Of a stretch of DNA of 64,000 nt, positions 1-64,000 are shown in pieces. Both the position numbers and the translations under genes were made by a program. Source of the DNA: Vulcanimicrobiota bacterium (GTDB lineage Bacteria > Vulcanimicrobiota > Vulcanimicrobiia > Vulcanimicrobiales > Vulcanimicrobiaceae); the NCBI GenBank assembly GCA_027452165.1, contig DAIDGX010000023.1:1-64000 (forward strand), written 5' to 3'. Within the stretch, counting starts at the first letter, position 1. Every line of letters begins with the position of its first letter. The notes beneath the pieces were generated by a model. The model searched no databases and was not told the origin of the DNA. It saw nothing but the letters and a program-made list of their open reading frames with translations.

Positions 1-2455
1 GCTCGCCCTCGGTCACGCGCACCATACGGCGTCGTAGCGGGGCCTGTACCTCCACGTCGGCATTCCCCGAGAGCGCGTCGGAGATCTCCGTCGCACGCTC
101 GATAACGGCCTCCGGCAAGCCGGCCATCCGCGCCACCTCGATCCCGAACGACCGCGATGAACTCCCTGGTTGCACGCGATGCGAAAAGACCGGCGCGCCG
201 CCGCGGGCCGTATTCTCAACCGCCGTGATATGGTAATTCGCAACCAGGTTCCAATGATCGGCGAGCGCGCAAAGCTCGTGGAAGTGCGTGGCGAAGATCG
301 CCATCGGCGCCTGCGCTTCGAGACCGAGCAGGTACTCGCAGATGGCCTGCGCGATCGAGAGCCCGTCGATGGTGCCCGTGCCGCGCCCCACCTCGTCGAT
401 CAGAAGCAACGAGCGGCGCGTGGAGCGGCGCAGGATGTTGGCTGCTTCGGCCATCTCCATGTAAAACGTCGATTGCCCCGATGCGAGATCGTCGCCGGCG
501 CCGATGCGCGTGAAGATGCGGTCCACCACACCCAAGCGCATCGAGCGGGCCGGAACGAACGATCCAAGCTGAGCCATGATCACGAGCAAGCCCGCTTGAC
601 GCAAGTACGTCGATTTGCCGCCCATATTCGGACCGGTCAAGAGGATGAAGCGGTGCGCATCGGCGCGGAGACGCAGGTCGTTCGGCACGAAGTTCGTGCG
701 CAGGATCGCCTCCATCACTGGATGCCGCCCGTCGACGATCTCGATCTCGCTCGCCTCGTCGAAGGATGGGCGCACGTAGCCGCGTTCGGCCGCGCACTGG
801 GCCAACGCCCCGAAGACGTCGATCTCGGCGATGGCCTCCGCGGCGGCCAGCAGGTCGTCAACGCGCGCCGCGACGCGTTCGATCAACGCGTCGTAGAGGC
901 GCGCCTCGAGACGCTCCTGTCGCGCTTGCGCCGTACTGATCGCAAGCTCGAGCTCCTTGAGCTCCGGGGTAATGAAACGCTCGCCGTTCGTAAGCGTCTG
1001 CTTGCGCACGTAGTCCGGCGGCACATTCGCTACGGCCCCCTTGCTGATCTCGATTGCGTAGCCGAAGGCACTCGCGTACTTGATCTTGAGCGATTTGATA
1101 CCGGTGCGTTCGCGCTCGCGTTCCTCGAGCTCCGAGAGGCGCGTACGCGCGTCCGTGCGCAGGCTCACGCACTCGGCGAGTTCCGGATCGGCGCCGGGGC
1201 GTATGACACCACCCTCGCCGAGTTGCGCGGGCGGCTCATCGACGAGCGTTCGCTGCAGGTCATCGTGGAGGTCATCGAAGCCTTGCACGCGCGCCACGCT
1301 TGCCGCGAGCGCCGCCGGTACGACCGAAGCGAGCGGCCGGATCACCTCGAGCGTGCGCCGCAGCGAGGCAAGGTCGCGCGGAAGCGCGCGACGGAAGCGC
1401 ACCTTCTGTGCGATGCGTTCGATGTCGAAACATCCCTTCAATATCTCACGCGTCGCGTCACGCCGCGCGTGCTCGTCGAGCATCGCTTGCACGGCGTCGT
1501 GCCGAGCCGCGATCGCATCGCGCTCGACGAGTGGCGCAACGATCCAACGGCCAAGCATCCGCGAACCCATCGTCGTCGCGCACGCATCGAGCGTAGCAAG
1601 GAGCGTCGCACGCGGGTTCGCGCCCTGCGCGCGGTTCAGTTCCAGGTTTTTGCGCGTAGCAGGATCGAGCACCAGAAACTGCCGCCGGTGATAGAACTGC
1701 GGCGCTTGCAGGCCATTGGCTCCGTTGGTGATTCCGGTCTTTCGCACGAACTCGCCGAGCGCGTCGAGCGCGCGCTGCATTGCGCTTGCCTCTTCGAGCG
1801 AAAACCCGTCGATTTCGAGCCGCTCGCGCGCCGCGACGAGGCCGATCGCGGGAGCCGCGAGGCGCGCACCGAGCGCTTCGAGCGCCGCTCCCATCGTTGC
1901 GCGCAGATCGGTCGGGAGATCGGCCACGATCTCGGCGGGACCGATGCGGCCGAGCTCGGCGAGCATATCGTCGTAGGCGCTCTCCCCGCCGATCGCGGTC
2001 GCCGCGGTATAGCCCGTCGAAACATCGGCGTACGCGATGGCGAACGTCTCTCCGATGCGGCCGACGGCGGCAAGGTAGTTATGGGATTTGCCGTCGAGCA
2101 ATTGTTCTTCGATCAGCGTTCCCGGCGTGACCAGCCGGACGACGTCCCGGCGGGTCAATCTATTGGGAACCGGGGCCTCCAATTGTTCGGCAAGCGCCAC
2201 GATGAAGCGCTGCTGGACGAGTTTGTGTAGATAACCCGAAAGCGCATGATGCGGTACGCCCGCCATCGCTACACGGCGACCGCCGCCGGCCTCTTTGCTC
2301 GTCAGCGCGATCGCAAGCGCGCGCGCGGCGGTCTCGGCGTCATCGCCGTACGCTTCGTAGAAGTCGCCGACGCGCATCAGCAACAGCGATTCGGGATGCT
2401 TGGCTTTCAGCCCGAAGTACTGTTCGAGCATCGGCGAAAACTTGACGTCGCTCAC
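1..2455 (-). CDS. mutS: DNA mismatch repair ATPase MutS (3' end beyond window)
   Basis: MutS binds base mismatches as a dimer and recruits MutL in an ATP-dependent way. Reading the minus strand from a GTG at 2455 gives about 818 residues before the window edge, against roughly 850-880 for the family, so only the C-terminal tail is missing. The N-terminal mismatch-recognition part is recognisable (LEQYFGLKAKHP, then LLMRVGDFYEAYGDDA). The ATPase carries Walker A GPNMGGKST near 612-638, the Walker B stretch LLLIDEVGRGTG near 375-415 and the ATHFHEL segment near 275-310. The gene starts 5 bases after the miaB stop on the same strand, so miaB and mutS are probably co-transcribed. No catalytic residue looks altered. 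The plus-strand open frame across the region is a high-GC shadow. Confidence 0.96.
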   Translation of the reverse strand, partial: MSDVKFSPMLEQYFGLKAKHPESLLLMRVGDFYEAYGDDAETAARALAIALTSKEAGGGRRVAMAGVPHHALSGYLHKLVQQRFIVALAEQLEAPVPNRLTRRDVVRLVTPGTLIEEQLLDGKSHNYLAAVGRIGETFAIAYADVSTGYTAATAIGGESAYDDMLAELGRIGPAEIVADLPTDLRATMGAALEALGARLAAPAIGLVAARERLEIDGFSLEEASAMQRALDALGEFVRKTGITNGANGLQAPQFYHRRQFLVLDPATRKNLELNRAQGANPRATLLATLDACATTMGSRMLGRWIVAPLVERDAIAARHDAVQAMLDEHARRDATREILKGCFDIERIAQKVRFRRALPRDLASLRRTLEVIRPLASVVPAALAASVARVQGFDDLHDDLQRTLVDEPPAQLGEGGVIRPGADPELAECVSLRTDARTRLSELEERERERTGIKSLKIKYASAFGYAIEISKGAVANVPPDYVRKQTLTNGERFITPELKELELAISTAQARQERLEARLYDALIERVAARVDDLLAAAEAIAEIDVFGALAQCAAERGYVRPSFDEASEIEIVDGRHPVMEAILRTNFVPNDLRLRADAHRFILLTGPNMGGKSTYLRQAGLLVIMAQLGSFVPARSMRLGVVDRIFTRIGAGDDLASGQSTFYMEMAEAANILRRSTRRSLLLIDEVGRGTGTIDGLSIAQAICEYLLGLEAQAPMAIFATHFHELCALADHWNLVANYHITAVENTARGGAPVFSHRVQPGSSSRSFGIEVARMAGLPEAVIERATEISDALSGNADVEVQAPLRRRMVRVTEGE

Positions 2456-2460
2456 GCTCG

Positions 2461-3879
2461 TTACAGCAGCGAGATCATGGGGAGCGCGACCCGCGTTCCC
2501 GGATCGGCGTAGCGTTCAGCCCGGCGGACGATCGAGCCGGTGCAGCCCCACACGTGCGCGGTTTCGACGGCAATGTCGAGCCACGGCTCGCGCGCGTAGA
2601 GCGCCTCGTCGTAGTCGGGTGGCATCGGCGCGATCACGGTAACGTTATCGAGCGCCTTGGCCGCGAGCTTCGTTGCGTCTTTCTTCGAAGGCCCCTGAAT
2701 CAAACAGCGCACGGTCGAGCCGATTTTGCGATCGTGATAGGTTCGCGTTGCCGCGTTTTGCGCATCGACAAGCCGCGCAAAACGCGCCGAAGACACCTCG
2801 GCCGGAACCTGTTCCCAACGCGCAGCCGGCGTGCCGCGCCGTATCGAATAGATGAACATGAAGGCGTTTGCGAAGAGGCCGGTCTTCACGTAGTCGAGCG
2901 TCGCTTCGAAATCATCGTCGGTCTCGCCGGGAAACCCGACGATGATATCGGTCGTGATCGCCCAGGCGGGCAGATACCGCCGGATCAGCGCAACCTTCTC
3001 CTCGAACTGCGCGCGGGTGTATTTGCGATTCATACGCCGAAGCATCGCGTCGCTGCCGGACTGCAGCGGTAGATGCACGCGCGCGTTCAATTGCGGCACG
3101 GTGGCGAGATCGGCGATCACCTTTTCGGTAAAGTCCTTCGGATGCGGCGAGATGAAGGTGAGCCGTTCGAGTCCCGGCAATGCAGCGGCGGCTTTGCATA
3201 GATCGCCGAAGTCCTCGCCGGTCGCCGGATCCCTCCATGCGTTGACCGTCTGGCCGACGAGCATCACCTCGCGGGCACCCGCGGCTACGTGCGCCACGAC
3301 CTCGTCGAGAATCTCGCGCATCGGGCGGTGATCGAACCGGCCGCGCACGTGCGGCACGATGCAGAACGTGCAATAGTACGAACAGCCGCGCTGCACGGTG
3401 ACGAACCCGCGCAGATGCGAAAACCCGTCGGTCACCGCGTCGGCGGTACCGCCGAGCGGCATCATCAACGCCCGTTCGAGGCCCACGTCGTCGCCCTCGT
3501 CCGTGTCCTGCACCCGTGCAAACGACGGCTGCCACTGCGCCAAACGATCGCCGAGCTCGACGAGTTCCTTCGTGCCAAAGACCGCATCGACGTGCGGCGC
3601 GACCTGCTGCATGCGGTCACGGTCCTGCTCCGCGAGACACCCCATCACCACCAGCCGCACGCCGGGATCGCTCTCTTTGAGCACCTTGAAATGGTTCATC
3701 CGGCCGTACGCACGGCGCTCGGCGTTATCGCGCACGGTGCAGGTATTGAGCAACAGCACGTTCGCCTCTTCGGGCTTCGAGGCGATGTCGTAGCCGGCTT
3801 CCGCCGCGCGATCGGCGATATACTGCGAGTCGGCTTCGTTCATCTGACAGCCGAAGGTTTCGATATAGATTTTGGACAT
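2461..3879 (-). CDS. miaB: tRNA-2-methylthio-N6-dimethylallyladenosine synthase MiaB
   Basis: Radical-SAM methylthiotransferase that thiomethylates i6A37 of tRNAs. The chosen ATG at 3879 gives 472 residues, a normal MiaB length, beginning MSKIYIETFGCQMNEADS, which is the N-terminal methylthiotransferase domain with its first cluster cysteine. The radical-SAM cysteines appear as CSYYCTFC (CxxxCxxC), followed by VPHVRG, and the C-terminal TRAM region follows. The frame stays open upstream to 4302, but that part overlaps der on the other strand and has no family similarity. An in-frame ATG at 3897 is an alternative start. The gene is divergent from der across about 85 bases and lies just upstream of mutS. 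A MiaB-type rather than RimO or MtaB-type assignment is by overall motif resemblance. Confidence 0.93.
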   Translation of the reverse strand: MSKIYIETFGCQMNEADSQYIADRAAEAGYDIASKPEEANVLLLNTCTVRDNAERRAYGRMNHFKVLKESDPGVRLVVMGCLAEQDRDRMQQVAPHVDAVFGTKELVELGDRLAQWQPSFARVQDTDEGDDVGLERALMMPLGGTADAVTDGFSHLRGFVTVQRGCSYYCTFCIVPHVRGRFDHRPMREILDEVVAHVAAGAREVMLVGQTVNAWRDPATGEDFGDLCKAAAALPGLERLTFISPHPKDFTEKVIADLATVPQLNARVHLPLQSGSDAMLRRMNRKYTRAQFEEKVALIRRYLPAWAITTDIIVGFPGETDDDFEATLDYVKTGLFANAFMFIYSIRRGTPAARWEQVPAEVSSARFARLVDAQNAATRTYHDRKIGSTVRCLIQGPSKKDATKLAAKALDNVTVIAPMPPDYDEALYAREPWLDIAVETAHVWGCTGSIVRRAERYADPGTRVALPMISLL

Positions 3880-3963
3880 GGTGGCGTCCGAAGCCATTCG
3901 CTCCACGCGGTTCCTCCTCCGGTCGCGTGGGGGTCGGTCGCGGGGACTCCGAATGGAGAGCCC

Positions 3964-5352
3964 GTGCAACTCCGTGAACCCGCCGACGGCGCAATGCTGC
4001 GCCCGGCCACCGTCGCCATCATCGGCCGGCCCAACGTCGGCAAGAGCGCGCTCTTCAACCGCCTGATCGGCCAACGCCTTGCCATCGTCGAGGATACCCC
4101 AGGTGTAACCCGGGATCGCCTCTACGCGATCTGCGAGTGGCGAGGGCGAACCTTTAGCATGGTCGATACGGCGGGCATCGACCCCGACGCCGACGCGGCC
4201 CACGGCGATCGGTTCGCCGATGCTACCCGCCGCCAAGCCGAGGCCGCCGCGGCCGAGGCCGACGTCGTGGTCTTTGTCGTCGATGCCCAGACCGGATTGC
4301 ATCCCCTCGACGAGGACGTGGCCGCGATTCTCCGCAACAAGCGTCGACCGATGGTTCTCGTGGCGAACAAGTGCGAGTCACCGAGCGCTGCCGCGTCGAT
4401 CTATGCCGAGTTTGCCCGGATCGGGATGGGCGAGCCCGTCGCGGTCTCGGCGATCCACGGCGAGGGGACGGGCGACCTGCTCGACCGGATCGCCGATCTG
4501 CTCCCGCCGAGCGCTCCCGACGCGCTCCCCGAGGGCGAATTGGCACTTGCGATCATCGGACGCCCGAACGTTGGAAAGAGCTCGCTCTTGAACGCGATGA
4601 TCGGCGAAGAACGCGCGATCGTCTCCGACGTTCCCGGCACCACGCGTGACGCCATCGATACGATCCTCACCTGGCACGATCGTAAGATTCGCTTGATCGA
4701 CACCGCGGGGGTCCGCAAGAAACCCGAGGCGCACGGCGCGATCGAATACTACGCCGCGCTGCGATCGTTGAACGCGATCTCGCGTTGCGACATCGCCATC
4801 CTCGTCTTCGACTCGATGCTCGGCGTAACCGCGCAGGATCGTCGCCTCGCCGGCATCGCAATCGAAGAGCGCAAAGGCCTCATCATCGTCGGCAACAAGT
4901 GGGATCTCGCGCTGGAACAACAGGGTGAGTACAGCCAAGGCGAACTCTCGAATGTCATTCACGATCTGATCCCGTTTGCAAAATTCGCACCGATCACGTT
5001 TCTCTCGGCCAAAACCAAGCGCCGTTTGGGGAGTTTGATGCCGGTCGTTAACAAGGTCGCAGAAAATCTTGATCGGCGCATCGCAACCGCACCGCTCAAC
5101 TCTCTGATCCGCGACGCCGTCCTCGCGCATCCGGCGCCGGCGGTTAGCGGCAAGCTCTTCAAGGTGTACTACGCCTCCCAACCTGCCGTACATCCCCCGG
5201 TCTTCGTCTTCCACTGCAACGATCCGGATCTCGTTCAACCGTCTTATAAGCGGTTCTTGGAGAACACCATTCGGCAACATCACGACTTCGAGGGCGTTCC
5301 CCTGACGCTCGAATTCCGCGCTCGCCGCGATAACGAGCAGGACGACGGGTAG
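3964..5352 (+). CDS. der: ribosome-associated double-era GTPase Der (EngA)
   Basis: Essential GTPase for 50S ribosomal subunit assembly. The 462-residue product has two tandem G domains and a C-terminal KH-like domain, the normal Der plan. G domain 1 starts VAIIGRPNVGKSALFNRL with DTAGID and NKCES. G domain 2 starts LAIIGRPNVGKSSLLNAM with DTAGVRKK and NKWD. The KH-like region ends in RARRDNEQDDG. A GTG at 3964 is preferred because GGAG lies 5 bases upstream (3955-3958). An ATG at 3994 is the alternative and loses only ten residues. plsY follows after 17 bases, so der and plsY probably form one transcript. Confidence 0.95.
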   Translation: MQLREPADGAMLRPATVAIIGRPNVGKSALFNRLIGQRLAIVEDTPGVTRDRLYAICEWRGRTFSMVDTAGIDPDADAAHGDRFADATRRQAEAAAAEADVVVFVVDAQTGLHPLDEDVAAILRNKRRPMVLVANKCESPSAAASIYAEFARIGMGEPVAVSAIHGEGTGDLLDRIADLLPPSAPDALPEGELALAIIGRPNVGKSSLLNAMIGEERAIVSDVPGTTRDAIDTILTWHDRKIRLIDTAGVRKKPEAHGAIEYYAALRSLNAISRCDIAILVFDSMLGVTAQDRRLAGIAIEERKGLIIVGNKWDLALEQQGEYSQGELSNVIHDLIPFAKFAPITFLSAKTKRRLGSLMPVVNKVAENLDRRIATAPLNSLIRDAVLAHPAPAVSGKLFKVYYASQPAVHPPVFVFHCNDPDLVQPSYKRFLENTIRQHHDFEGVPLTLEFRARRDNEQDDG

Positions 5353-5369
5353 GGCGGCGCGCAGCAACC

Positions 5370-5984
5370 ATGGTGCTCCCGCTTCTGGTTCGATTAGCAA
5401 CGGCGCTCGTTGCATTTCTCGTAGGCTCGATTCCGTTCGGGTACGTAATCGGCCACCTTTTCTACCGTACCGACATCCGTAAATCGGGTTCGGGCAACAT
5501 CGGCGCGATGAACGCGCTGCGCACGCTCGGCAAGACGGGTGCCGCCGCGGTCTTGCTGCTCGATGCAGCCAAGGGCGTGATCCCAACGCTCGTCGCCGCG
5601 CACTACTCCGACACGCTCGCGAGCATCGCTGCAGCATGCGCGGTGCTCGGCCACTGCTACTCACCGTGGCTGCGCTGGAAGGGCGGCAAAGGCGTCGCAA
5701 CGGCGCTCGGCGCGATCTTCGCGATCTCGTGGCCGGCCGGACTGATCGTCGTGGCGGGCTGGGTCGTCGGCGCGCTCATCATCACGCGTTACTCGTCGGT
5801 CGGCTCGATGCTCGCGAACCTGGCGGCGCCGTTTGCGCTCTATTTTTTCACGCGTTCGATCCCCGAAACGATCTTCGGCATCTTCGTCGCGGTGTTCGTG
5901 ATCTACACCCATCGCGAAAACCTGGAACGCCTACGCAGCGGCACCGAGAATCCCATCTCCCTTTTCGCAAAGAAAGCCCACTAG
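5370..5984 (+). CDS. plsY: glycerol-3-phosphate acyltransferase PlsY
   Basis: Inner-membrane enzyme that transfers acyl groups from acyl-phosphate to glycerol-3-phosphate, the first step of phospholipid synthesis. The 204-residue product is almost entirely membrane segments and shows the family motifs: VGSIPFGYVIGH near the N-terminus, RKSGSGNIGAMNALRTLG (motif 1), and LGHCYSPWLRWKGGKGVATALG (motif 2/3, lysine and glycine-rich acyl-phosphate loop). The C-terminal YTHRENLERLRSGTEN is also typical. It lies downstream of der and 13 bases upstream of a flagellin gene. No strong ribosome-binding site is visible before the ATG. Confidence 0.95.
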   Translation: MVLPLLVRLATALVAFLVGSIPFGYVIGHLFYRTDIRKSGSGNIGAMNALRTLGKTGAAAVLLLDAAKGVIPTLVAAHYSDTLASIAAACAVLGHCYSPWLRWKGGKGVATALGAIFAISWPAGLIVVAGWVVGALIITRYSSVGSMLANLAAPFALYFFTRSIPETIFGIFVAVFVIYTHRENLERLRSGTENPISLFAKKAH

Positions 5985-5997
5985 CGAGCCTGCTGCC

Positions 5998-7929
5998 ATG
6001 GGTGGCTTCAGCATTGCGAACAATCTGAATTCCGACGCGATCGAGTTGAATCTGCGCCGGGCACAGGCACGTTTGGCGCAGAGTTCGCGCGAACTCTCGA
6101 GCGGATTGCGCATCGAGAGCGCCGCCGACGACCCGTCGGGGCTGGCGATTTCGCAAGGGTTACAGACACGCGTCGATGCGTTCAACGGCGCCTCGCAAAA
6201 CGTCACGAACGCACGCAATGCCGCTGCTGTCGCCGACGGTGCGCTCTCTACCGTTACGAACATCCTACTACGCATTCGCTCGATCGCGGTGAACGCAGCG
6301 TCCTCGATCTCGAGCACGCAGGATCGCGCCGATTTGCAAACGGAGATCGCCGCCCTTCTCGACGAGATCAACCGCATCTCGCAAAACACCAATTTCAACG
6401 GGCAACCGCTGCTCGATGGTAGCCACTCGGGGTTCGTTCCCGCGCAAGCTGCGAGTCTCGACGTCACCGCCAACACCGTGCTCGCTTCATCGTCGAGCAT
6501 AGCGGGCAGCGGCTTGCTCCTGGCAAGCGCCGTTTTTACGACGCAAGCCTTGCAGCCCACGATCTATTTCCGCATCCTCCAGAACGTCACGGCATCCCCG
6601 GCCGCGCAGACAGTGAAGGTCAGCGACGCAGCCTACATTCAACCCGGCAGCATCTTCTCGCTCGACGGCGCGACCGTCACCGTGCAGTCCGTCGATGCTG
6701 CCAACGGCACGGTCAACGCCGTCTTCTCGACCAACGTAGCCACGGGCGATCTGGCGAGTTCGATCTTGAACGCCAACAGCGTCGGCGCGATCGCCGTCGG
6801 CACGCAACTTGTCACGCTGAACAGCTCGTCGCAGCCGCTCTATGCCGGAGAGACCTTACAGGTTGATTACGGCACCTTTGCCACGAACGAAGTCGTCGTC
6901 GTCCAGAAAGTGATGAGCCCCTCGAGTTTCATCGCCACCTTTACCAAACCGCACGCCGCCAACGCGAGTTTCTTCAACATCAACGGCACCTTCATCAGCG
7001 GCGGGTTCGGGCCGGGAAACTTCTCGTTCAATTTCGGCGGCACGCCGACCGACGGTGCACCGATCGGTTCGACGGCATACGTCGTCGAGACGACCAACGG
7101 TAACTTTCCGCCGCCGAACGGAACGACGACGCAGGTCGTCGCGACGGGTACGGTGATCGGTGGCAGCGTCGCATCAACGACGATCAACTTTCCGACAAAA
7201 ATCCCGAACTATTTCGGCGGGGCGTGGGAGGTGCTCACTGCCCTCGGCTACGGCTCGACACCCCTTGTCAGCACGCAAGACGGCACGATCAAACTGCAGG
7301 TCGTCAACACCGGCGTCAGCATAGCGGTGCAGGAGACGTACTACGATACCGCGTCGCAGACGGCTGTAACCTCACCCTATCTGCTCGCGCCGAACGAACG
7401 CGCATTGCTCTTCGACGGCGTCTATACGACGATCGGCAACGTGAGCGCAAACGACGTCGGTTCAACGGCCTACATAAAGGTGCATCAGGCAAGCGCCGCG
7501 ATTACCGCCGCGAACCAGCCCGCGCTCTCGGTACTCTCGGGCTCCGAGGAAGGCGATGCGATCGACCTTGGCCTGCCCTCGGTCTCGACCGCGAGCCTGC
7601 GCATCTCGAGCGTCACCGTGGTAGCGCCGAACGGCGGCGATCCCACCATCGCGGCCCAGGACACGATCGGCCAGATCGACTACGCCCTCGCAAGCGTGCT
7701 CGGCACCCGGGCCCAGCTCGGCGCGACGATCGTGCGGCTGGGCGAGGATGCGCAAAACGACGATACCGCCGCCGTGAACCTCCAGAGCGCCGAATCCTCC
7801 ATCCGGGACGCCAATATCGGTGCCGCGTCGAGCGAATACACCCTCGCCGAGACCAACGTGCAGGTGGGCCTGCAAATCCTCGCGCAGGCCAACGCACTTC
7901 CCGAGCAGGTCCTCAAGCTTTTCCGATAG
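5998..7929 (+). CDS. flagellin-like protein with a large central domain
   Basis: Extracellular filament protein of the flagellin family, 643 residues. The N-terminal about 140 residues carry the conserved D0/D1 helices (SRELSSGLRIESAADDPSGL, then QNTNFNGQPLLDG). The C-terminal about 85 residues carry the matching D1/D0 helices (IDYALASVLGTRAQLGA, then SEYTLAETNVQVGLQILAQA). Between them lies about 400 residues rich in Thr, Val, Ser and Asn, predicted to be beta-rich surface-exposed D2/D3 material, so the protein is longer than the common 270-500 residues. No other flagellar gene is in the window, so assembly genes must be elsewhere. A non-flagellar filament role cannot be excluded. It sits between plsY and EF-P on the same strand. 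Confidence 0.85.
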   Translation: MGGFSIANNLNSDAIELNLRRAQARLAQSSRELSSGLRIESAADDPSGLAISQGLQTRVDAFNGASQNVTNARNAAAVADGALSTVTNILLRIRSIAVNAASSISSTQDRADLQTEIAALLDEINRISQNTNFNGQPLLDGSHSGFVPAQAASLDVTANTVLASSSSIAGSGLLLASAVFTTQALQPTIYFRILQNVTASPAAQTVKVSDAAYIQPGSIFSLDGATVTVQSVDAANGTVNAVFSTNVATGDLASSILNANSVGAIAVGTQLVTLNSSSQPLYAGETLQVDYGTFATNEVVVVQKVMSPSSFIATFTKPHAANASFFNINGTFISGGFGPGNFSFNFGGTPTDGAPIGSTAYVVETTNGNFPPPNGTTTQVVATGTVIGGSVASTTINFPTKIPNYFGGAWEVLTALGYGSTPLVSTQDGTIKLQVVNTGVSIAVQETYYDTASQTAVTSPYLLAPNERALLFDGVYTTIGNVSANDVGSTAYIKVHQASAAITAANQPALSVLSGSEEGDAIDLGLPSVSTASLRISSVTVVAPNGGDPTIAAQDTIGQIDYALASVLGTRAQLGATIVRLGEDAQNDDTAAVNLQSAESSIRDANIGAASSEYTLAETNVQVGLQILAQANALPEQVLKLFR

Positions 7930-7980
7930 GGAGGCCGCGCGGTAGGGCTATCGGTCCCGATGCCCGTATTGCCCCGGGTC

Positions 7981-8541
7981 ATGATTTCGTCGAACGATCT
8001 CCGCAACGGCGTCACCATCCTCGTTGACGGCCAACTTTGGACCGTCATCGAGTTTCTGCATGTGAAGCCGGGTAAGGGCGCCGCCTTCGTGCGCACCCGC
8101 CTCAAGAACGTCAAGACCGGCACTACGCTCGAACGCACCTTCCGCGCGGGCGAAAAGCTCGAACGCGCTACGGTCGAAAACCGCCAGATGCAGATGCTCT
8201 ACAACGATGCCGACGGCTTCCATTTCATGGACCAGGAGTCGTTCGAGAACTATACGATGCAACGCGATCTGATCGGGGATCCCGCCGACTTCCTCAAGGA
8301 CGGCATGATCGTCGATGTGCAGTTGCACGAAGGTGTGCCGATCGGCGTCGATCTGCCGCCGCACGTCGAACTGCGCATCGTCGAGACCGATCCGGGCTTC
8401 AAGGGCGACACCGCGACGAACACGGGCAAGCCGGCAAAACTCGAGACCGGCGCCATCGTCAACGTACCGCTCTTCGTAAACCCCGACGACGTGATCCGCA
8501 TCGACACGCGCGACCGTCGCTACGTCGGCCGCGTCAGCTAG
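7981..8541 (+). CDS. efp: translation elongation factor P
   Basis: EF-P enters the ribosomal E site and relieves stalling at polyproline stretches. From the ATG at 7981 the protein has 186 residues and starts MISSNDLRNG, the usual EF-P beginning. An in-frame ATG at 7960 would add seven residues, and neither start has a clear ribosome-binding site. The KOW-like domain 1 carries the loop KPGKGAAF with the lysine (residue 32 by this start) at the position that is beta-lysylated, or otherwise modified, in other bacteria. Domains 2 and 3 follow, ending DTRDRRYVGRVS. Polyproline proteins in this window, such as the stalk/barrel protein at 27366, are the kind of client it serves. Confidence 0.95.
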   Translation: MISSNDLRNGVTILVDGQLWTVIEFLHVKPGKGAAFVRTRLKNVKTGTTLERTFRAGEKLERATVENRQMQMLYNDADGFHFMDQESFENYTMQRDLIGDPADFLKDGMIVDVQLHEGVPIGVDLPPHVELRIVETDPGFKGDTATNTGKPAKLETGAIVNVPLFVNPDDVIRIDTRDRRYVGRVS

Positions 8542-8592
8542 ACCAGCTTCCGAGTTCGCTCGCGCATCGGCGCGCGAGATAGGAGAACGCAC

Positions 8593-10500
8593 ATGAAGCG
8601 TCTGCGACCGCTCGTATTGGCCGTCGCGCTGTCCCTTGTGGCTTCACTTGCCGCATTGGCCTTCTATCTCGCGCCACCCGGTGTTGCAACGTTCGCAAAC
8701 CGTGTCGCCGATTACACCTTCGTCAATCAGGCACTCGGCTTCATCGAGCAGCACAACCTGCTCGGCGCGTTCCACTACCGGCCGATCAACGTCGATGCAG
8801 CTAGCAACGACCTCGTACTCATCCGCATCGACGAAGAGTCGATCGACAATGCGAATGCGGGACTGCCCGCGTGGCCATATCCGCGTTCGATCTACGAGAA
8901 GCTCCTCGCGAAACTCAAAGCCGCCGGCGCGAAGACGGCGATGTTCGACATCGACTTCCTCGACCCGGCGAGCGATCCCACGCAGGACGCGGCCTTCGCG
9001 CAAGGCATGAAGGCGATGCCGACGGTGCTGCCCTTCGTCATCAACACGACGAGCGCAGGACAGCTCGGCGTCGAGCCCGTGGCCCCGTCGCTCTCCCCGT
9101 TCACAACCGCTCAGGGCTACTCCACCGTCGAATCGACGGGCATCCTGCTCGGTCAGCCGCTCGTCATCAAGGCGGGAAGCGCGCGTTACCTCTCGCTTGC
9201 GAGCGCTGCGGTGCAAGCCTACACCGGGAAGAAGATTTCGAGCGGTGCGTTCGGCGGCGCACCGGTCCCGCGTTCGCACGACGGCGTGATGTATCTGCTG
9301 CCGTTCCACGAACTCGCGCGTCAGGACATCGACCAGCGCGTCGGTGCCGCCGAAGCGACGGTTCCGTTCGTTATGAGCATCTCGCTCGCCGACGCGATGA
9401 CCGAATCAACCGCCGATCTCGCCCAACTCGTGCAGGGCAAGCTGGTCGTCCTCGGAGCGACCGCGCAAGCCCTGGGTGACTTTATCACCACACCGTTCGG
9501 CCGCTTTCCCGGCGTCTTCAGCAATCTGCGCTTCATGGACCAGTTGCTGACCCATCGCTTCATCACGCCGGCGCCGCAGTCGCTCGATATCGCGCTCATC
9601 TTCCTGCTGCCGCTGCTCCTGAGCCTGCTCGTGACCTACGGCAATGCAACGCGCAATATCATCCTCTGCCTGCTCCTGGTCGCAGCGTACGTGATCTCGA
9701 TGTCGCTGCTCTATGCAAGCACGCTCTACTGGGTTGACGTCATGCACGTCGGAACCGCGATGTTCGGCGCGACGCTGCTGGTCTCGATCCAGCGCGTCGT
9801 GCGCGAGAGTGCGGACCGGCGCATGGTAACGAACCTCTTCGGCATGCACGTGAGCCCCGCAATCGTGAGCGACATTCTCAAACAAGACGATCCACGCAGC
9901 GCCCTTGCGCTCACCGGAAAAAAGGTGAAAGCGACCATCTTCTACTCCGACATCCGCGGCTTCACCGCGATGTCGGAGACGATGACGCCCGAGGCGATCT
10001 ACGCACAACTCAACGAGTACTTCGAAGAAATGTGCGCGATCATCTTTCAGTACGGCGGGTACGTGGATAAGTTCATCGGTGACTGCGTGATGGCAGTCTT
10101 CTCCGCGCCGTACCAAACGCCCGACGACGCCGCCAACGCCGTTCGTGCAGCCGTCGCGCAGCAAAAGAAGATCCTCGAACTTGCCGCCAAGTGGAAGTCC
10201 GAGGGTAAGCGCGAGTTTACGGTCGGGATGGGGATCAATACGGGCGACGTCGTGATGGGAAACCTCGGCGCAAGCTCACGTATGAATTACACCGTGATCG
10301 GCGACAACGTGAACCTCGCGGCTCGCCTCTACAACGTGGCCAAAGCGGGCGAGATCATCATCAGCGATTACACCTACCAAGAAGTCAAAGAGTTCGTCGT
10401 TGCCGAAGAACGCGAAGCGGTTACGGTCAAAGGCAAAAAAGACCCAATCGCGATCTACAATATTCTCGACGTCAAGGGCAACGAAGCGACAAACGTCTGA
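8593..10500 (+). CDS. CHASE2-domain adenylate cyclase (class III)
   Basis: Membrane receptor cyclase that probably makes cAMP in response to an extracytoplasmic signal. The 635 residues read as an N-terminal membrane anchor (7-27), a CHASE2 sensor region (about 30-330), three membrane segments (about 330-400) and a class III catalytic domain (about 440-610). Catalytic features are the two metal-binding aspartates in FYSDIRGFT and FIGDCVMAVF, the adenine-selecting lysine in DKFIGD, and YTVIGDNVNLAARL, which has Thr at the second base-selecting position as in class IIIb adenylate cyclases. A good ribosome-binding site (AGGAGA) precedes the ATG. The stop overlaps the start of the permease gene at 10500. 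Confidence 0.92.
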   Translation: MKRLRPLVLAVALSLVASLAALAFYLAPPGVATFANRVADYTFVNQALGFIEQHNLLGAFHYRPINVDAASNDLVLIRIDEESIDNANAGLPAWPYPRSIYEKLLAKLKAAGAKTAMFDIDFLDPASDPTQDAAFAQGMKAMPTVLPFVINTTSAGQLGVEPVAPSLSPFTTAQGYSTVESTGILLGQPLVIKAGSARYLSLASAAVQAYTGKKISSGAFGGAPVPRSHDGVMYLLPFHELARQDIDQRVGAAEATVPFVMSISLADAMTESTADLAQLVQGKLVVLGATAQALGDFITTPFGRFPGVFSNLRFMDQLLTHRFITPAPQSLDIALIFLLPLLLSLLVTYGNATRNIILCLLLVAAYVISMSLLYASTLYWVDVMHVGTAMFGATLLVSIQRVVRESADRRMVTNLFGMHVSPAIVSDILKQDDPRSALALTGKKVKATIFYSDIRGFTAMSETMTPEAIYAQLNEYFEEMCAIIFQYGGYVDKFIGDCVMAVFSAPYQTPDDAANAVRAAVAQQKKILELAAKWKSEGKREFTVGMGINTGDVVMGNLGASSRMNYTVIGDNVNLAARLYNVAKAGEIIISDYTYQEVKEFVVAEEREAVTVKGKKDPIAIYNILDVKGNEATNV

Positions 10501-11282
10501 TGCAGACCCTCCTCGAACTCTTCGTCGCAGCGTTTATCTCGAGTATCTTCGGCTCGATGGTGGGACTCGGCGGCGGATTCATTCTCGTGCCGATCCTGCG
10601 CCTGTTTTTCGGGCTCGCCCCGGCGCAGGCGGCGGGCACCGCGCTCGCCCTGGTCGTAGCCAACTCCGGCAGTGGCGCGACGACGTATCTGCTGCAAAAG
10701 CGCGTACACATCAAGCTCGGCTTGCTGATCGCGCTCGGCGGCCTTCCCGGCAGCATCATCGGCGCGATCCTGGTCCACCACATCTCACCTCAGGCCTTCG
10801 ACTGGATCTTCGGCGCGTTTTTGGTAGTGGTCGCAATCGACATGATCGTCAACGCGGAGAAGCGCGTCGGCGCGCGCATCGAGGATCGCGACGTTCACGA
10901 ACTCAAAGGTATGTCGTACCGTCTCGCTGTGGTCGCGGGCTTTGCCGTGGGCCTCGTCGGCAGCCTCTTCGGTATCGGCGGCGGCGTCATCATCGTTCCG
11001 ACGCTGCTCTATCTCTCCGAGTTACCGGCACACGCAATCAGCGCGACCTCGCATTTCGGCATCGTCCTCACCTCACCGGTCGGCCTCACCGTCCATGCGT
11101 TCCAGCACGACATCCAGCTTCAAGATATTCTTCCGCTCGTCGCGGGCGGGTTGCTCGGCGGCCCCATCGGTGCGCGCCTCTCGCTACGCCTCAAATCGCG
11201 CCAGTTGCTCATCTATGTCGCAGCCGCGCTCGTGCTCGCCGCGCTCTCACTCGCGTTGCGCCACATTATTCACTGGCGTTGA
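10500..11282 (+). CDS. TauE/SafE family sulfite-exporter-like permease
   Basis: Polytopic membrane protein of 260 residues, resembling the TauE/SafE (DUF81) family of putative anion or organosulfur exporters. The two internal halves both carry the glycine-rich signature: GSMVGLGGGFILVP near residue 20 and GSLFGIGGGVIIVP near residue 155. About eight hydrophobic segments are apparent. The ATG overlaps the cyclase stop by one base, so the two genes are translationally coupled. This suggests, without proving, that the cyclase signal and transport are linked. The substrate cannot be read from the sequence. A bidirectional hairpin terminator follows. Confidence 0.85.
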   Translation: MQTLLELFVAAFISSIFGSMVGLGGGFILVPILRLFFGLAPAQAAGTALALVVANSGSGATTYLLQKRVHIKLGLLIALGGLPGSIIGAILVHHISPQAFDWIFGAFLVVVAIDMIVNAEKRVGARIEDRDVHELKGMSYRLAVVAGFAVGLVGSLFGIGGGVIIVPTLLYLSELPAHAISATSHFGIVLTSPVGLTVHAFQHDIQLQDILPLVAGGLLGGPIGARLSLRLKSRQLLIYVAAALVLAALSLALRHIIHWR

Positions 11283-11294
11283 CGAAAGCGCACG

Positions 11295-11318
11295 CGGGCC
11301 GGCATTGCTGCCGGCCCG
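11295..11318. terminator. bidirectional hairpin between converging genes
   Basis: A perfect 10-base-pair stem (CGGGCCGGCA and its complement) with a TTGC loop lies between the stop codons of the TauE/SafE permease and the fumarase. There is no T-tract on either side, so termination efficiency is uncertain, but position and stability suit a shared terminator. Confidence 0.7.
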
Positions 11319-11342
11319 TCGCCACATCGTTCGCCGCGCGAA

Positions 11343-12779
11343 CTACTTGGGATAGGTCATCTCCTTGGGAATCACGATCGCGTCGAACTCGTCCGACGTG
11401 ACGTACCCAAGGCCGAGCGCCGCAGCCTTCAGCGTCGTGCCGTCATGATGCGCCTTTTTTGCGATCTCGGCTGCCTTGTCGTATCCGATCTTCGGCGAGA
11501 GCGCCGTAACCGTCATGAGCGATTCACCGAGGTACTTGGCGATCACCGGCTCGTTTGCTTGAAGCCCTTCGACCGCGTGCTCGCGGAACATCGTGCACGA
11601 GTCCTTGAGCAGATGGCAGCTGTGAAGGAAGTTTGAGAGGATCACCGGGTTGAAGACGTTGAGTTCGAAGTTGCCTTGCGACGCGCCGAAGCTGATCGCG
11701 GTGTCGTTGCCAAACACCTGGGCGACGATCATCGTCATCTGCTCGGACTGAGTCGGATTCACCTTACCCGGCATGATCGAGCTACCCGGTTCGTTCTCCG
11801 GCAGAATCAACTCGCCGATGCCCGCGCGCGGTCCCGATGCAAGCCAGCGAATGTCGTTTGCGATCTTCATGAGCGCGGCGCCGAGCGTCTTGAGAGCGCC
11901 CGACGCGAAGACGAAATCATCATGCGAGGCAAGCGCCGTGAATTTATTCGGATGCGAGCGGAACGGCAGGCCCGTCAGTTCGGCCAGCTTCTTCGCCATG
12001 CGCTCGGCAAACTCGGGATGGGCGTTCAGACCGGTACCTACCGCGGTACCGCCGATCGCCAAATCGTAGATGTGCTCGAGCGACTCTTTGATCGCGACCA
12101 TCGCGCGATCGAGCTGCGTCACGTAGCCTGAAAATTCCTGACCGAGCGTGATCGGCGTCGCATCCTGGAGATGCGTGCGCCCCACCTTGACGAGATCTTT
12201 CCACTGCTTCGCCTTCACGTCGAGGGCGTCGCGCAGGTGCTTCACCGCCGGCAGCATCTCGACCATCGCCTCGGCCGCAGCCATGTGCATGGCGGTCGGG
12301 AAGGTGTCGTTCGACGACTGCGACATGTTCACGTGGTCGTTCGGGTGCACGGGTTTCTTCGAGCCCATCTCGCCGCCCGCGATCTCGATCGCGCGATTCG
12401 AAATCACCTCGTTGACGTTCATGTTGGTCTGCGTGCCCGAGCCCGTCTGCCAGATTCGCAGCGGGAAATGATCGTCAAGCTTACCCGCGATCACTTCGTC
12501 GGCGGCCTGTACGATGAGTTTCGTTTTCTCGTCGTCGAGCTTGCCCAAGTCGTGATTGACGAGCGCCGCAGCCTTCTTCAACTGCGCCATCGCCACGATG
12601 GCTTGCTTCGGCATGCGATCCTTCGGCCAATTGCCTTCACCGATGTCGAAGTGGATGAGCGAACGCGCCGATTGCGCGCCGTAATACTTGTCGGCGGGGA
12701 CGTCGATCTTGCCCATCGAGTCGGTCTCGACGCGCGTTTTGACCGCCCCGTTCGGGAGGGTGCCGTTTGCAGTGGTCAT
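11343..12779 (-). CDS. fumC: class II fumarate hydratase
   Basis: Tetrameric, iron-independent fumarase of the TCA cycle, 478 residues. Family regions are [33 protein letters not shown], and the superfamily signature [17 protein letters not shown]. The FumC-type length and the absence of an aspartase-like pattern favour fumarase, although aspartate ammonia-lyase is a close relative. The start [20 protein letters not shown] has AAGGGAG just upstream. It is transcribed alone. Its 3' neighbour converges across a short hairpin, and its 5' neighbour (SprT-like) is on the same strand 59 bases upstream. Confidence 0.94.
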
Positions 12780-12838
12780 AGCTCCCTTATCTTGCCCAAC
12801 CGGAGCGGCCGGGGCCCGGACTTAGGTCGCTTGCGGGG

Positions 12839-13390
12839 CTAACGCTCGCCTCGTTGCGCCGCCCGCCGGCCCCCGAGCGTATCGCCCACCGCGTCCAAGC
12901 CGGTGATTTCGTAGATCGTGAGCGGGAACGCGGGGTTGAAGCCACGTTTATCGCAGCGCGGGCAGCTTGCCGGCTTGCCCGGCCGCTTGCGCCGCAGCAC
13001 CTCGAACGCGCACTGCTCGCACCGCAGGATGTAGCGCTTGCTCGATTCGTTCAATGGCCGCACGTTGCCGAGATCATGATAGATCGAGCGCAGCCCGCAT
13101 TCGCGCATCTTGCGCTTGAAATGCACCCCGTGCCCGGTATCGCGCCACTTCGCGTAACACCAGGCGTGGATCATCTCGTGCAGCAGCGTCTCCTCGAGCG
13201 CCTCGGGATACTTTGCAAAATGCTTGGGCGAGAGCTCGATCAACAACGGGTATTTCGTGTATGTGATCCGGCCGGCGGCGTTAGAAAAACGCGCATTGTA
13301 TGCGATCCGGCAATCGGGCACCTCGCCGCGAAAATGACGCAGGTTCAGATGGGCAAAGAGCAATTGAAGCTCGGCTTCCGAGGGGATCAC
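12839..13390 (-). CDS. SprT-like zinc metalloprotein
   Basis: From a GTG at 13390 this gives 183 residues. The frame continues to 13471, but that would overlap the divergent gene. The SprT-like fold shows an HExxH zinc site (HEMIHAW, residues 71-77) followed by a histidine in TGHGVHFKRKM. A zinc-ribbon-like CEQC...CPRC pair follows in the C-terminal third. Eukaryotic relatives (SPRTN) cleave DNA-protein crosslinks, while bacterial SprT proteins are uncharacterised or poorly characterised. A protease role in this organism is therefore inference. It is followed by fumC on the same strand and is divergent from a small TPR protein. Confidence 0.82.
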   Translation of the reverse strand: MIPSEAELQLLFAHLNLRHFRGEVPDCRIAYNARFSNAAGRITYTKYPLLIELSPKHFAKYPEALEETLLHEMIHAWCYAKWRDTGHGVHFKRKMRECGLRSIYHDLGNVRPLNESSKRYILRCEQCAFEVLRRKRPGKPASCPRCDKRGFNPAFPLTIYEITGLDAVGDTLGGRRAAQRGER

Positions 13391-13427
13391 GAATGAATCG
13401 CTTCGGCATACGTCCAAACGACTCTTC

Positions 13428-13856
13428 GTGTCGATGTCGTCTCCCCCGCGGCGCGGACTTCCGCTGCGCATCTACCTGCCGATCGTCGCCGTCCTGGCGC
13501 TCGGCTTCCTGTGGCTCATGCTCTACCTGCTCAGCGTCGGTTTTGGCGTCTCGGGCTCGGTTTTCGGCAAGGGCGCAAGCGAACACGCGCTTCAACCGCA
13601 GCAGTTGGCGACGCCGAGCGTCCAAGGTGGAGGCCCGCCGCCGGCCGTGATGGCACAGCTCTCCACCCTGCGAGCGCGCATCGCGGCGCACCCGCACGAC
13701 GACGTAGCGATCACGCAACTCGGCGATATGTATCTCGCCGCGGGCAAATACGAGGCCGCGATCCCGCTTTACGAACGCGCGCTGCGCGTCAACCCGCGCA
13801 ACGTCGCCGCACAGACTGGGCTCGAGCAAGCGCGTGAAGCTCTACCTCAGCGCTGA
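13428..13856 (+). CDS. membrane-anchored TPR-repeat protein
   Basis: A 142-residue protein with a short basic N-terminus, one membrane segment (about residues 14-38, IYLPIVAVLALGFLWLMLYL) and a Gly/Pro/Gln linker. One to two tetratricopeptide repeats follow near the C-terminus (QLGDMYLAAGKYEAAIPLYE, then RALRVNPRNVAAQ). TPR domains bind other proteins, and the partner is unknown. The start is GTG at 13428, with an ATG two codons later as alternative. Its end overlaps the following M55 peptidase gene by 23 bases, suggesting coupled translation with the two peptidases downstream. Confidence 0.7.
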   Translation: MSMSSPPRRGLPLRIYLPIVAVLALGFLWLMLYLLSVGFGVSGSVFGKGASEHALQPQQLATPSVQGGGPPPAVMAQLSTLRARIAAHPHDDVAITQLGDMYLAAGKYEAAIPLYERALRVNPRNVAAQTGLEQAREALPQR

Positions 13857-14667
13857 CATGGAGGGGACCGCAGGCGTCTGCTCCTGGTCCCAAGTCGATC
13901 CGGCAAATCCGCACGAGTATCCGACGTACCGCCGCTACATGTCGCGCGAGGTACGTGCCGCCATCGACGGCGCGCGCACGGTAGCACCGTGCGATGTGCT
14001 CGTCAACGACGCTCACTGGGATATGCGCAATCTGCTCTGGGATGAACTTCCAGACGACGTGCGCGTGATCTCGGGCGCACGCAAACCGCTCTCAATGGCG
14101 GAAGGCGCGCAGACGCGGTACGACGCCGCCTTCTTCACCGGATATCACGCTGCGATCGGCAGCGGCGGTGCGGTGCTCGCGCATACGTACAGCGATACGT
14201 CGATCTACGATGTGCGCGTCAACGGGACGCCGTGCAGCGAGGCCCTCCTGAACGCGGCGCTGCTAGGTCTCTACGGCACGCCGGTCGTGCTCGTCACCGG
14301 CGATCGCGCGACGGTCGAGAGCGCGCGGCGCGCGCTGCCCTGGGCAACCGGCGTCGTGGTGAAGGACGCGGTCGGCTACTACGCGGCAAACTCGCTCGCG
14401 CCCGAGGCCGCGTGCCACGCCATCGCCGCGGGCGCGCGCGATGCAATATCCAACCTCGCTGCCGCCAAACCGTTCACGTTCGAGCCACCGATCGAGCTCG
14501 TCATCGAGGCGGTCAAAGCCGAACAGGCGGATTTCATGGAATTGCTACCGCGCTTCGAACGCATCGGGGGGCGCACCGTGCGCTTCACGAGCGGCGACTA
14601 CACAAGCGCGTTTCACGCCTTTCTCACCGCCATGCGCTTGGGCAACGCGGCGAACGTACCGGCATGA
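13834..14667 (+). CDS. M55 family D-aminopeptidase (DppA-like), copy 1
   Basis: Zinc-dependent aminopeptidase acting on short peptides with N-terminal D-amino acids in the DppA family, 277 residues. It begins MKLYLSADMEGTAG from a GTG. Expected zinc-ligand positions are present: D8 and E10 in SADMEG, H61 in VNDAHWD, H105 in GYHAAIG and E136 in CSEALLNAALLG. It could recycle D-Ala-containing peptides from the cell wall. It overlaps the TPR gene upstream and, by ATGA, the second copy downstream. Compared with copy 2 it has W-for-G changes near the second ligand (AHWDM against AHGPM), so substrate preference may differ. Confidence 0.88.
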   Translation: MKLYLSADMEGTAGVCSWSQVDPANPHEYPTYRRYMSREVRAAIDGARTVAPCDVLVNDAHWDMRNLLWDELPDDVRVISGARKPLSMAEGAQTRYDAAFFTGYHAAIGSGGAVLAHTYSDTSIYDVRVNGTPCSEALLNAALLGLYGTPVVLVTGDRATVESARRALPWATGVVVKDAVGYYAANSLAPEAACHAIAAGARDAISNLAAAKPFTFEPPIELVIEAVKAEQADFMELLPRFERIGGRTVRFTSGDYTSAFHAFLTAMRLGNAANVPA

Positions 14668-15485
14668 AGCTCTACATCTCGAGCGACATGGAGGGCGTTG
14701 CCGGCGTAAGCAGCTGGGATCAGGTCGATGCACGCACGCCCCACCCCGAATACGCCACCTATCGGCGATACTACACGCAGGAGGTCGCGGCGGCGATCGA
14801 CGGTGCGCGCGCGGCCGGCGCCACCGACGTCCTTGTCAACGACGCACATGGACCGATGCGCAATCTGCTCTTCGACGATCTTCCTGGCGACGTGCGCGTG
14901 CTCTTCGGCAACCGCAAGCCGTTCTCGATGGTGCAGGACGCGCACGGCTACGACGGCGCGTTCTTCGTCGGGTACCACGGCGCGATAGGCGACCGCGATG
15001 CCGTCCTCTGCCATACCTACACGCCTTCGGTCATCTACGACCTGCACGTCAACGGCATACGCTGCAGCGAAGCCACGATCAATGCCGCCTTGCTCGGTCA
15101 CGCCGGTATCCCGCTGCTCTACGTCACCGGCGACCGCACCACGGTTGAGGGCGTGCAACGGCAGATGCCGTGGGTGCATGGGACGATCGTCAAAGAGTCG
15201 ATCGGCGTCTTCAGCGCAAACTCGATCTCTCCGCGGGCAGCCCAGGCGGCGATTCGCGCCGGGGCCGCCGAGGCGATCGCGCGCGCGCGCGACGCGCGCC
15301 CCTTCACCTTCGAGGCTCCAATCGAGATGCAGATAACGCTCGCCAAAGTCGAGCAGGCGGATTACGTGGCGCTAATCCCCGGTTTCGAACGCATCGGGAG
15401 CCGCGCTGTCCGCTTCGTCGATAACGACCTCCCAACCGTCTTCCGGGCCTTCGTTGCAACCTTTCGTTTAGGGGCGCTCGCCTAG
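14664..15485 (+). CDS. M55 family D-aminopeptidase (DppA-like), copy 2
   Basis: Second member of a tandem pair, 273 residues, starting MKLYISSDMEGVAGVSSWDQ at an ATG that overlaps the stop of copy 1 (ATGA). All metal-ligand motifs are kept (DMEG, VNDAHGP, GYHGAIGD, CSEATINAALLG). The two proteins align without gaps over nearly their whole length and look roughly half identical, so they arose by duplication and then diverged. Bacterial DppA forms a decamer from one polypeptide. Two co-translated paralogues could form a mixed ring, which is speculation. A PilZ gene follows 39 bases later. Confidence 0.9.
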   Translation: MKLYISSDMEGVAGVSSWDQVDARTPHPEYATYRRYYTQEVAAAIDGARAAGATDVLVNDAHGPMRNLLFDDLPGDVRVLFGNRKPFSMVQDAHGYDGAFFVGYHGAIGDRDAVLCHTYTPSVIYDLHVNGIRCSEATINAALLGHAGIPLLYVTGDRTTVEGVQRQMPWVHGTIVKESIGVFSANSISPRAAQAAIRAGAAEAIARARDARPFTFEAPIEMQITLAKVEQADYVALIPGFERIGSRAVRFVDNDLPTVFRAFVATFRLGALA

Positions 15486-15524
15486 CCCCTAATCCCAAGG
15501 CGCCGGACGGTCGAAAAACACGAT

Positions 15525-16202
15525 ATGTCCCTGACTGAAGAAGATGTAACCGGATCGCTCGAGTCACCGACGATGGTGAGCGTGAACGGGGCGCCCCCCG
15601 TCATGGCCATCGTGGAGCAGATTTCCTTGCGTGAATGCAGGCTGCGCGCCGTCGCGTCTTTTGCAATCGGCGACCGGGTCTCGTTCGATTTCACCGCCCA
15701 CGGCGTCCCGAAAGCAGCAGTTCACGGACGCATCGCCTCCTGCGCTGCGAATGGCGCCCGCACCAACTGCACGATCGCACTCGACACGAGCGATTCGCGG
15801 CTGGCCGACCAGTTGGCAATCGCGGTCGATGCGGCTCGGCGCCACGCGGCCGTCAAGCACGGACACGAGGTACCAACGAGCAACGGGCTCACCCGCGCCC
15901 ACGTGCGCGTCTTTGCCAACCTTGAGGTAAGCTATCGCGTCGATGGTGGATCGCAACGGACCGCGCGCACCACGAACATCTCGGTCGGCGGCATCCTGAT
16001 GAATTGTGACGACGCGATCGCCGTCGGCTCGACGGTCGAACTACGATTCGCTCTTCCCGGAGATCCGACGCCGCTTGTCGCGCATGCCCGCATCGTCGCG
16101 CACCAAGAGGCCTCGCCCAACTACAACTGCGCGTTCTTCGGTCTTCCCGAAGCGGCCAAGGTAGCGATCGCGCACTACGTCAACGCAATGGTGGCACGCT
16201 AG
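15525..16202 (+). CDS. PilZ-domain protein (possible c-di-GMP effector)
   Basis: A 225-residue soluble protein with two beta-rich parts. The N-terminal part resembles a YcgR-N-like or degenerate PilZ fold (MVSVNGAPPVMAIVEQISLR, then FDFTAHGVPKAAVHGRIASC). The C-terminal PilZ domain (about 125-220) shows RVFANLEVSYRVDG, the TNISVGGILM stretch matching the (D/N)xSxxG c-di-GMP contact, and LPGDPTPLVAHARIVAHQE. Whether the arginine pair needed for c-di-GMP binding is complete is unclear, because only one arginine lies at the expected spot (AHVRVFANL). Motility or surface behaviour is a reasonable but unproven target, given the flagellin gene nearby. Confidence 0.75.
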   Translation: MSLTEEDVTGSLESPTMVSVNGAPPVMAIVEQISLRECRLRAVASFAIGDRVSFDFTAHGVPKAAVHGRIASCAANGARTNCTIALDTSDSRLADQLAIAVDAARRHAAVKHGHEVPTSNGLTRAHVRVFANLEVSYRVDGGSQRTARTTNISVGGILMNCDDAIAVGSTVELRFALPGDPTPLVAHARIVAHQEASPNYNCAFFGLPEAAKVAIAHYVNAMVAR

Positions 16203-16266
16203 ACGACATTTCACCGGACGACGGAGCACCCGTCATACCCGAAGGTGTCAACGCGTTATCTAGGCC

Positions 16267-16755
16267 ATGAAGGCCCGGTTTCAAACAGACGCATTCGCCG
16301 TTGCGCTCGCCGCGTGCATCGGAAACACCACGATCTCCCTTTACCTGGTCGTCGAGCGCGCGGTCGCCCAACAGATTGCGCCGCTCCAATGCCTGCTTCA
16401 ACTCTATCAGTGGGACGCATCGAACGTCTTTGGAAACGGCGCCTTTGCCGGAGGCTGGGGCATGGCGTTCATGGGACTGCTGATGGACCTTGCCGTCTCA
16501 GCGGCCTGGGCAACGCTCTTTCTCGTGCTCTATCGGCGTTTCGCCTGGTTGCGCGCCAACCTGTGGGCAGGTGGTCTCGCCTATGGGATCGTCGTGATGG
16601 TGGTGATGCTCTGGCTGATCGTCCCGCTCGGCCACGCAACCCAACTCTCGAAGACGCCCGGACACATCCTCAACGTTGCGATTGCACATACCGTCTTCTT
16701 CGGATTGCCGGTCGCGCTCGCGCTGGCCGAACGCGGCCCACGGCGGGCAGGCTAG
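16267..16755 (+). CDS. predicted four-helix membrane protein, function unknown
   Basis: A 162-residue protein with about four hydrophobic segments: AFAVALAACIGNTTISLYLV, GMAFMGLLMDLAVSAAWATL, LAYGIVVMVVMLWLIVPLG and IAHTVFFGLPVALALAERG. It resembles the many small bacterial proteins annotated only as membrane proteins (DUF1440/YagU-like topology is possible). No catalytic motif is visible. It converges on the IPMS-like gene with 7 bases between stops. Confidence 0.6.
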   Translation: MKARFQTDAFAVALAACIGNTTISLYLVVERAVAQQIAPLQCLLQLYQWDASNVFGNGAFAGGWGMAFMGLLMDLAVSAAWATLFLVLYRRFAWLRANLWAGGLAYGIVVMVVMLWLIVPLGHATQLSKTPGHILNVAIAHTVFFGLPVALALAERGPRRAG

Positions 16756-16762
16756 CGCGCCG

Positions 16763-18163
16763 CTAACCCGCCGTGACCGCGTGCGGGCGCTCGAGTGCGA
16801 TCGCGATCGAGGCCAAATCCTCATCCGAGATCGCTAACCGTCGCGTGGCCTCTTCGTAGAGCGCGATCGTCTCGGCGGCGGTGCTCGACGCCGCTCGCTC
16901 CTCACGAATACGCTTGACCTCCTCGGTGACGCGATGCGCAAGGTCCGGCGTCACCTCAATGCCGTGTTGGGCGAGCCTCTGCGCGTGCGAGCGCAGCGTG
17001 GATTCGACGAGCGCCGCACCGGAATGCTTACCAAAAACAAAGCTCGTGTGTGCGCCGACGAGTTCGGAAGGCACCGCTTCGTAGATACGACGATCGATCT
17101 GCACGCCGTGCGTATGAATGCCCGACTCGTGCGCGAAGACGCGCGTCCCGACGATCGGCTCGTGCTGTTGCATCGGAATCCCGCTCATGCGTTCCATGAA
17201 GCGCGCAAGCTCACGCAACTTCTCGTATTTGAATCCCGGAATTTCGATGCCGTAGAGAACGCGCATCGCAACGGCATACTCGTGCAGCTTCACGTTGCCC
17301 GCGCGTTCGCCGTAGCCGTTCGCCGTCACCGAGATCACCTTGAATCCGCACGAGGTCGCGGTGATCGCGTTGATCGTGCCCAGTCCATAGTCGTTGTGCA
17401 GGTGCGCCACGATCGGAAGACCAGCCGGAAGCGCACCGACGATGCGCGTCCCGTACCAGCGCATCGCCTCAGGGGTAAGACATCCCACCGTGTCGGGCCA
17501 CGCGGGACGCGTGCCACCTGCATCGAGCCCGGCTTTGAAGTATGAAATGAAGTACTCGACGTCGCCGCGGCTGCCGTCTTCGCCGCCGAATTCGATGTGC
17601 TCGACGCCCTGTTCCCGTGCGTACCGGATCGCATCGCACTGCATGCGGACGTTCGCATCGCGGTAAAACGAGACCGGAAGGTCGAGCCATTCGCTCTCGT
17701 CACGACCTTCGAAACGCAGCAAGGTCTTGCCGATCTTATATTTCAGGTGCAGATCGCTTCCGCTCGTGAAGATGAAAAACGTCACCTTCGCGGGATCCAC
17801 GCCGACGGCGCGCAGCGTCTCGATCGTGACGTCGATGTCCTTACGATTGCTCCGGCACATCACGACGATCTCGACCTCGCCGAGCTCGCCGCGCCGTTTC
17901 GCGTCCATCACCAGTTGGAGCGTCCGGCGGTCGCCGTCCGAGGCCGCAGGGAACCCAACGCTCATCACGTGCACGCCGATCTCGGCAAGTGCTTTTGCGA
18001 TCTCGAGCTTTTGCTGCGGCGTGTAGCAGACGCCGGGCATCTGTTCGCCATCGCGCAAGGTCTCGTCGTAGAGCCGGATCTCGGCCGGATCGGGGAAGGC
18101 GACGCCCCGCGTGAACTCCTTGGGATCGCGAATCAGGTGCTCGATCGGCTCACGCAGTTCCAT
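16763..18163 (-). CDS. 2-isopropylmalate/homocitrate synthase family (DRE-TIM) enzyme
   Basis: Aldol-type acyl-CoA condensing enzyme of the HMGL-like DRE-TIM metallolyase family, 466 residues. Visible features are the substrate/metal motif RLYDETLRDGEQMPGV, HIEFGGEDGSRGDVEYF, the metal histidines in AHLHNDYGLGTINAI, and the signature NGYGERAGNVKLHEYAVAM. HESGIHTHGVQIDRR and FVFGKHSGAALV then follow as in LeuA and homocitrate synthases. The LeuA C-terminal regulatory domain (about 120 residues) is absent or much reduced, so feedback regulation by leucine is unlikely. Isopropylmalate, homocitrate, citramalate or Re-citrate synthase activity cannot be separated by reading. It lies 12 bases downstream of NDH-2 on the same strand. 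Confidence 0.82.
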   Translation of the reverse strand: MELREPIEHLIRDPKEFTRGVAFPDPAEIRLYDETLRDGEQMPGVCYTPQQKLEIAKALAEIGVHVMSVGFPAASDGDRRTLQLVMDAKRRGELGEVEIVVMCRSNRKDIDVTIETLRAVGVDPAKVTFFIFTSGSDLHLKYKIGKTLLRFEGRDESEWLDLPVSFYRDANVRMQCDAIRYAREQGVEHIEFGGEDGSRGDVEYFISYFKAGLDAGGTRPAWPDTVGCLTPEAMRWYGTRIVGALPAGLPIVAHLHNDYGLGTINAITATSCGFKVISVTANGYGERAGNVKLHEYAVAMRVLYGIEIPGFKYEKLRELARFMERMSGIPMQQHEPIVGTRVFAHESGIHTHGVQIDRRIYEAVPSELVGAHTSFVFGKHSGAALVESTLRSHAQRLAQHGIEVTPDLAHRVTEEVKRIREERAASSTAAETIALYEEATRRLAISDEDLASIAIALERPHAVTAG

Positions 18164-18175
18164 CCGCGTACCGTT

Positions 18176-19519
18176 CTACGGAGCCACGCCCGTCTCTTCG
18201 CGCACCGGCAAGCCCGCATCCCCGGCGGCGCTCGATTGCGCCCGCCGCGTATAGATGCGAAGTTCGGCGATATCACGCGGGAAGAGCAACTCAAGCGCCC
18301 AGTCGAACGCGACGCGCAAGCGCCGATCGAGCCCCGGTAAGCGCATCAGGTAGTACGAACGCCAAAGGAACCAGGCAAAAAACCCCGTCAGCACCCGATC
18401 TCCGGGAAGTTGCGCAACCGCTTCGCGCGCGCCGAGCGAGGCCATCATGCCAAGCGACGAAAACGCAAACGCGCGCGTCGGTTTACCGCGTAACGTTGCG
18501 ACGATGTTCTCGGCCACGAGCGGCCCCTCGCGAATGGCGTGCTGCGCCGTCGGCGGATAGATGGCGCCACGAGCATCGGGAATCGCGGCACAGTCGCCGA
18601 GCGCCCACACGTTGCTCTGGCCGCGCACGCGACAATCGCTTTCGACGATCACCGCGCCGCGTTTCGTGCGCGGGAGATCGGCCGCCGCGATCGTGGGCGA
18701 AGGAGCCACGCCCGCACTCCACACGATCGTGCGCGTCTCGATCCGCCGCCCGCTCGCGAGCACAAGGCCATCGTCGTCGGCGCGCGCGACGCCGTCGCCG
18801 GTCACGATCTCCACGCCACGCCGGCGTAGCCGCTCGGCCGAATAGCGCCCCATCTTTTCCGGCAATCCGGGCAGCAGAGCGGAGCCACCCTCCACGAGCA
18901 CCACGCGCACGTCGGCAGGATTGACGCGCGGATAGAGGTGCAGCACACTCCGAAACAGCTCGACCAACTCGCCCGCCGCCTCGACCCCGGTGAATCCCCC
19001 GCCGACAACCGTCACCGTGAGCAATCGCGCCCGCAGATGCGGGTCGTCGCTCGCGTCGGCGAGTTCGAGCAGCCAGACCAGCCGATTTCGCAAGATGCCG
19101 GCGTCTTCAAGCGTCTTGAGCGCGAAGACGCGCTCGGCGACCCCGGGCAGACCGAAGGTCGAGGTGGTCGATCCGAGCGCCAGGACGACGTGATCGTAGG
19201 GCAACCGATCGTCGGCTCGCTGCAGTATGTGCCGCAGATCGACGCTGCCCGCGGCCACGTCGAGGGCATGAACGTCGGCGAGCACGAAGCGCGTGCGGCG
19301 CAACTGCGAACGAATCGGCGTCACGACGTGACGCACGTCGAGCGCGCCCGAGCTCACCTCCGGCAACATCGGGGTAAAGAGCGAGAAGTTCTCGCGACTG
19401 ACGAGCACGATATCCGCCTCGTCCGGGCGCAAGAGCTCCTCCAGCCGCCGGGCAACGGCGATGCCAGCAAAGCCGCCGCCGAGGATCAGGATACGCGCAG
19501 CACGGGATGGCACGCTCAT
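18176..19519 (-). CDS. ndh: type II NADH:quinone oxidoreductase
   Basis: Single-subunit, non-proton-pumping NADH dehydrogenase at the inner face of the membrane, 447 residues from the ATG at 19519. The FAD-binding Rossmann motif is ILILGGGFAGIAVARRLEEL. The NADH-binding motif is VTVVGGGFTGVEAAGELVEL, followed by the family's VWALGDCAAIP and YPPTAQHAIREGPLVAENI. The C-terminal amphipathic or hydrophobic part (LTGFFAWFLWRSYYLMRLPG) fits membrane attachment. The frame is open far upstream, but that part overlaps the divergent M50 gene. Only 18 bases separate the two start codons, so the promoters must overlap the coding ends. Confidence 0.92.
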   Translation of the reverse strand: MSVPSRAARILILGGGFAGIAVARRLEELLRPDEADIVLVSRENFSLFTPMLPEVSSGALDVRHVVTPIRSQLRRTRFVLADVHALDVAAGSVDLRHILQRADDRLPYDHVVLALGSTTSTFGLPGVAERVFALKTLEDAGILRNRLVWLLELADASDDPHLRARLLTVTVVGGGFTGVEAAGELVELFRSVLHLYPRVNPADVRVVLVEGGSALLPGLPEKMGRYSAERLRRRGVEIVTGDGVARADDDGLVLASGRRIETRTIVWSAGVAPSPTIAAADLPRTKRGAVIVESDCRVRGQSNVWALGDCAAIPDARGAIYPPTAQHAIREGPLVAENIVATLRGKPTRAFAFSSLGMMASLGAREAVAQLPGDRVLTGFFAWFLWRSYYLMRLPGLDRRLRVAFDWALELLFPRDIAELRIYTRRAQSSAAGDAGLPVREETGVAP

Positions 19520-19537
19520 GTCGAAGAGCCTTCTGCC

Positions 19538-20374
19538 ATGCACGAACCAGGTCCCACGGAGGGCGAGTACCAAGCGCCCGCGACACCGCACGAGCCGACG
19601 CTCGAATCCCCGCCCGGGCGGCTCCGCGCCCGCAAAACCGGCGGTTGGGGAACGCTCGCGGCCGGTGCCGCCGTGGCCCTCGGCAAACTCAAAATTCTGC
19701 TCGCGCTGCTCGGCTCGAGCTGGACGTTCCTGCTGACGATCTGGCTGTACGTCACGATCTTCGGCTGGCAACTCGGGGTCGTGCTCGCGCTTGCAATCGC
19801 GGCGCACGAGTTCGGGCACTACTTCGCCTACAAGGAGTATGGGCTCGCGGTACGAGCGCCCGTCTTCGTGCCCTTCCTCGGCGCGTTCACCGCGGGTGCC
19901 TTGGCGCCCGATCTGGAGCAAGACGCGTACATCGCGCTCGCCGGGCCCGTCACCGGCCTCGTGCTCGCCTTCGCCTGCTTCGGCCTCGGCGTTGCGACGC
20001 ACGAGCGCTTTTGGTTCGCGTGTGCCGACCTCTCCGCGTTTCTGAATCTGTTCAACATGTTGCCGGTGCTGCCGTTTGACGGCGGCCGCGTGATCGGCGC
20101 GATTTGGCCACCGCTGTGGATCGCCGGTATCGCCCTCTTCGTCGCCGCCTCCGTCATGCTGCACGTGCCGATCATCTTCGTCGCGTTCCTCGCGATCTTG
20201 GGCGTTCCGTCGATGTTGAGCGCGTTGCGCGGCGCACCCGATCCACGCGCCGCAACAATGACCCTCGGAGCGCGCGTTCGCGTCGGAACGTGGTACATCG
20301 CCACCTCGCTCGCACTGCTCGTGCTGCTCGGCGTCGCCCAGGCAAACCTTCCCTCCAACGGCGGCATCTGGTGA
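19538..20374 (+). CDS. site-2-protease-like M50 family membrane metalloprotease
   Basis: Intramembrane zinc metallopeptidase, 278 residues with about six membrane segments. The zinc site is HEFGH (H90, E91, H94) in LAIAAHEFGHYFAYKEYG. The second conserved motif is NLFNMLPVLPFDGGRVIG, with the aspartate that completes the zinc site. The N-terminal 40 residues are soluble and Pro/Glu-rich. M50 enzymes of this short type cleave membrane-bound regulators or are housekeeping proteases, and the substrate is unknown. Translation is coupled to the next gene through a GTGA overlap. Confidence 0.85.
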   Translation: MHEPGPTEGEYQAPATPHEPTLESPPGRLRARKTGGWGTLAAGAAVALGKLKILLALLGSSWTFLLTIWLYVTIFGWQLGVVLALAIAAHEFGHYFAYKEYGLAVRAPVFVPFLGAFTAGALAPDLEQDAYIALAGPVTGLVLAFACFGLGVATHERFWFACADLSAFLNLFNMLPVLPFDGGRVIGAIWPPLWIAGIALFVAASVMLHVPIIFVAFLAILGVPSMLSALRGAPDPRAATMTLGARVRVGTWYIATSLALLVLLGVAQANLPSNGGIW

Positions 20375-20928
20375 GCGACGAACGCACGCCCGACTTTGCG
20401 ATGCAGCGAGCGGTCGATATCCTTGCCGGGATCTACGAACGTACGCAACGCGACACCGCGGTTCCGCCGCCACCTGCAGATCGGCCGATCGTCCTCTTTA
20501 CCGAGACGATCGCGTTCGACGTGACGCGAACCACGAAACCCGAGGTCGAGCGTGCGCTCGGCATAGCGTTCAGCTATCCGCAGCGCGGGTGGCACACCTA
20601 TTGCGTCCGCGGTGACGACGGCAACCGGCTCTTCCTCAGTTGCTTCTATAGCGGCGAACGTCTCGCGTCGGCCGAGCTGTACGCACCGAAGGTCGATCGC
20701 GCACCGAAACTTGCACCGCGCGATCTACGCCTACGTTTCGTACCCGGTGAGATCACGATCGGGCAGCCCGTCACGGTACTGCCCGCATACTTCGGCACCG
20801 CGCACGGGTTGCCGGCAAAGCTCGGCCCCTACGCCGAGATGTTCGAAGCCCGCTTCCCCGGCGGCGCCGCCTACGCGATGGGCAACGCCGGCGTCATCGA
20901 ACGCCTCGCCATTTACGTGCTCACCTGA
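20371..20928 (+). CDS. hypothetical protein coupled to the M50 protease
   Basis: Not recognised. The 185-residue soluble protein starts at a GTG overlapping the protease stop (GTGA), so it is almost certainly co-expressed with it. The N-terminus is helical (MQRAVDILAGIYERTQRD). The middle is beta-strand-like with aromatic residues (FSYPQRGWHTYCVRGDDG, then LFLSCFYSGERLASAELYAP). There is no signal peptide and no membrane segment. The coupling suggests a helper or cytoplasmic partner of the protease, which is inference from position only. Confidence 0.6.
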   Translation: MSDERTPDFAMQRAVDILAGIYERTQRDTAVPPPPADRPIVLFTETIAFDVTRTTKPEVERALGIAFSYPQRGWHTYCVRGDDGNRLFLSCFYSGERLASAELYAPKVDRAPKLAPRDLRLRFVPGEITIGQPVTVLPAYFGTAHGLPAKLGPYAEMFEARFPGGAAYAMGNAGVIERLAIYVLT

Positions 20929-20937
20929 CCCCGCGTA

Positions 20938-20965
20938 CCCCGTGTCATCCTGCGGCGACACGGGG
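20938..20965. terminator. bidirectional hairpin between converging genes
   Basis: A perfect 9-base-pair stem (CCCCGTGTC paired with GACACGGGG) with a 10-base loop lies between the stop of the hypothetical protein and the stop of the family-5 binding protein. No T-tract is present. Confidence 0.6.
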
Positions 20966-20977
20966 CACGGCGTGCGG

Positions 20978-22606
20978 TTAGATATCGACGTTCATAAAGT
21001 TATCGAACGGGGTGATCGCGTTGGGATGGAAGTGCTTGATGTCGCTATTGACGGCGTACACATCCACGCGCTGATCGGTGATGATCGAGGGCACTTCTTG
21101 GTAAAACCGATCCACGAACGTCTTCACGTCCGGGTTGCGCTGCACCTGATCGTAATGGGAGTAGAGCGCGGTCATCGCCTTCGAGGCAACCGGATCACAC
21201 CAGCGCAAGTTGTTCTGACCTAGCGGTGGAAAGCTCGCGCAGCTATAGATCGCAGAATAATCACCGATTGCTTCGTTTTGCCAAGCGAAGCTCGTAATAT
21301 CCCATTTGTTACTATAGACGATGCCACCCTCTTGCAGCGGGGCGAAGAACATCGCGATCGGATAGTGTTTCACCGTGAAGTCCACGCCGATCTTCTTCCA
21401 ATTTGCGCGGAGCAACTCGATACCGTCATCCACATCCTGCGTACCCGCGTAGATGGCGTACACGAAGCTGAGCTTCACGCCGTTCTTCTCGCGAATACCG
21501 CCGGGGCCGCGCTTCCAGCCGTCGGCGTCGAGCATGGCGTTCGCCTTTGCCGGGTCGTACGCCACGAGCGGTTCGTTGACCGCGTACGGCGCATCAAGCG
21601 GGGTCGGCGAGTCCGAGAGCTTTCCGAGCCCGTGGTTGATCTTCACCAAGCGTTCTTCGCGATTGTAGGCCAAGCGTAAGGCCTGGCGCACGACCGGGTC
21701 TTTGAGTGCGGGATTCGTCAAATTGAAGTCGAGGTGATCGTAGTAATAGCTGGGCACCTCGATCGTCGAGACGCCGGGGATCGCTTGAACGCGCGCGAGG
21801 TAGTTTCCCGGCACGAGATCCCACATGTCGATCTCGTGGGCTTGGAGTTGCGCGAGCGTCGTATTGCGGTCGGGGATGATCTTGAAGACGATCTTGTCGA
21901 GTTTTGGACGGCCGCGGAAGTAGAGCGGGTTATCGACGAGCACGATCTGCGACCCGCGATCCCAACGTTCGTACTTGAACGGCCCGATGCCGATCGGCAG
22001 GCTGTTATACGGAACGTTGTTGATGTTGGGATATTTTGCCAGAAGATGTTTGGGCAGAATGCACGGATTCGCGCCCGCCGTTGAGAAAAAGGTCTCGATG
22101 AAGGGCGAGTACGGCTTCTTCAAGTGGAATATGACCGTGTACTTGTCGGGCTCGTCGATCTTGGTGATCAGATCCCACCCGGTGCGGCCAACCTCGTTGT
22201 TGGCCGGATTCAGCACGACCTTGGTGGAGAAGACCACGTCGTCGGCGGTGAAGGGCGCGCCGTCCGACCACTTCACACCGTGACGAAGATGGTACGTGAT
22301 ACGCAGGCCATCTTTGCTCACGCCGCCGTTCGCCTGCGTCGGAATCTCGGTCGCGAGCTCGGGATACGGCTTGTTATCCTTGTCCCACTTGACGAGGTAC
22401 GCCATCGTCAGCGACGAGAGGTGGCCGATATCGGCGAACTGCCCGAGATGCGGATTGAGCGTGTTGACGTCGCCGGCGTCCGCGAAGGTGAGGACGTGCG
22501 GATGCGTCCAGCTGTTCGCACGGCCGTCGATGCCGCCGCCGCCGACTTTGGTGCAGCCCGCGGCAAGCATGCCGAGCGCGAGCGCAAGACCAACGAATCG
22601 CTTCAA
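20978..22606 (-). CDS. ABC-type peptide/nickel family (SBP_bac_5) solute-binding lipoprotein
   Basis: Periplasmic binding lipoprotein, 542 residues. The start is TTG at 22606, with GGAG 8 bases upstream, giving a short lipoprotein signal with lipobox LAAGC. Family features are LVKWDKDNKPYPELATEIPT, the YHLRHGVKWSDGAPFTADDV motif typical of oligopeptide/dipeptide binding proteins, and AYNREERLVKINHG. No permease or ATPase genes adjoin it, so it must use a transporter encoded elsewhere. A second, similar protein lies at 59504-61135. The ligand is unknown, and oligopeptides are the default guess. Confidence 0.88.
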   Translation of the reverse strand: MKRFVGLALALGMLAAGCTKVGGGGIDGRANSWTHPHVLTFADAGDVNTLNPHLGQFADIGHLSSLTMAYLVKWDKDNKPYPELATEIPTQANGGVSKDGLRITYHLRHGVKWSDGAPFTADDVVFSTKVVLNPANNEVGRTGWDLITKIDEPDKYTVIFHLKKPYSPFIETFFSTAGANPCILPKHLLAKYPNINNVPYNSLPIGIGPFKYERWDRGSQIVLVDNPLYFRGRPKLDKIVFKIIPDRNTTLAQLQAHEIDMWDLVPGNYLARVQAIPGVSTIEVPSYYYDHLDFNLTNPALKDPVVRQALRLAYNREERLVKINHGLGKLSDSPTPLDAPYAVNEPLVAYDPAKANAMLDADGWKRGPGGIREKNGVKLSFVYAIYAGTQDVDDGIELLRANWKKIGVDFTVKHYPIAMFFAPLQEGGIVYSNKWDITSFAWQNEAIGDYSAIYSCASFPPLGQNNLRWCDPVASKAMTALYSHYDQVQRNPDVKTFVDRFYQEVPSIITDQRVDVYAVNSDIKHFHPNAITPFDNFMNVDI

Positions 22607-22641
22607 GTCGAGTTCTCCCTTGGGTGATGGTGGAACGGCGT

Positions 22642-23805
22642 TTACAGGGCGCCGGCGTCGTCGCCGGGCTCCGCAAGCATGGTTGCGGGGTCGATGCCGC
22701 GCGACGCGCAGAACGCGCGGTAGGCATCCGGCGTAATCTCGGAGGGTTTGATCTCGCTTCGTCCGCCCCAAAACACGTTGGTGTAGGTGAAGTCGATTCC
22801 GGCCTCACGTAGATGTTCGTCGATCGCCGCTTTGTGCGCGAGCACGCGCTCCTTCTCCATTCCGTGCGCAACCGCCATGATGTTCACGTTGCGAAACTCC
22901 GGGCCGCCCTCGCGCCAGTACGCATGCGTGATCACGTAGTGACGCCCCACCTCGCGGCCGGCGTCACTTTCGCGCCCCTCCGGTACGGCCCAATGGAAAA
23001 GCGCGTTGTAGCGCGTCACGCGCTCGTTGTTCGCGGTCGGCTTCACGTGTTCGAGGAAGGTCGAGAAGCGCCCGATCACGCCGCGTTCGGTCAACCCGCG
23101 CGCGACGCGTTCGAATTCATCGAGCGCGACGCCCGCTTCGACGGCGCGCACCTGCCACAGATCGCGTACGATCTCCGCCGGCGCGAACTCACGCTTGAGC
23201 GCCGTAAGCACGCGCCACTCGAGCTCGGAGAGTTCGACGATCGCCGTATTGGTCGGCTCGGCCAGCGTCTCGGCACGCGCGCCCGGCTCCATGCCGCGGC
23301 GGCGCACGTGCCCGACGCCGAGCGCGAAGACCATCTTCGCCGGCATCAAGCGGAAATGTTCGGCCCCGATCTCACCGCGCAATACCTCGGCGTGCTTGCG
23401 CAGCGAGAAGCCCTGCGGCACCTTGAGCGTGGTCCACAAGCGATACGTGCTGCCGGGCGTTACCGCGTCGGTCGAGCGAATCACCACGTGCCCAGAGAAC
23501 GGATCCCGATGGAACAGATGGTCAAATGCGGCGTCGAGACGTTCGTTCGGCACCTGCCAGGCCACGAGCGCGCCGCGCGCGAGGTTGGTTGACATCAGCG
23601 TCTGGCGAACGCGCCGGATCGTACCCGCCTCCAGCATCGCGACGATGCGCTCGAGTACGGTTGCAAGCGGCACGCCGCTACGCTCGGCGATCTCGCCGAA
23701 GGGATCGCGCTGAAAGCCGGAGAGCCGATCCTCGCTCACCGCGAGGATCGCGGCGTTGACGGGGTCGGAAATGGAGACGGGGACGGTCGAAGGATGAAGG
23801 GCCAT
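22642..23805 (-). CDS. double AsnC/Lrp-fold protein resembling fused siroheme decarboxylase AhbA-AhbB
   Basis: A 387-residue protein made of two similar halves, each a winged-helix segment followed by an AsnC-like alpha/beta domain. Half 1 (about 10-165) includes RRVRQTLMSTNLARGALVAW, VPNERLDAAFDHLF and STYRLWTTLKVP. Half 2 (about 195-350) includes LSELEWRVLTALKREF, YNALFHWAVPEG, HYVITHAYWREGGPEFRNVN and IMAVAHGM. These patterns match the AhbA/AhbB/NirDLGH family, which decarboxylates siroheme in the alternative heme or heme d1 pathways. Simple Lrp-type regulators are the other option, but two halves in one chain and the AhbB-like His/Tyr/Trp spacing favour the enzyme family. No other heme gene is nearby. 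Confidence 0.6.
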   Translation of the reverse strand: MALHPSTVPVSISDPVNAAILAVSEDRLSGFQRDPFGEIAERSGVPLATVLERIVAMLEAGTIRRVRQTLMSTNLARGALVAWQVPNERLDAAFDHLFHRDPFSGHVVIRSTDAVTPGSTYRLWTTLKVPQGFSLRKHAEVLRGEIGAEHFRLMPAKMVFALGVGHVRRRGMEPGARAETLAEPTNTAIVELSELEWRVLTALKREFAPAEIVRDLWQVRAVEAGVALDEFERVARGLTERGVIGRFSTFLEHVKPTANNERVTRYNALFHWAVPEGRESDAGREVGRHYVITHAYWREGGPEFRNVNIMAVAHGMEKERVLAHKAAIDEHLREAGIDFTYTNVFWGGRSEIKPSEITPDAYRAFCASRGIDPATMLAEPGDDAGAL

Positions 23806-23854
23806 ACCCTCGCTCCTTTGACGACCGTCCCCGTACGCCCCGCGCGCGGCGCGC

Positions 23855-25351
23855 TTAGAGTTTCAGATCGCTCGTGCCGAGCGCGTAGCTATAGCGCTCC
23901 TCGGCAAGCCGTTCGTTATAGACCGCGGTGATTTGATCGCGCTCCGCCGTAGAGAGCGACGCATTGGCGGTCACGATATCGGTGATCGTTGCCGCACCGA
24001 CCTTATAGCGGGCGGCGGTTGCTTGACTGTTCACCGTCGCGCTTTGGAGTTCAGCGTTCGCCTGCACGAGGCTCGCGCGCGCCGAGATCAGGTTCGCGAG
24101 CGCGCCGCGCACGTCCGATTGTACGGTGAGGCGCGTCTGGGTGAGCGCCGCTTGCGCCTGATCCAGTTGCGACGCCGCGGTTGCGACATTGTAGTTGGTG
24201 AGACCTTGGTCGAAGATCGGCACGCTCACCGTCGCACCGATCGAACCGCTTCCCGAGAACGGCGTTGCAAGTTTGGGCGTCTCGATCAGCGTGCGCGAAC
24301 TGCCGCTGCTCGCATTGAAATCGATCTGCGGGAAGCGCGCGAGCTTCGCGAAGCGCACACCTTCCTTCGACGATTCGAGCGTATGCTCGGCCGCCAGATA
24401 ATCGGGGCGCGCCTGGAGCGCTTCGGCGAGCGACGCCAGATAGTCGAGCGTCTTCATCTGCGGCGGGTTTTTACTCAGCGGCTGCGGGTTGACGGCCGTA
24501 TCGGCGTCGAGCCCGAGGGTGGTGGCAAACGTCGATTCCGCACCGATCTCGGCGCCCTGCGCGGTAATGAGCGCGCCGCGCGCCTGCGCGGTTTGAAACT
24601 GCGCTGCGGCAAGGTCGGAGCGAGCCGCCGCGCCCGTGCGAATCTGCGCGTTCACCACGTTCTCTTCCGCTTCGAACTGCCGCACGAGCGCCGCATCGGC
24701 CTCGACGCTGGCCTTCGCCTGCAGCACGCCGTAATATGCGTTCGCCACGTTGAAGGCGAGCGTCTGCAGATCGCGCACCAGCGTGTCGCGCCCGGCGATA
24801 TCGGCTTCCTTGGCGCTGCGAATGCCAGCGATCACGCGTCCGCCGTCGTAGATCAACTGCGTCACGTTCGCGCGGGCATCTTCGGTGGTCACGTAGGTGC
24901 CGGCCGACGCACTCGACGATCCCGATCCCGACCCTGAACCCGAACCCGACGTTCCGAGCGACCCGTAATTCCGCGTGATCGTCGCGGTGCCGGAGATGTT
25001 CGGAAAGAGCGCGCTCTTCTCGGAGGCGTACTTTGCGGCGATCGCGCGATACTGCGCGCGCTGCGATGCAAAGGCGGGCGATTGCGCGACCGCGATGTCG
25101 ATCGCTTGCGCGAGCGACACGGTAGGCGGCACGCCCGCGTGCGGCTGCTGCCTCGTCATGTCGGGCGCCGGCGTTCCGTACGCGGGATAGGGCACCGGCG
25201 TACCCTGACCGCTCGGCACCGGCGCCGGCGTCATCAGCGGCATCGGCTGCGCTGCGTGCGGCGGCGTCTGCGCGTGCGCGAGTGCCGGAGCGAGCGGGGT
25301 GAGCGCGAGCGCCGCGGCGAGCGCGCGCGCGACGAGCGAGCGATAGGTCAT
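23855..25351 (-). CDS. TolC-family outer-membrane efflux protein
   Basis: Outer-membrane channel of a tripartite efflux or type I secretion system, 498 residues. A cleavable signal (LVARALAAALALTPLAPALAHA) is followed by a Pro/Met/Gln-rich stretch and two OEP repeats with long helices: the first around LAQAIDIAVAQSPAFASQRA, the second around YLASLAEALQARPDYLAAEH. A Gly/Ser run lies near residue 140. The ATG at 25351 overlaps the adaptor stop by one base, so the pair is co-translated. No inner-membrane pump follows, which is unusual. Confidence 0.9.
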   Translation of the reverse strand: MTYRSLVARALAAALALTPLAPALAHAQTPPHAAQPMPLMTPAPVPSGQGTPVPYPAYGTPAPDMTRQQPHAGVPPTVSLAQAIDIAVAQSPAFASQRAQYRAIAAKYASEKSALFPNISGTATITRNYGSLGTSGSGSGSGSGSSSASAGTYVTTEDARANVTQLIYDGGRVIAGIRSAKEADIAGRDTLVRDLQTLAFNVANAYYGVLQAKASVEADAALVRQFEAEENVVNAQIRTGAAARSDLAAAQFQTAQARGALITAQGAEIGAESTFATTLGLDADTAVNPQPLSKNPPQMKTLDYLASLAEALQARPDYLAAEHTLESSKEGVRFAKLARFPQIDFNASSGSSRTLIETPKLATPFSGSGSIGATVSVPIFDQGLTNYNVATAASQLDQAQAALTQTRLTVQSDVRGALANLISARASLVQANAELQSATVNSQATAARYKVGAATITDIVTANASLSTAERDQITAVYNERLAEERYSYALGTSDLKL

Positions 25352-26610
25352 CACTGCGCTCCGGCCGCCTTCTGCGACGCCTGCGGCCCCGCGCTGTCGA
25401 CCGCGACGACGCTACCGTTCTTGAGGGCGTCCGGACGCGTCGTAATCACCTTGGTTCCGGCCTGCACCTTCGGCGAGATCACCTCCGAGAGCGTGTCGGT
25501 TTGGATGCCGATTTTAACCGGAACCTCGAGCGCCTTATTGTCGGGGCCGACCACGTACACGGCACTGCCGCTCTCGACCTGGGCGACGGCCGAACGCGGC
25601 ACGACGATCGTATCATTGTGCCGTTGCTTGACGAGGGTCGCCGTGACGAGCATCCCGCCGCGCAAGATATCGCCGGGATTCGCCATGCGAATACGCGCGA
25701 GATACGAGAGCGTCCCTTGCGTGGGTACCGCGTTGACGGTTGCGATGCGCGCCTTAAAGCTCTTGCCCGGCAGGGAACTCGAGGTGAACGAGACCGTGGC
25801 GCCGGGCTGAACGTAGGCCAAGTCCTCGTCGGGCACGTTGATGTTTACCCAGACGTCGCTCACGCGCGAGATCGCAAGCACCGGCGATTGCGGACCGGCA
25901 AATGCACCGGGATCCATGTTGCGTGCGGTGATCACGCCGTCGTACGGCGCGTAGAGCACGGTCTGCCCGATCTCGGTGCGCAACGTGTTCGCGCTCGCCG
26001 CCGCAGCCTGCGCCGCCGCCTGCGCCGCCTTCACGTTCTGCTCGCTCACGACGTTGTTGCGCATCCCCACCTGCGCGTTGTTGTAGGCGTTCTCCGCTTG
26101 CACGTACGCCGCACGGGCCGCTTCGAGCTGCGACTGCGACACGTACCCTTGCGTGAAGAGTTGCTGATCCTGCGTATAGGTCAACTTCGCGTTCGCAAGC
26201 GCGGCTTGCGCGGTCGCGAGCGCGGCTTGATTCTGCTGCTGCTGCACCGGTAGACCGATCGTCGCCCCCTGCGCCGACGCGCTCTGTTGCGTTGCCTGTG
26301 CTTCGGCCTGCGCGAGTTGCGCTCGCAGCGTCGAATCGTCGATCCGCGCGAGCACCTCTCCGGCACGCACCCGGTCACCCACGTTCACGTAGATCGCCGT
26401 GATCGGTCCGCTTTGTTGAAACGCGAGCGTTGACTGCTCGAGCGGCGCAATCTGTCCATCGAGCGAAAGGTAGGTCGCAATGCTCTGCCGAGCCGCGGTT
26501 GCGACGTCAACGTTGAGTGGCGCCGGGCCTCGCGGCGCGCCGCCTTTTCCGCAGGCGGTGAGGGCGAGCGTCGCCGCGAGCGCGGCGACTGCCAAGCGGT
26601 GGTTCTGCAT
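25351..26610 (-). CDS. RND/HlyD-type periplasmic adaptor lipoprotein
   Basis: Membrane-fusion protein that links an inner-membrane transporter to TolC, 419 residues with lipobox LTACG after a short signal. The order is: beta-barrel and lipoyl half (TYLSLDGQIAPLEQSTLAFQ, then VGDRVRAGEVLARIDDSTLR), a long coiled-coil hairpin rich in Ala and Gln (about 90-210), the second lipoyl half (TVLYAPYDGVITARNMDPGA), the barrel, and the membrane-proximal domain (VVPRSAVAQVESGSAVYVVG). It is the first gene of a minus-strand run with the TolC protein directly behind it. The upstream region has tandem repeats and a palindrome suited to local regulation. Confidence 0.9.
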   Translation of the reverse strand: MQNHRLAVAALAATLALTACGKGGAPRGPAPLNVDVATAARQSIATYLSLDGQIAPLEQSTLAFQQSGPITAIYVNVGDRVRAGEVLARIDDSTLRAQLAQAEAQATQQSASAQGATIGLPVQQQQNQAALATAQAALANAKLTYTQDQQLFTQGYVSQSQLEAARAAYVQAENAYNNAQVGMRNNVVSEQNVKAAQAAAQAAAASANTLRTEIGQTVLYAPYDGVITARNMDPGAFAGPQSPVLAISRVSDVWVNINVPDEDLAYVQPGATVSFTSSSLPGKSFKARIATVNAVPTQGTLSYLARIRMANPGDILRGGMLVTATLVKQRHNDTIVVPRSAVAQVESGSAVYVVGPDNKALEVPVKIGIQTDTLSEVISPKVQAGTKVITTRPDALKNGSVVAVDSAGPQASQKAAGAQ

Positions 26611-26634
26611 GTTGCTCCTATATCGAGGTGGTCG

Positions 26635-26661
26635 CGCGATCCACGCGATCCGCGCGATCCG
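26635..26661. repeat. three tandem 9-bp repeats upstream of the efflux pair
   Basis: CGCGATCCA, CGCGATCCG and CGCGATCCG follow one another without spacers, 25 bases upstream of the adaptor start codon. Spacing close to one helical turn would suit a repeat-binding regulator, but the repeats could also be accidental in GC-rich DNA. Confidence 0.5.
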
Positions 26662-26682
26662 AACGTAGTACGGTCATGGCGG

Positions 26683-26700
26683 CCTAATTGATTCATTAGG
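26683..26700. promoter_or_regulatory. AT-rich palindrome, candidate operator
   Basis: CCTAAT-N6-ATTAGG is a perfect inverted repeat in the gap between the divergent efflux adaptor and thioesterase genes, in a GC-rich setting. It is flanked by two direct copies of GGCGGCC. Size and symmetry suit a TetR- or MarR-type dimer, but no such regulator gene adjoins it. Confidence 0.45.
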
Positions 26701-26771
26701 TTGGCGGCCAATCCTGAGAACCCGCTGTCGGTTCGAGGAGAGGCAGCATTGAGCGCGTATTCTCCGGGGGC

Positions 26772-27167
26772 ATGAGCGCGAAACTCGACATTGGTCGCTC
26801 GTATAGCCTCCAGACGCGCGTCGAAGAATGGATGACCGCCGAAAAAGCGGGAAATCCGGGTGTTGACGTACTCTCCACTTCGATGCTCGTTCAACTGATC
26901 GAGAATGCGGCGATCGCATGTCTCGAACCGATGTTGGGCTCCGACGCGGTCTCACTTGGCACCCACGTCGATCTCGAACACCACAAGCCCGTTCCGGTCG
27001 GCTTCATCGTCCGCACCGAGGTGGAGATCGTCATGATCGACGGCCCTCGGGTCAGCTTTGCGGTTGCGGTCTTCGACGAGCAAGAGGCCGTCGCCGAAGG
27101 CACCCACGAGCGGTACGTCATCGACCGCGGCAAGTTTCTCGCCAAGCTCGAAGAGAAGCTCGCCTGA
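26772..27167 (+). CDS. FlK-like hot-dog-fold acyl-CoA thioesterase
   Basis: A 131-residue single hot-dog domain. The catalytic Thr-Glu-His triad of the fluoroacetyl-CoA thioesterase FlK (Thr42, Glu50, His76) is matched with identical spacing by T36 (VLSTSML), E44 (LIENAAIA) and H70 (DLEHHKPVP). The C-terminal ERYVIDRGKF is also typical of this family. The physiological substrate in organisms that never meet fluoroacetate is unknown, and hydrolysis of small acyl-CoAs is the general expectation. It is transcribed alone, divergent from the efflux pair. The ATG at 26772 is the first of the conserved frame. Confidence 0.85.
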   Translation: MSAKLDIGRSYSLQTRVEEWMTAEKAGNPGVDVLSTSMLVQLIENAAIACLEPMLGSDAVSLGTHVDLEHHKPVPVGFIVRTEVEIVMIDGPRVSFAVAVFDEQEAVAEGTHERYVIDRGKFLAKLEEKLA

Positions 27168-27365
27168 AGGTTCCGGGCAAGAAACCCGAAAACAGCTGGG
27201 GTCTTACTGCAGGGGGGGCAAACGGGCCCCCGAACAGATGGAACAAGATTGTCTTGGGGGGATTCGTGCCCTTTACGCCGAGAGGCGGGAGCACGGGTCC
27301 AACAGACGTTCGCGTCGCGGAAACCCAAAACAAGCTGAGGTCTCAATACTAACTAGGAGGATACA
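27168..27365 (+). promoter_or_regulatory. structured 5' leader of the stalk/barrel gene with duplicated motif
   Basis: This 198-base gap has several possible hairpins: CGGG/CCCG near 27174-27188, GGGGG/CCCCC near 27211-27231, and GTGC-CGCC-GAGA-GGCG-GCAC near 27269-27296 with a GNRA tetraloop. An imperfect direct repeat lies near each end. At 27181 it reads GAAACCCGAAAACAGCTGGG, and at 27320 GAAACCCAAAACAAGCTGAG, each followed by GTCT. It ends with a perfect Shine-Dalgarno AGGAGG at 27355-27360, 5 bases before the TTG start. No known riboswitch family was recognised. Whether the leader folds and regulates is inference. Confidence 0.4.
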
Positions 27366-28685
27366 TTGAAGCGACTGAGCACCGGAGTCCTCGCCGCGCT
27401 GTTCGCAGCCGGCCTTGGACTTAACGCGGTCGCAGCTCCGATCACCTCCGCGTCGCATGGAAACATTGGAACCAACGCGATCGCGCAGGCATCGGGCTCG
27501 ACCATGGCGGCTCCGCCGGCGAACTTCGGTTCCCCGCCGTCGGGGCAAGTCCCCATTCTCTTCAACGACCACCATGTCTATACCAAGCCCGACGTCCTGA
27601 AGAAGGGTCGTGTGTTGGCCGCGCTCGTGCGTGGCGGCACCGTTTTGATCCCGCTTCGTTCGATGTTCGAGCAAATGGGCGCGACCGTGTCGTATGACGC
27701 GGCCACGAAGACGGTGGACGTTAGCAAGCCCGGCGCCGACGTGAAGGTCACGGTCGGTAAGCCGGAAGTCGTCATCAACGGCGAATCGCGTCCGCTGGAC
27801 GTGCCGCCGATGATGTGGAAGGGCCACGTTCTGGTCCCGGTCCGCGTGATTTCGGAAGGCATGGGAGCCTACGTTGAGTGGGTCCCCGACAAGCAGGTCG
27901 TCGTTGTGCGCTACGTGCAGCCGACCCCGCCCCCGACGCCGGCCCCGGTCGAGACGGCAGCCCCGGTAACGACGCCGCCGCCGACGCCGACCCCGGCACC
28001 GGTTGCGACGCCGTACAAGGACGTGTTCGTTGCGGGCGACTACATCTTCTCACCGAAGGTGTACGACGAGTTCAACCCGGGCACGACCTCGAACAACAAC
28101 AGCGGCAACGGATTCTCGTATGGCATCCGTGGCGGCGCTGAGTTCAACCTCTTCAACCTCCCGTGGATGCTCGAAGGCGATTTCCGTCAGATCAACTACC
28201 CGCACAATTGCGCGGGCGCAGGCGATCCGGCGTGTAACGTCACGGTCATCGGCGGCGGCGGTTACGCGGCTGTTCCGCAGTTCACGGTCCGTCAGTACGA
28301 CTTCGACGCACGCTTTGGCCTCAAGGTTGCCAACCCGCGCATCTACGTCGGCGTCGGCTACATGTTCCGCGCGAACAACGCCGGTTATCCGAAGCTCTCG
28401 AACATCGGCTTCGGTGCCGAGAAGCTCCCGGACCTCGACCGTCCGTTCTCGGTCTTCGGTAGCGTGTGGTACTACGGTAACGTCAAGGGTTCGACCAGTG
28501 GCACGCCGTCGTATCAGCTCGCGTACAACATCCTGAAGACGCAGATCGGTGTGACGTACTCGTTCGACCACAGCCCGCTCTTCCTTGAAGCAGGCGTGGA
28601 CGGCGAATCGTACCGGAACAAGATCAATGCTCCGTCGGACGGCGCCAGCTTTGGCCCGTTCCTCGGCCTCGGTCTGAAGTTCTAA
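27366..28685 (+). CDS. copper-amine-oxidase-N-like stalk domain fused to an outer-membrane beta-barrel
   Basis: Probable abundant envelope protein, 439 residues from a TTG start with an ideal ribosome-binding site. A signal peptide (cleavage near residue 24, GLNAVAA) precedes a 'stalk' or Cu_amine_oxidN1-like domain (about 60-180; VLIPLRSMFEQMGATVSYD, then VVINGESRPLDVPPMMW and LVPVRVISEGMGAYVEWVP). A Pro/Thr-rich linker (about 185-215) follows. A C-terminal beta-barrel (about 217-439) has alternating aromatic strands and ends GLGLKF, with the terminal Phe that the Bam machinery recognises. The stalk domain is common as a surface or periplasmic module in Firmicutes and Armatimonadota-like lineages, often binding cell-wall polymers. 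A tether between wall and outer membrane is a plausible role. A strong terminator follows. Confidence 0.8.
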   Translation: MKRLSTGVLAALFAAGLGLNAVAAPITSASHGNIGTNAIAQASGSTMAAPPANFGSPPSGQVPILFNDHHVYTKPDVLKKGRVLAALVRGGTVLIPLRSMFEQMGATVSYDAATKTVDVSKPGADVKVTVGKPEVVINGESRPLDVPPMMWKGHVLVPVRVISEGMGAYVEWVPDKQVVVVRYVQPTPPPTPAPVETAAPVTTPPPTPTPAPVATPYKDVFVAGDYIFSPKVYDEFNPGTTSNNNSGNGFSYGIRGGAEFNLFNLPWMLEGDFRQINYPHNCAGAGDPACNVTVIGGGGYAAVPQFTVRQYDFDARFGLKVANPRIYVGVGYMFRANNAGYPKLSNIGFGAEKLPDLDRPFSVFGSVWYYGNVKGSTSGTPSYQLAYNILKTQIGVTYSFDHSPLFLEAGVDGESYRNKINAPSDGASFGPFLGLGLKF

Positions 28686-28702
28686 ACGCGACACGGTCGC
28701 AA

Positions 28703-28744
28703 AAAGAGAACGGCCCCGGGTTCGCCCGGGGCCGTTCTCTTTTG
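28703..28744. terminator. strong bidirectional Rho-independent terminator
   Basis: A perfect stem (AGAGAACGGCCCCGGG and its complement) with a TTCG loop is extended by A-run/T-run pairs to 19 base pairs. On the plus strand it ends in TTTTGTT after the stalk/barrel gene, and on the minus strand in a T-run, beyond the stop of the secreted protein at 28768. Confidence 0.95.
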
Positions 28745-28767
28745 TTATGCCGGAACGATACGCGCCG

Positions 28768-29409
28768 TCAGGGCGTGCTCGACGCCACAGGCGCCGGCGA
28801 GGGCGTCGGCTGCAGACACGGCGGCTCGATCACATCGATCGCCGGCTCTCCGGCCTTCGGCATCGGGGTTGCGGTGGGGACGGGTGCCGGGCACGCCTGT
28901 GCTTTGGCAAACCAATGCTCGGTGAACCCGCGGGCGAGATCGGCGCGCTCGATCTTTCCGAAGTAGGTCGTCGGGAAGCGCGTGACCAGGAGATGCATGT
29001 AGCGCCACGCTTTCTGCTGCGCACTCTGGGTGTAGATCTTCTGGTACATCTGCACCGCAAGGAAATACGAACGCGCAAGTTGCGGATCGCCGGGGTACCG
29101 CTTGGCCCAAGCATTCAGCGCTTCGTCGGCAAAATTCACGCGTGAGATGATACCCGAATTGGTCGTGTACGCACCTGCGCGAATCGCTTCATCGTGGAAC
29201 GTGTTGTTGATGCCAAGATAGCTCAGCTTCATGCGTCCGAAATACTCGTCGCCGGGAGCTGAGCGCGTGTAGTCCTCGCACTGCTCGCGCTGCCATTTGC
29301 TCGGCTTGGTCGCACATGGGTCCTTTGCATGGGGTGTCGCCGCGTGCGCGACGCCTGCAGCGGCTCCGGCTGCAAGCAACACGCACGACAAAACGAGGGA
29401 TCGTTTCAC
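28768..29409 (-). CDS. secreted hypothetical protein
   Basis: Not recognised. The 213 residues begin with a clear signal peptide (MKRSLVLSCVLLAAGAAAGV, then AHA). A helical, TPR/SEL1-like or YfiO-like region follows (about 60-160; FADEALNAWAKRYPGDPQLA, QMYQKIYTQSAQQKAWRYMH). A Pro/Thr/Ala-rich tail completes it. Four cysteines (about 32, 44, 172 and 196) could form disulfides after export. It has its own strand, converging on the stalk/barrel gene through the shared terminator. A role in envelope assembly is possible, and nothing more can be said. Confidence 0.6.
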   Translation of the reverse strand: MKRSLVLSCVLLAAGAAAGVAHAATPHAKDPCATKPSKWQREQCEDYTRSAPGDEYFGRMKLSYLGINNTFHDEAIRAGAYTTNSGIISRVNFADEALNAWAKRYPGDPQLARSYFLAVQMYQKIYTQSAQQKAWRYMHLLVTRFPTTYFGKIERADLARGFTEHWFAKAQACPAPVPTATPMPKAGEPAIDVIEPPCLQPTPSPAPVASSTP

Positions 29410-29528
29410 GGGGTTCTCCTAAAATGGGGAGGCGTGAGGGTTCACGCACCTATTCGCTTTGCGCGGTTTTGTCCCGTTCGTCCCCTCCGGCAAGGCTCCG
29501 AACGTACGCGACGTAGAACGTCGCACCC

Positions 29529-30815
29529 ATGACCCGCCGCCTCCGCATCGCCGCGCTGCAATTACGCGCGCACGACCGTGACGCGTTTGCACGGCAGAGC
29601 GAACGCTTGCTTGCGCACATCGACGACGCCGCTTGCGGCCGCGATCTGCTCGTCCTGCCCGAAGCCACGTTTCCCGCGTACGTACTCGGCGACGACCGCA
29701 TCGACGACGGCGCGGTGGCGCGCGCGCTCGAAGCATTGCGTCGCATCGCGCGGGAACGTTCGTGCGCGATCGTTGCGGGCGCGGCGACGCGTCACGAGGG
29801 CCGGCTCTACAATAGCGCCGTCGTCATCGACCGCGACGGCACCCTTGCCGGCACGGCGGAGAAGTTCTTTCTCTGGCACTTCGACCGTAAGTGGTTTCAT
29901 CCGGGAACCGAGATCGCACCGGTGCGCACCTCGCTTGGAATGCTCGGCGTGCTCGTGTGCGCGGACGGACGCATGCCCGAGATCGCGCGGGAACTCGTGG
30001 ATCGGGGCGCTGAGTTGCTCGTCATGCCGACGGCCTGGGTAACCTCCGGTCGCGACCCGCAGCATCTCGAGAACGCGCAGGCCGATCTGCTCGCACGCGT
30101 GCGGGCCCTCGAAAACGGCGTGCCGTTCGTCGCAGCTAATAAGTGCGGGGTCGAACGCGCAATGGTCGCGTATTGCGGCAAGTCGCAAATCGTCGATCGC
30201 GACGGTAGCGTCCTTGCGTGCGCGGAGGACCGGGCAGAGGAGCTCGTGACCGCGATCGTCACCGTGGGGACGCCGCCGCGTACGCGCATCGCGCTGCCCG
30301 AGCCCCCGGCACCCGCCGCCGGCCCGCGCCACCTGCGTCTCGCGCTCTGCGCCGGCCCGCAGCCGGAGGACATCAACGAGCGCCTGAGCCTGCTCGACGC
30401 CGATGCCGCGCTCGACCCGACCGCAGCAAGCGCCGAACGCCTCGCCGCGCGACTGCCGTTCGCGCGCATCGCCGCGACGGACGCGCTCGATCCGGCGTTC
30501 CTTGCCGCCTATCGGCGCGCAGGTTACTGCGTCGTCGCGCTCGAGACACCCGAGCCGTTTGCGTGGCTCGAACCGGTCGCGCGCGCACGGGCGCTCGAGC
30601 TGCGCATCTACGTCCTCGTCTTCGACGGATCGCGCGCATACGCGATCGACCCCGACGGGACGATCGTCGCGGGAACCTTCGACGAGTTTCGCATCGCGAG
30701 CGCCGCGCTCGATCTCGCGCGCACCGAAGCGACGGCGGTCGCGCCCGGAACCGACGTTCTCGACGGCTTGCAACGCGTACACGCCGCCATCGTACCCGCG
30801 AGCAGAGCACGGTGA
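29529..30815 (+). CDS. carbon-nitrogen hydrolase with a degenerate second nitrilase-like domain
   Basis: The N-terminal domain (about 1-250) is a complete nitrilase-superfamily amidase with the Glu-Lys-Cys triad: E45 (LPEATFPAY), K112 (TAEKFFLWHFDRKWFHPG) and C144 (VLVCADGRMPE). The remaining about 170 residues resemble the later part of another nitrilase domain (ARALELRIYVLVFDGSRAYA, IDPDGTIVAGTF, SAALDLARTEATAVAPGTD) but lack any triad residue. Total length of 428 residues compares with 260-330 for one-domain members. The inactive second domain may replace the partner subunit in the usual dimer. The substrate is unknown; the GTGA overlap couples it to the secreted propeller downstream. Confidence 0.82.
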   Translation: MTRRLRIAALQLRAHDRDAFARQSERLLAHIDDAACGRDLLVLPEATFPAYVLGDDRIDDGAVARALEALRRIARERSCAIVAGAATRHEGRLYNSAVVIDRDGTLAGTAEKFFLWHFDRKWFHPGTEIAPVRTSLGMLGVLVCADGRMPEIARELVDRGAELLVMPTAWVTSGRDPQHLENAQADLLARVRALENGVPFVAANKCGVERAMVAYCGKSQIVDRDGSVLACAEDRAEELVTAIVTVGTPPRTRIALPEPPAPAAGPRHLRLALCAGPQPEDINERLSLLDADAALDPTAASAERLAARLPFARIAATDALDPAFLAAYRRAGYCVVALETPEPFAWLEPVARARALELRIYVLVFDGSRAYAIDPDGTIVAGTFDEFRIASAALDLARTEATAVAPGTDVLDGLQRVHAAIVPASRAR

Positions 30816-32065
30816 ACGCGCAACGTATCGCCGCCCTCGTGGTCGCCGTCGTCGCCATGGCCGGCGCGGCGCCGCAATCACCGCATCCGCCGCGCGCGGT
30901 TGGACGCTTCGCCGCCGCCCCGCTTGCGTATCTTCCCGGCAGCAGCATCCCGCTCGACGTCGAGGGCCTGACGCCGCCGTACCACGTCACCCTCACGGGC
31001 CCGGGCAGCGTGGACGCGAGCGCCTACCATGTGCCGCAATCGCCGCATGCGCGTAGCGCCCTGCTCGTCGCCGCAAACGCAGTTGGGCTCGCCGCGCGGC
31101 GCATCGCGATCGCGCAGCCGCCCGCCGCAAACCATTCGTTCATCGCGGTCGCAAGTTACGACGACGGCATCGTGATTCACGACGCGCGCGCGGGATTCGC
31201 GCAACGATCCGTCCTTGGAATCGGCGGTCCGCCGAGCGACGTCGCGATCGGTCCTCACGGCCTCCTCGCGGCCGGCAATACCGACGGTACCACGCTCACC
31301 GCCGTCAGGCTGAACCCGTGGAACGCGCATACCTATCCGGGCATCGCGGAAACCGACGAACTCGCGATCGACGACACGACCGGCGCGATCTACGCGACCG
31401 ATCGCGATCTGGACGGCGCCGGAGCGCTCACACGCATCGACCCCGACGGCGCGATCACGACGCGGGTGCTCGGGCTCACCGCTGAAGGCATCGCGATCGA
31501 CGCGCGCCGTCGCCGTATCTACGTTGCAAACGTCAACGACGGCACGATCTCGATCGTAAATGCCGACAGTATGGTCGAGGAGCGTCGCTTCAAAGCCGTC
31601 GCTCGCGTCTTCTCGCTCGCGCTTTCACCGCACGGCACGCGGCTCTACGCCGTCTCGAATCAAAGCCTCACCTCGCCGTTCGCCTCCGCCGGCGGCGTCG
31701 TCGCCTTCGACGTCGCGGGCGCCGTGCCGCGTCGCGTCGCCCGCAGTGCCCGGCTCACGTTTCCCGTCGGCATCGCCCTCGACGCCACGCACGCTCGCCT
31801 CTTCGTGACCGACGAACATGACAACGACATCTACGTCCTCGACGCACGCACGCTGCGCGCGGTACACGCGCCGCTATCGACCTGCCGCACGCCGTGGAAA
31901 CCGGCCATCGACCGCTCGCGTCTCTACATCCCGTGCGCGCGCGCAAACCGCGTGGACGTCTTCTCCACGCGTACGCTACGACGCGTGGCGGGCGCTCCGT
32001 TCGCCACGGGCGGTTATCCGCTCGCCGTCGCCGTGTGGCACCCGCCCGCGCGTTTCGCACGTTGA
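30812..32065 (+). CDS. secreted YVTN-type beta-propeller protein
   Basis: A 417-residue exported protein: GTG start overlapping the previous stop, signal peptide MNAQRIAALVVAVVAMAGA, a short Ig-like N-terminal part (to about residue 105), then repeated 40-45-residue blades. Typical blades read RRRIYVANVNDGTISIVNAD, LFVTDEHDNDIYVLDARTL and LYIPCARANRVDVFSTRTLR, the YVTN/NHL pattern. Such propellers bind proteins or polysaccharides outside the cell and rarely catalyse. No catalytic motif is visible. The phosphodiester glycosidase gene begins 7 bases later. Confidence 0.8.
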   Translation: MNAQRIAALVVAVVAMAGAAPQSPHPPRAVGRFAAAPLAYLPGSSIPLDVEGLTPPYHVTLTGPGSVDASAYHVPQSPHARSALLVAANAVGLAARRIAIAQPPAANHSFIAVASYDDGIVIHDARAGFAQRSVLGIGGPPSDVAIGPHGLLAAGNTDGTTLTAVRLNPWNAHTYPGIAETDELAIDDTTGAIYATDRDLDGAGALTRIDPDGAITTRVLGLTAEGIAIDARRRRIYVANVNDGTISIVNADSMVEERRFKAVARVFSLALSPHGTRLYAVSNQSLTSPFASAGGVVAFDVAGAVPRRVARSARLTFPVGIALDATHARLFVTDEHDNDIYVLDARTLRAVHAPLSTCRTPWKPAIDRSRLYIPCARANRVDVFSTRTLRRVAGAPFATGGYPLAVAVWHPPARFAR

Positions 32066-32072
32066 GGGCTCC

Positions 32073-34154
32073 ATGAACCTCGCCGCGCTGGTGCTCGCGG
32101 TGCTGCCGGTGCAGATCGCGCCGGCCGCGCCGTTTCCGCACATCCTCGCCGACGCGCCGACCCTCTCGACCGTTGCGCCGGGCATCGCGTACGGTGAATA
32201 CGACCTCGTTACCGACGCCGGGCCGATCGTCGTCCACGTCGTTTCGGTGGCGCCGCATCGACCCGACATCAGCATAAACACGGTCCTTTCGCACGACACG
32301 CTCACCTCGCCCGGCGAACGCGTGAGCACGATGGCCTCGAGCACCGGCGCAGTCGCCGGCATCAACGGCGACTACTTCGACATCGGCAACACCGATCAAC
32401 CAACGAACGTCCTCGTGAGCGGCGGCGTGCTCGAACGCTCGCCGCGCAAACGCGCCGCGCTCGTCATCGAACGCGACGGAACGCCGCAGATTACCGAACT
32501 CACCTTTACGGGGCAGCTTACGCTCGCAAACGGCAACGCGGTCGCGATCGACGGATTGAACGTCATACCGCCGCCCGGCGACGGTCTCTCGCTCCTCACC
32601 CCGTCGTTCGGCCCGGTGCCGCCGCGCAACAACCTCACGCTCGTCGCCATCCAGCCGACCTCGGGAACGCCCCCCTTCGCCACCTATCGGGTCACCGGCA
32701 TCCTCGACAATACCATCGAGCAACCGCCCGGGTACTACGTCGCCATCGGCTTGAACGCATACGACAGCACGGGCGTTCCGAACCCCGGCGACGCGCTGAC
32801 GGCACGCGGGGATCTGGCTCCGATCGGCCTTGCCGACATCGCGGCCGCGGTCGGTGGCGGCCCGCTCATCCTGGATTCCGGCACCTACGTCCACGACCCG
32901 GACGGCCCGAACGGGCCCGGCTACGACGGGCGCATCCCGACGAGCGGCGCGGGGATTACCGCCGACGGCACGTTACTACTCTTCGAAGTGGACGGCCGGC
33001 AACCCGACTACTCGGTCGGGGTGACACGTCCGGAGCTCGCCGCGTTGATGAGCGCCTTCGGCGCCGTGCGGGGGATGGCGTTCGACGGTGGCGGCTCCTC
33101 GACGCTCGCGGTACGCGCGCTCGGCAGCCCCGAAGCCACCCTCGCCAACGTTCCCTCCGACGGCACCGAGCGTCGCGTCGCTGACGGACTCTTCGTGTAC
33201 TCCGAGGCCCCGGTCGGGGCTGCGTCACGCATCGTTGCTGAACCGAGCGCGGTACGAGCATTCGTCGGCGCAAGCGTTCCCCTCGCGCTCAGCGCGATCG
33301 ATGCGGCCGAGCACGTGCTCACTCCCGCCTCGTTCGCGCCGCGCCTGCGCGTCGAACCCGCCTCCCTTGGACGCATCGTCGATGGCGCGTTCGTCGCGCT
33401 AGCGCCGGGCACCGGACGCATCCTACTGCGCAGCGGTACGCTGCGCGGCAGCATTCCGGTGGAGGTAAGCGACGACCCCGCACGCCTGTTGATTCTGCCC
33501 GCCACGCCGAACGTCGCGGAGCACGCGCGCCTGCAACTAACCGCCCGCGCCTACGATGCGCAGGGTTATGCGCTCGCGCTCCCGGCGACGCTTCCGTGGC
33601 GCGCGCAGCACGGGACCATCGCGAGCGACGGCGAGTTGGACGCGGGCACCCACGATATGCTCGTCTCGCTGCTGCTCGGCGACCATCTCGCCGACGTTCG
33701 CGTCACCGTCGGTTCGCACGATGTTGCGCTGCCGTTTTCCGCGCACCCGCGCTTTCTCACGGTTCCGCGCGGCGGTGACGGCCTCGTCACCACCATTGCC
33801 GGTTGCGATGGATGCGTCGCGCTGCGGTACGCGCTTGGGCCAACGGAGCGTGCCGCGTACGCGCTCGCCGAAGTGCCGCTTCCGCTCGGCACCGTGGCGA
33901 TCGCATTCGACCTCCAAGACGACAGCAGCGGCGCGCACGTAAAAATCGCTTTACGCAACGCGCAGAATCAGGCGCTCTATCTCCCGGCCGTCACGCTCGA
34001 TCGGCCCGGCTGGCGCCACGTGATCGTGCGCCTTCCGAGCGCCTTCGTACAACCCGCACGGCTGACCGCGATCTACGCGATCGGGCCACCCGACGACGCG
34101 AGCGGGACGATCGCGATCCGCAACGTGCGGGCGATCGTCGCAGGTTCGCCCTAG
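32073..34154 (+). CDS. secreted phosphodiester glycosidase (NAGPA domain) with C-terminal beta domains
   Basis: A 693-residue exported protein. A short signal (MNLAALVLAVLPVQIAPAA) precedes the NAGPA/DUF2233 domain (about 45-375), seen in AGINGDYFDIGNTDQPTNVL, AAVGGGPLILDSG, LLLFEVDGRQPDYSVG and MAFDGGGSSTLAV. Its human relative uncovers mannose-6-phosphate tags. Bacterial members act on exopolysaccharide or wall-phosphate diesters. The last 300 residues form Ig-like or carbohydrate-binding-like beta domains. It lies between the propeller and tldD on one strand. It may belong to one envelope-polymer module with the propeller, but the glycan target is unknown. Confidence 0.85.
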   Translation: MNLAALVLAVLPVQIAPAAPFPHILADAPTLSTVAPGIAYGEYDLVTDAGPIVVHVVSVAPHRPDISINTVLSHDTLTSPGERVSTMASSTGAVAGINGDYFDIGNTDQPTNVLVSGGVLERSPRKRAALVIERDGTPQITELTFTGQLTLANGNAVAIDGLNVIPPPGDGLSLLTPSFGPVPPRNNLTLVAIQPTSGTPPFATYRVTGILDNTIEQPPGYYVAIGLNAYDSTGVPNPGDALTARGDLAPIGLADIAAAVGGGPLILDSGTYVHDPDGPNGPGYDGRIPTSGAGITADGTLLLFEVDGRQPDYSVGVTRPELAALMSAFGAVRGMAFDGGGSSTLAVRALGSPEATLANVPSDGTERRVADGLFVYSEAPVGAASRIVAEPSAVRAFVGASVPLALSAIDAAEHVLTPASFAPRLRVEPASLGRIVDGAFVALAPGTGRILLRSGTLRGSIPVEVSDDPARLLILPATPNVAEHARLQLTARAYDAQGYALALPATLPWRAQHGTIASDGELDAGTHDMLVSLLLGDHLADVRVTVGSHDVALPFSAHPRFLTVPRGGDGLVTTIAGCDGCVALRYALGPTERAAYALAEVPLPLGTVAIAFDLQDDSSGAHVKIALRNAQNQALYLPAVTLDRPGWRHVIVRLPSAFVQPARLTAIYAIGPPDDASGTIAIRNVRAIVAGSP

Positions 34155-34177
34155 GGCCGCGCGCAAAGGGCGCTTCA

Positions 34178-35629
34178 ATGGAGTTCGAAGAACTCGCCGG
34201 ACGCGCTCTCGACACGTCGATCGCGCGCGGCGCAACGTATGCGGACGTCCGTTTTGAACGCGGACGCACCGAACGCATCGAAGTACGCAACGGCATCGTC
34301 GCGACGCTTGCCGATAGCGAAAGCGCGGGTTACGGCATCCGCGCGCTCGTTGACGGGGCGTGGGGCTTTGCCGCAAGCGATGACGTGAGCAACGCCGGGA
34401 TCGACGCGGCGGCGGCACGCGCCGTTACGATCGCGCGCGCGAGCGCTGCCGTGGCACGGCGACCGTTCGGTGCGCCGCCCGAGCGCGCCTACGTCGATCG
34501 TTTCATCACCGCAATCGCACGCGATCCCGCCGTCGTCCCGCTCGGCGAGCGCGTCGCGCTCCTGCTCGAGGCAGAGAAGCTCGCACGTTCCACTCCGAAA
34601 GTAGCGGTGGCGCGCGCGTGGATCGATCTTTGGCGCACCGACAAGTTCTTCTTCAGCACGATCGGATCGCGTATCGAACAGCGTATCATGCAGAGCGGCA
34701 GCGGCGTGCAGGCAATGGCGGTCGGCAACGGCGACGTGCAGACGCGCACCTATCCGGGCGACGTCGGGCTCTACCAATCGGGTGGATGGGAGATCGTGGA
34801 GAGCGCACGGCTACGCGAAAACGCCGCGCGCATAGGCGAGGAGGCGACCGCGCTCCTCACCGCGCCACAATGTCCGAGCGGTACGTTCGACGTGATCCTC
34901 GGTAGCTCGCAGGTATCGCTTCAGATTCACGAATCGTGCGGACATCCCGCCGAACTCGATCGCGTGCTTGGGTGGGAGGCCAACTTCTCCGGCACAAGTT
35001 TTCTCGAACTCGATCAACTCGACCGGCTCGTGTACGGCTCACCGATCGTGACGATCGCGATCGACAACACGATGCCCTTCGGCATGGCAACCTGCGGTTA
35101 CGACGACGAAGGCACGCAATCGGGCACCTCCGATATTGTGCGCGACGGCATTTTGCGCGGGTACGAGATGAGCAACGACACCGCGCGCAGCATCGGCCGC
35201 GAGAGCAACGGTTGCGTACGCGCACAGAGCTGGGAGTACGTGCCGATGATCCGCATGTGCAACCTCACGCTTCTGCCGGGGACAACGCCCTTCGAGCATC
35301 TCTTCGACGACGTGCGCGACGGCATCTACATGGAGAGCAACCGCTCGTGGTCGATCGACGATCGCCGTTTGAACTTCCAGTTTGGGTGCGAGATCGGGTG
35401 GGAGATCAAAAACGGCAAACGTGGACGCCTCGTCAAAAACCCCACGTACGCCGGCATGACGCCGGCGTTTTGGAATGCGTGCGATGCAATCGCGGACGAA
35501 CGTTCGTGGTTCGCGTGGGGAACGCCGAACTGCGGGAAGGGCGAACCGATGCAGACGGGACGCACCACGCAGGCAGCGGCACCCGCACGCTTCCGAGGCG
35601 TGACGGTCGGGGTTGGCTACGATGACTAG
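34178..35629 (+). CDS. tldD: metalloprotease TldD subunit
   Basis: Active zinc-bearing subunit of the TldD/TldE heterodimer, which degrades unfolded peptides and matures some ribosomally made peptides (for example microcin B17) in Escherichia coli. The 483 residues include the HExxxH site in LQIHESCGHPAELDRVLG, and the C-terminal cysteine region WGTPNCGKGEPMQTGRTTQA. The N-terminal half (SESAGYGIRALVDGAWGFA) is the shared PmbA/TldD domain. The tldE start lies inside the last codons of this gene. No ribosomal-peptide precursor gene was recognised close by. Confidence 0.93.
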   Translation: MEFEELAGRALDTSIARGATYADVRFERGRTERIEVRNGIVATLADSESAGYGIRALVDGAWGFAASDDVSNAGIDAAAARAVTIARASAAVARRPFGAPPERAYVDRFITAIARDPAVVPLGERVALLLEAEKLARSTPKVAVARAWIDLWRTDKFFFSTIGSRIEQRIMQSGSGVQAMAVGNGDVQTRTYPGDVGLYQSGGWEIVESARLRENAARIGEEATALLTAPQCPSGTFDVILGSSQVSLQIHESCGHPAELDRVLGWEANFSGTSFLELDQLDRLVYGSPIVTIAIDNTMPFGMATCGYDDEGTQSGTSDIVRDGILRGYEMSNDTARSIGRESNGCVRAQSWEYVPMIRMCNLTLLPGTTPFEHLFDDVRDGIYMESNRSWSIDDRRLNFQFGCEIGWEIKNGKRGRLVKNPTYAGMTPAFWNACDAIADERSWFAWGTPNCGKGEPMQTGRTTQAAAPARFRGVTVGVGYDD

Positions 35630-36953
35630 CGCCGAACGCGAGGCGATCGCACAACGCGCCCTCGAACACTCGACGGCCGATCAGACCGAGGTGATCGTGC
35701 AGGTTGCCGACGCAGCGCTGATGCGCTTCGCGCGTGGCATCTCAAATCAAAACGTCGCGAGCATCACCCATGCGATCAGCGTGCGAGCGATCGTCGATGG
35801 GCGCACCGGCGTCGCCTCGACCAACGACCTGAGCGACTCCTCGATCGCCGCCGTCGTGGAGCGGGCGATCGCCCTCGCCGCACTCGCGCCACGCGATCCT
35901 CATCAACCGCAGTTGCCTGCAGGCGGCACTACCCACGCCCCGGATGGCGCGTATGTCGCAAAGACGGCGCTTGCGGATCCGTTCGCACGCGCGCAGATCT
36001 GCGATGCGATCGTTCAAGAGGGCGAACGCGCGGATGACTGGTGCGCGGGATACGTCACGACGTCGGCTATGGGCATCACGATCGCCAACTCATCGGGAGC
36101 GCTTGCCTCGTTCGACGGAACCGACGCACAGGCCAACGTCAAGATGATTGCCGCCGACTCGAGCGGCTTTGCCGAAGCGTATGCAACCGATCTTACACGC
36201 ATCGACGGTGGGCGCATCGGCAAGCAGGCGGTGCATAAAGCCGCCGCAAGCGCACGGCCGCAGGCAGTCGAGCCCGGCGCATGGACGGTGATCCTCGAAC
36301 CCGCCGCGTGCGGTGAGCTGCTCGCCTACCTGCTCTCGCATTTCTCGGCGCAGGCCTACGACGAAGGCTCGTCGTTCTTTGCCGGCCGTCTGGACGAGCG
36401 TTTTTTTGCCGAGACGATCACCCTGCGCGACGATTACGCGCATCCGCTCGCACCGGGGATGCCCTTCGACTATGAAGCGCAACCGAAATCGCGCGTGACC
36501 CTGGTCGATCGCGGCGTCGTACGCGCCTTCGTCACCGACAGCTATTACGCGCGAAAACTCGACGTCGCGAACACGGGTCACGCGCTACCCGCGCCGAACG
36601 CGAGCGGACCCCAAGCGCTCAACCTCGTCGTGGATCCGGGAACGCAGAGCGCCGAAGCACTGATCGCCGGCACCGAACGCGGCCTGTTGGTCTCACGTTT
36701 TTGGTACATACGCACGGTCGATCAAAAACAGGCGATCGTCACCGGCATGACCCGTGATGGAACCTTCCTCATCGAAGACGGGCGCATCACCGGCGGCGTG
36801 CGCAACCTGCGCTTCAACCAAAGCATCGTCACCGCGCTCGCGCGAGCGACGCCGGCAAACGACGCGCACCGCACGGGCGGCCACGGCTACTCGCTCGTCG
36901 TGCCGACGGTCAAGATCGAGGGCTTTCGCTTCACAAGCACGACCGAGTTCTAG
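35622..36953 (+). CDS. tldE: TldE (PmbA) subunit of the TldD/E protease
   Basis: Non-catalytic partner of TldD, 443 residues from the ATG at 35622, which overlaps the last codons of tldD. It shares the fold and ends (VEPGAWTVILEPAACGELLA, then FYIRT-like RFWYIRTVDQKQAIVTG, and GGVRNLRFNQSI). At the TldD metal site it carries LSHFSAQAYDEGSSFF, where the HExxxH is missing, as expected for TldE. Co-translation with tldD fits equal subunit supply. Confidence 0.92.
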   Translation: MTSAEREAIAQRALEHSTADQTEVIVQVADAALMRFARGISNQNVASITHAISVRAIVDGRTGVASTNDLSDSSIAAVVERAIALAALAPRDPHQPQLPAGGTTHAPDGAYVAKTALADPFARAQICDAIVQEGERADDWCAGYVTTSAMGITIANSSGALASFDGTDAQANVKMIAADSSGFAEAYATDLTRIDGGRIGKQAVHKAAASARPQAVEPGAWTVILEPAACGELLAYLLSHFSAQAYDEGSSFFAGRLDERFFAETITLRDDYAHPLAPGMPFDYEAQPKSRVTLVDRGVVRAFVTDSYYARKLDVANTGHALPAPNASGPQALNLVVDPGTQSAEALIAGTERGLLVSRFWYIRTVDQKQAIVTGMTRDGTFLIEDGRITGGVRNLRFNQSIVTALARATPANDAHRTGGHGYSLVVPTVKIEGFRFTSTTEF

Positions 36954-36960
36954 CCGCGCC

Positions 36961-37692
36961 TCAGCTGCCCGCGGCGATCACGGCGGCGGCGATCGCTCCG
37001 CGTACCGCATGTTCTTCGAGCTTGAGCAATCCGCGGATCGTGCGTCCGCCCGGCGTCGCGACTTCATGCCGCAACTCGCCGGGATGCCGGTCGCTTGCGA
37101 GCAGCATCTGTGCCGATCCAAGCAACGTCTGCGCCACGAGTACGCGCGCGTCGTCGTACGCTATGCCGAGCGCAAGCGCACCGTCGATCATCGCTTCGAT
37201 GAAGAGAAACGCATAGGCGGGCCCACACCCGCTCACCGCCGTCACCGCGTCCATCAGCCGCTCGTCGAGCACGACGGTCGTGCCGACGTCGTCGAACAAC
37301 GCGCGCGCCACCTCGATCGCTCCACGGTCGCACGCGGGTGTGCGCGCGATCGCCGTCATCGCGCGCCCAACGCGCGCGGGCGTGTTGGGCATCGCACGCA
37401 CGATTCGCGCGCGCTCATCACTCCACGCGCGTAGTTCATCGGCGCGCACGCCGGCTGCGGTCGAGATGAGGACGTGCTCGGGGCGCAGGTCCGGCGCGAT
37501 CTCGCGCACGACGTTCGGCAGATCGTGCGGCTTCACGCACAGCAACACGACCTCGCTTTCGCGCACGAGCGCGCGATTTTCGTGGGCGCTTGCGCGCGTG
37601 GTGCTGATGACGGCGGGCGCGTGCGGCCGCGCATCGAGCGCCTGCGCGAGCGCGCCGCCGAGCGTTCCTTTGCCGATGATTCCGACTTGCAC
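36961..37692 (-). CDS. proC: pyrroline-5-carboxylate reductase
   Basis: Last step of proline synthesis, reducing P5C with NAD(P)H. The 243 residues start MQVGIIGKGTLGGALAQAL, the Rossmann nucleotide-binding motif. VRAMPNTPARVG and SGCGPAYAFLFIEAMIDGA follow. The ProC signature is HEVATPGGRTIRGLLKLEEH. The protein is slightly short (260-280 is usual). The start is GTG at 37692. A strong terminator ends only about 23 bases upstream, so this gene needs a promoter inside or before that hairpin, or lives on read-through. It converges with tldE. Confidence 0.92.
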   Translation of the reverse strand: MQVGIIGKGTLGGALAQALDARPHAPAVISTTRASAHENRALVRESEVVLLCVKPHDLPNVVREIAPDLRPEHVLISTAAGVRADELRAWSDERARIVRAMPNTPARVGRAMTAIARTPACDRGAIEVARALFDDVGTTVVLDERLMDAVTAVSGCGPAYAFLFIEAMIDGALALGIAYDDARVLVAQTLLGSAQMLLASDRHPGELRHEVATPGGRTIRGLLKLEEHAVRGAIAAAVIAAGS

Positions 37693-37715
37693 GAGATGCT
37701 CACTTCCTACGGACG

Positions 37716-37754
37716 AAAAAAGAACGAGGCCGCTCCGGTTGGAGCGGCCTCGTT
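37716..37754 (-). terminator. Rho-independent terminator before proC
   Basis: A perfect 14-base-pair stem (AACGAGGCCGCTCC and its complement; loop of four) is followed on the minus strand by TTTTTT (complement of 37716-37721). It ends the minus-strand thioredoxin/membrane-protein operon and stands immediately upstream of proC. Confidence 0.92.
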
Positions 37755-37780
37755 CGTACGGTGTTCCCTGACGACGCGCG

Positions 37781-37843
37781 CTACCGGACCGGCATCTCCT
37801 GATGCGGCTGCGGCGGGCACGGGTTCGCGAAACGAATCGTCAT
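37781..37843 (-). CDS. possible 20-residue coupled small protein
   Basis: A minus-strand ATG overlapping the stop of the membrane-protein gene (ATGA) opens a 20-codon frame, MTIRFANPCPPQPHQEMPVR, ending just before the operon terminator. The peptide is Pro-rich with one cysteine and has no membrane segment. The exact ATGA overlap and the location inside the transcribed unit argue for translation. The short length makes chance equally possible, and no homologue is known to me. Confidence 0.3.
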   Translation of the reverse strand: MTIRFANPCPPQPHQEMPVR

Positions 37844-38760
37844 GGTCTCGCAATCCTACCTGCGGGAAGCACGAACGTCAAGACGCCTGCGAGCACGGCG
37901 AGCAGGCCGAGCAGCACCGCTCCCACGTGTGGGCTCGAGAAGACCTCGATTGCGGGATAGACGAGGACGTTCGGGCGCAGCGTCAATCCGGCGAGCGTCA
38001 CCGCTCGACCGTCGGGCGTAGCGCCGATCCCTCCGTGCAACTCGTCGCCACGCTCGTTCTGAACGTCGAAGAGCAGCACGTCGGTGTCGGCCGGCGCATC
38101 GAAGCCGGGCAGTTGCGCCGCGATCCGCGCCGGGAAGAGCACCACTTTTACCTGACGATGCGCGGCCGGCACCGCAAAGGAATCGAACGCGAGATCGAAG
38201 CCGCTGATCGATTGATGCCCCTGCATCATGAGCACCGGCGAAAGGAACGCATTCCCGGTCGGTTGAGTGATCGTCAAGTGCGTGTCGTGCGCGTCGAACG
38301 CAGTGACCTCGACGACCGTGCGCAGCACCGGGTGCAGCACGAACGCCCCGACGTAGCGGCGCCCGTCGATCGGCAGGCTGCCCGAGCCGCGCTGCAACGA
38401 CGCCACCGGCGTCGTCGCCTGATGCGCGAACGGAAAGACGAGTGTACCGCCGAGCTCGTCGGCGCGCACGCGTTCGCCCGGCGCGCCGACGATGGTGTGC
38501 GCGTTCGGCCCGAGCAGGCCGCTCGCGACGCCGGCAAATGCGACGATCGCGATGCCGAATGCGGCCATGCTCGCACCCACGCGCGCGCGCGCGGTCTTCA
38601 GCGGTACGAGCACCGCGCGCATGCGCATTGCGAGGATCACGACGAGCGCGACGATGGCGACGTTGTACCAGCCGGAATGATAGACCGGTTTACCGGGTAC
38701 GATCAACTCGACGATGACGCCGGCGAGCACGAGCAAGGCGATAACGAGTGTTGCGATCAT
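37840..38760 (-). CDS. membrane protein with ResB-like topology
   Basis: A 306-residue protein with N-terminal membrane segments (MIATLVIALLVLAGVIVELI, VAIVALVVILAMRMRAVLVP, VGASMAAFGIAIVAFAGVAS), an exported beta-rich region (about 90-275), and one C-terminal membrane segment (VGAVLLGLLAVLAGVLTFVL). This plan, and the neighbouring thioredoxin gene (ATGA overlap), recall ResB/Ccs1 of the System II cytochrome-c assembly route. ResB is longer and carries conserved histidines that were not identified here. A ResB-like or unknown redox-partner role is therefore tentative. Confidence 0.5.
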   Translation of the reverse strand: MIATLVIALLVLAGVIVELIVPGKPVYHSGWYNVAIVALVVILAMRMRAVLVPLKTARARVGASMAAFGIAIVAFAGVASGLLGPNAHTIVGAPGERVRADELGGTLVFPFAHQATTPVASLQRGSGSLPIDGRRYVGAFVLHPVLRTVVEVTAFDAHDTHLTITQPTGNAFLSPVLMMQGHQSISGFDLAFDSFAVPAAHRQVKVVLFPARIAAQLPGFDAPADTDVLLFDVQNERGDELHGGIGATPDGRAVTLAGLTLRPNVLVYPAIEVFSSPHVGAVLLGLLAVLAGVLTFVLPAGRIARP

Positions 38761-39290
38761 TGCACGCTCACGAGCGGCGCGACGGCCGCGCGCATCTGCG
38801 GAAGGGTCAACGGCCCGTCGAAACCGCGCTCGACGATGCCGTCGCGGCCGACGATCACTGTGGTCGGCAACCCGAGCGCCGCGTACACGCGACCGTACTG
38901 CTGCTGATCGTCCACCCAGATCGGGAACGTGATGCCGAGCGAACTCGCAAACGCCGCCGCTCGCGAGGCCGATTCACCCTGATTTACGCCGACGACGACG
39001 ACGCCGCGCGAGCCGAACTCTTTGGCTAGGCGTTCCAAATCGGGCATCTCCGCGCGACACGGGGGGCACCACGATGCCCACAGGTTCATGACGACGATCT
39101 TTCCGCGATAGTTCGCAAGCGAGGCCGGAAGGCCGGTATCGGTATGCATCGCAAAGACCGGCGCCGCCGAGCCGGCCCAGCCGGCAGGTCCCGCGGGGCG
39201 GGTGCCTTGCGAGCGAAAGAAGGGCACGACGATCAGCGCCGCAAGTGCAAGCGCACCGAGCATCACAGCGTAGCGGAGCCGCCGGTTCAC
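38757..39290 (-). CDS. membrane-anchored TlpA/ResA-type thioredoxin
   Basis: A 177-residue exported thioredoxin-fold protein: one N-terminal membrane anchor (about 7-24), then the AhpC-TSA/redoxin domain with active site WASWCPPCRAEMPDLE (C75 and C78). The cis-proline region GLPTTVIVGRDG follows. Such proteins reduce apocytochrome c or other exported thiols. It starts at a GTG overlapping the previous stop, and its own stop overlaps the start of the ResB-like protein, so all are translated together. The operon fits a cytochrome-c or thiol-maturation unit. Confidence 0.87.
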   Translation of the reverse strand: MNRRLRYAVMLGALALAALIVVPFFRSQGTRPAGPAGWAGSAAPVFAMHTDTGLPASLANYRGKIVVMNLWASWCPPCRAEMPDLERLAKEFGSRGVVVVGVNQGESASRAAAFASSLGITFPIWVDDQQQYGRVYAALGLPTTVIVGRDGIVERGFDGPLTLPQMRAAVAPLVSVQ

Positions 39291-39550
39291 CAGTCGCCCA
39301 TCCGATCCTCGTCCACCTCGCCCTCGAAGGCAATCGTACCGCTCGGCAACACCGCCGCGAGTAAGGGGACGCCGCGGTAACTCACCTCGCGCCGCCGCGC
39401 CGCGTCTTCGCCCGCCTCGAAGAGGCGGCAGTAGCGTTCGAGGACGTCGGGGCTGCAACGCGCCCGCTGGGGCTGCACGTTGTAGGTCTGCACGAAGCGT
39501 TCGAAGGCTTTCGCAAACGCTTCGGCCGCAAATTCCGATCCTAGACGCAC
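39287..39550 (-). CDS. small hypothetical protein heading the thioredoxin operon
   Basis: An 87-residue soluble protein, first of the minus-strand operon. The N-terminal half is helical (EAFAKAFERFVQTYNVQPQR, ARCSPDVLERYCRLFEAG) and holds two cysteines. The C-terminal half is a beta hairpin-like stretch (VSYRGVPLLAAVLPSGTIAF) ending EVDEDRMGDW. It is not recognised. Its stop overlaps the thioredoxin GTG by TGA, so it is coupled to it. Confidence 0.6.
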   Translation of the reverse strand: MRLGSEFAAEAFAKAFERFVQTYNVQPQRARCSPDVLERYCRLFEAGEDAARRREVSYRGVPLLAAVLPSGTIAFEGEVDEDRMGDW

Positions 39551-39605
39551 TTCGCGTCGTACGTGTTCCAGGTGCCTCTCCTCCGATAGACGAAACCGCG
39601 ACCGC

Positions 39606-40469
39606 GTGTCGGCCCAGATTCTCGATGGGAAGGCTCTTGCCGCCGATCTGCGGACGGAGCTCCTTGAACGTACGAGTGCGCTACGCGAGCGCGGGATTCA
39701 TCCCAAGCTCGTGATCGTTTTCGTGGGTGAAAACGAATCCAGCATTGCCTACGTGCGCAATCTCGTGCGCACCGGCGAGCGCGTCGGCATCGACGTCGAG
39801 GTCGCCCGCTTACCCGAGCATGCGACTTCCGTCGAGGTTCGCGCGCAACTCGAACGTCTGCGTGACGACCCGACCGTCCATGGCGTCATGCTGCAGCAGC
39901 CGCTGCCCGCGCACCTGTCGATCCGCGAGATCGCCGATGCCATCCCGGTCTTCAAAGACGTGGACGGGACCCATCCCACCAATCAAGGCCACCTTGCCTT
40001 TGGCAGCGGGACCGAGTTCGTCCCCGCCACACCGGCCGCGGTGATGTTGCTGCTCGAGCGTAGTCCGCACTGGCCGTTGCGCGGCAAGCGCACGGTGATG
40101 GTCGGCCGGTCGATCGTCGTGGGCGCCCCCGTGGCACTCTTGATGCTCGCACAAGACGCCACGGTGACCGTCCTGCACAAGGAGAGCGCGTCGCTGCAGC
40201 CCTACCTGCGCATGGCCGAGGTGGTCGTCGTCGCGACGGGTGTTCCGGGGTTGATCGGCGGCAACGACATCGCACCCGGTGCGACCGTGATCGACGTCGG
40301 CACCACGGTGGTTGACGGCGTGCTCAGGGGCGACGTGGATTTCGCATCGGCGGTCGAGGTAGCGGGCGCGATCACGCCGGTGCCCGGTGGCGTCGGCCCG
40401 GTGACGAACGTTGCGCTGCTGCGCAACGTGGTTAAATCCGCCGAGCGCATCCTCGCGTCACCGCGCTAG
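39606..40469 (+). CDS. folD: FolD-family methylene-tetrahydrofolate dehydrogenase with catalytic Lys replaced
   Basis: A 287-residue member of the bifunctional methylene-THF dehydrogenase/methenyl-THF cyclohydrolase family. Kept motifs are KDVDGTHPTNQGHL, TPAAVMLLLERS, VGRSIVVGAPVALLML, and PGGVGPVTNVALL. At the catalytic site, YVRNLVRTGERVGI stands where E. coli has YVASKRKACEEVGF, so Leu53 occupies the position of Lys54 (Lys56 in human), which is needed for the cyclohydrolase step. DVGTT also replaces the usual DVGIN. The dehydrogenase may work alone, or the reaction may differ. The start is GTG at 39606. It is divergent from the thioredoxin operon and shares stop-codon bases with the converging LON gene. 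Confidence 0.85.
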   Translation: MSAQILDGKALAADLRTELLERTSALRERGIHPKLVIVFVGENESSIAYVRNLVRTGERVGIDVEVARLPEHATSVEVRAQLERLRDDPTVHGVMLQQPLPAHLSIREIADAIPVFKDVDGTHPTNQGHLAFGSGTEFVPATPAAVMLLLERSPHWPLRGKRTVMVGRSIVVGAPVALLMLAQDATVTVLHKESASLQPYLRMAEVVVVATGVPGLIGGNDIAPGATVIDVGTTVVDGVLRGDVDFASAVEVAGAITPVPGGVGPVTNVALLRNVVKSAERILASPR

Positions 40470-41191
40470 TTGAGCGAGAAAAACTTTCCGAAGTAGCGCT
40501 CCTGATCGGTGCGGTACGAGTTGTCCTCACCACGTTCCCGGCGCCGTTCGAGTTCGTGACGCCGGCGCTCCAGCAGCCGGCGCAATTGCGGGAGCAGGCG
40601 CTCGAGAAAATCGCGCTCCGCGCGCAAGCGCGCGCCCGTGTCGTCGATCTCGAGCAAGCGCTGCTTCACCGCTTCGGCGACCTGCAACGCATCGCCGATC
40701 AGATACGATGTACCGGCCGGATCGCCATCGGGTAGCTCCACGCCGCGTTCCTGTCCGGAAAACTCGATCAGCATCTCGAGATACTCATCGAACAGTCCAC
40801 GCACCGCGGGGAGCACATCGTCCGCGTCGCGCGCGGGCGCGACCGGCTCGCTCTCCTCCTCGATAACCTCGACATCGACGAGTAGGTACGGTTCGCGCCG
40901 GAGAATCTCGCAAATCCGGAAACGCTCGCGCCCGATTGTCGAGATGAAATATCGGCCAAATGGCAGCGTCTGCACATCCACGATCTCGGCAATTGAGCCG
41001 ATATCGTGCGGCATGACGTTTGGGTCGCCCGCTTCCGCGCCCTCGGCGATCAACACCACGCCGAAGCCTTCGCCGCACTCCAGGCACTCGTTGATCATCT
41101 GCTTGTAACGCGGTTCGAAGATGTGGAGGTTGAGCACGGCTCCCGGAAAGAGCACCGCGTTGAGCGGAAAGAGCCGTAGTTGCCGACGCAT
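40466..41191 (-). CDS. stand-alone LON substrate-binding (N-terminal) domain protein
   Basis: A 241-residue protein containing only the LON N-terminal domain (RRQLRLFPLNAVLFPGAVLN, LHIFEPRYKQMINECLE, LPFGRYFISTIGRERFRI) and a charged helical C-terminus (LERLLPQLRRLLERRRHELE). There is no AAA+ or Ser-Lys protease domain. Such proteins are widespread but their role is unclear, with substrate recognition or an accessory part for Lon suggested by homology. The C-terminal coiled-coil-like region may mediate dimers. Converging folD shares the CTAG in which both stop codons lie. Confidence 0.85.
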   Translation of the reverse strand: MRRQLRLFPLNAVLFPGAVLNLHIFEPRYKQMINECLECGEGFGVVLIAEGAEAGDPNVMPHDIGSIAEIVDVQTLPFGRYFISTIGRERFRICEILRREPYLLVDVEVIEEESEPVAPARDADDVLPAVRGLFDEYLEMLIEFSGQERGVELPDGDPAGTSYLIGDALQVAEAVKQRLLEIDDTGARLRAERDFLERLLPQLRRLLERRRHELERRRERGEDNSYRTDQERYFGKFFSLN

Positions 41192-41219
41192 GCGGGCAGA
41201 GGAGTTCGAGGAGGTCGGC

Positions 41220-41879
41220 GTGGGGTTCCCGCTAAGTCAGGTTCTTGAGATGACCGAGATCATACGCTATCTGGAGGCAAGCCACCCGGCCCCGCACCCG
41301 CTCCTTCTCGAACTCGAGCAGCACGGCCGTACGGACGGCATCCCGATCGTATCGCGCGAAACGGGGCGGTTTTTAAGCGTCATCGTGCGGATGATGCAGG
41401 CCAATCGCATCCTCGAAGTGGGCACCGCCTATGGGTACTCCACGCTCTGGATGGCGCTCGCGCAGCCTCCGGCAGGCAAGCTCTGGACGATCGATCCCGA
41501 CAGTGCCCGCACCGACGTCGCCCTCTCGTACTTCCGGCGCGCGGGCGAAGACGACAGCATCACGATCTTCAATCAAGACGCGCTCGAGCTGCTCGAGAAT
41601 TTCCAACAGCGCAATCTCGATCTCGTCTTCATCGACGCCAACAAGGCGCAGTACCGTGCGTATCTGGACCTCGTCATTCCGATGCTCAAGCGTTCCGGCA
41701 TCGTCGTCATCGACAACTGCATGCTCGATGGTCGCGTAGCCGCGCCGCCCGCGGACGGCGACGACCCCGACGTAATCACGATGCGCGCGTTCAACGACTA
41801 CTTTCTCGCCCACCCCGATCTCGACGCGACCATTCTCCCACTCGGCGACGGCACGGGCATCGGCACGCGGGTCCGATGA
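41220..41879 (+). CDS. class I SAM-dependent O-methyltransferase (COMT-like)
   Basis: A 219-residue enzyme of the catechol/caffeoyl-CoA O-methyltransferase family. The GTG at 41220 is chosen because AGGAGG (41209-41214) lies 5 bases upstream. Longer frames from 41121 or 41190 run into the divergent LON gene. Motifs are ILEVGTAYGYSTLWMAL (SAM-binding motif I), WTIDPDSARTDVALSYF (motif II), and LDLVFIDANKAQYRAYLDLV, containing the metal/catalytic aspartates. VVIDNCMLDGRV follows. The substrate is unknown. The flavin reductase ATG overlaps its stop (ATGA). Confidence 0.88.
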   Translation: MGFPLSQVLEMTEIIRYLEASHPAPHPLLLELEQHGRTDGIPIVSRETGRFLSVIVRMMQANRILEVGTAYGYSTLWMALAQPPAGKLWTIDPDSARTDVALSYFRRAGEDDSITIFNQDALELLENFQQRNLDLVFIDANKAQYRAYLDLVIPMLKRSGIVVIDNCMLDGRVAAPPADGDDPDVITMRAFNDYFLAHPDLDATILPLGDGTGIGTRVR

Positions 41880-42367
41880 ACGCGGCGACCAGCGCGGCCG
41901 CGTTCAAGGCGGCGATGCGCCACTATCCCGCCGGTGTCACCGTCGTCACGAGCGTACACCGGGGCGAACCGCGCGGCATCACGCTCACCGCGTTTTCGTC
42001 GGTCTCGGCAGAGCCGCCCATGGTGCTCGTCTGCGTAAACCGCGACGCTCGCAGCAACCTCTACATCGCGTCGTCGCGCATCTTCTGCGTCAACCTGCTC
42101 TCCGCCGACCAGCAAGCGCTTGCCGAGCGTTTCTCCGGCAAGATGCGCGAACGTCAATTCGACGACATCGCGCACACGACCGACGCGACGGGCGCACCGG
42201 TGCTTCCCGGCACGATCGCGCACTTCGACTGCGAGGTAGCAGAGGAACACCATGCGGGGACGCACTCGATCTTCATCGGCCGCGTCGTGTCGTGCGCTGC
42301 TCGCGCCGGCTCGCCGCTTGGTTATTTCAACGGCGGATTTTACGACTTTGCCATACGCGTGGAGTAG
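41876..42367 (+). CDS. flavin reductase (FMN-binding split-barrel) protein
   Basis: A 163-residue NAD(P)H:flavin reductase-like protein. Family features are FKAAMRHYPAGVTVVTSVHR, RGITLTAFSSVSAEPPMVLV, FCVNLLSADQQALAERFSG and HSIFIGRVVSC, ending GYFNGGFYDF. Relatives supply reduced FMN/FAD to two-component monooxygenases such as HpaB-type enzymes. No monooxygenase adjoins it, so the acceptor is unknown. It is co-translated with the methyltransferase (ATGA overlap), which hints at a shared aromatic substrate pathway, though weakly. Confidence 0.88.
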   Translation: MNAATSAAAFKAAMRHYPAGVTVVTSVHRGEPRGITLTAFSSVSAEPPMVLVCVNRDARSNLYIASSRIFCVNLLSADQQALAERFSGKMRERQFDDIAHTTDATGAPVLPGTIAHFDCEVAEEHHAGTHSIFIGRVVSCAARAGSPLGYFNGGFYDFAIRVE

Positions 42368-42412
42368 CTATGCGCACGCGCGGCGTGCCTGCAATGATGG
42401 GATGATGGCGTT

Positions 42413-43063
42413 GTGATCATCGAGACGTTTGCCGTTGGAATGTTGGGATGCAATTGCACGATCGTGGGCGATGAAGCCACGCGCGAGGCAATTGTGGTCG
42501 ACGGCGGGGACGGCGTGCCCGAGGTCGTTGAGCGGTTGAAGAAGCTCGACCTTCTTGCGACGCACCTGATCCACACGCATGCGCACTTCGATCATATCGC
42601 GGACGTGGGAGGACTGCGCGCGCGTACGGGCGCGGTCGCGTTACTGCATCCCGAGGACCTGCCGATCTACCAGGCGCAGCCGATGCTTGCCGCGCGCTTT
42701 GGATTACCGGCGATGCCACCGGTCGTGAAGCTCGACGGCGATCTGCGCGACGGCGATCGCATCTCGATTGGCGCCGTCACTGTCGACGTGCTGCACACGC
42801 CGGGTCACACCCCCGGTAGCGTGTGCTTTGCATGCAGCGATGGCACGCAGACCCGCCTGCTCACCGGCGACACGCTCTTTGCCGGAGCGATCGGGCGGTG
42901 GGATCTCGGCGGAACCTCGATGGAGGATATCGTCACATCGATTCATCGCAAGCTCATGGACTTTCCCGACGCGACGCCGGTCGTACCGGGCCACGGGGAG
43001 CGCACGACGATCGGACGCGAGCGCGTCTCGAACCCCTACCTGCAATACAACAGTCGGCGATGA
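42413..43063 (+). CDS. glyoxalase-II-like metallo-beta-lactamase-fold hydrolase
   Basis: A 216-residue MBL-fold enzyme with the two-metal site: THAHFDHIADVGGL (HxHxDH), HTPGHTPGSVCFA, LLTGDTLFAGAIGRWDLGG and VVPGHGERTTIGRE. This order and length match the short glyoxalase II-like or YcbL group (hydroxyacylglutathione hydrolase-like thioesterases). The full-length GloB C-terminal domain is missing, so glutathione-dependent activity is doubtful. The start is GTG at 42413. It converges with the IscU-like gene 1 base away. Confidence 0.85.
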   Translation: MIIETFAVGMLGCNCTIVGDEATREAIVVDGGDGVPEVVERLKKLDLLATHLIHTHAHFDHIADVGGLRARTGAVALLHPEDLPIYQAQPMLAARFGLPAMPPVVKLDGDLRDGDRISIGAVTVDVLHTPGHTPGSVCFACSDGTQTRLLTGDTLFAGAIGRWDLGGTSMEDIVTSIHRKLMDFPDATPVVPGHGERTTIGRERVSNPYLQYNSRR

Positions 43064-43064
43064 A

Positions 43065-43556
43065 TCAGTGTAGCCGGATGACCATTTTGCCGTCGGCGTC
43101 GAGCGGCGCGGACGCAGCAACCGCGACCGGTTCCGCCACGCGTCGTTCGGGCGCGGGCATCGCGCCGTAATCGGGGACGGTCCCGGAGGCGACTTTCGCG
43201 CGATAATCGTCGATTGCGATCTTCAGCGCTTCGAGCGCACGCTCGGGATAGTCTTTTTTCTTCTCGGGATAGCCGCCGAGTTGCGCTTCGACATCGCCGG
43301 TGCCGAGCGCCAGTGCTTCATCGATCGTCTTCCCCTTGGCTAGCTCGACGACGAGCGAGCAGGTGGCGGTGCCGAATCCGCAGCCGGTGGTGAAATATGA
43401 GATATCTTCGATCACGGCGCCCGGGCCGATCTTCAAAAAGAAGTTGTACATGTCGCCGCACGAGTCGCTGAAGTACTCACCCGACGCGGTCGGATTCTCC
43501 ATCGTCTGGAAACCCGGACGCGCCTCGACCAATCGTTGAAATTTCGGAAAATCCAC
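43065..43556 (-). CDS. IscU/NifU-like Fe-S scaffold protein with non-standard cysteines
   Basis: A 163-residue protein of the IscU/NifU-N family. C33 (SDSCGDMYNFFLKIG) and C59 (TTGCGFGTATCSLVVELAKG) match the first two cluster cysteines. The aspartate of CGD is kept. The third cysteine, normally in an HC pair, aligns with Asp-Tyr (KKDYPERALEALKIA). Another cysteine, C66, is near C59. A C-terminal extension of about 40 residues, absent from IscU, ends MVIRLH. It lies 3 bases after sufR on the same strand, so SufR and this protein are made together. A second scaffold-type protein, SufU, is in the divergent operon. Confidence 0.8.
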   Translation of the reverse strand: MDFPKFQRLVEARPGFQTMENPTASGEYFSDSCGDMYNFFLKIGPGAVIEDISYFTTGCGFGTATCSLVVELAKGKTIDEALALGTGDVEAQLGGYPEKKKDYPERALEALKIAIDDYRAKVASGTVPDYGAMPAPERRVAEPVAVAASAPLDADGKMVIRLH

Positions 43557-43559
43557 CGG

Positions 43560-44192
43560 TCACCTAACTCCCTTGAGTTCGAACGTACAACTTTTACCGC
43601 CCGCAGCGAGCGACTCGGTCTGCTTGCGCTCGCCGCCGATCGTTTCGTCCAGCACGTGATGAATGACCGAGCACATCTCGGGATGCTCCTTCACGACGCC
43701 GGAATACGGGCATGTATGTTCTTGCAGCATGAACCCGCCGTCGATCAAACTGTATTCGGCGACGACCCCGCCCTCGCGCAAGACCTCGGTAAGCTGCGCG
43801 ACGCGCTCCTCGGGAGCCTGTGCCGTCACGCGATCCTTGGCTTTGTCCACAGCGCGGCGTGCGATGCTATCGAAGATCGCTTCAATCGCGCCCTCGCCAT
43901 ACTTGGTCTTCACCTCGCGCAGCACCGCCGAGAGCATCTTGTCGTAGCCCTGCGGGAAGAGCTTGTCGGCGGCAGCGGTCAGCGAGAACTCGAGCGTCGG
44001 CTTGGTGGGGCCACGGCGCACGGAGGTCTCCTCGACCAGCCCGTCGCGTTCGAGCACAACCAGTTGCTGGCGAACGGCGTTGGGCGAGAGGCCAAAGAGC
44101 GCGGCGAGCTCCGCCGCCGAGGCCGAGCCTCGCCGGCGCAGCTCCGCGACGATCTTGCCGCGCGTGGTCTGAAAAAAACGGTCGCCCTGCAT
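43560..44192 (-). CDS. sufR: SufR-type Fe-S-sensing transcriptional repressor
   Basis: Iron-sulfur-dependent repressor of suf genes, 210 residues. The N-terminal winged helix reads KIVAELRRRGSASAAELAAL, then FGLSPNAVRQQLVVLERDGL. The C-terminal sensory region carries three conserved cysteines: C161 (EHTCPYSG), C174 (HPEMCSVIHHVLD) and C202 (KSCTFELKG), as in SufR proteins that bind a [4Fe-4S] or [2Fe-2S] cluster. It is divergent from sufC by 114 bases, which contain a candidate operator. The expected logic is repression with cluster bound and derepression when clusters are lost. Confidence 0.9.
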   Translation of the reverse strand: MQGDRFFQTTRGKIVAELRRRGSASAAELAALFGLSPNAVRQQLVVLERDGLVEETSVRRGPTKPTLEFSLTAAADKLFPQGYDKMLSAVLREVKTKYGEGAIEAIFDSIARRAVDKAKDRVTAQAPEERVAQLTEVLREGGVVAEYSLIDGGFMLQEHTCPYSGVVKEHPEMCSVIHHVLDETIGGERKQTESLAAGGKSCTFELKGVR

Positions 44193-44232
44193 GACTTCGC
44201 TCGTTATCCTAGCACGAGCGCCACGAGATAGT

Positions 44233-44251
44233 AAAGTAAATCCTTGACTTT
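44233..44251 (+). promoter_or_regulatory. candidate SufR operator overlapping the suf promoter -35
   Basis: AAAGTAAATCCTTGACTTT is an imperfect palindrome (AAAGT-N9-ACTTT with internal AA/TT pairs) between divergent sufR and sufC. It overlaps a -35-like TTGACT (44244-44249), which has a -10-like CATAAG at 44266-44271 after a 16-base spacer. A repressor bound here would block RNA polymerase. Similarity to experimentally defined SufR sites of other phyla is not obvious, so this rests on position and symmetry. Confidence 0.5.
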
Positions 44252-44306
44252 CTGCGGGCGCCTGCCATAAGCTACTGAAGCACCCATCCGTTCCAAGGAG
44301 TCAGCC

Positions 44307-45077
44307 GTGTCCGATCGTGGACTTCGCATATCGGGGCTGCGCTGCAGCGTCGAAGGCACCGAGATCCTCAAAGGCATCGACCTCGTCGTCGAGCCGGGCA
44401 AAGTCCATGCGCTCATGGGCCCAAACGGCAGCGGCAAATCGACGCTCGCCTTTTCGCTCACCGGCCACCCAAAGTACGACGTGACCGGCGGAACCGCCAC
44501 CCTCGATGGCGAGGACCTGCTCGGCCTTGCGGCCGATAAGCGCGCGCGCGCCGGCCTCTTTTTGAGCTTCCAATATCCGGCGGCGATTCCGGGTGTCAAG
44601 GTTCCGAATTTTCTCTTCGCAGCCCGCCAAGCGGTGCGCCCAGGTGAATTGACGCCGGCGAAGTTCCGCGCGCTGTTGCTCGAAATGATGGACGTCCTCG
44701 GCATGGATCCCTCGTTCTTGGGCCGCTACCTCAACGACGGCTTCTCCGGCGGCGAAAAGAAGCGCCTCGAAATGCTGCAGATGGCCGTGATGGCACCGAA
44801 GTACGCAATCCTCGATGAGACCGACTCCGGACTCGACGTCGATGCGCTCAAAGACGTCGGCGAGTCGGTGAAGGCCTTGCGCGCGAGCGCCGAAGGCCGT
44901 GATACCGGCTTCTTGATCATCACGCACTATCCGCGCATCCTCCAGCACGTTGCGCCCGACGTCGTCCACGTGATGATGGACGGCCGTATCGTAAAGACCG
45001 GCGACACCGAGCTAGCCCATCGGATCGAACGCGAAGGGTACGATAAGATTCGCGAGGAGATCGGCGCCGTTGCCTAG
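44307..45077 (+). CDS. sufC: Fe-S cluster assembly ATPase SufC
   Basis: ABC-type ATPase that powers the SufBCD scaffold, 256 residues from a GTG with AAGGAG upstream. Motifs are Walker A GPNGSGKST (38-46), a Q-loop in FLSFQYPAAIPGV, the signature NDGFSGGEKKRLEMLQM and Walker B YAILDETDSGLDVDALKDV, which is the SufC-specific form. It opens the operon divergent from sufR. Its end overlaps the sufD start by 8 bases. The usual partner, SufB, is not encoded in this cluster. Confidence 0.96.
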   Translation: MSDRGLRISGLRCSVEGTEILKGIDLVVEPGKVHALMGPNGSGKSTLAFSLTGHPKYDVTGGTATLDGEDLLGLAADKRARAGLFLSFQYPAAIPGVKVPNFLFAARQAVRPGELTPAKFRALLLEMMDVLGMDPSFLGRYLNDGFSGGEKKRLEMLQMAVMAPKYAILDETDSGLDVDALKDVGESVKALRASAEGRDTGFLIITHYPRILQHVAPDVVHVMMDGRIVKTGDTELAHRIEREGYDKIREEIGAVA

Positions 45078-46212
45078 CCTGCTCGTTGACGGCGGTGATC
45101 GCGCCGCGTTGCTCGAACGGTTCCACGCAACGCCGAGCGGCCGCGAGAAGCCGAGCCGTTATTTTAAATACGATCTCGAGTCGCCACAGATCGACGACGC
45201 TGCTGCGGAGCGTGGCTCCGGCGCCGTAAGCTTCGCGAACGTTCCGGAGCGTGCCATCGTCTGCGACCTCGCCACCGCGCGCCGCGATCGTGCCGAGCTC
45301 GTCGCTCGCGCCTATCGCCAAGCACTCGAATCGCACCACAAATACGCGTGGCTAACGCTCGCTTACGGCGGGCTCGGTGCCTTCATCTACCTTCCCGACG
45401 ACTATGCGCCCGACGCACCGATCGTCGTGCGGTACGCGGCAGAAGACGGTGCATCGATCTTCCCGCACACGCTTGTCCTTGCCGAACGCGGCGCTCGCGT
45501 CACGGTCGTCGAGCACCTCGAGATCGGCGCGGGCGGCTTTGCGTGCGGCATCAGCGAGATCGTCGCTTGCGAAGGCGCGCACGTTACCTACGCCGCCGCG
45601 CAATTTGCACCCGAAGACGCACGGGCGTTCTCCACGCGGGTCGCGCGCCCGGGGCGTCATGCCCGCGTGACGTGGGCGACAGCCGAGCTCGGCGCCGCGC
45701 TTGCAATCTCCGATATCGCCGTGACGATCGCCGAACCCGGCGCCGAGGCGACGATCGCCTCGCTCTTCTTCCCGAGTGGCGAGCAACATGCCGACGTGGT
45801 CTCTACCGTCGATCATCGCTCCGGTGATTCGATCTCCGAGACGATCGTCAAAACCGCGGCGACCGGCCGCGGCCAAGCACGATTTCTCGGTAACATCCGC
45901 ATCGCGGAAGGCGCGCAGCGCAGTAACGCCTCGCTGCGCGACGACTCACTGCTGCTCTCGAAAAGCGCGCACGTCGATTCGATTCCGGCACTCGAGATCG
46001 CCGCAAACGACGTCAAAGCATTCCACGGCGCGACGGTCGGGGCGATCGACGAAGAGGCGCTCTTCTACATGACGAGTCGTGGCATCACGCGCGAAGAAGC
46101 CGAACGCATGATCGCGCTCGGCTTCTTCGAACCCGTCATCGAGCGCTTCCCGACCGAGTCGTTGCGCGACGATCTGCGCTCTGCGCTCGAACGAAAGGTC
46201 GGCGCCGCATGA
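45070..46212 (+). CDS. sufD: SufD-type scaffold subunit (SufB/SufD family)
   Basis: A 380-residue SufBD-family beta-helix protein. The C-terminal core motif VKAFHGATVGAIDEEALFYM, then TSRGITREEAERMIALGFFE, matches SufD and SufB. The histidine of FHGATVG corresponds to the SufD His implicated in cluster assembly. The cysteine that precedes it in many members (CSHGATV) is replaced by Ala-Phe. Length fits SufD (about 400), not SufB (about 470), and the SufB N-terminal cysteine region is absent. The start is probably a TTG at 45070 inside sufC. It is coupled to sufS by ATGA. Confidence 0.88.
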   Translation: MPSLLVDGGDRAALLERFHATPSGREKPSRYFKYDLESPQIDDAAAERGSGAVSFANVPERAIVCDLATARRDRAELVARAYRQALESHHKYAWLTLAYGGLGAFIYLPDDYAPDAPIVVRYAAEDGASIFPHTLVLAERGARVTVVEHLEIGAGGFACGISEIVACEGAHVTYAAAQFAPEDARAFSTRVARPGRHARVTWATAELGAALAISDIAVTIAEPGAEATIASLFFPSGEQHADVVSTVDHRSGDSISETIVKTAATGRGQARFLGNIRIAEGAQRSNASLRDDSLLLSKSAHVDSIPALEIAANDVKAFHGATVGAIDEEALFYMTSRGITREEAERMIALGFFEPVIERFPTESLRDDLRSALERKVGAA

Positions 46213-47453
46213 TCGCGATCGACGACGCCAAGGTCCAACGCGTCATCGCCGATTTTCCGATTCTCGCGCGACCCACGTCACGCGGCAAGCGCCTCGTCTA
46301 CCTCGATTCGGCCGCCACGTCACAGAAGCCGAACGTCGTGATCGACGCGATCGATCGCTACTATCGAGAGTATAACGCCAATATCCATCGCGGCGTGTAC
46401 GAAATCGCCGCGCGCGCGACCGACGAATTCGAAGCGGCGCGCGCAAAGGTCGCGCGTTTCATCAACGCCGCGACGCAGGAAGTGATCTGGACGCGCAACG
46501 CAACCGAGGCGATCAACCTCGTAGCGTATAGTTGGGGACTGCAGAACCTCGGACCCGACGACGTCATCCTCACGAGCGAGCTCGAACATCACTCGAACCT
46601 CGTTCCGTGGCAACTCGTCGCGCAGAAGACCGGCGCCTCGCTGCGCTTCATCCCGGCCGACGACCGCGGTGAACTCGTCCTCGACCGGCTCGACACGTTG
46701 CTCGAAGGCGTCAAGCTTCTCGCGATCACGCACGTCAGCAACACGCTCGGAACGATCGTTCCGCTCGAACGGATCATCCCGAAGGCGCGGGCTGCCGGAG
46801 CGACGATCCTCGTCGATGGCGCGCAGGCCATACCGCACCTAGCGGTTGACATGCGAGCGCTCGACGTCGACTTCTACGCCTTCAGCGGCCATAAGATGCT
46901 CGGACCGACCGGTATCGGCGTCCTTTACGGCAAGCGCGCGATCCTCGAAGCGATGCCACCGTTCCTCGCGGGCGGCGACATGATCCGCCACGTCGCCTAC
47001 GATCGTAGTTCGTTCAACGATCTGCCCTGGAAGTTCGAGGCAGGCACGAGCAACATCGCCGACGCGATCGGGCTGGGAGCAGCTGTCGAGTACCTGGAAT
47101 CGCTCGGCATGGACTGGGTGCGCTCCCACGAGCAAGAACTGCTCGCATACGCATTCGAACGCCTCGCGCCGCTCGCGCCGCGCGGGCTCGCCATTTACGG
47201 GCCACACGATCCCGAGCGCGCCTCGGGCGTGATCTCGTTCAATTTTGCCGACATCCATGCCCACGACATGGCCTCGATCTTGGATACCGAAGGGGTTTGC
47301 ATCCGGGCGGGGCACCACTGTACCATGCCGCTTATGGAGAAGATGGGATGGTCCGCGACGGCGCGCGCATCATTGTACGTGTACAACACGCGGGCCGACG
47401 TCGATGCGCTGATCGAGGGGCTCGAGAAGGCCGCGCGGGTCTTCAAGCTCTAG
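46209..47453 (+). CDS. sufS: cysteine desulfurase SufS
   Basis: PLP-dependent group II cysteine desulfurase that releases sulfur from cysteine to SufU, 414 residues. PLP lysine: VDFYAFSGHKMLGPTGIGVL. Catalytic cysteine: GVCIRAGHHCTMPLMEKMG, in the short loop typical of SufS. Other motifs are VYLDSAATSQKPNVVIDAI and TSELEHHSNLVPWQLVA. It starts at an ATG overlapping the sufD stop. SufU follows after 3 bases, the usual Bacillus-like pairing of SufS and SufU. Confidence 0.96.
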   Translation: MIAIDDAKVQRVIADFPILARPTSRGKRLVYLDSAATSQKPNVVIDAIDRYYREYNANIHRGVYEIAARATDEFEAARAKVARFINAATQEVIWTRNATEAINLVAYSWGLQNLGPDDVILTSELEHHSNLVPWQLVAQKTGASLRFIPADDRGELVLDRLDTLLEGVKLLAITHVSNTLGTIVPLERIIPKARAAGATILVDGAQAIPHLAVDMRALDVDFYAFSGHKMLGPTGIGVLYGKRAILEAMPPFLAGGDMIRHVAYDRSSFNDLPWKFEAGTSNIADAIGLGAAVEYLESLGMDWVRSHEQELLAYAFERLAPLAPRGLAIYGPHDPERASGVISFNFADIHAHDMASILDTEGVCIRAGHHCTMPLMEKMGWSATARASLYVYNTRADVDALIEGLEKAARVFKL

Positions 47454-47456
47454 ACG

Positions 47457-47846
47457 ATGGACGATTTCTACCGCGATTTCATCCTCGACCACTATCGCAA
47501 CCCACGCAACCACGGACATCTGGAACGCGCGAGCGCGAGCGCTGAGGACGTGAACCCGCTCTGCGGCGATCGCATCCGCATGGAGCTCGACGTTCGCGGC
47601 GGTGTTATCGCCGACGTTCGCTTCTCCGGCCAAGGCTGCGCGATCAGTCAAGCTTCCGCCTCCATGCTCACCGAGTCCATAAAGGGCATGCCGCTCGAAG
47701 AGGCTGCGAAGCTCTCGAAGGAGATCGTCCTCGAGAACGTCGGCATCGGCATCAGCCCCACGCGCATGAAGTGCGCGATGCTCGGCTTGCGCGTTCTCAA
47801 GAGCGCGGCGATCGGTGAGATCGCCGGCTGGCCCGACGAAGAGTAA
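47457..47846 (+). CDS. sufU: SufU-type zinc-dependent sulfurtransferase/scaffold
   Basis: A 129-residue partner of SufS that accepts its persulfide sulfur. C36 and D38 (NPLCGDRIRMELDV), C61 (SGQGCAISQASASMLTESIK) and C106 (SPTRMKCAMLGLRVL) supply the conserved Zn/sulfur ligands. It begins MDDFYRDFILDHYRNPRNHG like SufU. Compared with Bacillus SufU it is shorter, lacking about 18 residues before the last cysteine, where SufU usually has an insertion relative to IscU. Last gene of the suf operon, 19 bases before a DUF485 gene. Confidence 0.92.
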   Translation: MDDFYRDFILDHYRNPRNHGHLERASASAEDVNPLCGDRIRMELDVRGGVIADVRFSGQGCAISQASASMLTESIKGMPLEEAAKLSKEIVLENVGIGISPTRMKCAMLGLRVLKSAAIGEIAGWPDEE

Positions 47847-47865
47847 CCGCGGACCACGACCGCGC

Positions 47866-48192
47866 ATGCAGCACCCCATGCCTCCTCGCGACTGGGATAC
47901 GATTGCTGCTGATCCTGAATTTCGCGCCTTGATGACGGCGCGCCGGCGCTTCGTGATCCCAGCCTCGATCTTCTTTGCGCTCTTCTTCTTGGCGCTGCCC
48001 GCGAGCCTGGCACTCGCACCGGGCGTCATGGCTCGCGCCGCGATCGGGCCGCTTACGCTCGCCTACGCTTTTGCCTTCGCACAGTTTGTGACGTCGTGGG
48101 TGCTGCTCGCGCTCTACATGCGCGCGGCCCGCGGGTTCGACGTACGCGCACGCCGTATCGCCGAACGCGTACAGACGGAGGCCGTTTCGTGA
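47866..48192 (+). CDS. DUF485 membrane protein (YjcH-like) paired with a symporter
   Basis: A 108-residue protein with two membrane segments (FVIPASIFFALFFLALPASL and LTLAYAFAFAQFVTSWVLLA), the DUF485 plan. Such proteins lie upstream of ActP-type solute:sodium symporters (YjcH-ActP in E. coli). Its stop overlaps the GTG of the symporter (GTGA). It probably assists or modulates the transporter. It follows sufU closely but is functionally unrelated; co-transcription with suf cannot be excluded. Confidence 0.8.
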   Translation: MQHPMPPRDWDTIAADPEFRALMTARRRFVIPASIFFALFFLALPASLALAPGVMARAAIGPLTLAYAFAFAQFVTSWVLLALYMRAARGFDVRARRIAERVQTEAVS

Positions 48193-49817
48193 CCCCAGAC
48201 CCGTTGGTCGTGATGTTCGGGTTGTTTCTCGCGGTCACGCTCGTCATCACCTATTGGGCCTCGGCGCGCAGCAGCTCGAGCCGCGGATTTTATACGGCGC
48301 ATCGCGAGATCAGCGGCATGCAAAACGGCTGGGCGATCGCCGGTGACTACATGTCGGCCGCGTCGTTTCTGGGCATCACCGGCCTCATCGCATTCTTTGG
48401 GTTCGACGGCTTTCTCTATGCGGTTGGCTGGATCGTCGCCTACCTCACCGTGCTTTTCGTTCTCGCGGAACCGATGCGGAACGTCGGGCGCTACACCGTC
48501 GCCGACGTGGTCGCATTCCGCCTGCGAGGGCGTGGCGTGCGAGCCCTCACCGCAGCCTCCACGCTCGTCATCACGTTGCTCTACATGGTCGCGCAGATGG
48601 TCGGCGCGGGCTCGATCGTCAACCTGCTCATCCAACGCATCGACGACATCGTCGCGATCGTTCTCGTCGGCTCGCTCATGCTCGTGTACGTGTTGATCGG
48701 CGGAATGCTCGCGACCACGTGGGTGCAGATCATCAAAGCGGGTCTGTTGCTCGCCGCGTCGCTGACGCTCGGTGTGCTCGTTCTCGCACATTTCGGCTAC
48801 TCGCCCGGCGCGCTTTTCGACGCTGCCACGCGCGTGCACATCGGCGGTATTCCCACGAACCTCTTGCAACCTGGACACTTTTTCAAGGGGCCGCATGCCG
48901 GGCTCGATCTGTTCTCGCTTGGACTTGCGCTCGCGCTCGGCACCGCGGGCCTGCCGCACATCCTCACGCGTTTTTTCACCGTGCCTTCGGCGCGCGCCGC
49001 ACGCACCTCGGTTGGATGGGCGATGGCGCTGATCGGCACGTTCTACCTGCTGACCACATTCATGGGACTCGGCGCCGCGACGATCGTTGGACCGGCGCAC
49101 ATCGGAAAACGCATCGACGGCACCCAAGCCATCCGCTACATCGCGCGTCATCCCGAACGCGCTCAGGCGCTCAACGCCGAGTTTGGCAAAGACGGCTTCA
49201 TCGTTACCCATCAGAATAACAATCTCGCGGCGCCGCTGTTGGCCGAGGCTCTCGGTGGACCGCTGCTTATGGCGTTCGTCGCAGCCGTCGCCTTCGCCAC
49301 GATTCTTGCCGTCGTCGCCGGACTCACGCTCACCGCAGCGTCGGCTTTTTCGCACGATATCTGGTACAGCCTCATTCGGCGCGGTGACGTCCCGGAGAAC
49401 GAGCAGCTTTTCGTCGCACGCTCTGCTGCGCTACTCTTCGGCGTGCTTGCGATCGCGCTCTCGATGCTACTGCACCGCGTGAACGTCGCGTTTCTCGTGG
49501 GACTCGCCTTCGCGGTCGCCGCGAGCACCAACGCGCCGGCACTGATTCTCGCGCTCACGTGGCGTCGCTTCAGCTCCGCGGGCGCGATCAGCGGGATGAT
49601 CGCCGGGCTCATCTCGTCGGTCGCGCTCATCGCCGTCAGTCCGGACGTCATGCACGAACACGCACTCTTTCCGCTACGCAACCCCGGCATCGTCTCCATT
49701 CCACTCGGCTTCCTCGCCGCGGTCGCGGGGACGCTCGTCGCGCGCGACCACGATTCCGAGAATCGCTTCAACGAACTCGAAGTTCGCGCAAACACCGGAA
49801 TCGGCGCCGAACGCTGA
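48189..49817 (+). CDS. solute:sodium symporter (ActP-like, possible acetate permease)
   Basis: A 542-residue SSS-family transporter with about 13 membrane segments. Family features are MQNGWAIAGDYMSAASFLGI, then TGLIAFFGFDGFLYAVGWI, and LTAASTLVITLLYMVAQMVG. GTAGLPHILTRFFTVPSARA is the symporter signature seen in acetate/glycolate permeases. The DUF485 partner upstream makes acetate or another short carboxylate the best guess, but proline- or pantothenate-type members share the fold. The GTG start at 48189 is fixed by the overlap with the DUF485 stop; longer frames upstream are shadows. Confidence 0.87.
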   Translation: MTPDPLVVMFGLFLAVTLVITYWASARSSSSRGFYTAHREISGMQNGWAIAGDYMSAASFLGITGLIAFFGFDGFLYAVGWIVAYLTVLFVLAEPMRNVGRYTVADVVAFRLRGRGVRALTAASTLVITLLYMVAQMVGAGSIVNLLIQRIDDIVAIVLVGSLMLVYVLIGGMLATTWVQIIKAGLLLAASLTLGVLVLAHFGYSPGALFDAATRVHIGGIPTNLLQPGHFFKGPHAGLDLFSLGLALALGTAGLPHILTRFFTVPSARAARTSVGWAMALIGTFYLLTTFMGLGAATIVGPAHIGKRIDGTQAIRYIARHPERAQALNAEFGKDGFIVTHQNNNLAAPLLAEALGGPLLMAFVAAVAFATILAVVAGLTLTAASAFSHDIWYSLIRRGDVPENEQLFVARSAALLFGVLAIALSMLLHRVNVAFLVGLAFAVAASTNAPALILALTWRRFSSAGAISGMIAGLISSVALIAVSPDVMHEHALFPLRNPGIVSIPLGFLAAVAGTLVARDHDSENRFNELEVRANTGIGAER

Positions 49818-49837
49818 CCGCGGCCGTTCGCGCGGCG

Positions 49838-50629
49838 CTACTGTACTTTGATCGCGAAATGGTGCGCGATTTGCAGGCCGTTCGGACCCGCCTCGAGCGA
49901 AAACGTCTCGAAGTACTCGCCGTTCGGCGTCGTGATGTCAGCCGTCACTTTATAACTTCCGTCGGGCTTTTGTTGTGCCCGCACCTCGTTCACACGGGCG
50001 TTCGGCGACATGAACGACTCGTTTGGAAGGCCGCGCAGCAGATACCCGGTCGCAACGGCCTGCTGGCCGCGCGCGAGCGCCCCGAGATATGCACGCACGA
50101 TCGCTGCGGCATGATTCGCGTCGGCTGACCCTGCGATCGGCACGGGCGTTGCCGTCGCGCTCGGCACGGGCGAATGAGCGACGCCAGGTGTTGCGCTCGC
50201 GCTCGGAGCCGCGGTCGGACGATGGGACGGACGCGGTTTGGGCGTGATGAAGATCACGGTCGGCGCCGCGGTGGGCGTTGGCTTTGCGGTTGTCGCCGGC
50301 GATGCACTTGGGGCAACCCGCGCGGGCGCAGCTGCGCTTGGCGCCGCGCTCGGAGAGGCTGCCGGCGGTGGCGACGGTGACGAACTCGCGCTCGGTGCGA
50401 CCGACGGGCCGATCGTAGCCTCCGGCGCGAGGGTCGGCGTCGATCCCGGCAACGGCGTGATCGGCGGCGCGGTGGCAACCGTGGCGGGCGCGGTCATCTT
50501 GTGAAGACGCCACAGCAGCCCGCCGAGCAGAAAGCCCGCAAGCAGCACGAGAACGATGAGCGGGAAGATCGGCATCCCCCCGGTCGGCTCGTCGGGTTCG
50601 AGGCGCCGGCGGCGCGGTGCGTCTTTCAC
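49838..50629 (-). CDS. membrane-anchored Pro/Ser/Ala-rich protein with C-terminal globular domain
   Basis: Not recognised. The 263 residues have a basic cytoplasmic start, one membrane segment (PIFPLIVLVLLAGFLLGGLL), and a low-complexity linker of Pro, Ser, Ala and Thr (about 45-165). A small C-terminal domain (about 170-263) follows: AIVRAYLGALARGQQAVATG, then LPNESFMSPNARVNEVRAQQ, ITTPNGEYFETFSLEA. That end resembles NTF2-like or DUF4878 ligand-binding domains. The GTG overlaps the stop of the preceding gene. It is probably exposed on the periplasmic side. Function unknown. Confidence 0.6.
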   Translation of the reverse strand: MKDAPRRRRLEPDEPTGGMPIFPLIVLVLLAGFLLGGLLWRLHKMTAPATVATAPPITPLPGSTPTLAPEATIGPSVAPSASSSPSPPPAASPSAAPSAAAPARVAPSASPATTAKPTPTAAPTVIFITPKPRPSHRPTAAPSASATPGVAHSPVPSATATPVPIAGSADANHAAAIVRAYLGALARGQQAVATGYLLRGLPNESFMSPNARVNEVRAQQKPDGSYKVTADITTPNGEYFETFSLEAGPNGLQIAHHFAIKVQ

Positions 50630-51036
50630 TCGCGGTCCTTTACGCGCTCGCCGATGCCGTCGAGCAACCGGCGCGGGAGCGCCGAGAGCATGCTGCCATG
50701 CTGCTCGGCGTAGTGCGTCATCGTCTCTTTCAGGAGTCCGGCGTTCTCGCACGCATAGCCGATCAAGGACGCGACCGCATCGGACTCGCCCGCTTCGAGC
50801 GCGGTAAGCGAGCTGTTCGCACCTTCCGCCGCGTCCTCGGAGGATTCGCCGCGATCGCGAAACGCCTCGAACATCGAGCGAACGAGCGCGGTCACCGCAG
50901 CGATGCCCATAACGGGTAGGCCATCGCAGAGGATCGACGCGAGTTCCGCGTCGTCCATCTTGGCAACGTGCTTTTCGACCGCGTCCACGAGCGCTTGCGC
51001 CGGGACATTCCCAAAGTGGGACATCGACGCAAGCAT
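50626..51036 (-). CDS. small helical protein, function unknown
   Basis: A 136-residue soluble protein from the ATG at 51036 (an ATG at 51024 is an alternative). The frame continues upstream but overlaps the divergent gene. It is helical and acidic in the centre (FRDRGESSEDAAEGANSSLT, ALEAGESDAVASLIGYACEN) and ends RRLLDGIGERVKDRE. No family recognised. Coupled by stop/start overlap to the membrane-anchored protein downstream. Confidence 0.5.
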   Translation of the reverse strand: MLASMSHFGNVPAQALVDAVEKHVAKMDDAELASILCDGLPVMGIAAVTALVRSMFEAFRDRGESSEDAAEGANSSLTALEAGESDAVASLIGYACENAGLLKETMTHYAEQHGSMLSALPRRLLDGIGERVKDRE

Positions 51037-51084
51037 ACTCTGCGACGGCAGGCGGCTCCTCGAAGCAGCGCCAAAACTAGCCGT

Positions 51085-51372
51085 GTGATCCGCGTGCGCA
51101 TCCCGCTCGATCTCCATGCCGTCGCCTCCTGCGGCTCGCCGGCCTTTGCGCTCGCGACACCGCTGCGCATCCGCGATGTGCTCGCGCTGGCGGTTCGCGA
51201 AGCGATCGGCGCGCGCGCGCCGCACGACAAATTTCAGCGCAGCATTCGCCGTACGCTCGCCGGATTCGTGGCGGGCGACTTTTTGATCGACGTCAACGGG
51301 CGCCACTTCACCGACTGCGAAGCGGTCGTCATGTGCGAAAGCACGGTTGACGTGCGTTTCTTCATGCGTTGA
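51085..51372 (+). CDS. small hypothetical protein, possibly beta-grasp
   Basis: A 95-residue protein starting at a GTG (MIRVRIPLDLHAVASC). Strand-helix alternation (TPLRIRDVLALAVREAIGAR, then DFLIDVNGRHFTDCEAVVM) loosely recalls ubiquitin-like beta-grasp domains, but the C-terminus is VDVRFFMR without a diglycine. Not recognised with confidence. Its TGA overlaps the ATG of the membrane protein behind it. Confidence 0.45.
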   Translation: MIRVRIPLDLHAVASCGSPAFALATPLRIRDVLALAVREAIGARAPHDKFQRSIRRTLAGFVAGDFLIDVNGRHFTDCEAVVMCESTVDVRFFMR

Positions 51373-52079
51373 TGCCGCTCACACCGCTTCGCGCGATCGT
51401 CGGACGAGCATTTGCCTCCGTCGCGCGCCACGCCGCGCTCTATGCGGTACTCGCCGCCGTCTTGCTCGCCGCGTTCGCGCTCTGTATGACGCAATGGCAC
51501 GCGGCGGCCGCGCCCGATATGGTCGATTTCACGCTCGTGCCAATCTTCGACACCGTGGTCGCCGCCTTCGCACTTGCCGACCTGCGCGGCGAGAGCGCCG
51601 CGAGCGCGGTCTGGCTGCGCGTCCTGGAACGTTGTTGGGCGCCGATCGTCATCGAGTTCGTCGCCGTCGCGATCGCCGAGACCGGCATCGCGTCGCTCGC
51701 TGGCGGACTCCTCGGTTGGCTCTACGCCGTGGTGTTCTTTCTCTTTTCGGTATTGATCGTGTACGCGCCGGTCGTGGCGGTCGTCGATGACTCGATCCCC
51801 TGGTGGTTGCTCGTATGGCGCCCGTTTGGGCTCAGCATGCGCGCGGCAATCGGCACCGATCGCTTCACGCGCGCGACGTTCATGTTCGTTCTGCAATTTA
51901 TCCCGAGCATCATCGAGGTGGCTGCAAGCACGTGGCTCACGCGGCAGCACCACGCGATCGCCTCGCCGTGGATCGCGGTGCCTGCGGGGATACTGATCGA
52001 GGCGCCGCTCGTCACCTTGCTCGCATTCGCCTATTTCGACGCAGCCGGCATGAGTCCAAAGGACGCTTGCAGCGAATGA
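51372..52079 (+). CDS. integral membrane protein, function unknown
   Basis: A 235-residue protein with about five or six membrane segments: AALYAVLAAVLLAAFALCMT, IVIEFVAVAIAETGIASLAG, LYAVVFFLFSVLIVYAPVVA, and segments near the C-terminus (IEAPLVTLLAFAYFDAAG). Layout resembles the glycerophosphoryl diester phosphodiesterase membrane domain/DUF7847-like proteins (YciC-like). No catalytic motif seen. It sits between two other unrecognised proteins and is coupled to the one upstream. Confidence 0.55.
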   Translation: MPLTPLRAIVGRAFASVARHAALYAVLAAVLLAAFALCMTQWHAAAAPDMVDFTLVPIFDTVVAAFALADLRGESAASAVWLRVLERCWAPIVIEFVAVAIAETGIASLAGGLLGWLYAVVFFLFSVLIVYAPVVAVVDDSIPWWLLVWRPFGLSMRAAIGTDRFTRATFMFVLQFIPSIIEVAASTWLTRQHHAIASPWIAVPAGILIEAPLVTLLAFAYFDAAGMSPKDACSE

Positions 52080-52097
52080 TACTGTAGAGACATATCG

Positions 52098-52826
52098 ATG
52101 CACGTTCGTTCACGACTCGCCGCACTGCTCGTCTCATTCGCCCTGCTCGCGGTAGCACCGCCGAGCAATCTGCGCTACGTCGTTCACGGCGACGACTCAT
52201 ATCGCATCGGCACCAACCTTCCGGCGACCCATATCCGCTACGACGGAACGCAGCATCTTTCGATCTCGCACGTCGGCACGACCGAACGGTTCGTCGCCAC
52301 CGCGACCTACTCTCGAGTCGATGACAACGGCAGCGCGCATGTCCACGCGCGATTCATCCAAGAGATGCTACGCGACGGATCGTTCGAGGACCGCGTCGAT
52401 GGTGACCCCGATTTCTTGACCATCCTCAATCAGCCGTTCGCTGCGCAACTCGATCCGACGACGATGCGCGACCTTCGTCACCTCCACGGCTCCGTGCCCT
52501 TCGAAGCGACCTCACCGCTGGGCGGCGCTCGCCTCCACGGCAGCCTGCGCCGGGTTCCCGGTGGCGCGGTCGACGGCACGCAGGTCGTCGGCGTGCGCTT
52601 TGCCGCGGTAGGGCCGATGGCCGGCACGCTTCCGCAGCATCCGGGCGCGGAGCTCAGCGGGACGGTCAGCATGGTCGGGACCGCCTACTATGCGCTCGAC
52701 GGCGCGCTCTTGCTCGCGCTCAACGCCACGCTCACGATCGACGGGCATCTGGAAAGCGAAGGAGCGGCCGTGCCCGTGCGAATCGTCTATCACCGTACGA
52801 TTCGCGCGAGCGGCGACCGCTCCTGA
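52098..52826 (+). CDS. secreted hypothetical protein
   Basis: A 242-residue protein with a signal peptide (MHVRSRLAALLVSFALLAVA, cleaved near residue 21). The mature part is beta-rich without cysteines (HIRYDGTQHLSISHVGTTER, then LSGTVSMVGTAYYALDGALL). No homology recognised, and no enzyme motif. It ends at a strong hairpin shared with the converging gene. Confidence 0.55.
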   Translation: MHVRSRLAALLVSFALLAVAPPSNLRYVVHGDDSYRIGTNLPATHIRYDGTQHLSISHVGTTERFVATATYSRVDDNGSAHVHARFIQEMLRDGSFEDRVDGDPDFLTILNQPFAAQLDPTTMRDLRHLHGSVPFEATSPLGGARLHGSLRRVPGGAVDGTQVVGVRFAAVGPMAGTLPQHPGAELSGTVSMVGTAYYALDGALLLALNATLTIDGHLESEGAAVPVRIVYHRTIRASGDRS

Positions 52827-52832
52827 AGGCGT

Positions 52833-52860
52833 TCGTCGGCGCGTTAAAACGCGCCGACGA
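52833..52860. terminator. bidirectional terminator overlapping a stop codon
   Basis: A perfect 13-base-pair inverted repeat (TCGTCGGCGCGTT and its complement, loop AA) lies directly after the secreted protein. The minus-strand gene ends inside it, with its TAA near the loop. Confidence 0.8.
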
Positions 52861-53236
52861 GTTCCACTTCGAGCGGATGCTGGAATGGCATCTCGCTCAA
52901 ATGCGTCAGTGGCGTAAATGCCAGATGATTCTGATGACAATCGATCAGCATCTCGAGCCCGCGCTTCACGCTGCCCGTCTCTTCGACGTATTTCGAAAGT
53001 TTTTTCGTAAAATACGAATGCGGATCGTGCAGCACTTTGGCGTAATACGGATCGTCGGTCAAGCCGACGGCGCTGATGCCTTCTTTCGGAACGAGCCAGA
53101 CGAACCACGGATCCTCGTTGCGACGGTAACCGATGAGCGCAAGCGGGATGGCGCGAGCCGATTCCAGCTTCGGAATAAAACTGCACATCGTGTACGCGTC
53201 AAACGAAATCTCCGTCGGTTCGATGACTTGCTGCAT
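52844..53236 (-). CDS. small hypothetical protein
   Basis: A 130-residue soluble protein from the ATG at 53236 with GAGGGG upstream. The frame is open to 53302 but the start context favours 53236. Sequence is mixed alpha/beta with several aromatic residues (LIGYRRNEDPWFVWLVPKEG, then SYFTKKLSKYVEETGSVKRG). Two cysteines (residues 18 and 98) lie far apart. No family recognised. A minus-strand hairpin terminator lies upstream in its leader, suggesting an upstream RNA element. Confidence 0.55.
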   Translation of the reverse strand: MQQVIEPTEISFDAYTMCSFIPKLESARAIPLALIGYRRNEDPWFVWLVPKEGISAVGLTDDPYYAKVLHDPHSYFTKKLSKYVEETGSVKRGLEMLIDCHQNHLAFTPLTHLSEMPFQHPLEVELVGAF

Positions 53237-53283
53237 AGCGTGTCCCCTCACATCGCGTGTGAATGAGCTACGTGCCGTAAACG

Positions 53284-53319
53284 AAAAACCGCCGCGTCGC
53301 ATCGGCGACTCGCGGCGGT
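53284..53319 (-). terminator. minus-strand hairpin with T-run upstream of a gene
   Basis: A 9-base-pair perfect stem (ACCGCCGCG paired with CGCGGCGGT) is followed on the minus strand by TTTTTC. No minus-strand protein gene ends here. It therefore terminates either a small RNA starting near 53430, or the leader of the gene at 53236-52844 (attenuation). Confidence 0.7.
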
Positions 53320-53430
53320 CTCAAGATGGTGCGTGCGGCACTTCGTGTACCATGGCCAAGGGTTCTCCCGTCCCCTGGGCCACCCCCTCCCGGGAGTTGC
53401 CGCCGCCTGTTTTGAAACCCTAGGCGAGGT
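53284..53430 (-). ncRNA. candidate structured small RNA or attenuator leader
   Basis: Read on the minus strand this intergenic stretch folds into successive hairpins. One is a CTCCCGGGAG palindrome near 53390-53399. The second is TGGCC-AGGG paired with CCCT-GGCCA (about 53353-53382). The third is ATGGT...ACCAT containing CACGAAGTG (about 53325-53354). The T-run terminator above follows. An early GCGGCGG (about 53402-53410) can also pair with the terminator's CCGCCGC, as an antiterminator would. No known RNA family was recognised; the 5' end is a guess. Confidence 0.35.
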
Positions 53431-53488
53431 TGGGGTGGTTCGAAGTCTCGTCATGAGCGCGCTCGCACCACTCCTCACAGGAGTCCAC

Positions 53489-54121
53489 GTGCCACAAGCG
53501 GCGAAGCCGCCGAAAATTCCGCAAGGCAAGGCGTCGAACCACCCGGTGCCGAGCACCGAGAGCTTCGATCGCATCGTTGACGATTTCCAGCGCCGTCTCT
53601 ACGGGTTTGCCCTGCGCATGACCGGCAACCGTGAAGACGCCGAGGAGATCGTCCAAGATGCGTTCGTCCGCGCGTTTCGCGCCCTCGGAAAGATGTCGCT
53701 CGAGCAGCGCAGCGAGCTTCGCCTGCAGCCGTGGCTCTATACGATCACCCTCAACGTCACGCGCAATCGGCTGCGTAGCAAACGCCCCACCAACGTGGCG
53801 CTCGATGCATTGGCCGATCCCGACGCGCTGCTGCGGGAGTCCCACGAAGGGCCGGCGCGTCCCGAGGCGATCGTGGAGCGCAACGCTGAAGTGGCGCTGG
53901 TCGAACGCGCCCTGCTGCAGTTGCCGATGCACCTGCGTGCAGCCGCGACCCTGCGCTTCATCGAGGGCCGTAGCCACCCCGAAATCGCCGAAATCCTCAA
54001 CCAACCGATCGGCACCGTGAAATCGCACGTCCACCGTGCGGTGCGAATCCTGCGCCGCATCCTCGGACCGCAGATCGGACGACTTGCCCCCGAAGGAGCC
54101 CCTCTCCATGCGTTGTCGTGA
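53489..54121 (+). CDS. ECF-type RNA polymerase sigma factor
   Basis: A sigma-70-family factor with regions 2 and 4 only, 210 residues from a GTG at 53489 that has AGGAG 5 bases upstream. An ATG at 53453 is an alternative. Region 2: FDRIVDDFQRRLYGFALRMT, then GNREDAEEIVQDAFVRAFRA. Region 4: LLQLPMHLRAAATLRFIEGR, HPEIAEILNQPIGTVKSHVH. A short Pro/Lys-rich N-terminal tail precedes region 2. The following gene overlaps its end by 14 bases and starts with a zinc anti-sigma motif, the usual sigma/anti-sigma arrangement. Its target promoters cannot be read here; autoregulation of this operon is the common rule. Confidence 0.93.
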   Translation: MPQAAKPPKIPQGKASNHPVPSTESFDRIVDDFQRRLYGFALRMTGNREDAEEIVQDAFVRAFRALGKMSLEQRSELRLQPWLYTITLNVTRNRLRSKRPTNVALDALADPDALLRESHEGPARPEAIVERNAEVALVERALLQLPMHLRAAATLRFIEGRSHPEIAEILNQPIGTVKSHVHRAVRILRRILGPQIGRLAPEGAPLHALS

Positions 54122-54848
54122 AGTCGACGAACTCTGGGACGACGTGCGAGGCGAGTGCAAAGCCTCGCTCAAAGAAGCCGTTGACCATCACCTGCGTGCT
54201 TGTCCCCCCTGCCAAGACCTCTACGAAGAGTACGAGGGCGTTGCGTATTGCCTCTCGTGCTTGCCGCAGCCGGAGCCGGGGTGCGATCTTACCAAGCGTG
54301 TCGTCGAGCACATCGCACAGCTCAAGCACAAGCAGCGGGCAACGCCGATCGAGCTGACGTCGGTGACCACCCCGCTCGGATGCCTCTACGTGGGCTTCAA
54401 AGGGCGCCGGATCGCCTACATCGGCATCGACACCGGCGCGCCGATAACCGACGTGTGCAAGCGCGTCGAGGCGCGACTGCGGCGCACCGTGGTGAGCGCC
54501 GAGGCGCCTCCGTGGCTGCGCGAAACGCTGGAGACCTTCTTCACGACCTGGCGCGTAGACGACGCGCTCGTCGATATCGAAGACCTCACGCCCTTCGAAC
54601 AGGCGGCCCTGCGCGCCGCCGCGCAGATTCCGCCCGGTGAGGTACGCTCGTACGCCTGGGTCGCGTCGCAGATCGGGCGCCCGCGCGCCGCGCGCGCGGT
54701 CGGACAGGCCATGGCGCGCAATCCGCTCCCGCTCTTGTTTCCGTGTCACCGCGTCGTCGATTCATCGGGCGCGCTGCACAATTATGGGTACGGCGTGGAG
54801 ATGAAAGCGCGGATCCTGCAGATGGAAGGGTACCATCCCGAAAGGTAG
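54108..54848 (+). CDS. zinc anti-sigma domain fused to O6-alkylguanine-DNA alkyltransferase
   Basis: A 246-residue two-part protein translated in overlap with the ECF sigma gene (GAAGGAG 9 bases before the ATG). Residues 1-60 carry the zinc anti-sigma (ZAS) pattern C3-x24-H28-x3-C32-x2-C35 (MRCREVDELW..., DHHLRACPPCQDLYEEYEG), with extra cysteines at 17, 48, 51 and 59. Residues about 80-150 match the Ogt/MGMT N-terminal domain (TSVTTPLGCLYVGFKGRRIA). Residues about 160-246 match the DNA-binding catalytic domain, with FEQAALRAAAQIPPGEVRSY, AWVASQIGRPRAARAVGQAM, and the acceptor C213 in FPCHRVVDSSG. MGMT removes O6-alkyl groups irreversibly onto its cysteine. Joined to an anti-sigma domain, it could sense alkylation damage and free the sigma factor. 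The fusion is direct from sequence; the signalling model is inference. Confidence 0.9.
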   Translation: MRCREVDELWDDVRGECKASLKEAVDHHLRACPPCQDLYEEYEGVAYCLSCLPQPEPGCDLTKRVVEHIAQLKHKQRATPIELTSVTTPLGCLYVGFKGRRIAYIGIDTGAPITDVCKRVEARLRRTVVSAEAPPWLRETLETFFTTWRVDDALVDIEDLTPFEQAALRAAAQIPPGEVRSYAWVASQIGRPRAARAVGQAMARNPLPLLFPCHRVVDSSGALHNYGYGVEMKARILQMEGYHPER

Positions 54849-54877
54849 GACGTGCGCGAACGCTAACCTTATCTAAG

Positions 54878-55591
54878 GTGGCTAAACACGTCCTCATCGC
54901 CGGCTTCGAACCGTTCGGCGGCGATAAAGTCAGTCCCAGCGAGATGGTTGCACGCAGCCTCGACGGTCGTATGATCTCGGGGCGATCTCTTGCCGTGCGC
55001 GTGATTCCGGTCGAAACGCGCAACGTGCGCGAACGATTCGAACAGGCGCTCGTGCAAGATAATCCCGATATCGTGATCATTCTCGCGCAGGCCGGTGGCC
55101 GTAGCGCGCTCGCGATGGAGCGGGTGGCCGTAAACGTCCTCGACTTCGAGATTCCCGACAACGTCGGCGTCATGCGCAAAGGCGATGTGATCACCCGCGG
55201 CGGTGCCGATGCACGCCTCTCGAACATTCCCTTCACGAGCGTGCTCGATAGCTGGCACGCCAACGGTGTCCCGGGATACGTCTCCAATTCGGCCGGTACG
55301 TACATCGGGAACCAGGCACTCTACGAAGTGCTTGGACTCACGGAGGCGGCCGCGCCCCCCGTGGTGGCCGGCCTCGTCCATGTGCCGTACCTTCCCGCGC
55401 AAGCGATCGCAGCGGGCTCGGAATCGAACCCTTCGATGTCCTTCGATCTCGTAAAAAAGGGCATCGAACTCATGATCGAAACACTCGTGCCGTGGGTGGA
55501 ACAGCGCACGCCCGACGCCAAAGCCGCGCCGGCGCGCGGTCAGGGCAAGTCGCTTTGGATTCCCCGCGGAGTGAAGGAAGCAGAACGCTGA
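54878..55591 (+). CDS. pyroglutamyl-peptidase I homologue lacking the catalytic cysteine
   Basis: A 237-residue C15-family protein from a GTG at 54878 (VAKHVLIAGFEPFGGDKVSP). The family aligns without gaps: the catalytic Glu is E81 (ALAMERVAVNVLDFEIPDN), and the catalytic His is H168 (AGLVHVPYLPAQ). The nucleophile position (Cys144 in Bacillus amyloliquefaciens numbering) is Gly144: YVSNSAGTYIGNQALY, codon GGG. Two base changes would be needed from any cysteine codon. The protein is therefore probably not a working cysteine peptidase. It may bind pyroglutamyl or other N-terminal groups, or serve as scaffold. The C-terminal tail after residue 205 is extended and Lys/Arg-rich. Confidence 0.85.
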   Translation: MAKHVLIAGFEPFGGDKVSPSEMVARSLDGRMISGRSLAVRVIPVETRNVRERFEQALVQDNPDIVIILAQAGGRSALAMERVAVNVLDFEIPDNVGVMRKGDVITRGGADARLSNIPFTSVLDSWHANGVPGYVSNSAGTYIGNQALYEVLGLTEAAAPPVVAGLVHVPYLPAQAIAAGSESNPSMSFDLVKKGIELMIETLVPWVEQRTPDAKAAPARGQGKSLWIPRGVKEAER

Positions 55592-57354
55592 GCGACCCTC
55601 GTATTTCGGCCATCCCCGACATTCACGGACACGCAAAAGGCGAGCATCGCCCCTTCGCCGAGGAACGCCCAATCGCGTACTCGGCGCGCATGCTCTTCTT
55701 GTGGTTCTACCACGCCTGCCGTCGCAATGCACCGCGGTTTCTGATGGTCTCCGACCACATCAACTACCTCACATTCGAGGATCCGGGCGCGGTGCACACC
55801 GTGCGCCGCGCGCTCAAACTCGCCCATGCGGGCGATCTCTATGGCGCGGCCGAAACGGCCGGCGTCGATGTTGCCCATGCCGGCATCGTCGGCGAGGGTC
55901 TCCGTAAGGGCATGCGCTTCTCGATCGGTGCCGAGGTCGATAACGATCCACGCGCCAGACCCGACGCTCAGAACATCGTCGATGCGATGCGCCCCGACGG
56001 CATCATCCGCTCGGTGCACTTCATTCCGATCGAACACCCCGAGAAGGGCGCCGATTGGGCATGGCCGTTTGACAATCCTGAGTTCGCGCACTTTTGGGAT
56101 CACGTCGGTACCGAGCGTGCGTGGGAGCTCTACATGGCGCGCCTGCTCGACGACTTGGAGAAGCTGCCCGGCCACATCGTCGGCCACTTCTACAAACCGG
56201 CGACGTTCGGGCATTGGCCCACCGACGCGACCCTCGAGGTCTACGAGGACCGGATGCTGCAGATCGCTCATGCACGCGGCATGGCGATCGAGGTAAACAC
56301 CCGCCCGTTCTACCGCGAGATCTCACCCGAGGAGCGCGAGAAGTACCTTACGGCACACAAACGCTTGCTGCGCAAAGCCAAGGCGCTTGGCGTAGGCGTT
56401 GCGGTCGGTTCCGACGCACACAGTCCGAAGGATCAAGGTGGAGCGTTCGACACGATACTCGCACTGCTCGACGAATGCGAGATCAACGAGCTGGTCTTCC
56501 CCGTGGCCGGGCGTTTGGCGCGGGTCGTGCTGCGCGCGACACGCGAGCACATCGAGAAGCATCAGGCCCGCGCGAGCGAACCCGCACAGCCCGGCAGCAG
56601 TATCAGCGGCCTGAGCCGTGCGGAGCTTGGTCTGCCCGAAGAGCCCGAACTCTCGGAACGCGAAGCACGCGCCGCCCGCACCACCGGCGGTCCCAAGCGA
56701 CGTGCCGCGAGCCCGGAACGCACGACGAAGAAACCAGCCGGAGCCGACGAGCCCAAGAGCTCATCGAAGCGCAGCGCCGAATCCGCCGCCTCCTCGAAAA
56801 AGGCGAAGGAGCGTAAGGGCGCCACAGCCGCCGCGCCCGATGTGCCGGAAGAGAAGCCGGCCAAGAAGCCCGCTGCCAAGCCTGCCAAGGCCACCGCCAA
56901 ACCCACCGCCAAACCCGCAGCCAAACCCGCAGCCAAACCGGCAGCGAAGCCGGCCGTGAAAGCGCCCGTGAAGGCCGCGGCCAAAAAGGCAGCTCCGGCC
57001 AAAAAGGCCGCCCCGGTCAAGACGGCGATGAAGCCCGCGGCAGCCAAGAAGACGGCGCACAAGGCCGCTACGAAGGCCGCTCCCGTCAAGAAAGCGACCT
57101 CCGCGAAGAAGGCGGCCCCAGCCAAGAAGGCTGTCACTGGCAAAAAGACGCCTCCGGCCAAGAAAGCGGCCCCAGCCAAGAAAACCGCCGCCGTCAAAGC
57201 GCCGGCGAAGGCCGTTGCCAAAGCCAAGAAGGCCCCGGCGAAAGCCGCTAAACCCGCACCCAAGAAACCTGCGGCAAAGAAGCCGGTGAAGGCCGCCGCA
57301 AAGCCGTCGAAAGGGACGACTTCCAAACAAAAATCGAGCGCGAAACGTCGCTAG
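55588..57354 (+). CDS. PHP-domain phosphoesterase with histone-H1-like Lys/Ala/Pro tail
   Basis: A 588-residue two-part protein. The N-terminal PHP domain (about 1-320) has the metal motifs PDIHGHAKGEH (HxH), MVSDHINYLTF, SIGAEVDND, RSVHFIPIEHPE, IEVNTRPFY and VGSDAHSPKDQ, as in histidinol-phosphatase and polymerase-type PHP phosphoesterases. From about residue 330 on, the chain turns into a basic tail of Lys, Ala and Pro repeats (motifs such as AAKKAAPAKKA), like histone H1 and AlgP-type proteins that bind DNA. A start is proposed at CTG 55588 overlapping the previous TGA, with AAGGAAG 7 bases upstream; a GTG at 55492 is the alternative. The tail should hold the enzyme on DNA or RNA; the substrate is unknown. 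Confidence 0.82.
   Translation: MSDPRISAIPDIHGHAKGEHRPFAEERPIAYSARMLFLWFYHACRRNAPRFLMVSDHINYLTFEDPGAVHTVRRALKLAHAGDLYGAAETAGVDVAHAGIVGEGLRKGMRFSIGAEVDNDPRARPDAQNIVDAMRPDGIIRSVHFIPIEHPEKGADWAWPFDNPEFAHFWDHVGTERAWELYMARLLDDLEKLPGHIVGHFYKPATFGHWPTDATLEVYEDRMLQIAHARGMAIEVNTRPFYREISPEEREKYLTAHKRLLRKAKALGVGVAVGSDAHSPKDQGGAFDTILALLDECEINELVFPVAGRLARVVLRATREHIEKHQARASEPAQPGSSISGLSRAELGLPEEPELSEREARAARTTGGPKRRAASPERTTKKPAGADEPKSSSKRSAESAASSKKAKERKGATAAAPDVPEEKPAKKPAAKPAKATAKPTAKPAAKPAAKPAAKPAVKAPVKAAAKKAAPAKKAAPVKTAMKPAAAKKTAHKAATKAAPVKKATSAKKAAPAKKAVTGKKTPPAKKAAPAKKTAAVKAPAKAVAKAKKAPAKAAKPAPKKPAAKKPVKAAAKPSKGTTSKQKSSAKRR
56800..57340 (+). repeat. degenerate tandem repeats encoding the Lys/Ala/Pro tail
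   Basis: Imperfect repeats of about 12-21 bases, built around AAGAAGGC(G/C)GCCCCGGCC-like units, encode AKKAAPAKKA-type peptides inside the PHP protein gene. They may vary in number between strains by slippage or recombination. The reading frame is kept throughout. Confidence 0.7.
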
Positions 57355-57386
57355 GGGCGGCAAACGCCCCCTAAAGGAGCGTGCCC

Positions 57387-59447
57387 ATGCCGGAGATCGA
57401 TCGCCGGAGAAACGTCGCGTTTGTCGGCCCGCACCACGCGGGCAAGACGACGCTCGTCGAAGCGCTGCTTGCGCAGTGCGGTGCGATTCCGCGACGAGGC
57501 AGCGTCGGCGACGGCACGACCGTAACGGACCACGAGCCCGAAGACATCGCGCATGCTCAATCGACGACGGTCGGTTTTGCCCACTGCACGTGCGGCGATC
57601 TCGACGTCACGATCGTCGATGCGCCCGGATTCATCGACTTCTTCGAGGAGACGAAGCTCGCACTCTCGGGCGTCGATGCGGCGGTCATCGTCCTCGAAGC
57701 CGATCCGGCGCGCGTGGTCCAGACGCAAGCGTTGCTCGCGGCAATCGAATCGCGCCGGCTCCCGCATTGCTTCGTCGTCAATAAAATGGACCGTCCGGGC
57801 GCCGATTACGAGGGTACGCTTGCGGCGCTTCAAGGCCTGTACGGGCGCCATGTGGTCGCCGAGCAATGGCCGATCTTCGCTCGTGAGCAGCAGAACGACA
57901 AGCATAGTGGCTTGAGCGGGTACGTGGACCTGGCCACGATGAACGCCTTCGCCTTCGGCGATGGCAGCGATCGCGCGATCGCGATTCCCGCCGATATCGC
58001 CGAGCGTGTGCAACGCGCCCATGCCGAGATGCTCGAAGCGATGGCCGACTTTGACGACCACCTCATGGAAGAGCTGCTCGAAGGCGTCGAGCCGCCGCTC
58101 GACGAGGTGGAGCGCGACCTCTGCAACGAGTGCTCGCACGATCAGATCGTCCCCGTTCTCGTCGCGGCCGGCGCAAGCGGCGCCGGTGTGGCCGCGTTGG
58201 CCGGTGCGATCGAGCGGTGGTTTCCCTCTCCGGCGGACGCCCCGATGCTCGATGCCGAAGGGCGCCCGATCCTCCCCGACCCGAACGCTCCGGTCGTGGC
58301 AAGCGTCATCAAGACGAGCATTCATCCGCAGTCGGGCAAACTCTCCATCGTGCGCGTGCTCTCGGGCACGATTAAGGCCGACGCCACGCTCACCGACATC
58401 GCGCAAGGTGGCGAGAAGGTGCGTTCGAGCGGGCTCTACCGTTTGCAAGGTCGCAAACAGGAAGCCCTCACCGAGGCGGGGCCCGGAGCGATCGTAGCGA
58501 TCGCCCGCCTCGAAACGGTCAAGACGGGCGACACCCTCACGAGCAACGGTCACAAGGTGCTGCTGCCGCGCGTGCCGCTCGACGAGCCGAGCTTCGCGAT
58601 CGCGATCAAGCCCAAGGAGCGCATCGACGAGGCCAAGCTCTTCCAGATGCTCGCGCGCATCGTCGAAGAGGACCCGTCGCTACACCTCGCGCGCGCCGAT
58701 GTCACGAGCGAACTTGTGCTCCTCGGCAACGGCGAACAGCACGTAGCGATCGCTGTGGAGCGCCTCTCGCGCAAGTACAAGGTCGACGTCGAGACGTCGG
58801 CACCGCAGATTCCGTACCTCGAAACGATCACCACCTCGACCGAGGTCCACTCCCGCTACAAACATCAGACGGGCGGGCACGGACAGTTTGCCGACGTGTG
58901 GCTACGCTTCGAACCGCGCGAACGCGGCTCGGGCGTGAGCTTCGGCGAGACGATCGTCGGCGGCGTCGTTCCGCGTCAGTTCATCCCCGCCGTTGAGAAG
59001 GGCGTGCGCGAGGCGCTCGCGCACGGGCCGAGCGGCTTTCCGGTAACCGACGTGCACGTGACGCTCTTCGACGGTCAGTACCACGACGTCGATTCGAGCG
59101 AGCAATCCTTCAAAACCGCCGCGGGCATGGGCGTGCGCGATGCGCTGCCCAAATGCCGCCCCGTCGTCCTCGAGCCGGTCGCACGCATCCGCGTGACCGT
59201 GCCGACCGCCTATACCTCGACCGTCATCTCACAGCTGACCGGCAAGCGCGGCCAGATATTGGGAATGAATCCCGCCGATGAGCCCGGGAGCGATGTCGTA
59301 GAAGCCGATGTGCCGCAGGTCGAGCTCGCTCGCTATATCACCGAGTTGCGGACCGCGACGCAGGGCCTCGGCCGCTTTCACGCGCGCCACGAGAGGTACG
59401 ATGCGCTACCAGGCAATCGCGCAGTAGGACCGAAAGCTGCGGTGTAA
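57387..59447 (+). CDS. EF-G-like GTPase (divergent FusA paralogue)
   Basis: A 686-residue five-domain protein like elongation factor G, from the ATG at 57387 (AAGGAG 7 bases upstream). G1 is VGPHHAGKTTLVEALL, instead of the canonical AHIDAGKTT. G3 is VDAPGFIDFFEETKLA, in which the catalytic His of PGHVDF in EF-G is Phe. G4 is CFVVNKMDRPGADYEG. Domain IV and V regions (SRYKHQTGGHGQFADVWLRF, then QLTGKRGQILGM) are kept. It belongs to the EF-G-like group found beside the true FusA and its role is unknown; low GTPase rate is likely. It ends the sigma-factor run and is followed by a terminator. Confidence 0.85.
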   Translation: MPEIDRRRNVAFVGPHHAGKTTLVEALLAQCGAIPRRGSVGDGTTVTDHEPEDIAHAQSTTVGFAHCTCGDLDVTIVDAPGFIDFFEETKLALSGVDAAVIVLEADPARVVQTQALLAAIESRRLPHCFVVNKMDRPGADYEGTLAALQGLYGRHVVAEQWPIFAREQQNDKHSGLSGYVDLATMNAFAFGDGSDRAIAIPADIAERVQRAHAEMLEAMADFDDHLMEELLEGVEPPLDEVERDLCNECSHDQIVPVLVAAGASGAGVAALAGAIERWFPSPADAPMLDAEGRPILPDPNAPVVASVIKTSIHPQSGKLSIVRVLSGTIKADATLTDIAQGGEKVRSSGLYRLQGRKQEALTEAGPGAIVAIARLETVKTGDTLTSNGHKVLLPRVPLDEPSFAIAIKPKERIDEAKLFQMLARIVEEDPSLHLARADVTSELVLLGNGEQHVAIAVERLSRKYKVDVETSAPQIPYLETITTSTEVHSRYKHQTGGHGQFADVWLRFEPRERGSGVSFGETIVGGVVPRQFIPAVEKGVREALAHGPSGFPVTDVHVTLFDGQYHDVDSSEQSFKTAAGMGVRDALPKCRPVVLEPVARIRVTVPTAYTSTVISQLTGKRGQILGMNPADEPGSDVVEADVPQVELARYITELRTATQGLGRFHARHERYDALPGNRAVGPKAAV

Positions 59448-59450
59448 CTA

Positions 59451-59479
59451 AAGGAGCGCAGATCACCTGCGCTTCTTTA
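59451..59479 (+). terminator. Rho-independent terminator after the EF-G-like gene
   Basis: A 10-base-pair stem (AAGGAGCGCA with TGCGCTTCTT, one G-T wobble) and a 7-base loop are followed by TTA and T-rich sequence, just 4 bases after the stop codon. It separates the sigma-factor operon from the binding-protein gene. Confidence 0.8.
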
Positions 59480-59503
59480 TTCCGTGGAGGCTCGAACGGC
59501 TAC

Positions 59504-61135
59504 GTGAAACGTCTGCTAGCGCTCATGATGCTCGGTGCGCTCGTCACCGGCTGCTCCAAGGTTTCCAGCGGCTCCGGAGCCGGCGAGAACCCCAGTTGGA
59601 CCGTTCCCGGGGTGCTGCGCATCGCGATTCAGAGCGAGCCCAAGAACCTCAACCCGCTGCTGGCTTCGAACACGACCGACGTCTTCGTCGATCGTTTCAT
59701 GTTCTTGCCGTTGATCAATCCCAACGAAAAAGGCGTGCAGCAACCGATGCTCGCCAAGGTCGTGCCCACGATGGCAAACGGCGGCGTCAGCCATGACGGC
59801 CTTACGATCACCTACCATCTTCGCACCGACGTACAATGGTCGGACGGTGTCCCGGTCACGAGCAAAGACGTCAAGTGGTCGTGGGAGGCGTTAATGAACC
59901 CCGACAACAACATCGTGTCGCGCCACGGCTACGACGAGATCAAATCGATCGACACGCCCGATCCGTCGACCGTCATCGTCCATCTCAAAGAAAAGTTCGC
60001 GCCGTTCGTCAACACCTTCTTCACCGACAGCGATCAGCCGTATCCGATCGCTCCCGAACACGTGCTCGCCAAATATCCGAACGTCAACCAGATTCCGTTC
60101 AACAGCGAGCCAAACGTCTCGGACGGCCCCTTCAAATTCGGTGAATGGGTCCACAACGATCACATCACGCTTGTGGCGAACCCGGATTTCTTCCTCGGAA
60201 AACCCGGGCTCAAGCGGATCGATCTCAAAGTGATTCCCGACGAGAACACCTCCGTCGAGCTCTTGAAATCGCATGGTATCGACTGGATCTACCAAGCCTC
60301 GATCCGGACCTATCCCGAATTGCACGGCGCGCCCGGCATCCGCATCGCGTGGATGAACGTCAACGGCTACTACGACCTGCAGATGAACACGGCGCACGCG
60401 CCGCTGAACGACGTGCGGGTTCGCCGCGCGCTCGCCTATGCGATCGACAAAGCCGATATCGTGAAAACGGCGACCTTCGGTCAAGAAACGCTTGCGACCG
60501 AGGACATCCCGAACTGGATGTGGGCCTACGACCCGGCCGTGCACTCGATCCCGTTCGATCGGGCCAAGGCCAAGGCCATGCTCGCCGCGGCCGGATACAC
60601 GCCCGGCCCCGGCGGCGTCCTGCAGAAGGACGGTAAGCCGCTCGATCTGTTGCTCGTCACCGACAATTCGAACATCACGTACAAACAGATCGCCGTGCAA
60701 CTGCAGGAGCAGCTTGCCCGCGTCGGGATCCAGTCCCAGATCAAAGTCTTCCCCGGCGCCCAGCTCTATGCGCCCGCAGGCGAGGGCGGCATCCTTCAGC
60801 TCGGAAACTTCGACATCGTGATCGACGGGTGGTTTGCGGGCATCGATCCCGACGACAGCGCCCAACTGATGTGTAAGAATGTGCCTCCCGGAGGGTATAA
60901 CTACTCCCGGTACTGCTCGCCCGAGATGGACGCGGCCGAGACGATGGCGCTCACCCACTACGACAAGGCGACGCGCAAGCAAGCCTATGCAAAAACCCAA
61001 GCGCTCTTGGCCCGCGACGTTCCGGAGATCTATCTCTACTGGCTGCGGCAGGAGCAGCCGGTCAACGTCGCATTCAAAGGCTTCGCTCCCAACCCGGTGG
61101 TGGAGAACTGGAACGCGTGGCAATGGAGCATTTAG
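59504..61135 (+). CDS. ABC-type peptide family (SBP_bac_5) solute-binding lipoprotein, second copy
   Basis: A 543-residue binding lipoprotein from a GTG start; lipobox VTGCSK after a short signal. YHLRTDVQWSDGVPVTSKDV is the same family motif as in the protein at 20978-22606, and the two align along their length, so they are paralogues. AYAIDKADIVKTATFGQET and QLQEQLARVGIQSQIKVFPG mark the later lobes. No permease or ATPase is adjacent. Its end overlaps the start of the phosphoribosyltransferase gene. Confidence 0.9.
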   Translation: MKRLLALMMLGALVTGCSKVSSGSGAGENPSWTVPGVLRIAIQSEPKNLNPLLASNTTDVFVDRFMFLPLINPNEKGVQQPMLAKVVPTMANGGVSHDGLTITYHLRTDVQWSDGVPVTSKDVKWSWEALMNPDNNIVSRHGYDEIKSIDTPDPSTVIVHLKEKFAPFVNTFFTDSDQPYPIAPEHVLAKYPNVNQIPFNSEPNVSDGPFKFGEWVHNDHITLVANPDFFLGKPGLKRIDLKVIPDENTSVELLKSHGIDWIYQASIRTYPELHGAPGIRIAWMNVNGYYDLQMNTAHAPLNDVRVRRALAYAIDKADIVKTATFGQETLATEDIPNWMWAYDPAVHSIPFDRAKAKAMLAAAGYTPGPGGVLQKDGKPLDLLLVTDNSNITYKQIAVQLQEQLARVGIQSQIKVFPGAQLYAPAGEGGILQLGNFDIVIDGWFAGIDPDDSAQLMCKNVPPGGYNYSRYCSPEMDAAETMALTHYDKATRKQAYAKTQALLARDVPEIYLYWLRQEQPVNVAFKGFAPNPVVENWNAWQWSI

Positions 61136-61677
61136 GACAGCCCGACCGGCCCGTCGGGCCCGCAGCCGAGGTTGCGTGGTTGCGTAAAATCATCGCCGAG
61201 CGTGCGATCACGCGGGGGGACTACGTGCTCTCCGGGGGCGCGCGCAGCGACTACTACATCGACAAGTTTGCGCTCTTCTCCGATCCGAACGTGTTGCGGC
61301 GCATCGCGCGGCTCTTCGTGCCGCTCATCACCGAGATTGCTCCCGATCTGATCGCCGGCACGGAGCTCGGTGGCGTGGTCATCGCAACCGCCGTGTCGCA
61401 GATGAGCAACGTCCCGATGATCGCGGTGCGCAAAAAGCCGAAAGGATATGGCGCCTTCGCCAACGAGTTCGTTGAGGGACCGTTCGAACGCGGCATGCAC
61501 GTGCTTTTGCTCGAAGATATCGTCTCGAACGGCCGCGATCTGCTCGCTGCCAAAACGCGCCTGGAGGAACTCGGCTTGCACGTCACGCCCTGCGCGATCA
61601 TCAGCCGCGGACTCGCTCCGGTACGGGCGCTCGTGCAGTTTTCTCTTCCTCGCGGCAGCTCACCGCTCGAGAACTAA
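61123..61677 (+). CDS. pyrE: orotate phosphoribosyltransferase-like protein
   Basis: Converts orotate and PRPP to OMP in pyrimidine synthesis. The 184 residues (ATG at 61123; GTG at 61117 is an alternative) include YVLSGGARSDYYIDKFALFS, GTELGGVVIATAVSQM, the flexible-loop basic segment AVRKKPKGYGAFANEFVEG, and PRPP motif VLLLEDIVSNGRDLLAAKTR. The PRPP motif reads EDIVSNG where EDVVTTG is common, and the loop has Tyr where His is usual. These are mild changes, so orotate is the likely base but another purine/pyrimidine substrate is possible. It overlaps the binding-protein gene by 13 bases and converges with the MBL gene 5 bases away. Confidence 0.82.
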   Translation: MEHLGQPDRPVGPAAEVAWLRKIIAERAITRGDYVLSGGARSDYYIDKFALFSDPNVLRRIARLFVPLITEIAPDLIAGTELGGVVIATAVSQMSNVPMIAVRKKPKGYGAFANEFVEGPFERGMHVLLLEDIVSNGRDLLAAKTRLEELGLHVTPCAIISRGLAPVRALVQFSLPRGSSPLEN

Positions 61678-61682
61678 CGCCG

Positions 61683-62459
61683 CTAGACCGTGAGCTCGGT
61701 GCCGTCGTCAGCGGCGGCACACGGGCCGCGATAGACCGTGCGCGCGGCATCTTCGAGTTCGCCCGGGGCGAACTCCGTGCCGTAGTGCGTCAACACGAGA
61801 CGGCGCGCGCCGGCCCGCTGCGCGAGCTCACCGGCCTCGACCGCCGAGAGATGCCCACGCACCGACCCTTCTTCTTGCGCAAGCCCAAGCGCGGCCTCGC
61901 ACAGAAACAGGTTGCAGCCGCGCGCGAGTTCGACGACCGCATCGCAGGGAGCCGTATCGCTCGAGTAGCAGACGCTCGCGCCGTCGCGCTCGACGCGGAT
62001 CGCATAGGCATCGACGTAGTGGATCGTTTTGGCAAACGAAAGCGTGAGGTTGCCGACGTACACTTCGCCCTTCGGATCGTATTCGCGAATCTCGAAGACC
62101 TCGTCCAGAAAATCGTGCGGACCTTCGGAGGCAAAGGTTGCGGCGAGGGCGCGTAATTGGGCCTCACCACCTGGTGGAAGCCAGAGCGGCATCGGCTCGT
62201 CGCGCAGCAGCGGCCCATACTTCAACCCATACCGCAACGGAATGAGGTCGATGAAGTGATCGGCGTGCATGTGGCTGATCACGATCGCGTCGAGAGCGGG
62301 ATAGTCCATCACCTCGCGGAGGTTCGCGAGCGCACCCGTGCCGATGTCCAAAAGAATGTTGGCTTCGCGGGTGCGGATGAGATGGCAACTGCACGCGCGA
62401 CCGGGCCGGGGAACCGAAGCGCTCGATCCCACGACCCGCACGCGCATCGTCGCCGCCAT
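61683..62459 (-). CDS. RNase-Z-like metallo-beta-lactamase-fold hydrolase
   Basis: A 258-residue MBL-fold enzyme of the RNase Z/arylsulfatase-like group from the ATG at 62459. The metal site reads VISHMHADHFIDLIPLRYGL (HxHxDH), with further ligands in VCYSSDTAPCDAVVE and RRLVLTHYGTEF. GHLSAVEAGELAQRAGA is the tRNase-like helix. It lacks the exosite of a true RNase Z, so phosphodiesterase or lactonase activity is equally likely. Start and stop codons overlap with the selenoprotein peroxiredoxin gene in front (TAATG), so the two are co-translated. Confidence 0.85.
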   Translation of the reverse strand: MAATMRVRVVGSSASVPRPGRACSCHLIRTREANILLDIGTGALANLREVMDYPALDAIVISHMHADHFIDLIPLRYGLKYGPLLRDEPMPLWLPPGGEAQLRALAATFASEGPHDFLDEVFEIREYDPKGEVYVGNLTLSFAKTIHYVDAYAIRVERDGASVCYSSDTAPCDAVVELARGCNLFLCEAALGLAQEEGSVRGHLSAVEAGELAQRAGARRLVLTHYGTEFAPGELEDAARTVYRGPCAAADDGTELTV

Positions 62460-62914
62460 TACGGTAGCGATGCGAGTACCTCCGCGGCGTGCCCATCGAC
62501 CGACACCTTCGGCCACACCTTCACGATCGTTCCTTGCGGATCGATCAGGAACGTCGCACGCGCAACGCCCTTGGTCATGCGGCCGTACATGTTCTTCTCG
62601 ACGATCACGCCGAATGCGTCACAGAGTTCCGACTCCGTATCCGCGAGCAGCATGAATGGGAATCCGAATTTTTCCTTGAACTTCCGGTGCGATTCGACCG
62701 AATCGCGGCTAACGCCCACGACTTTCGCCTTCTTCTTCTCGAACTCGGCGATCATGTCGCGAAACTGCGTGCCCTCGTTCGTTCAACCCGGGGTGTCGTC
62801 TTTTGGATAAAACCACAAGACGAGATGCCCGCCGAGTAGATCGTGCGTGGCCACGCGATGTCCCGCGTCGTCGAGAAGCGTTCGTGTGGGAAGCTTGTCT
62901 CCCTCGCCTAACAC
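62459..62914 (-). CDS. bcp: selenocysteine-containing Bcp-type peroxiredoxin (in-frame UGA at residue 44)
   Basis: Thiol/selenol peroxidase of the PrxQ/Bcp group, which reduces hydroperoxides. From a GTG at 62914 (AGGAGG 6 bases upstream) the frame encodes 151 residues if the TGA at 62783-62785 is read through. The canonical motif FYPKDDTPGCT reads FYPKDDTPG-TGA-T here, so the stop codon stands exactly at the peroxidatic cysteine. Both sides are good Bcp sequence (LVLWFYPKDDTPG before, then TNEGTQFRDMIAEF, VVGVSRDSVESHRKF and GVARATFLIDPQGT after). The resolving cysteine five residues on is Thr, so this is a one-Sec form. A small hairpin (CGC-AGTTTC-GCG, GU in its loop) follows 14 bases after the TGA, a weak SECIS-like element. 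Without SelB it would make a 43-residue fragment. Confidence 0.85.
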
Positions 62915-62916
62915 GC

Positions 62917-64000
62917 TTATCCTCCTGCGCTGGTATCGAATTGGTCCAACGGAACCATGAAGAGCAACCGGTCTCCCGGTCGCGCATCGCCCTGAAACTT
63001 GTGTACCGGAACGGCAACCCCTTTGGCGGTGCCATGCTCGCGCCACACGTAGAGTGGTACCCAGCGTACCTTGTATCCCGGACGCTCGGGCGGGGCCGGG
63101 GGCGGCGCGTTCTCGGCTCCCTGGAAACGCTCGGCGAGTTGGAAGGTACGCTCGAGCTCGGTGCCGCGGAAGATATCGAAGCGTCCGCGCGTACTCTCGA
63201 AACGCGCAAGGCCCGCGATCGTCGGGGCGGTCAATTCGGTTGTCGAGAACGACGCGATCCCGAAATGCCGTTTGATCGAGGCACCGAAGGCCAGGTCGTC
63301 GATCCGCAGCACGACGTGAAGATCGGCATTGACGCGTTCGCGCATGCGCGTACGCGCACCGAGCGCTACCTCGAGATTTGCCGTGTCGCTGTTGGTCACA
63401 CCCACGAGCGCTTTGGCATGTTCGGGAGAACAGTATGCGATCGTATCGTCGTTGGTCGCATCGCCCGTCAGGAGATCGATCTTGCGGTCGCGCGCGAGTT
63501 CCATCAGGATCGCGTCGGGACTCCGCTCGACGACCACGACGTCTTCGCCAAGTTCCCGTAGATAATCGATGACGAGCGACCCGACGTTGCCCGCGCCGCA
63601 GACGATGACATGCCCGCTACGCGTGACGCGGCGCAATCCGCGCAGACGACGGACCGTGGCCGCATTGAGAGCCGCCGTGATCGTAGCGGTGAAGACCGCG
63701 AAGATGCTCACCCCGGCGAGCATCGTGGCCATGCCCACGAGCAGCACGATCACCTCGTGCGGGTTCATCGCTTGGGTGGCGCAATTTCGACATGGCGTGA
63801 TGTCGCCGTACCCAACGGTCGTCATCGTCGTCAGGACGAAGTAGATCGCTTCGATCGGATTCAAGTGCAGCGCGAACGTAAAGAAAACCGAGAAACACGC
63901 AAAGAGCACGAAGCTCGCGATGAAGACGTTGCGAAGCATCGGTTCTACTCGGCGTAGCGAAACGCGCACGGCCCGAACCGTCTGACGCAGACGTTGCGCA
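62917..64000 (-). CDS. potassium channel with RCK (TrkA-N/TrkA-C) domain, 5' end uncertain
   Basis: Two-membrane-segment K+ channel subunit of the MthK/Kch type. From a GTG at 63969 it has 350 residues, but the frame stays open to the window edge (…QRLRQTVRAVRVSLRRVEPM), so the true start may lie outside. The pore is ALHLNPIEAIYFVLTTMTTV, with selectivity filter TVGYGD, then ITPCRNCATQAMNPH, and inner helix VIVLLVGMATMLAGVSIFAV. The RCK Rossmann motif is GHVIVCGAGNVGSLVIDYLR, with ligand-side VVVVERSPDAIL and LLTGDATNDDTIAYCSPEHA. A TrkA-C-like end follows. It likely gates by nucleotide or Ca2+. Its stop is 2 bases before the peroxiredoxin GTG, so channel, peroxiredoxin and MBL hydrolase form one operon. 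Confidence 0.87.
   Translation of the reverse strand, partial: AQRLRQTVRAVRVSLRRVEPMLRNVFIASFVLFACFSVFFTFALHLNPIEAIYFVLTTMTTVGYGDITPCRNCATQAMNPHEVIVLLVGMATMLAGVSIFAVFTATITAALNAATVRRLRGLRRVTRSGHVIVCGAGNVGSLVIDYLRELGEDVVVVERSPDAILMELARDRKIDLLTGDATNDDTIAYCSPEHAKALVGVTNSDTANLEVALGARTRMRERVNADLHVVLRIDDLAFGASIKRHFGIASFSTTELTAPTIAGLARFESTRGRFDIFRGTELERTFQLAERFQGAENAPPPAPPERPGYKVRWVPLYVWREHGTAKGVAVPVHKFQGDARPGDRLLFMVPLDQFDTSAGG

Follow-up and report, generated by a model that had tools for sequence, protein, structure and literature searches.

The window analysed here, a 64,000-nt stretch of DNA from a Candidatus Eremiobacterota/Vulcanimicrobiota bacterium, carries on its plus strand an ECF sigma factor gene that overlaps, by 14 nt, a gene for a single chain in which a predicted zinc anti-sigma (ZAS) domain is joined to a complete O6-alkylguanine alkyltransferase (MGMT). 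The locus comprises the following features, all on the plus strand:

53413..53440, plus strand: ECF-type promoter of the sigma operon, TGAAACC-N17-GGTT, conserved 5' of sigma orthologues and found also before trxB
53453..53488, plus strand: probable true N-terminus of the sigma factor, MSALAPLL..., in frame with the GTG at 53489; the peptide is conserved in relatives, 9-12 nt past the -10 element
53489..54121, plus strand: ECF sigma factor (Pfam sigma regions 2 and 4; NCBIfam sigma70-ECF, 2.1e-26)
54108..54848, plus strand: ZAS anti-sigma/O6-alkylguanine alkyltransferase fusion, 246 aa, overlapping the sigma gene by 14 nt
54108..54347, plus strand: predicted ZAS domain, aa 1-80 (invariant C3/H28/C32/C35; match to RsiW; helices in the model)
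54114, 54189, 54201 and 54210, plus strand: ZAS residues C3, H28, C32 and C35, respectively, with C48/C51 as accessory cysteines
54348..54845, plus strand: complete alkyltransferase part, aa 81-246 (Pfam, 2.5e-29; structure model; folds 4bhb and 1sfe)
54591-54830, plus strand: MGMT DNA-binding domain, aa 162-241 (Pfam, 2.5e-29)
54741..54755, plus strand: PCHRV acceptor motif, with the C213 codon at 54744-54746, invariant in all homologues

Both conserved regions of the sigma factor were recognized by Pfam (Sigma70_r2, 5e-15; Sigma70_r4_2, 2e-12). The protein would comprise 210 aa if translated from the GTG at 53489 and 222 aa from the ATG at 53453; the upstream segment (53453-53488) encodes a conserved leader peptide, MSALAPLL(x)GVxVP, in frame with the sigma gene, and the ATG is the probable start. 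Because the promoter block lies only ~9-12 nt ahead of this conserved ATG, a nearly leaderless transcript is suggested for the sigma operon. The sigma stop codon ends at 54121, and the last 14 nt of the sigma gene are shared with the fusion, whose ATG is at 54108; a longer frame opening at a GTG (54036) was considered as the start of the fusion and set aside. From the ATG at 54108, the frame is open to 54845 (product beginning MRCREVDELW; stop codon ending at 54848), and the missed stop codon between the two domains, against which the preliminary description of this locus had cautioned, is not there.

That description had read the gene overlapping the sigma gene as one chain with a ZAS signature and a complete Ogt/MGMT domain, a reading borne out by the Pfam matches, the match to RsiW and the 14-nt overlap. 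Since the Pfam zf-HC2 match is weak by itself (aa 6-36; 7.7e-4 and 19.9 bits, under the Pfam cut-off of 22.2 bits), the anti-sigma identity of the N-terminal domain was tested independently, using a profile of 28 homologous N-termini. Searched against the PDB, this profile matched RsiW (5wuq/5wur; E=5e-5) and Mycobacterium tuberculosis RslA (3hug; 0.011), and it aligned over 72 columns, with an hhalign probability of 98.9, to the ZAS parts of membrane anti-sigma factors that are coupled to sigma factors in this phylum. The RsiW and hhalign matches rule out chance as the source of the zf-HC2 hit. In a structure model of the fusion built on a 43-sequence alignment (mean pLDDT of 82.9, mostly >90 in the MGMT part and a middling 57-78 in the ZAS part), the N-terminal domain is predicted to form helices at residues 4-15, 21-31, 33-50 and 59-74, the order expected for an anti-sigma domain. 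By sequence, this domain is of the zinc anti-sigma type, and it is predicted to bind zinc and to inhibit the sigma factor. The best solved folds for the model are M. tuberculosis Ogt (4bhb) and the C-terminal domain of Ada (1sfe); to judge from its residues, the alkyltransferase part is catalytically complete, and alkyl transfer is predicted. Neither the Ada zinc domain nor an AraC-type HTH was detected in the fusion by Pfam.

The homologue search proposed in the preliminary description yielded 43 distinct sequences of ZAS-MGMT chains encoded beside ECF sigma genes, with the sigma gene directly 5' of the fusion in 44/44 loci examined (41 overlapping by 11-14 nt and 3 adjoining). C3, H28, C32 and C35, their spacing (C3-x24-H28-x3-C32-x2-C35) and the acceptor motif P212-C213-H214-R215-V216, all as originally given, are invariant in these 43 sequences. 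The equivalents of human MGMT Y114, N137, H146 and E172 are likewise invariant, that of R128 is present in 44/45 alignment rows, and the position of human MGMT G160 is occupied by tyrosine in 44/45 rows (Y228 here); Ada has tryptophan at this position, which is thus a bulky aromatic residue in both proteins. The accessory CxxC pair, C48/C51, is more variable, with both cysteines present in 35 of the 45 rows and mostly lost together elsewhere.

Among 60 relatives searched, the full-length fusion was present in every genome of the host's own family (f1) and in 4/4 genomes of a second family of the same order (f2), and was absent from the next, neighbouring family (f3). A profile search of 149 genomes of the phylum recovered the ZAS part in 94 of the 103 genomes of f1 and f2, and every one of the nine genomes without it is <90% complete. 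Given its intactness in 43 homologues and its spread across the order, the fusion is real rather than an artefact or the product of a missed stop. No unfused version was found in the order, where two short frames (G086:C22 and G104:C165) are cut by contig ends. Several weak ZAS matches (G131, G132, G130, G029, G023, G041 and G054) proved to be ordinary anti-sigma factors encoded behind other ECF genes, without MGMT. Outside the phylum, no ZAS-MGMT chain was found in actinobacterial and plasmid searches; the all-contig scan covered close relatives. The fusion is the single MGMT of the window genome, in which neither an Ada zinc domain (PF02805) nor AlkB was found.

The promoter of the sigma operon is conserved across relatives with the consensus TGMAACC-N17-GGTY, and the operon thus looks autoregulated. 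The motif also stands before trxB, the gene for thioredoxin reductase, in both congeners, and in nearly all relatives its trxB form is TG(A/C)AACCGG-N15-GGTCGAA:

trxB promoter: TGCAACCGG-N15-GGTCGAA

On the contig of the window itself (C23:112207-112252, minus strand; L169/L108), a strong ECF-type promoter precedes trxB at a distance of ~58 kb from the sigma operon. With a single pattern, the trxB motif was found in 26/28 f1/f2 genomes vs 0/12 f3 genomes, a contrast that amounts to a single evolutionary event and is not to be counted as forty; the rate of the motif in shuffled upstream sequences was 0.00014. The putative regulon was sought by pattern scans, and a scan of 20 genomes for the motif followed by an ATG gave 42 matches, as against 9 with the reversed pattern. 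Sites 9-16 nt 5' of the ATG were found for an RND pump in each of the three congeners and for a zinc alcohol dehydrogenase in two genera; ClpB, HtrA, old yellow enzyme and a quinone-type dehydrogenase have such sites in single genomes, and the motif lies 27 nt from a thioredoxin gene in one genome. With the exception of the operon and trxB, most targets were limited to between one and three genomes. The site of the AcrB-type RND pump, TGCAACC-N17-GGTY located 9 nt ahead of the ATG, is conserved in the genus (own genome and two congeners; L167, L168 and L165). Some matches (G000:C26, G008:C3, G032:C32 and sites before gcvH) were discarded as conserved coding sequence. With the motif common to the sigma operon and trxB, the regulon looks like one for thiol and electrophile stress of the SigR/SigH type, not a pure Ada-type regulon. 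The repair genes for which the preliminary description had proposed to search the regulon did not emerge: the targets read from promoters are thiol/electrophile genes and the operon itself, and the motif is missing from an AlkA-type glycosylase gene that the window genome carries.

The interpretation that we favour, with a probability of roughly 0.6, is that the fusion system is a cytoplasmic switch responding to thiol and electrophile stress, of the SigR-RsrA/SigH-RshA kind, with the ZAS anti-sigma joined to an alkyltransferase. In the unstressed cell, the ZAS part, produced in step with the sigma factor through the overlapping genes, would keep the latter bound. Under stress, the zinc-ligand cysteines C3, C32 and C35 would be oxidized or alkylated, possibly assisted by the C48/C51 pair, upon which the ZAS fold would open and release the sigma factor, which could then transcribe trxB, a small set of detoxification genes and the operon that encodes it. 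Since the fusion is part of this operon, brake and suicide repair enzyme would be restocked together, in equal numbers, by one and the same burst. Loss of the brake upon alkylation of C213 is a plausible second input: electrophiles and methylating agents attack both thiols and DNA bases, so that thiol and alkyl inputs could act on one molecule. The domains, catalytic residues, gene overlap, order-wide conservation and common promoter motif that enter into this scheme are read directly from sequence, to which sigma binding, zinc and release through cysteine modification are added as its predicted steps.

The closest parallels are SigH-RshA of Corynebacterium and Mycobacterium and SigR-RsrA of Streptomyces, which likewise consist of an ECF sigma factor and a soluble Cys-rich ZAS anti-sigma factor, are autoregulated and have trxB as a target; by the promoter pattern, the two SigR/SigH hallmarks of autoregulation and trxB control appear to hold here as well. 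RsrA is inactivated by disulfides and by (benzo)quinone adducts on its cysteines (PMC5288332), and SigH/RshA of Corynebacterium glutamicum controls trxB, clpB and an MGMT gene from promoters with the -10 element (C/T)GTTGAA (PMC3489674). The -10 element in the window's system, GGTYGAA, is similar, whereas the -35 element, TG(A/C)AACC, differs from the GGAAT of the SigH-RshA/SigR-RsrA systems. Furthermore, RsrA and RshA are small single-domain proteins, in contrast to the anti-sigma described here, which is fused to a complete alkyltransferase.

Within the phylum, the nearest other MGMTs are encoded behind a second ECF sigma factor. In seven Vulcanimicrobiota genomes (L051-L057), the sigma gene is followed by a gene for a short N-terminal segment, an MGMT domain and, at the C-terminus, an Ada methylphosphotriester zinc domain in which four cysteines are conserved (MGMT-AdaZn; pLDDT of 84 for the one protein modelled), and equivalent pairs occur in Rubrobacter (plasmid NZ_CP007516.1, L050) and Nonomuraea. 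As in the window, related sigma genes adjoin, and mostly overlap, the alkyltransferase gene, but the partner chains carry the C-terminal Ada zinc domain and have no ZAS cysteines; their N-terminal segment bears a weak likeness to anti-sigma helix 4 (P=0.027, then P=0.0026 with more sequences). In two Streptomyces plasmids, the MGMT domain of the partner has decayed, the Ada zinc cysteines are intact and a separate intact ogt follows, so that this partner looks like a dedicated sensor, as if kept for sensing. These Streptomyces pairs (NZ_CP107901.1, L247:1548-3564; NZ_CP107856.1, L248:1572-3574) are located near metF (and metH). A plasmid of Arthrobacter sp. StoSoilB13 (NZ_AP024649.1; L249:1342-3765) has the gene order ogt - ECF sigma - MGMT - alkB, with neighbours touching or overlapping, that is, an alkylation-repair operon owning a sigma factor. 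In Embleya, the match (L049) proved to be an Ogt of the ordinary kind; no sigma gene was seen adjacent. In a phylogenetic tree, a branch with support of 98/93 separates 25 other ECFs from the sigma partners of ZAS-MGMT, those of MGMT-AdaZn and the Rubrobacter sigma; when distant Actinomycetota are added, the support falls to 83/65 and the branches are long.

These sister systems bear on the proposal, put forward in the preliminary description, of a sigma-based analogue of the Ada response, in which the chain would be altered or destabilized, and the sigma factor freed, once C213 has taken up an alkyl group or a ZAS cysteine a methyl group, every repair event serving as both an alarm and a call for replacement of the enzyme. 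Such a mechanism is compatible with the thiol route, and we consider it a serious possibility, albeit one with less than even chances. What stands of the proposal is the pair of a sigma factor with a putative anti-sigma that carries a complete alkyltransferase with conserved catalytic residues, which is the sole MGMT of a genome without Ada or AlkB. Alkylation as a signal gains further support from the grouping of the sigma factors with alkyltransferase partners and from the sister operons in the phylum and in Actinomycetota, one of which includes ogt and alkB. What does not stand is the expected regulon, the target promoters being chiefly those of thiol/electrophile genes, and the window's protein is without the Ada zinc domain. 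Because the sister systems pair related sigma factors with alkyltransferase-AdaZn proteins devoid of ZAS, alkylation, over thiol redox, is pointed to as the original or older signal. In the sister systems, this arrangement suggests that the alkyltransferase protein is the regulator of the sigma factor, a role that the predicted ZAS domain would make explicit in the window's order.

Another explanation, which we regard as slightly less likely still, is that the ZAS domain senses stress alone and that the alkyltransferase takes no part in signalling, being a regulon output that is co-translated with it and joined to it for the sake of stoichiometry. The thiol type of the regulon and the unfused MGMT gene within the C. 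glutamicum SigH network (PMC3489674) are in line with mere co-expression; however, the fusion has been retained across the order, with no unfused case found, and the sister systems link sigma factors to alkyltransferases in the absence of ZAS. It is highly improbable that the MGMT part, instead of repairing DNA, uses its DNA-binding domain to hold the sigma/anti-sigma complex on DNA or at lesions, given that conserved catalytic residues are unexpected in a pure DNA tether.

The putative thiol-stress switch with a fused alkyltransferase combines known elements in a new way. Both domain families are known, as is the occurrence of MGMT next to an ECF sigma factor (PMC8999054), whereas the chain joining a zinc anti-sigma domain to an alkyltransferase is new relative to the literature searched: neither the fusion nor its order-wide conservation nor the promoter set was found in the open-licence papers covered. 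The earlier statement that no system of this architecture had been described accordingly holds for the fusion itself but has to be qualified by the MGMT gene beside ECF122 (PMC8999054) and by that in the SigH/RshA network (PMC3489674). In the ECF122 group (Casas-Pastor et al. 2021, cited in PMC8999054), typified by Cellulomonas sp. Root930, the conserved neighbourhood includes a 6-O-methylguanine methyltransferase, and the entry lists the mechanism as unknown. By this group description, the likeness lies in the MGMT encoded beside the sigma factor, and the difference in that the group is described without an anti-sigma factor (PMC8999054), whereas the MGMT chain here bears a predicted zinc anti-sigma domain. 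A second domain following ZAS in the same chain has a precedent in ChrR, the partner of RpoE in Rhodobacter sphaeroides, although that domain is a cupin with a link to the sensing of singlet oxygen (PMC8999054), in place of the alkyltransferase found here. With Ada of Escherichia coli, the fusion shares the combination of regulation and O6-alkylguanine repair in a single chain; Ada, however, acts as an AraC-type activator and accepts alkyl groups at an N-terminal zinc site, whereas the fusion has neither an AraC HTH nor an Ada zinc domain, and control would be exerted via the sigma factor.

A chain serving at once as anti-sigma factor and suicide repair enzyme would tie together DNA alkylation damage, thiol stress and sigma control in a form conserved order-wide, and one molecule may both repair alkyl damage and signal chemical stress. 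Tentatively, repair itself might act as the alarm, with each suicidal alkylation of C213 disabling or destabilizing the brake, freeing one sigma factor, restocking the enzyme and turning on thiol defence. If so, the fusion and the sister operons would represent a family of alkylation sensors, present in both Vulcanimicrobiota and Actinomycetota, that act through sigma factors and form a counterpart of Ada. This would also offer a reason for the presence of alkyltransferase genes beside ECF sigmas elsewhere, as in ECF122, namely, that the alkyltransferase regulates the sigma factor.

Elsewhere in the window, a long open frame (55492-57354) ends in a histone-H1-like tail, its last ~200 residues forming a lysine/alanine/proline-rich repeat (AKKAAPAKK...), and the domain ahead of this tail resembles, by eye, a PHP-type phosphoesterase.

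Follow-up and report, generated by a model that had tools for sequence, protein, structure and literature searches.

A minus-strand peroxiredoxin gene interrupted by a single TGA lies near one end of the 64,000-nucleotide stretch of Vulcanimicrobiota DNA analysed here (hereafter, the window). The frame runs from a GTG start at 62914 to a TAA stop ending at 62459 and comprises 151 codons, with the TGA at 62785-62783 as its sole internal stop. A sequence-only reading of this DNA had described this frame as open save for that codon and as preceded by a perfect ribosome-binding site. Translation bears out the former, and for the latter a Shine-Dalgarno motif, AGGAGG (62926-62921, minus strand), is found 6 nt upstream of the GTG. 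As the same reading had foreseen for gene callers, mechanical ORF finding splits the gene, in this case into ORFs of 87 and 98 aa. The gene starts directly behind an ORF at 62917-63969, and a downstream ORF (61683-62516) that by eye resembles metallo-beta-lactamase-fold hydrolases overlaps its end; several relatives have a similar reading downstream of their peroxiredoxin gene. Elsewhere in the window, a long ORF at 55492-57354 carries a Lys/Ala/Pro-rich, histone-H1-like C-terminal tail behind an upstream part that by eye looks like a PHP-type metal-dependent hydrolase domain.

When the TGA is translated as one residue, the resulting protein of 151 aa matches the Pfam family AhpC-TSA over its cut-off (E 1.7e-33), and its best NCBIfam match is PrxQ (NF053650, E 1.5e-45), which falls below the strict equivalog cut-off of that model. 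The active-site motif of the read-through protein is YPKDDTPGU, with the TGA at the C position of DDTPGCT (TPGCT), so the proposal that it exactly replaces the Cys codon of this motif holds and places it at the peroxidatic residue, 44. A Gly directly before the peroxidatic residue, as in P-x-x-x-T-x-G-C, serves as a criterion for PrxQ/Bcp proteins (PMC5302317) and is present here. With 20 orthologues as input, AlphaFold2 gives a model of mean pLDDT 95.9, whose top PDB matches in Foldseek are BCP/PrxQ structures with TM-scores of around 0.9. The active-site loop, the invariant Arg119 and, as modelled, the fold are those of PrxQ. The Cys-type PrxQ/Bcp structures 5enu (Burkholderia ambifaria) and 5iiz (Xanthomonas campestris) share the fold and active-site motif of the window's protein at 45-50% identity and TM-scores of about 0.9, but have a peroxidatic Cys where it would carry selenocysteine (Sec) and a Tyr in place of its Trp34.

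The internal TGA is conserved far beyond chance. We compared orthologues from 60 related genomes: congeners and many other genera of the same family, order or class share the single TGA, while other orthologues have Cys. Across the Vulcanimicrobiota alignment, residue 44 is encoded by TGA in 27 orthologues and by a Cys codon in 21, with no third residue among the 48 (the alignment that the sequence-only reading had proposed as a check), and none of them contains a second internal stop or any other frame lesion. Of 149 genomes searched in the phylum, 33 contain the exact pattern x-x-Y-P-K-D-x-T-x-G-TGA-T and none its reversed control, in line with the earlier argument that random nonsense mutation would not strike this one codon. 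Among congeners, dN/dS amounts to 0.07-0.10 upstream of the TGA and 0.06-0.09 downstream, and purifying selection thus acts on both sides. A stop codon inside a conserved gene could in principle mean that a nonsense mutation has left a pseudogene, or that one codon was wrongly sequenced or assembled, but low dN/dS on both sides, intact frames in all orthologues and, decisively, the recurrence of this TGA in genomes assembled separately, at each rank from genus through family and order to class, refute this reading and leave it a negligible probability. Hardly more credible is a genuine stop with a shorter protein of 98 aa translated from an internal ATG at 62755. That ORF does exist, but its start codon (codon 54) is ATG in three congeners only and Ala, Leu, Arg or others elsewhere, its product would start beyond the active-site residue and miss the first strands, and the N-terminal part that it would omit is likewise under purifying selection.

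The genome of the window, a 2.64-Mb draft in 27 contigs that is 95% complete, holds a complete selenocysteine machinery: selA, selB, selC and selD, by which the sequence-only reading had suggested its claim be checked, were all found. On contig 16, selB (319 bits) comes next after selA (497 bits); a tRNA-Sec whose anticodon is UCA scores 71.7 bits; and selD (387 bits) lies outside the window on the window's own contig (77235-78161), with an in-frame TGA of its own in CAG-U-AAK, the known Sec position of SelD. This selD (L010) shows a hairpin, GCGCA-AGUC-UUGCGC, 3' of its TGA; the selD genes of relatives have the Sec or the Cys form, and hairpins with AGUC or GGUC loops occur in many of them. 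Since TGA is the ordinary stop codon of 15 of the 43 likely genes in the window, global reassignment is ruled out and the TGA of the peroxiredoxin gene is a case of site-specific recoding. Other candidates for TGA read-through in the window looked like neighbouring genes that share a frame or like antisense frames, and by eye none was convincing. With DNA alone as evidence, the codon might also be read as an amino acid other than Sec, by suppression or global recoding, but we consider this very improbable given the ordinary use of TGA as a stop, the invariable Cys as the alternative residue in orthologues and the full sel machinery, including a tRNA of the tRNA-Sec family with the UCA anticodon.

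Of the 26 other Sec-form genomes, 24 contain selA, and the two in which it was not found (G034, 63% complete, and G052, in 370 contigs) speak against Sec decoding at face value but are probably explained by assembly gaps. Three Cys-form genomes (G014, G020 and G024) contain neither selA nor a selD over cut-off. Besides the Sec enzyme, the window's own genome has genes for a Cys-type PrxQ-like protein and for further members of AhpC-TSA (two additional Cys-type copies in it are L069 and L070), so that this enzyme is not its sole peroxiredoxin.

Taken as a group, the Sec genes carry a SECIS-like hairpin that is favoured beyond protein constraint. In 18 of them the stem GCGUCGC-AGUUUC-GCGACGC, with a loop beginning 16 nt past the UGA, retains 110 of 126 pairs compared to 85.5 expected from synonymous codon shuffling (z=5.2), while the same test on 20 Cys genes gives 87 of 140 pairs (z=2.4). 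The apical pairs are almost invariant in the Sec genes (53 of 54), and a third-base pair of the stem is A-U instead of G-C in two Sec genes and broken in 7 of the 20 Cys genes. In the window's own gene, 4 of the 7 stem pairs remain, among them the three apical ones, and only this 3-bp apical stem is clear (CGC-AGUUUC-GCG, 62769-62758, minus strand, the apical hairpin of the putative SECIS). Folded as a single sequence, its SECIS region is not better than shuffled sequences (fold z +0.7), and an Rfam scan of the region returned nothing real. This weakness counts against Sec decoding of the window's gene, for which a SECIS nevertheless appears likely, on a sequence signal that exists at the level of the group. 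A second Sec-PrxQ subfamily among relatives of the class (L060-L068) has a different, strong hairpin of the GUCAGC-GGUC-GCUGAC type about 29 nt past the UGA; GGUC also forms the loop in the classical E. coli SECIS element.

Overall, we are confident that the gene is best explained as encoding a Sec-containing PrxQ/Bcp peroxiredoxin with UGA 62785-62783 read as Sec, and the apparent premature stop almost certainly encodes Sec at the active site of the enzyme. The corresponding claim of the sequence-only reading is thus very probably right, supported by the sel genes, the congeners and the homologues. For the window's gene, we infer Sec insertion, SECIS function, peroxidase activity and a resolving step that would proceed as follows. 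SelB with tRNA-Sec(UCA) would decode the UGA, guided by the SECIS hairpin that closely follows it on the 3' side; U44, as a selenolate, would attack the O-O bond of the peroxide to form a selenenic acid; and an external thiol would reduce this intermediate in a 1-Sec cycle.

The last of these steps is suggested by the arrangement of Cys residues. A Cys at CP+5 or CP+36 defines the 2-Cys PrxQ subtype, and the window's protein has a resolving Cys at neither of these usual positions: U+5 is Thr49, and the position of Cys84 in Xanthomonas PrxQ (CP+36), the resolving residue of that enzyme, is Lys80. The Burkholderia structure 5enu likewise has no Cys at either position. With no Cys at residue 49 or 80, resolution by an external thiol through a 1-Sec mechanism is most likely, judged from sequence. 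Alternatively, Sec might be inserted into an atypical 2-residue peroxiredoxin with Cys98 (TGT, 62623-62621, minus strand) as a possible internal resolver, a residue that is common, present in at least 90% of 20 aligned orthologues, but not invariant. We think this unlikely: four Sec orthologues (L050, L051, L053 and L054) have Tyr, Phe, Val and Tyr at residue 98, respectively, which together with the lack of Cys at the usual positions favours the 1-Sec cycle, and Xanthomonas PrxQ has the matching Cys too, though it resolves through Cys84.

Residue 34, ten positions before the Sec, is Trp in the window's protein (TGG, 62815-62813, minus strand) and is fully associated with Sec in the phylum. 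In the phylum alignment all 27 Sec forms have Trp here and all 22 Cys forms Tyr or Phe, the pattern search left this site open (Tyr, Trp, Phe, Cys or Leu) and found TGG in 33 of 33 matches, and Trp34 occurs in 0 of 79 Cys homologues, almost all of which come from other phyla. A search of the Myxococcota, the phylum of a genome titled Archangium, gave 27 Sec-PrxQ matches with Phe (14), Trp (12) or Tyr (1) at this residue; Tyr is thus nearly absent from Sec forms. The association is complete within the Vulcanimicrobiota, but few sure independent events stand behind it. On the best tree, inferred with the columns of residues 34 and 44 omitted, there are five Sec/Cys changes, two of them forced by well-supported branches, and their number is uncertain since a topology that unites the Cys forms in a single clade could not be rejected (p-AU 0.139). 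An independent-pairs test of Trp34 against Sec cannot reach significance because only 2 pairs fall on well-supported branches. Tentatively, and as a joint proposal somewhat more apt to fail than to hold, we suggest that PrxQ couples its use of Sec to replacement of Tyr34 (by Trp, or by Phe in the Myxococcota) as a nearby adjustment to selenium chemistry and that some Cys forms of the class are true reversions from Sec. A 2006 survey, which listed 12 Sec-containing peroxiredoxins, three of them in Anaeromyxobacter dehalogenans, inferred five changes from Cys to Sec and zero from Sec to Cys, a direction not recorded there for peroxiredoxins (PMC1794560).

Sec-containing peroxiredoxins of COG1225 (Bcp) with a TxxU motif are an established selenoprotein family (PMC9312934, PMC13188914), in agreement with the earlier statement that such proteins are known from other bacteria. 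The window's protein belongs to the same family, would share Sec at the peroxidatic residue of T-x-x-U and bacterial SECIS-type recoding, and differs in the lack of a resolving Cys at U+5, in the link of Trp34 with Sec and in an apparently undescribed phylum. PrxU of the Eubacterium acidaminophilum type (NF040737) is also a selenocysteine peroxiredoxin but matches only distantly (38.8 bits, where the cut-off is 270). In a search of mostly open-access literature, we found no relevant paper that links Eremiobacterota, Vulcanimicrobiota or WPS-2 with selenocysteine or selenoproteins. The further claim that this gene adds a phylum (Vulcanimicrobiota, also WPS-2/Eremiobacterota) is accordingly plausible, and a known selenoprotein family is apparently extended to a phylum without an earlier report. 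Because standard gene callers cut the gene in two, it is easy to overlook that these bacteria depend on selenium. Within the phylum, Sec and Cys forms of the same enzyme occur in close relatives as a dense natural series, and these Sec/Cys pairs, together with the correlation of Tyr34 and Trp34, would permit a direct test of what else changes when selenium replaces sulfur in a peroxidase. More distant peroxiredoxin-like genes of relatives (for example G016:C10:52521-52898, G029:C7:52973-53341 and G038:C44:48482-48847; about 27-36% identity) contain a single TGA each, a sequence pattern that suggests at least one further family of Sec-containing peroxiredoxin-like proteins in the phylum.
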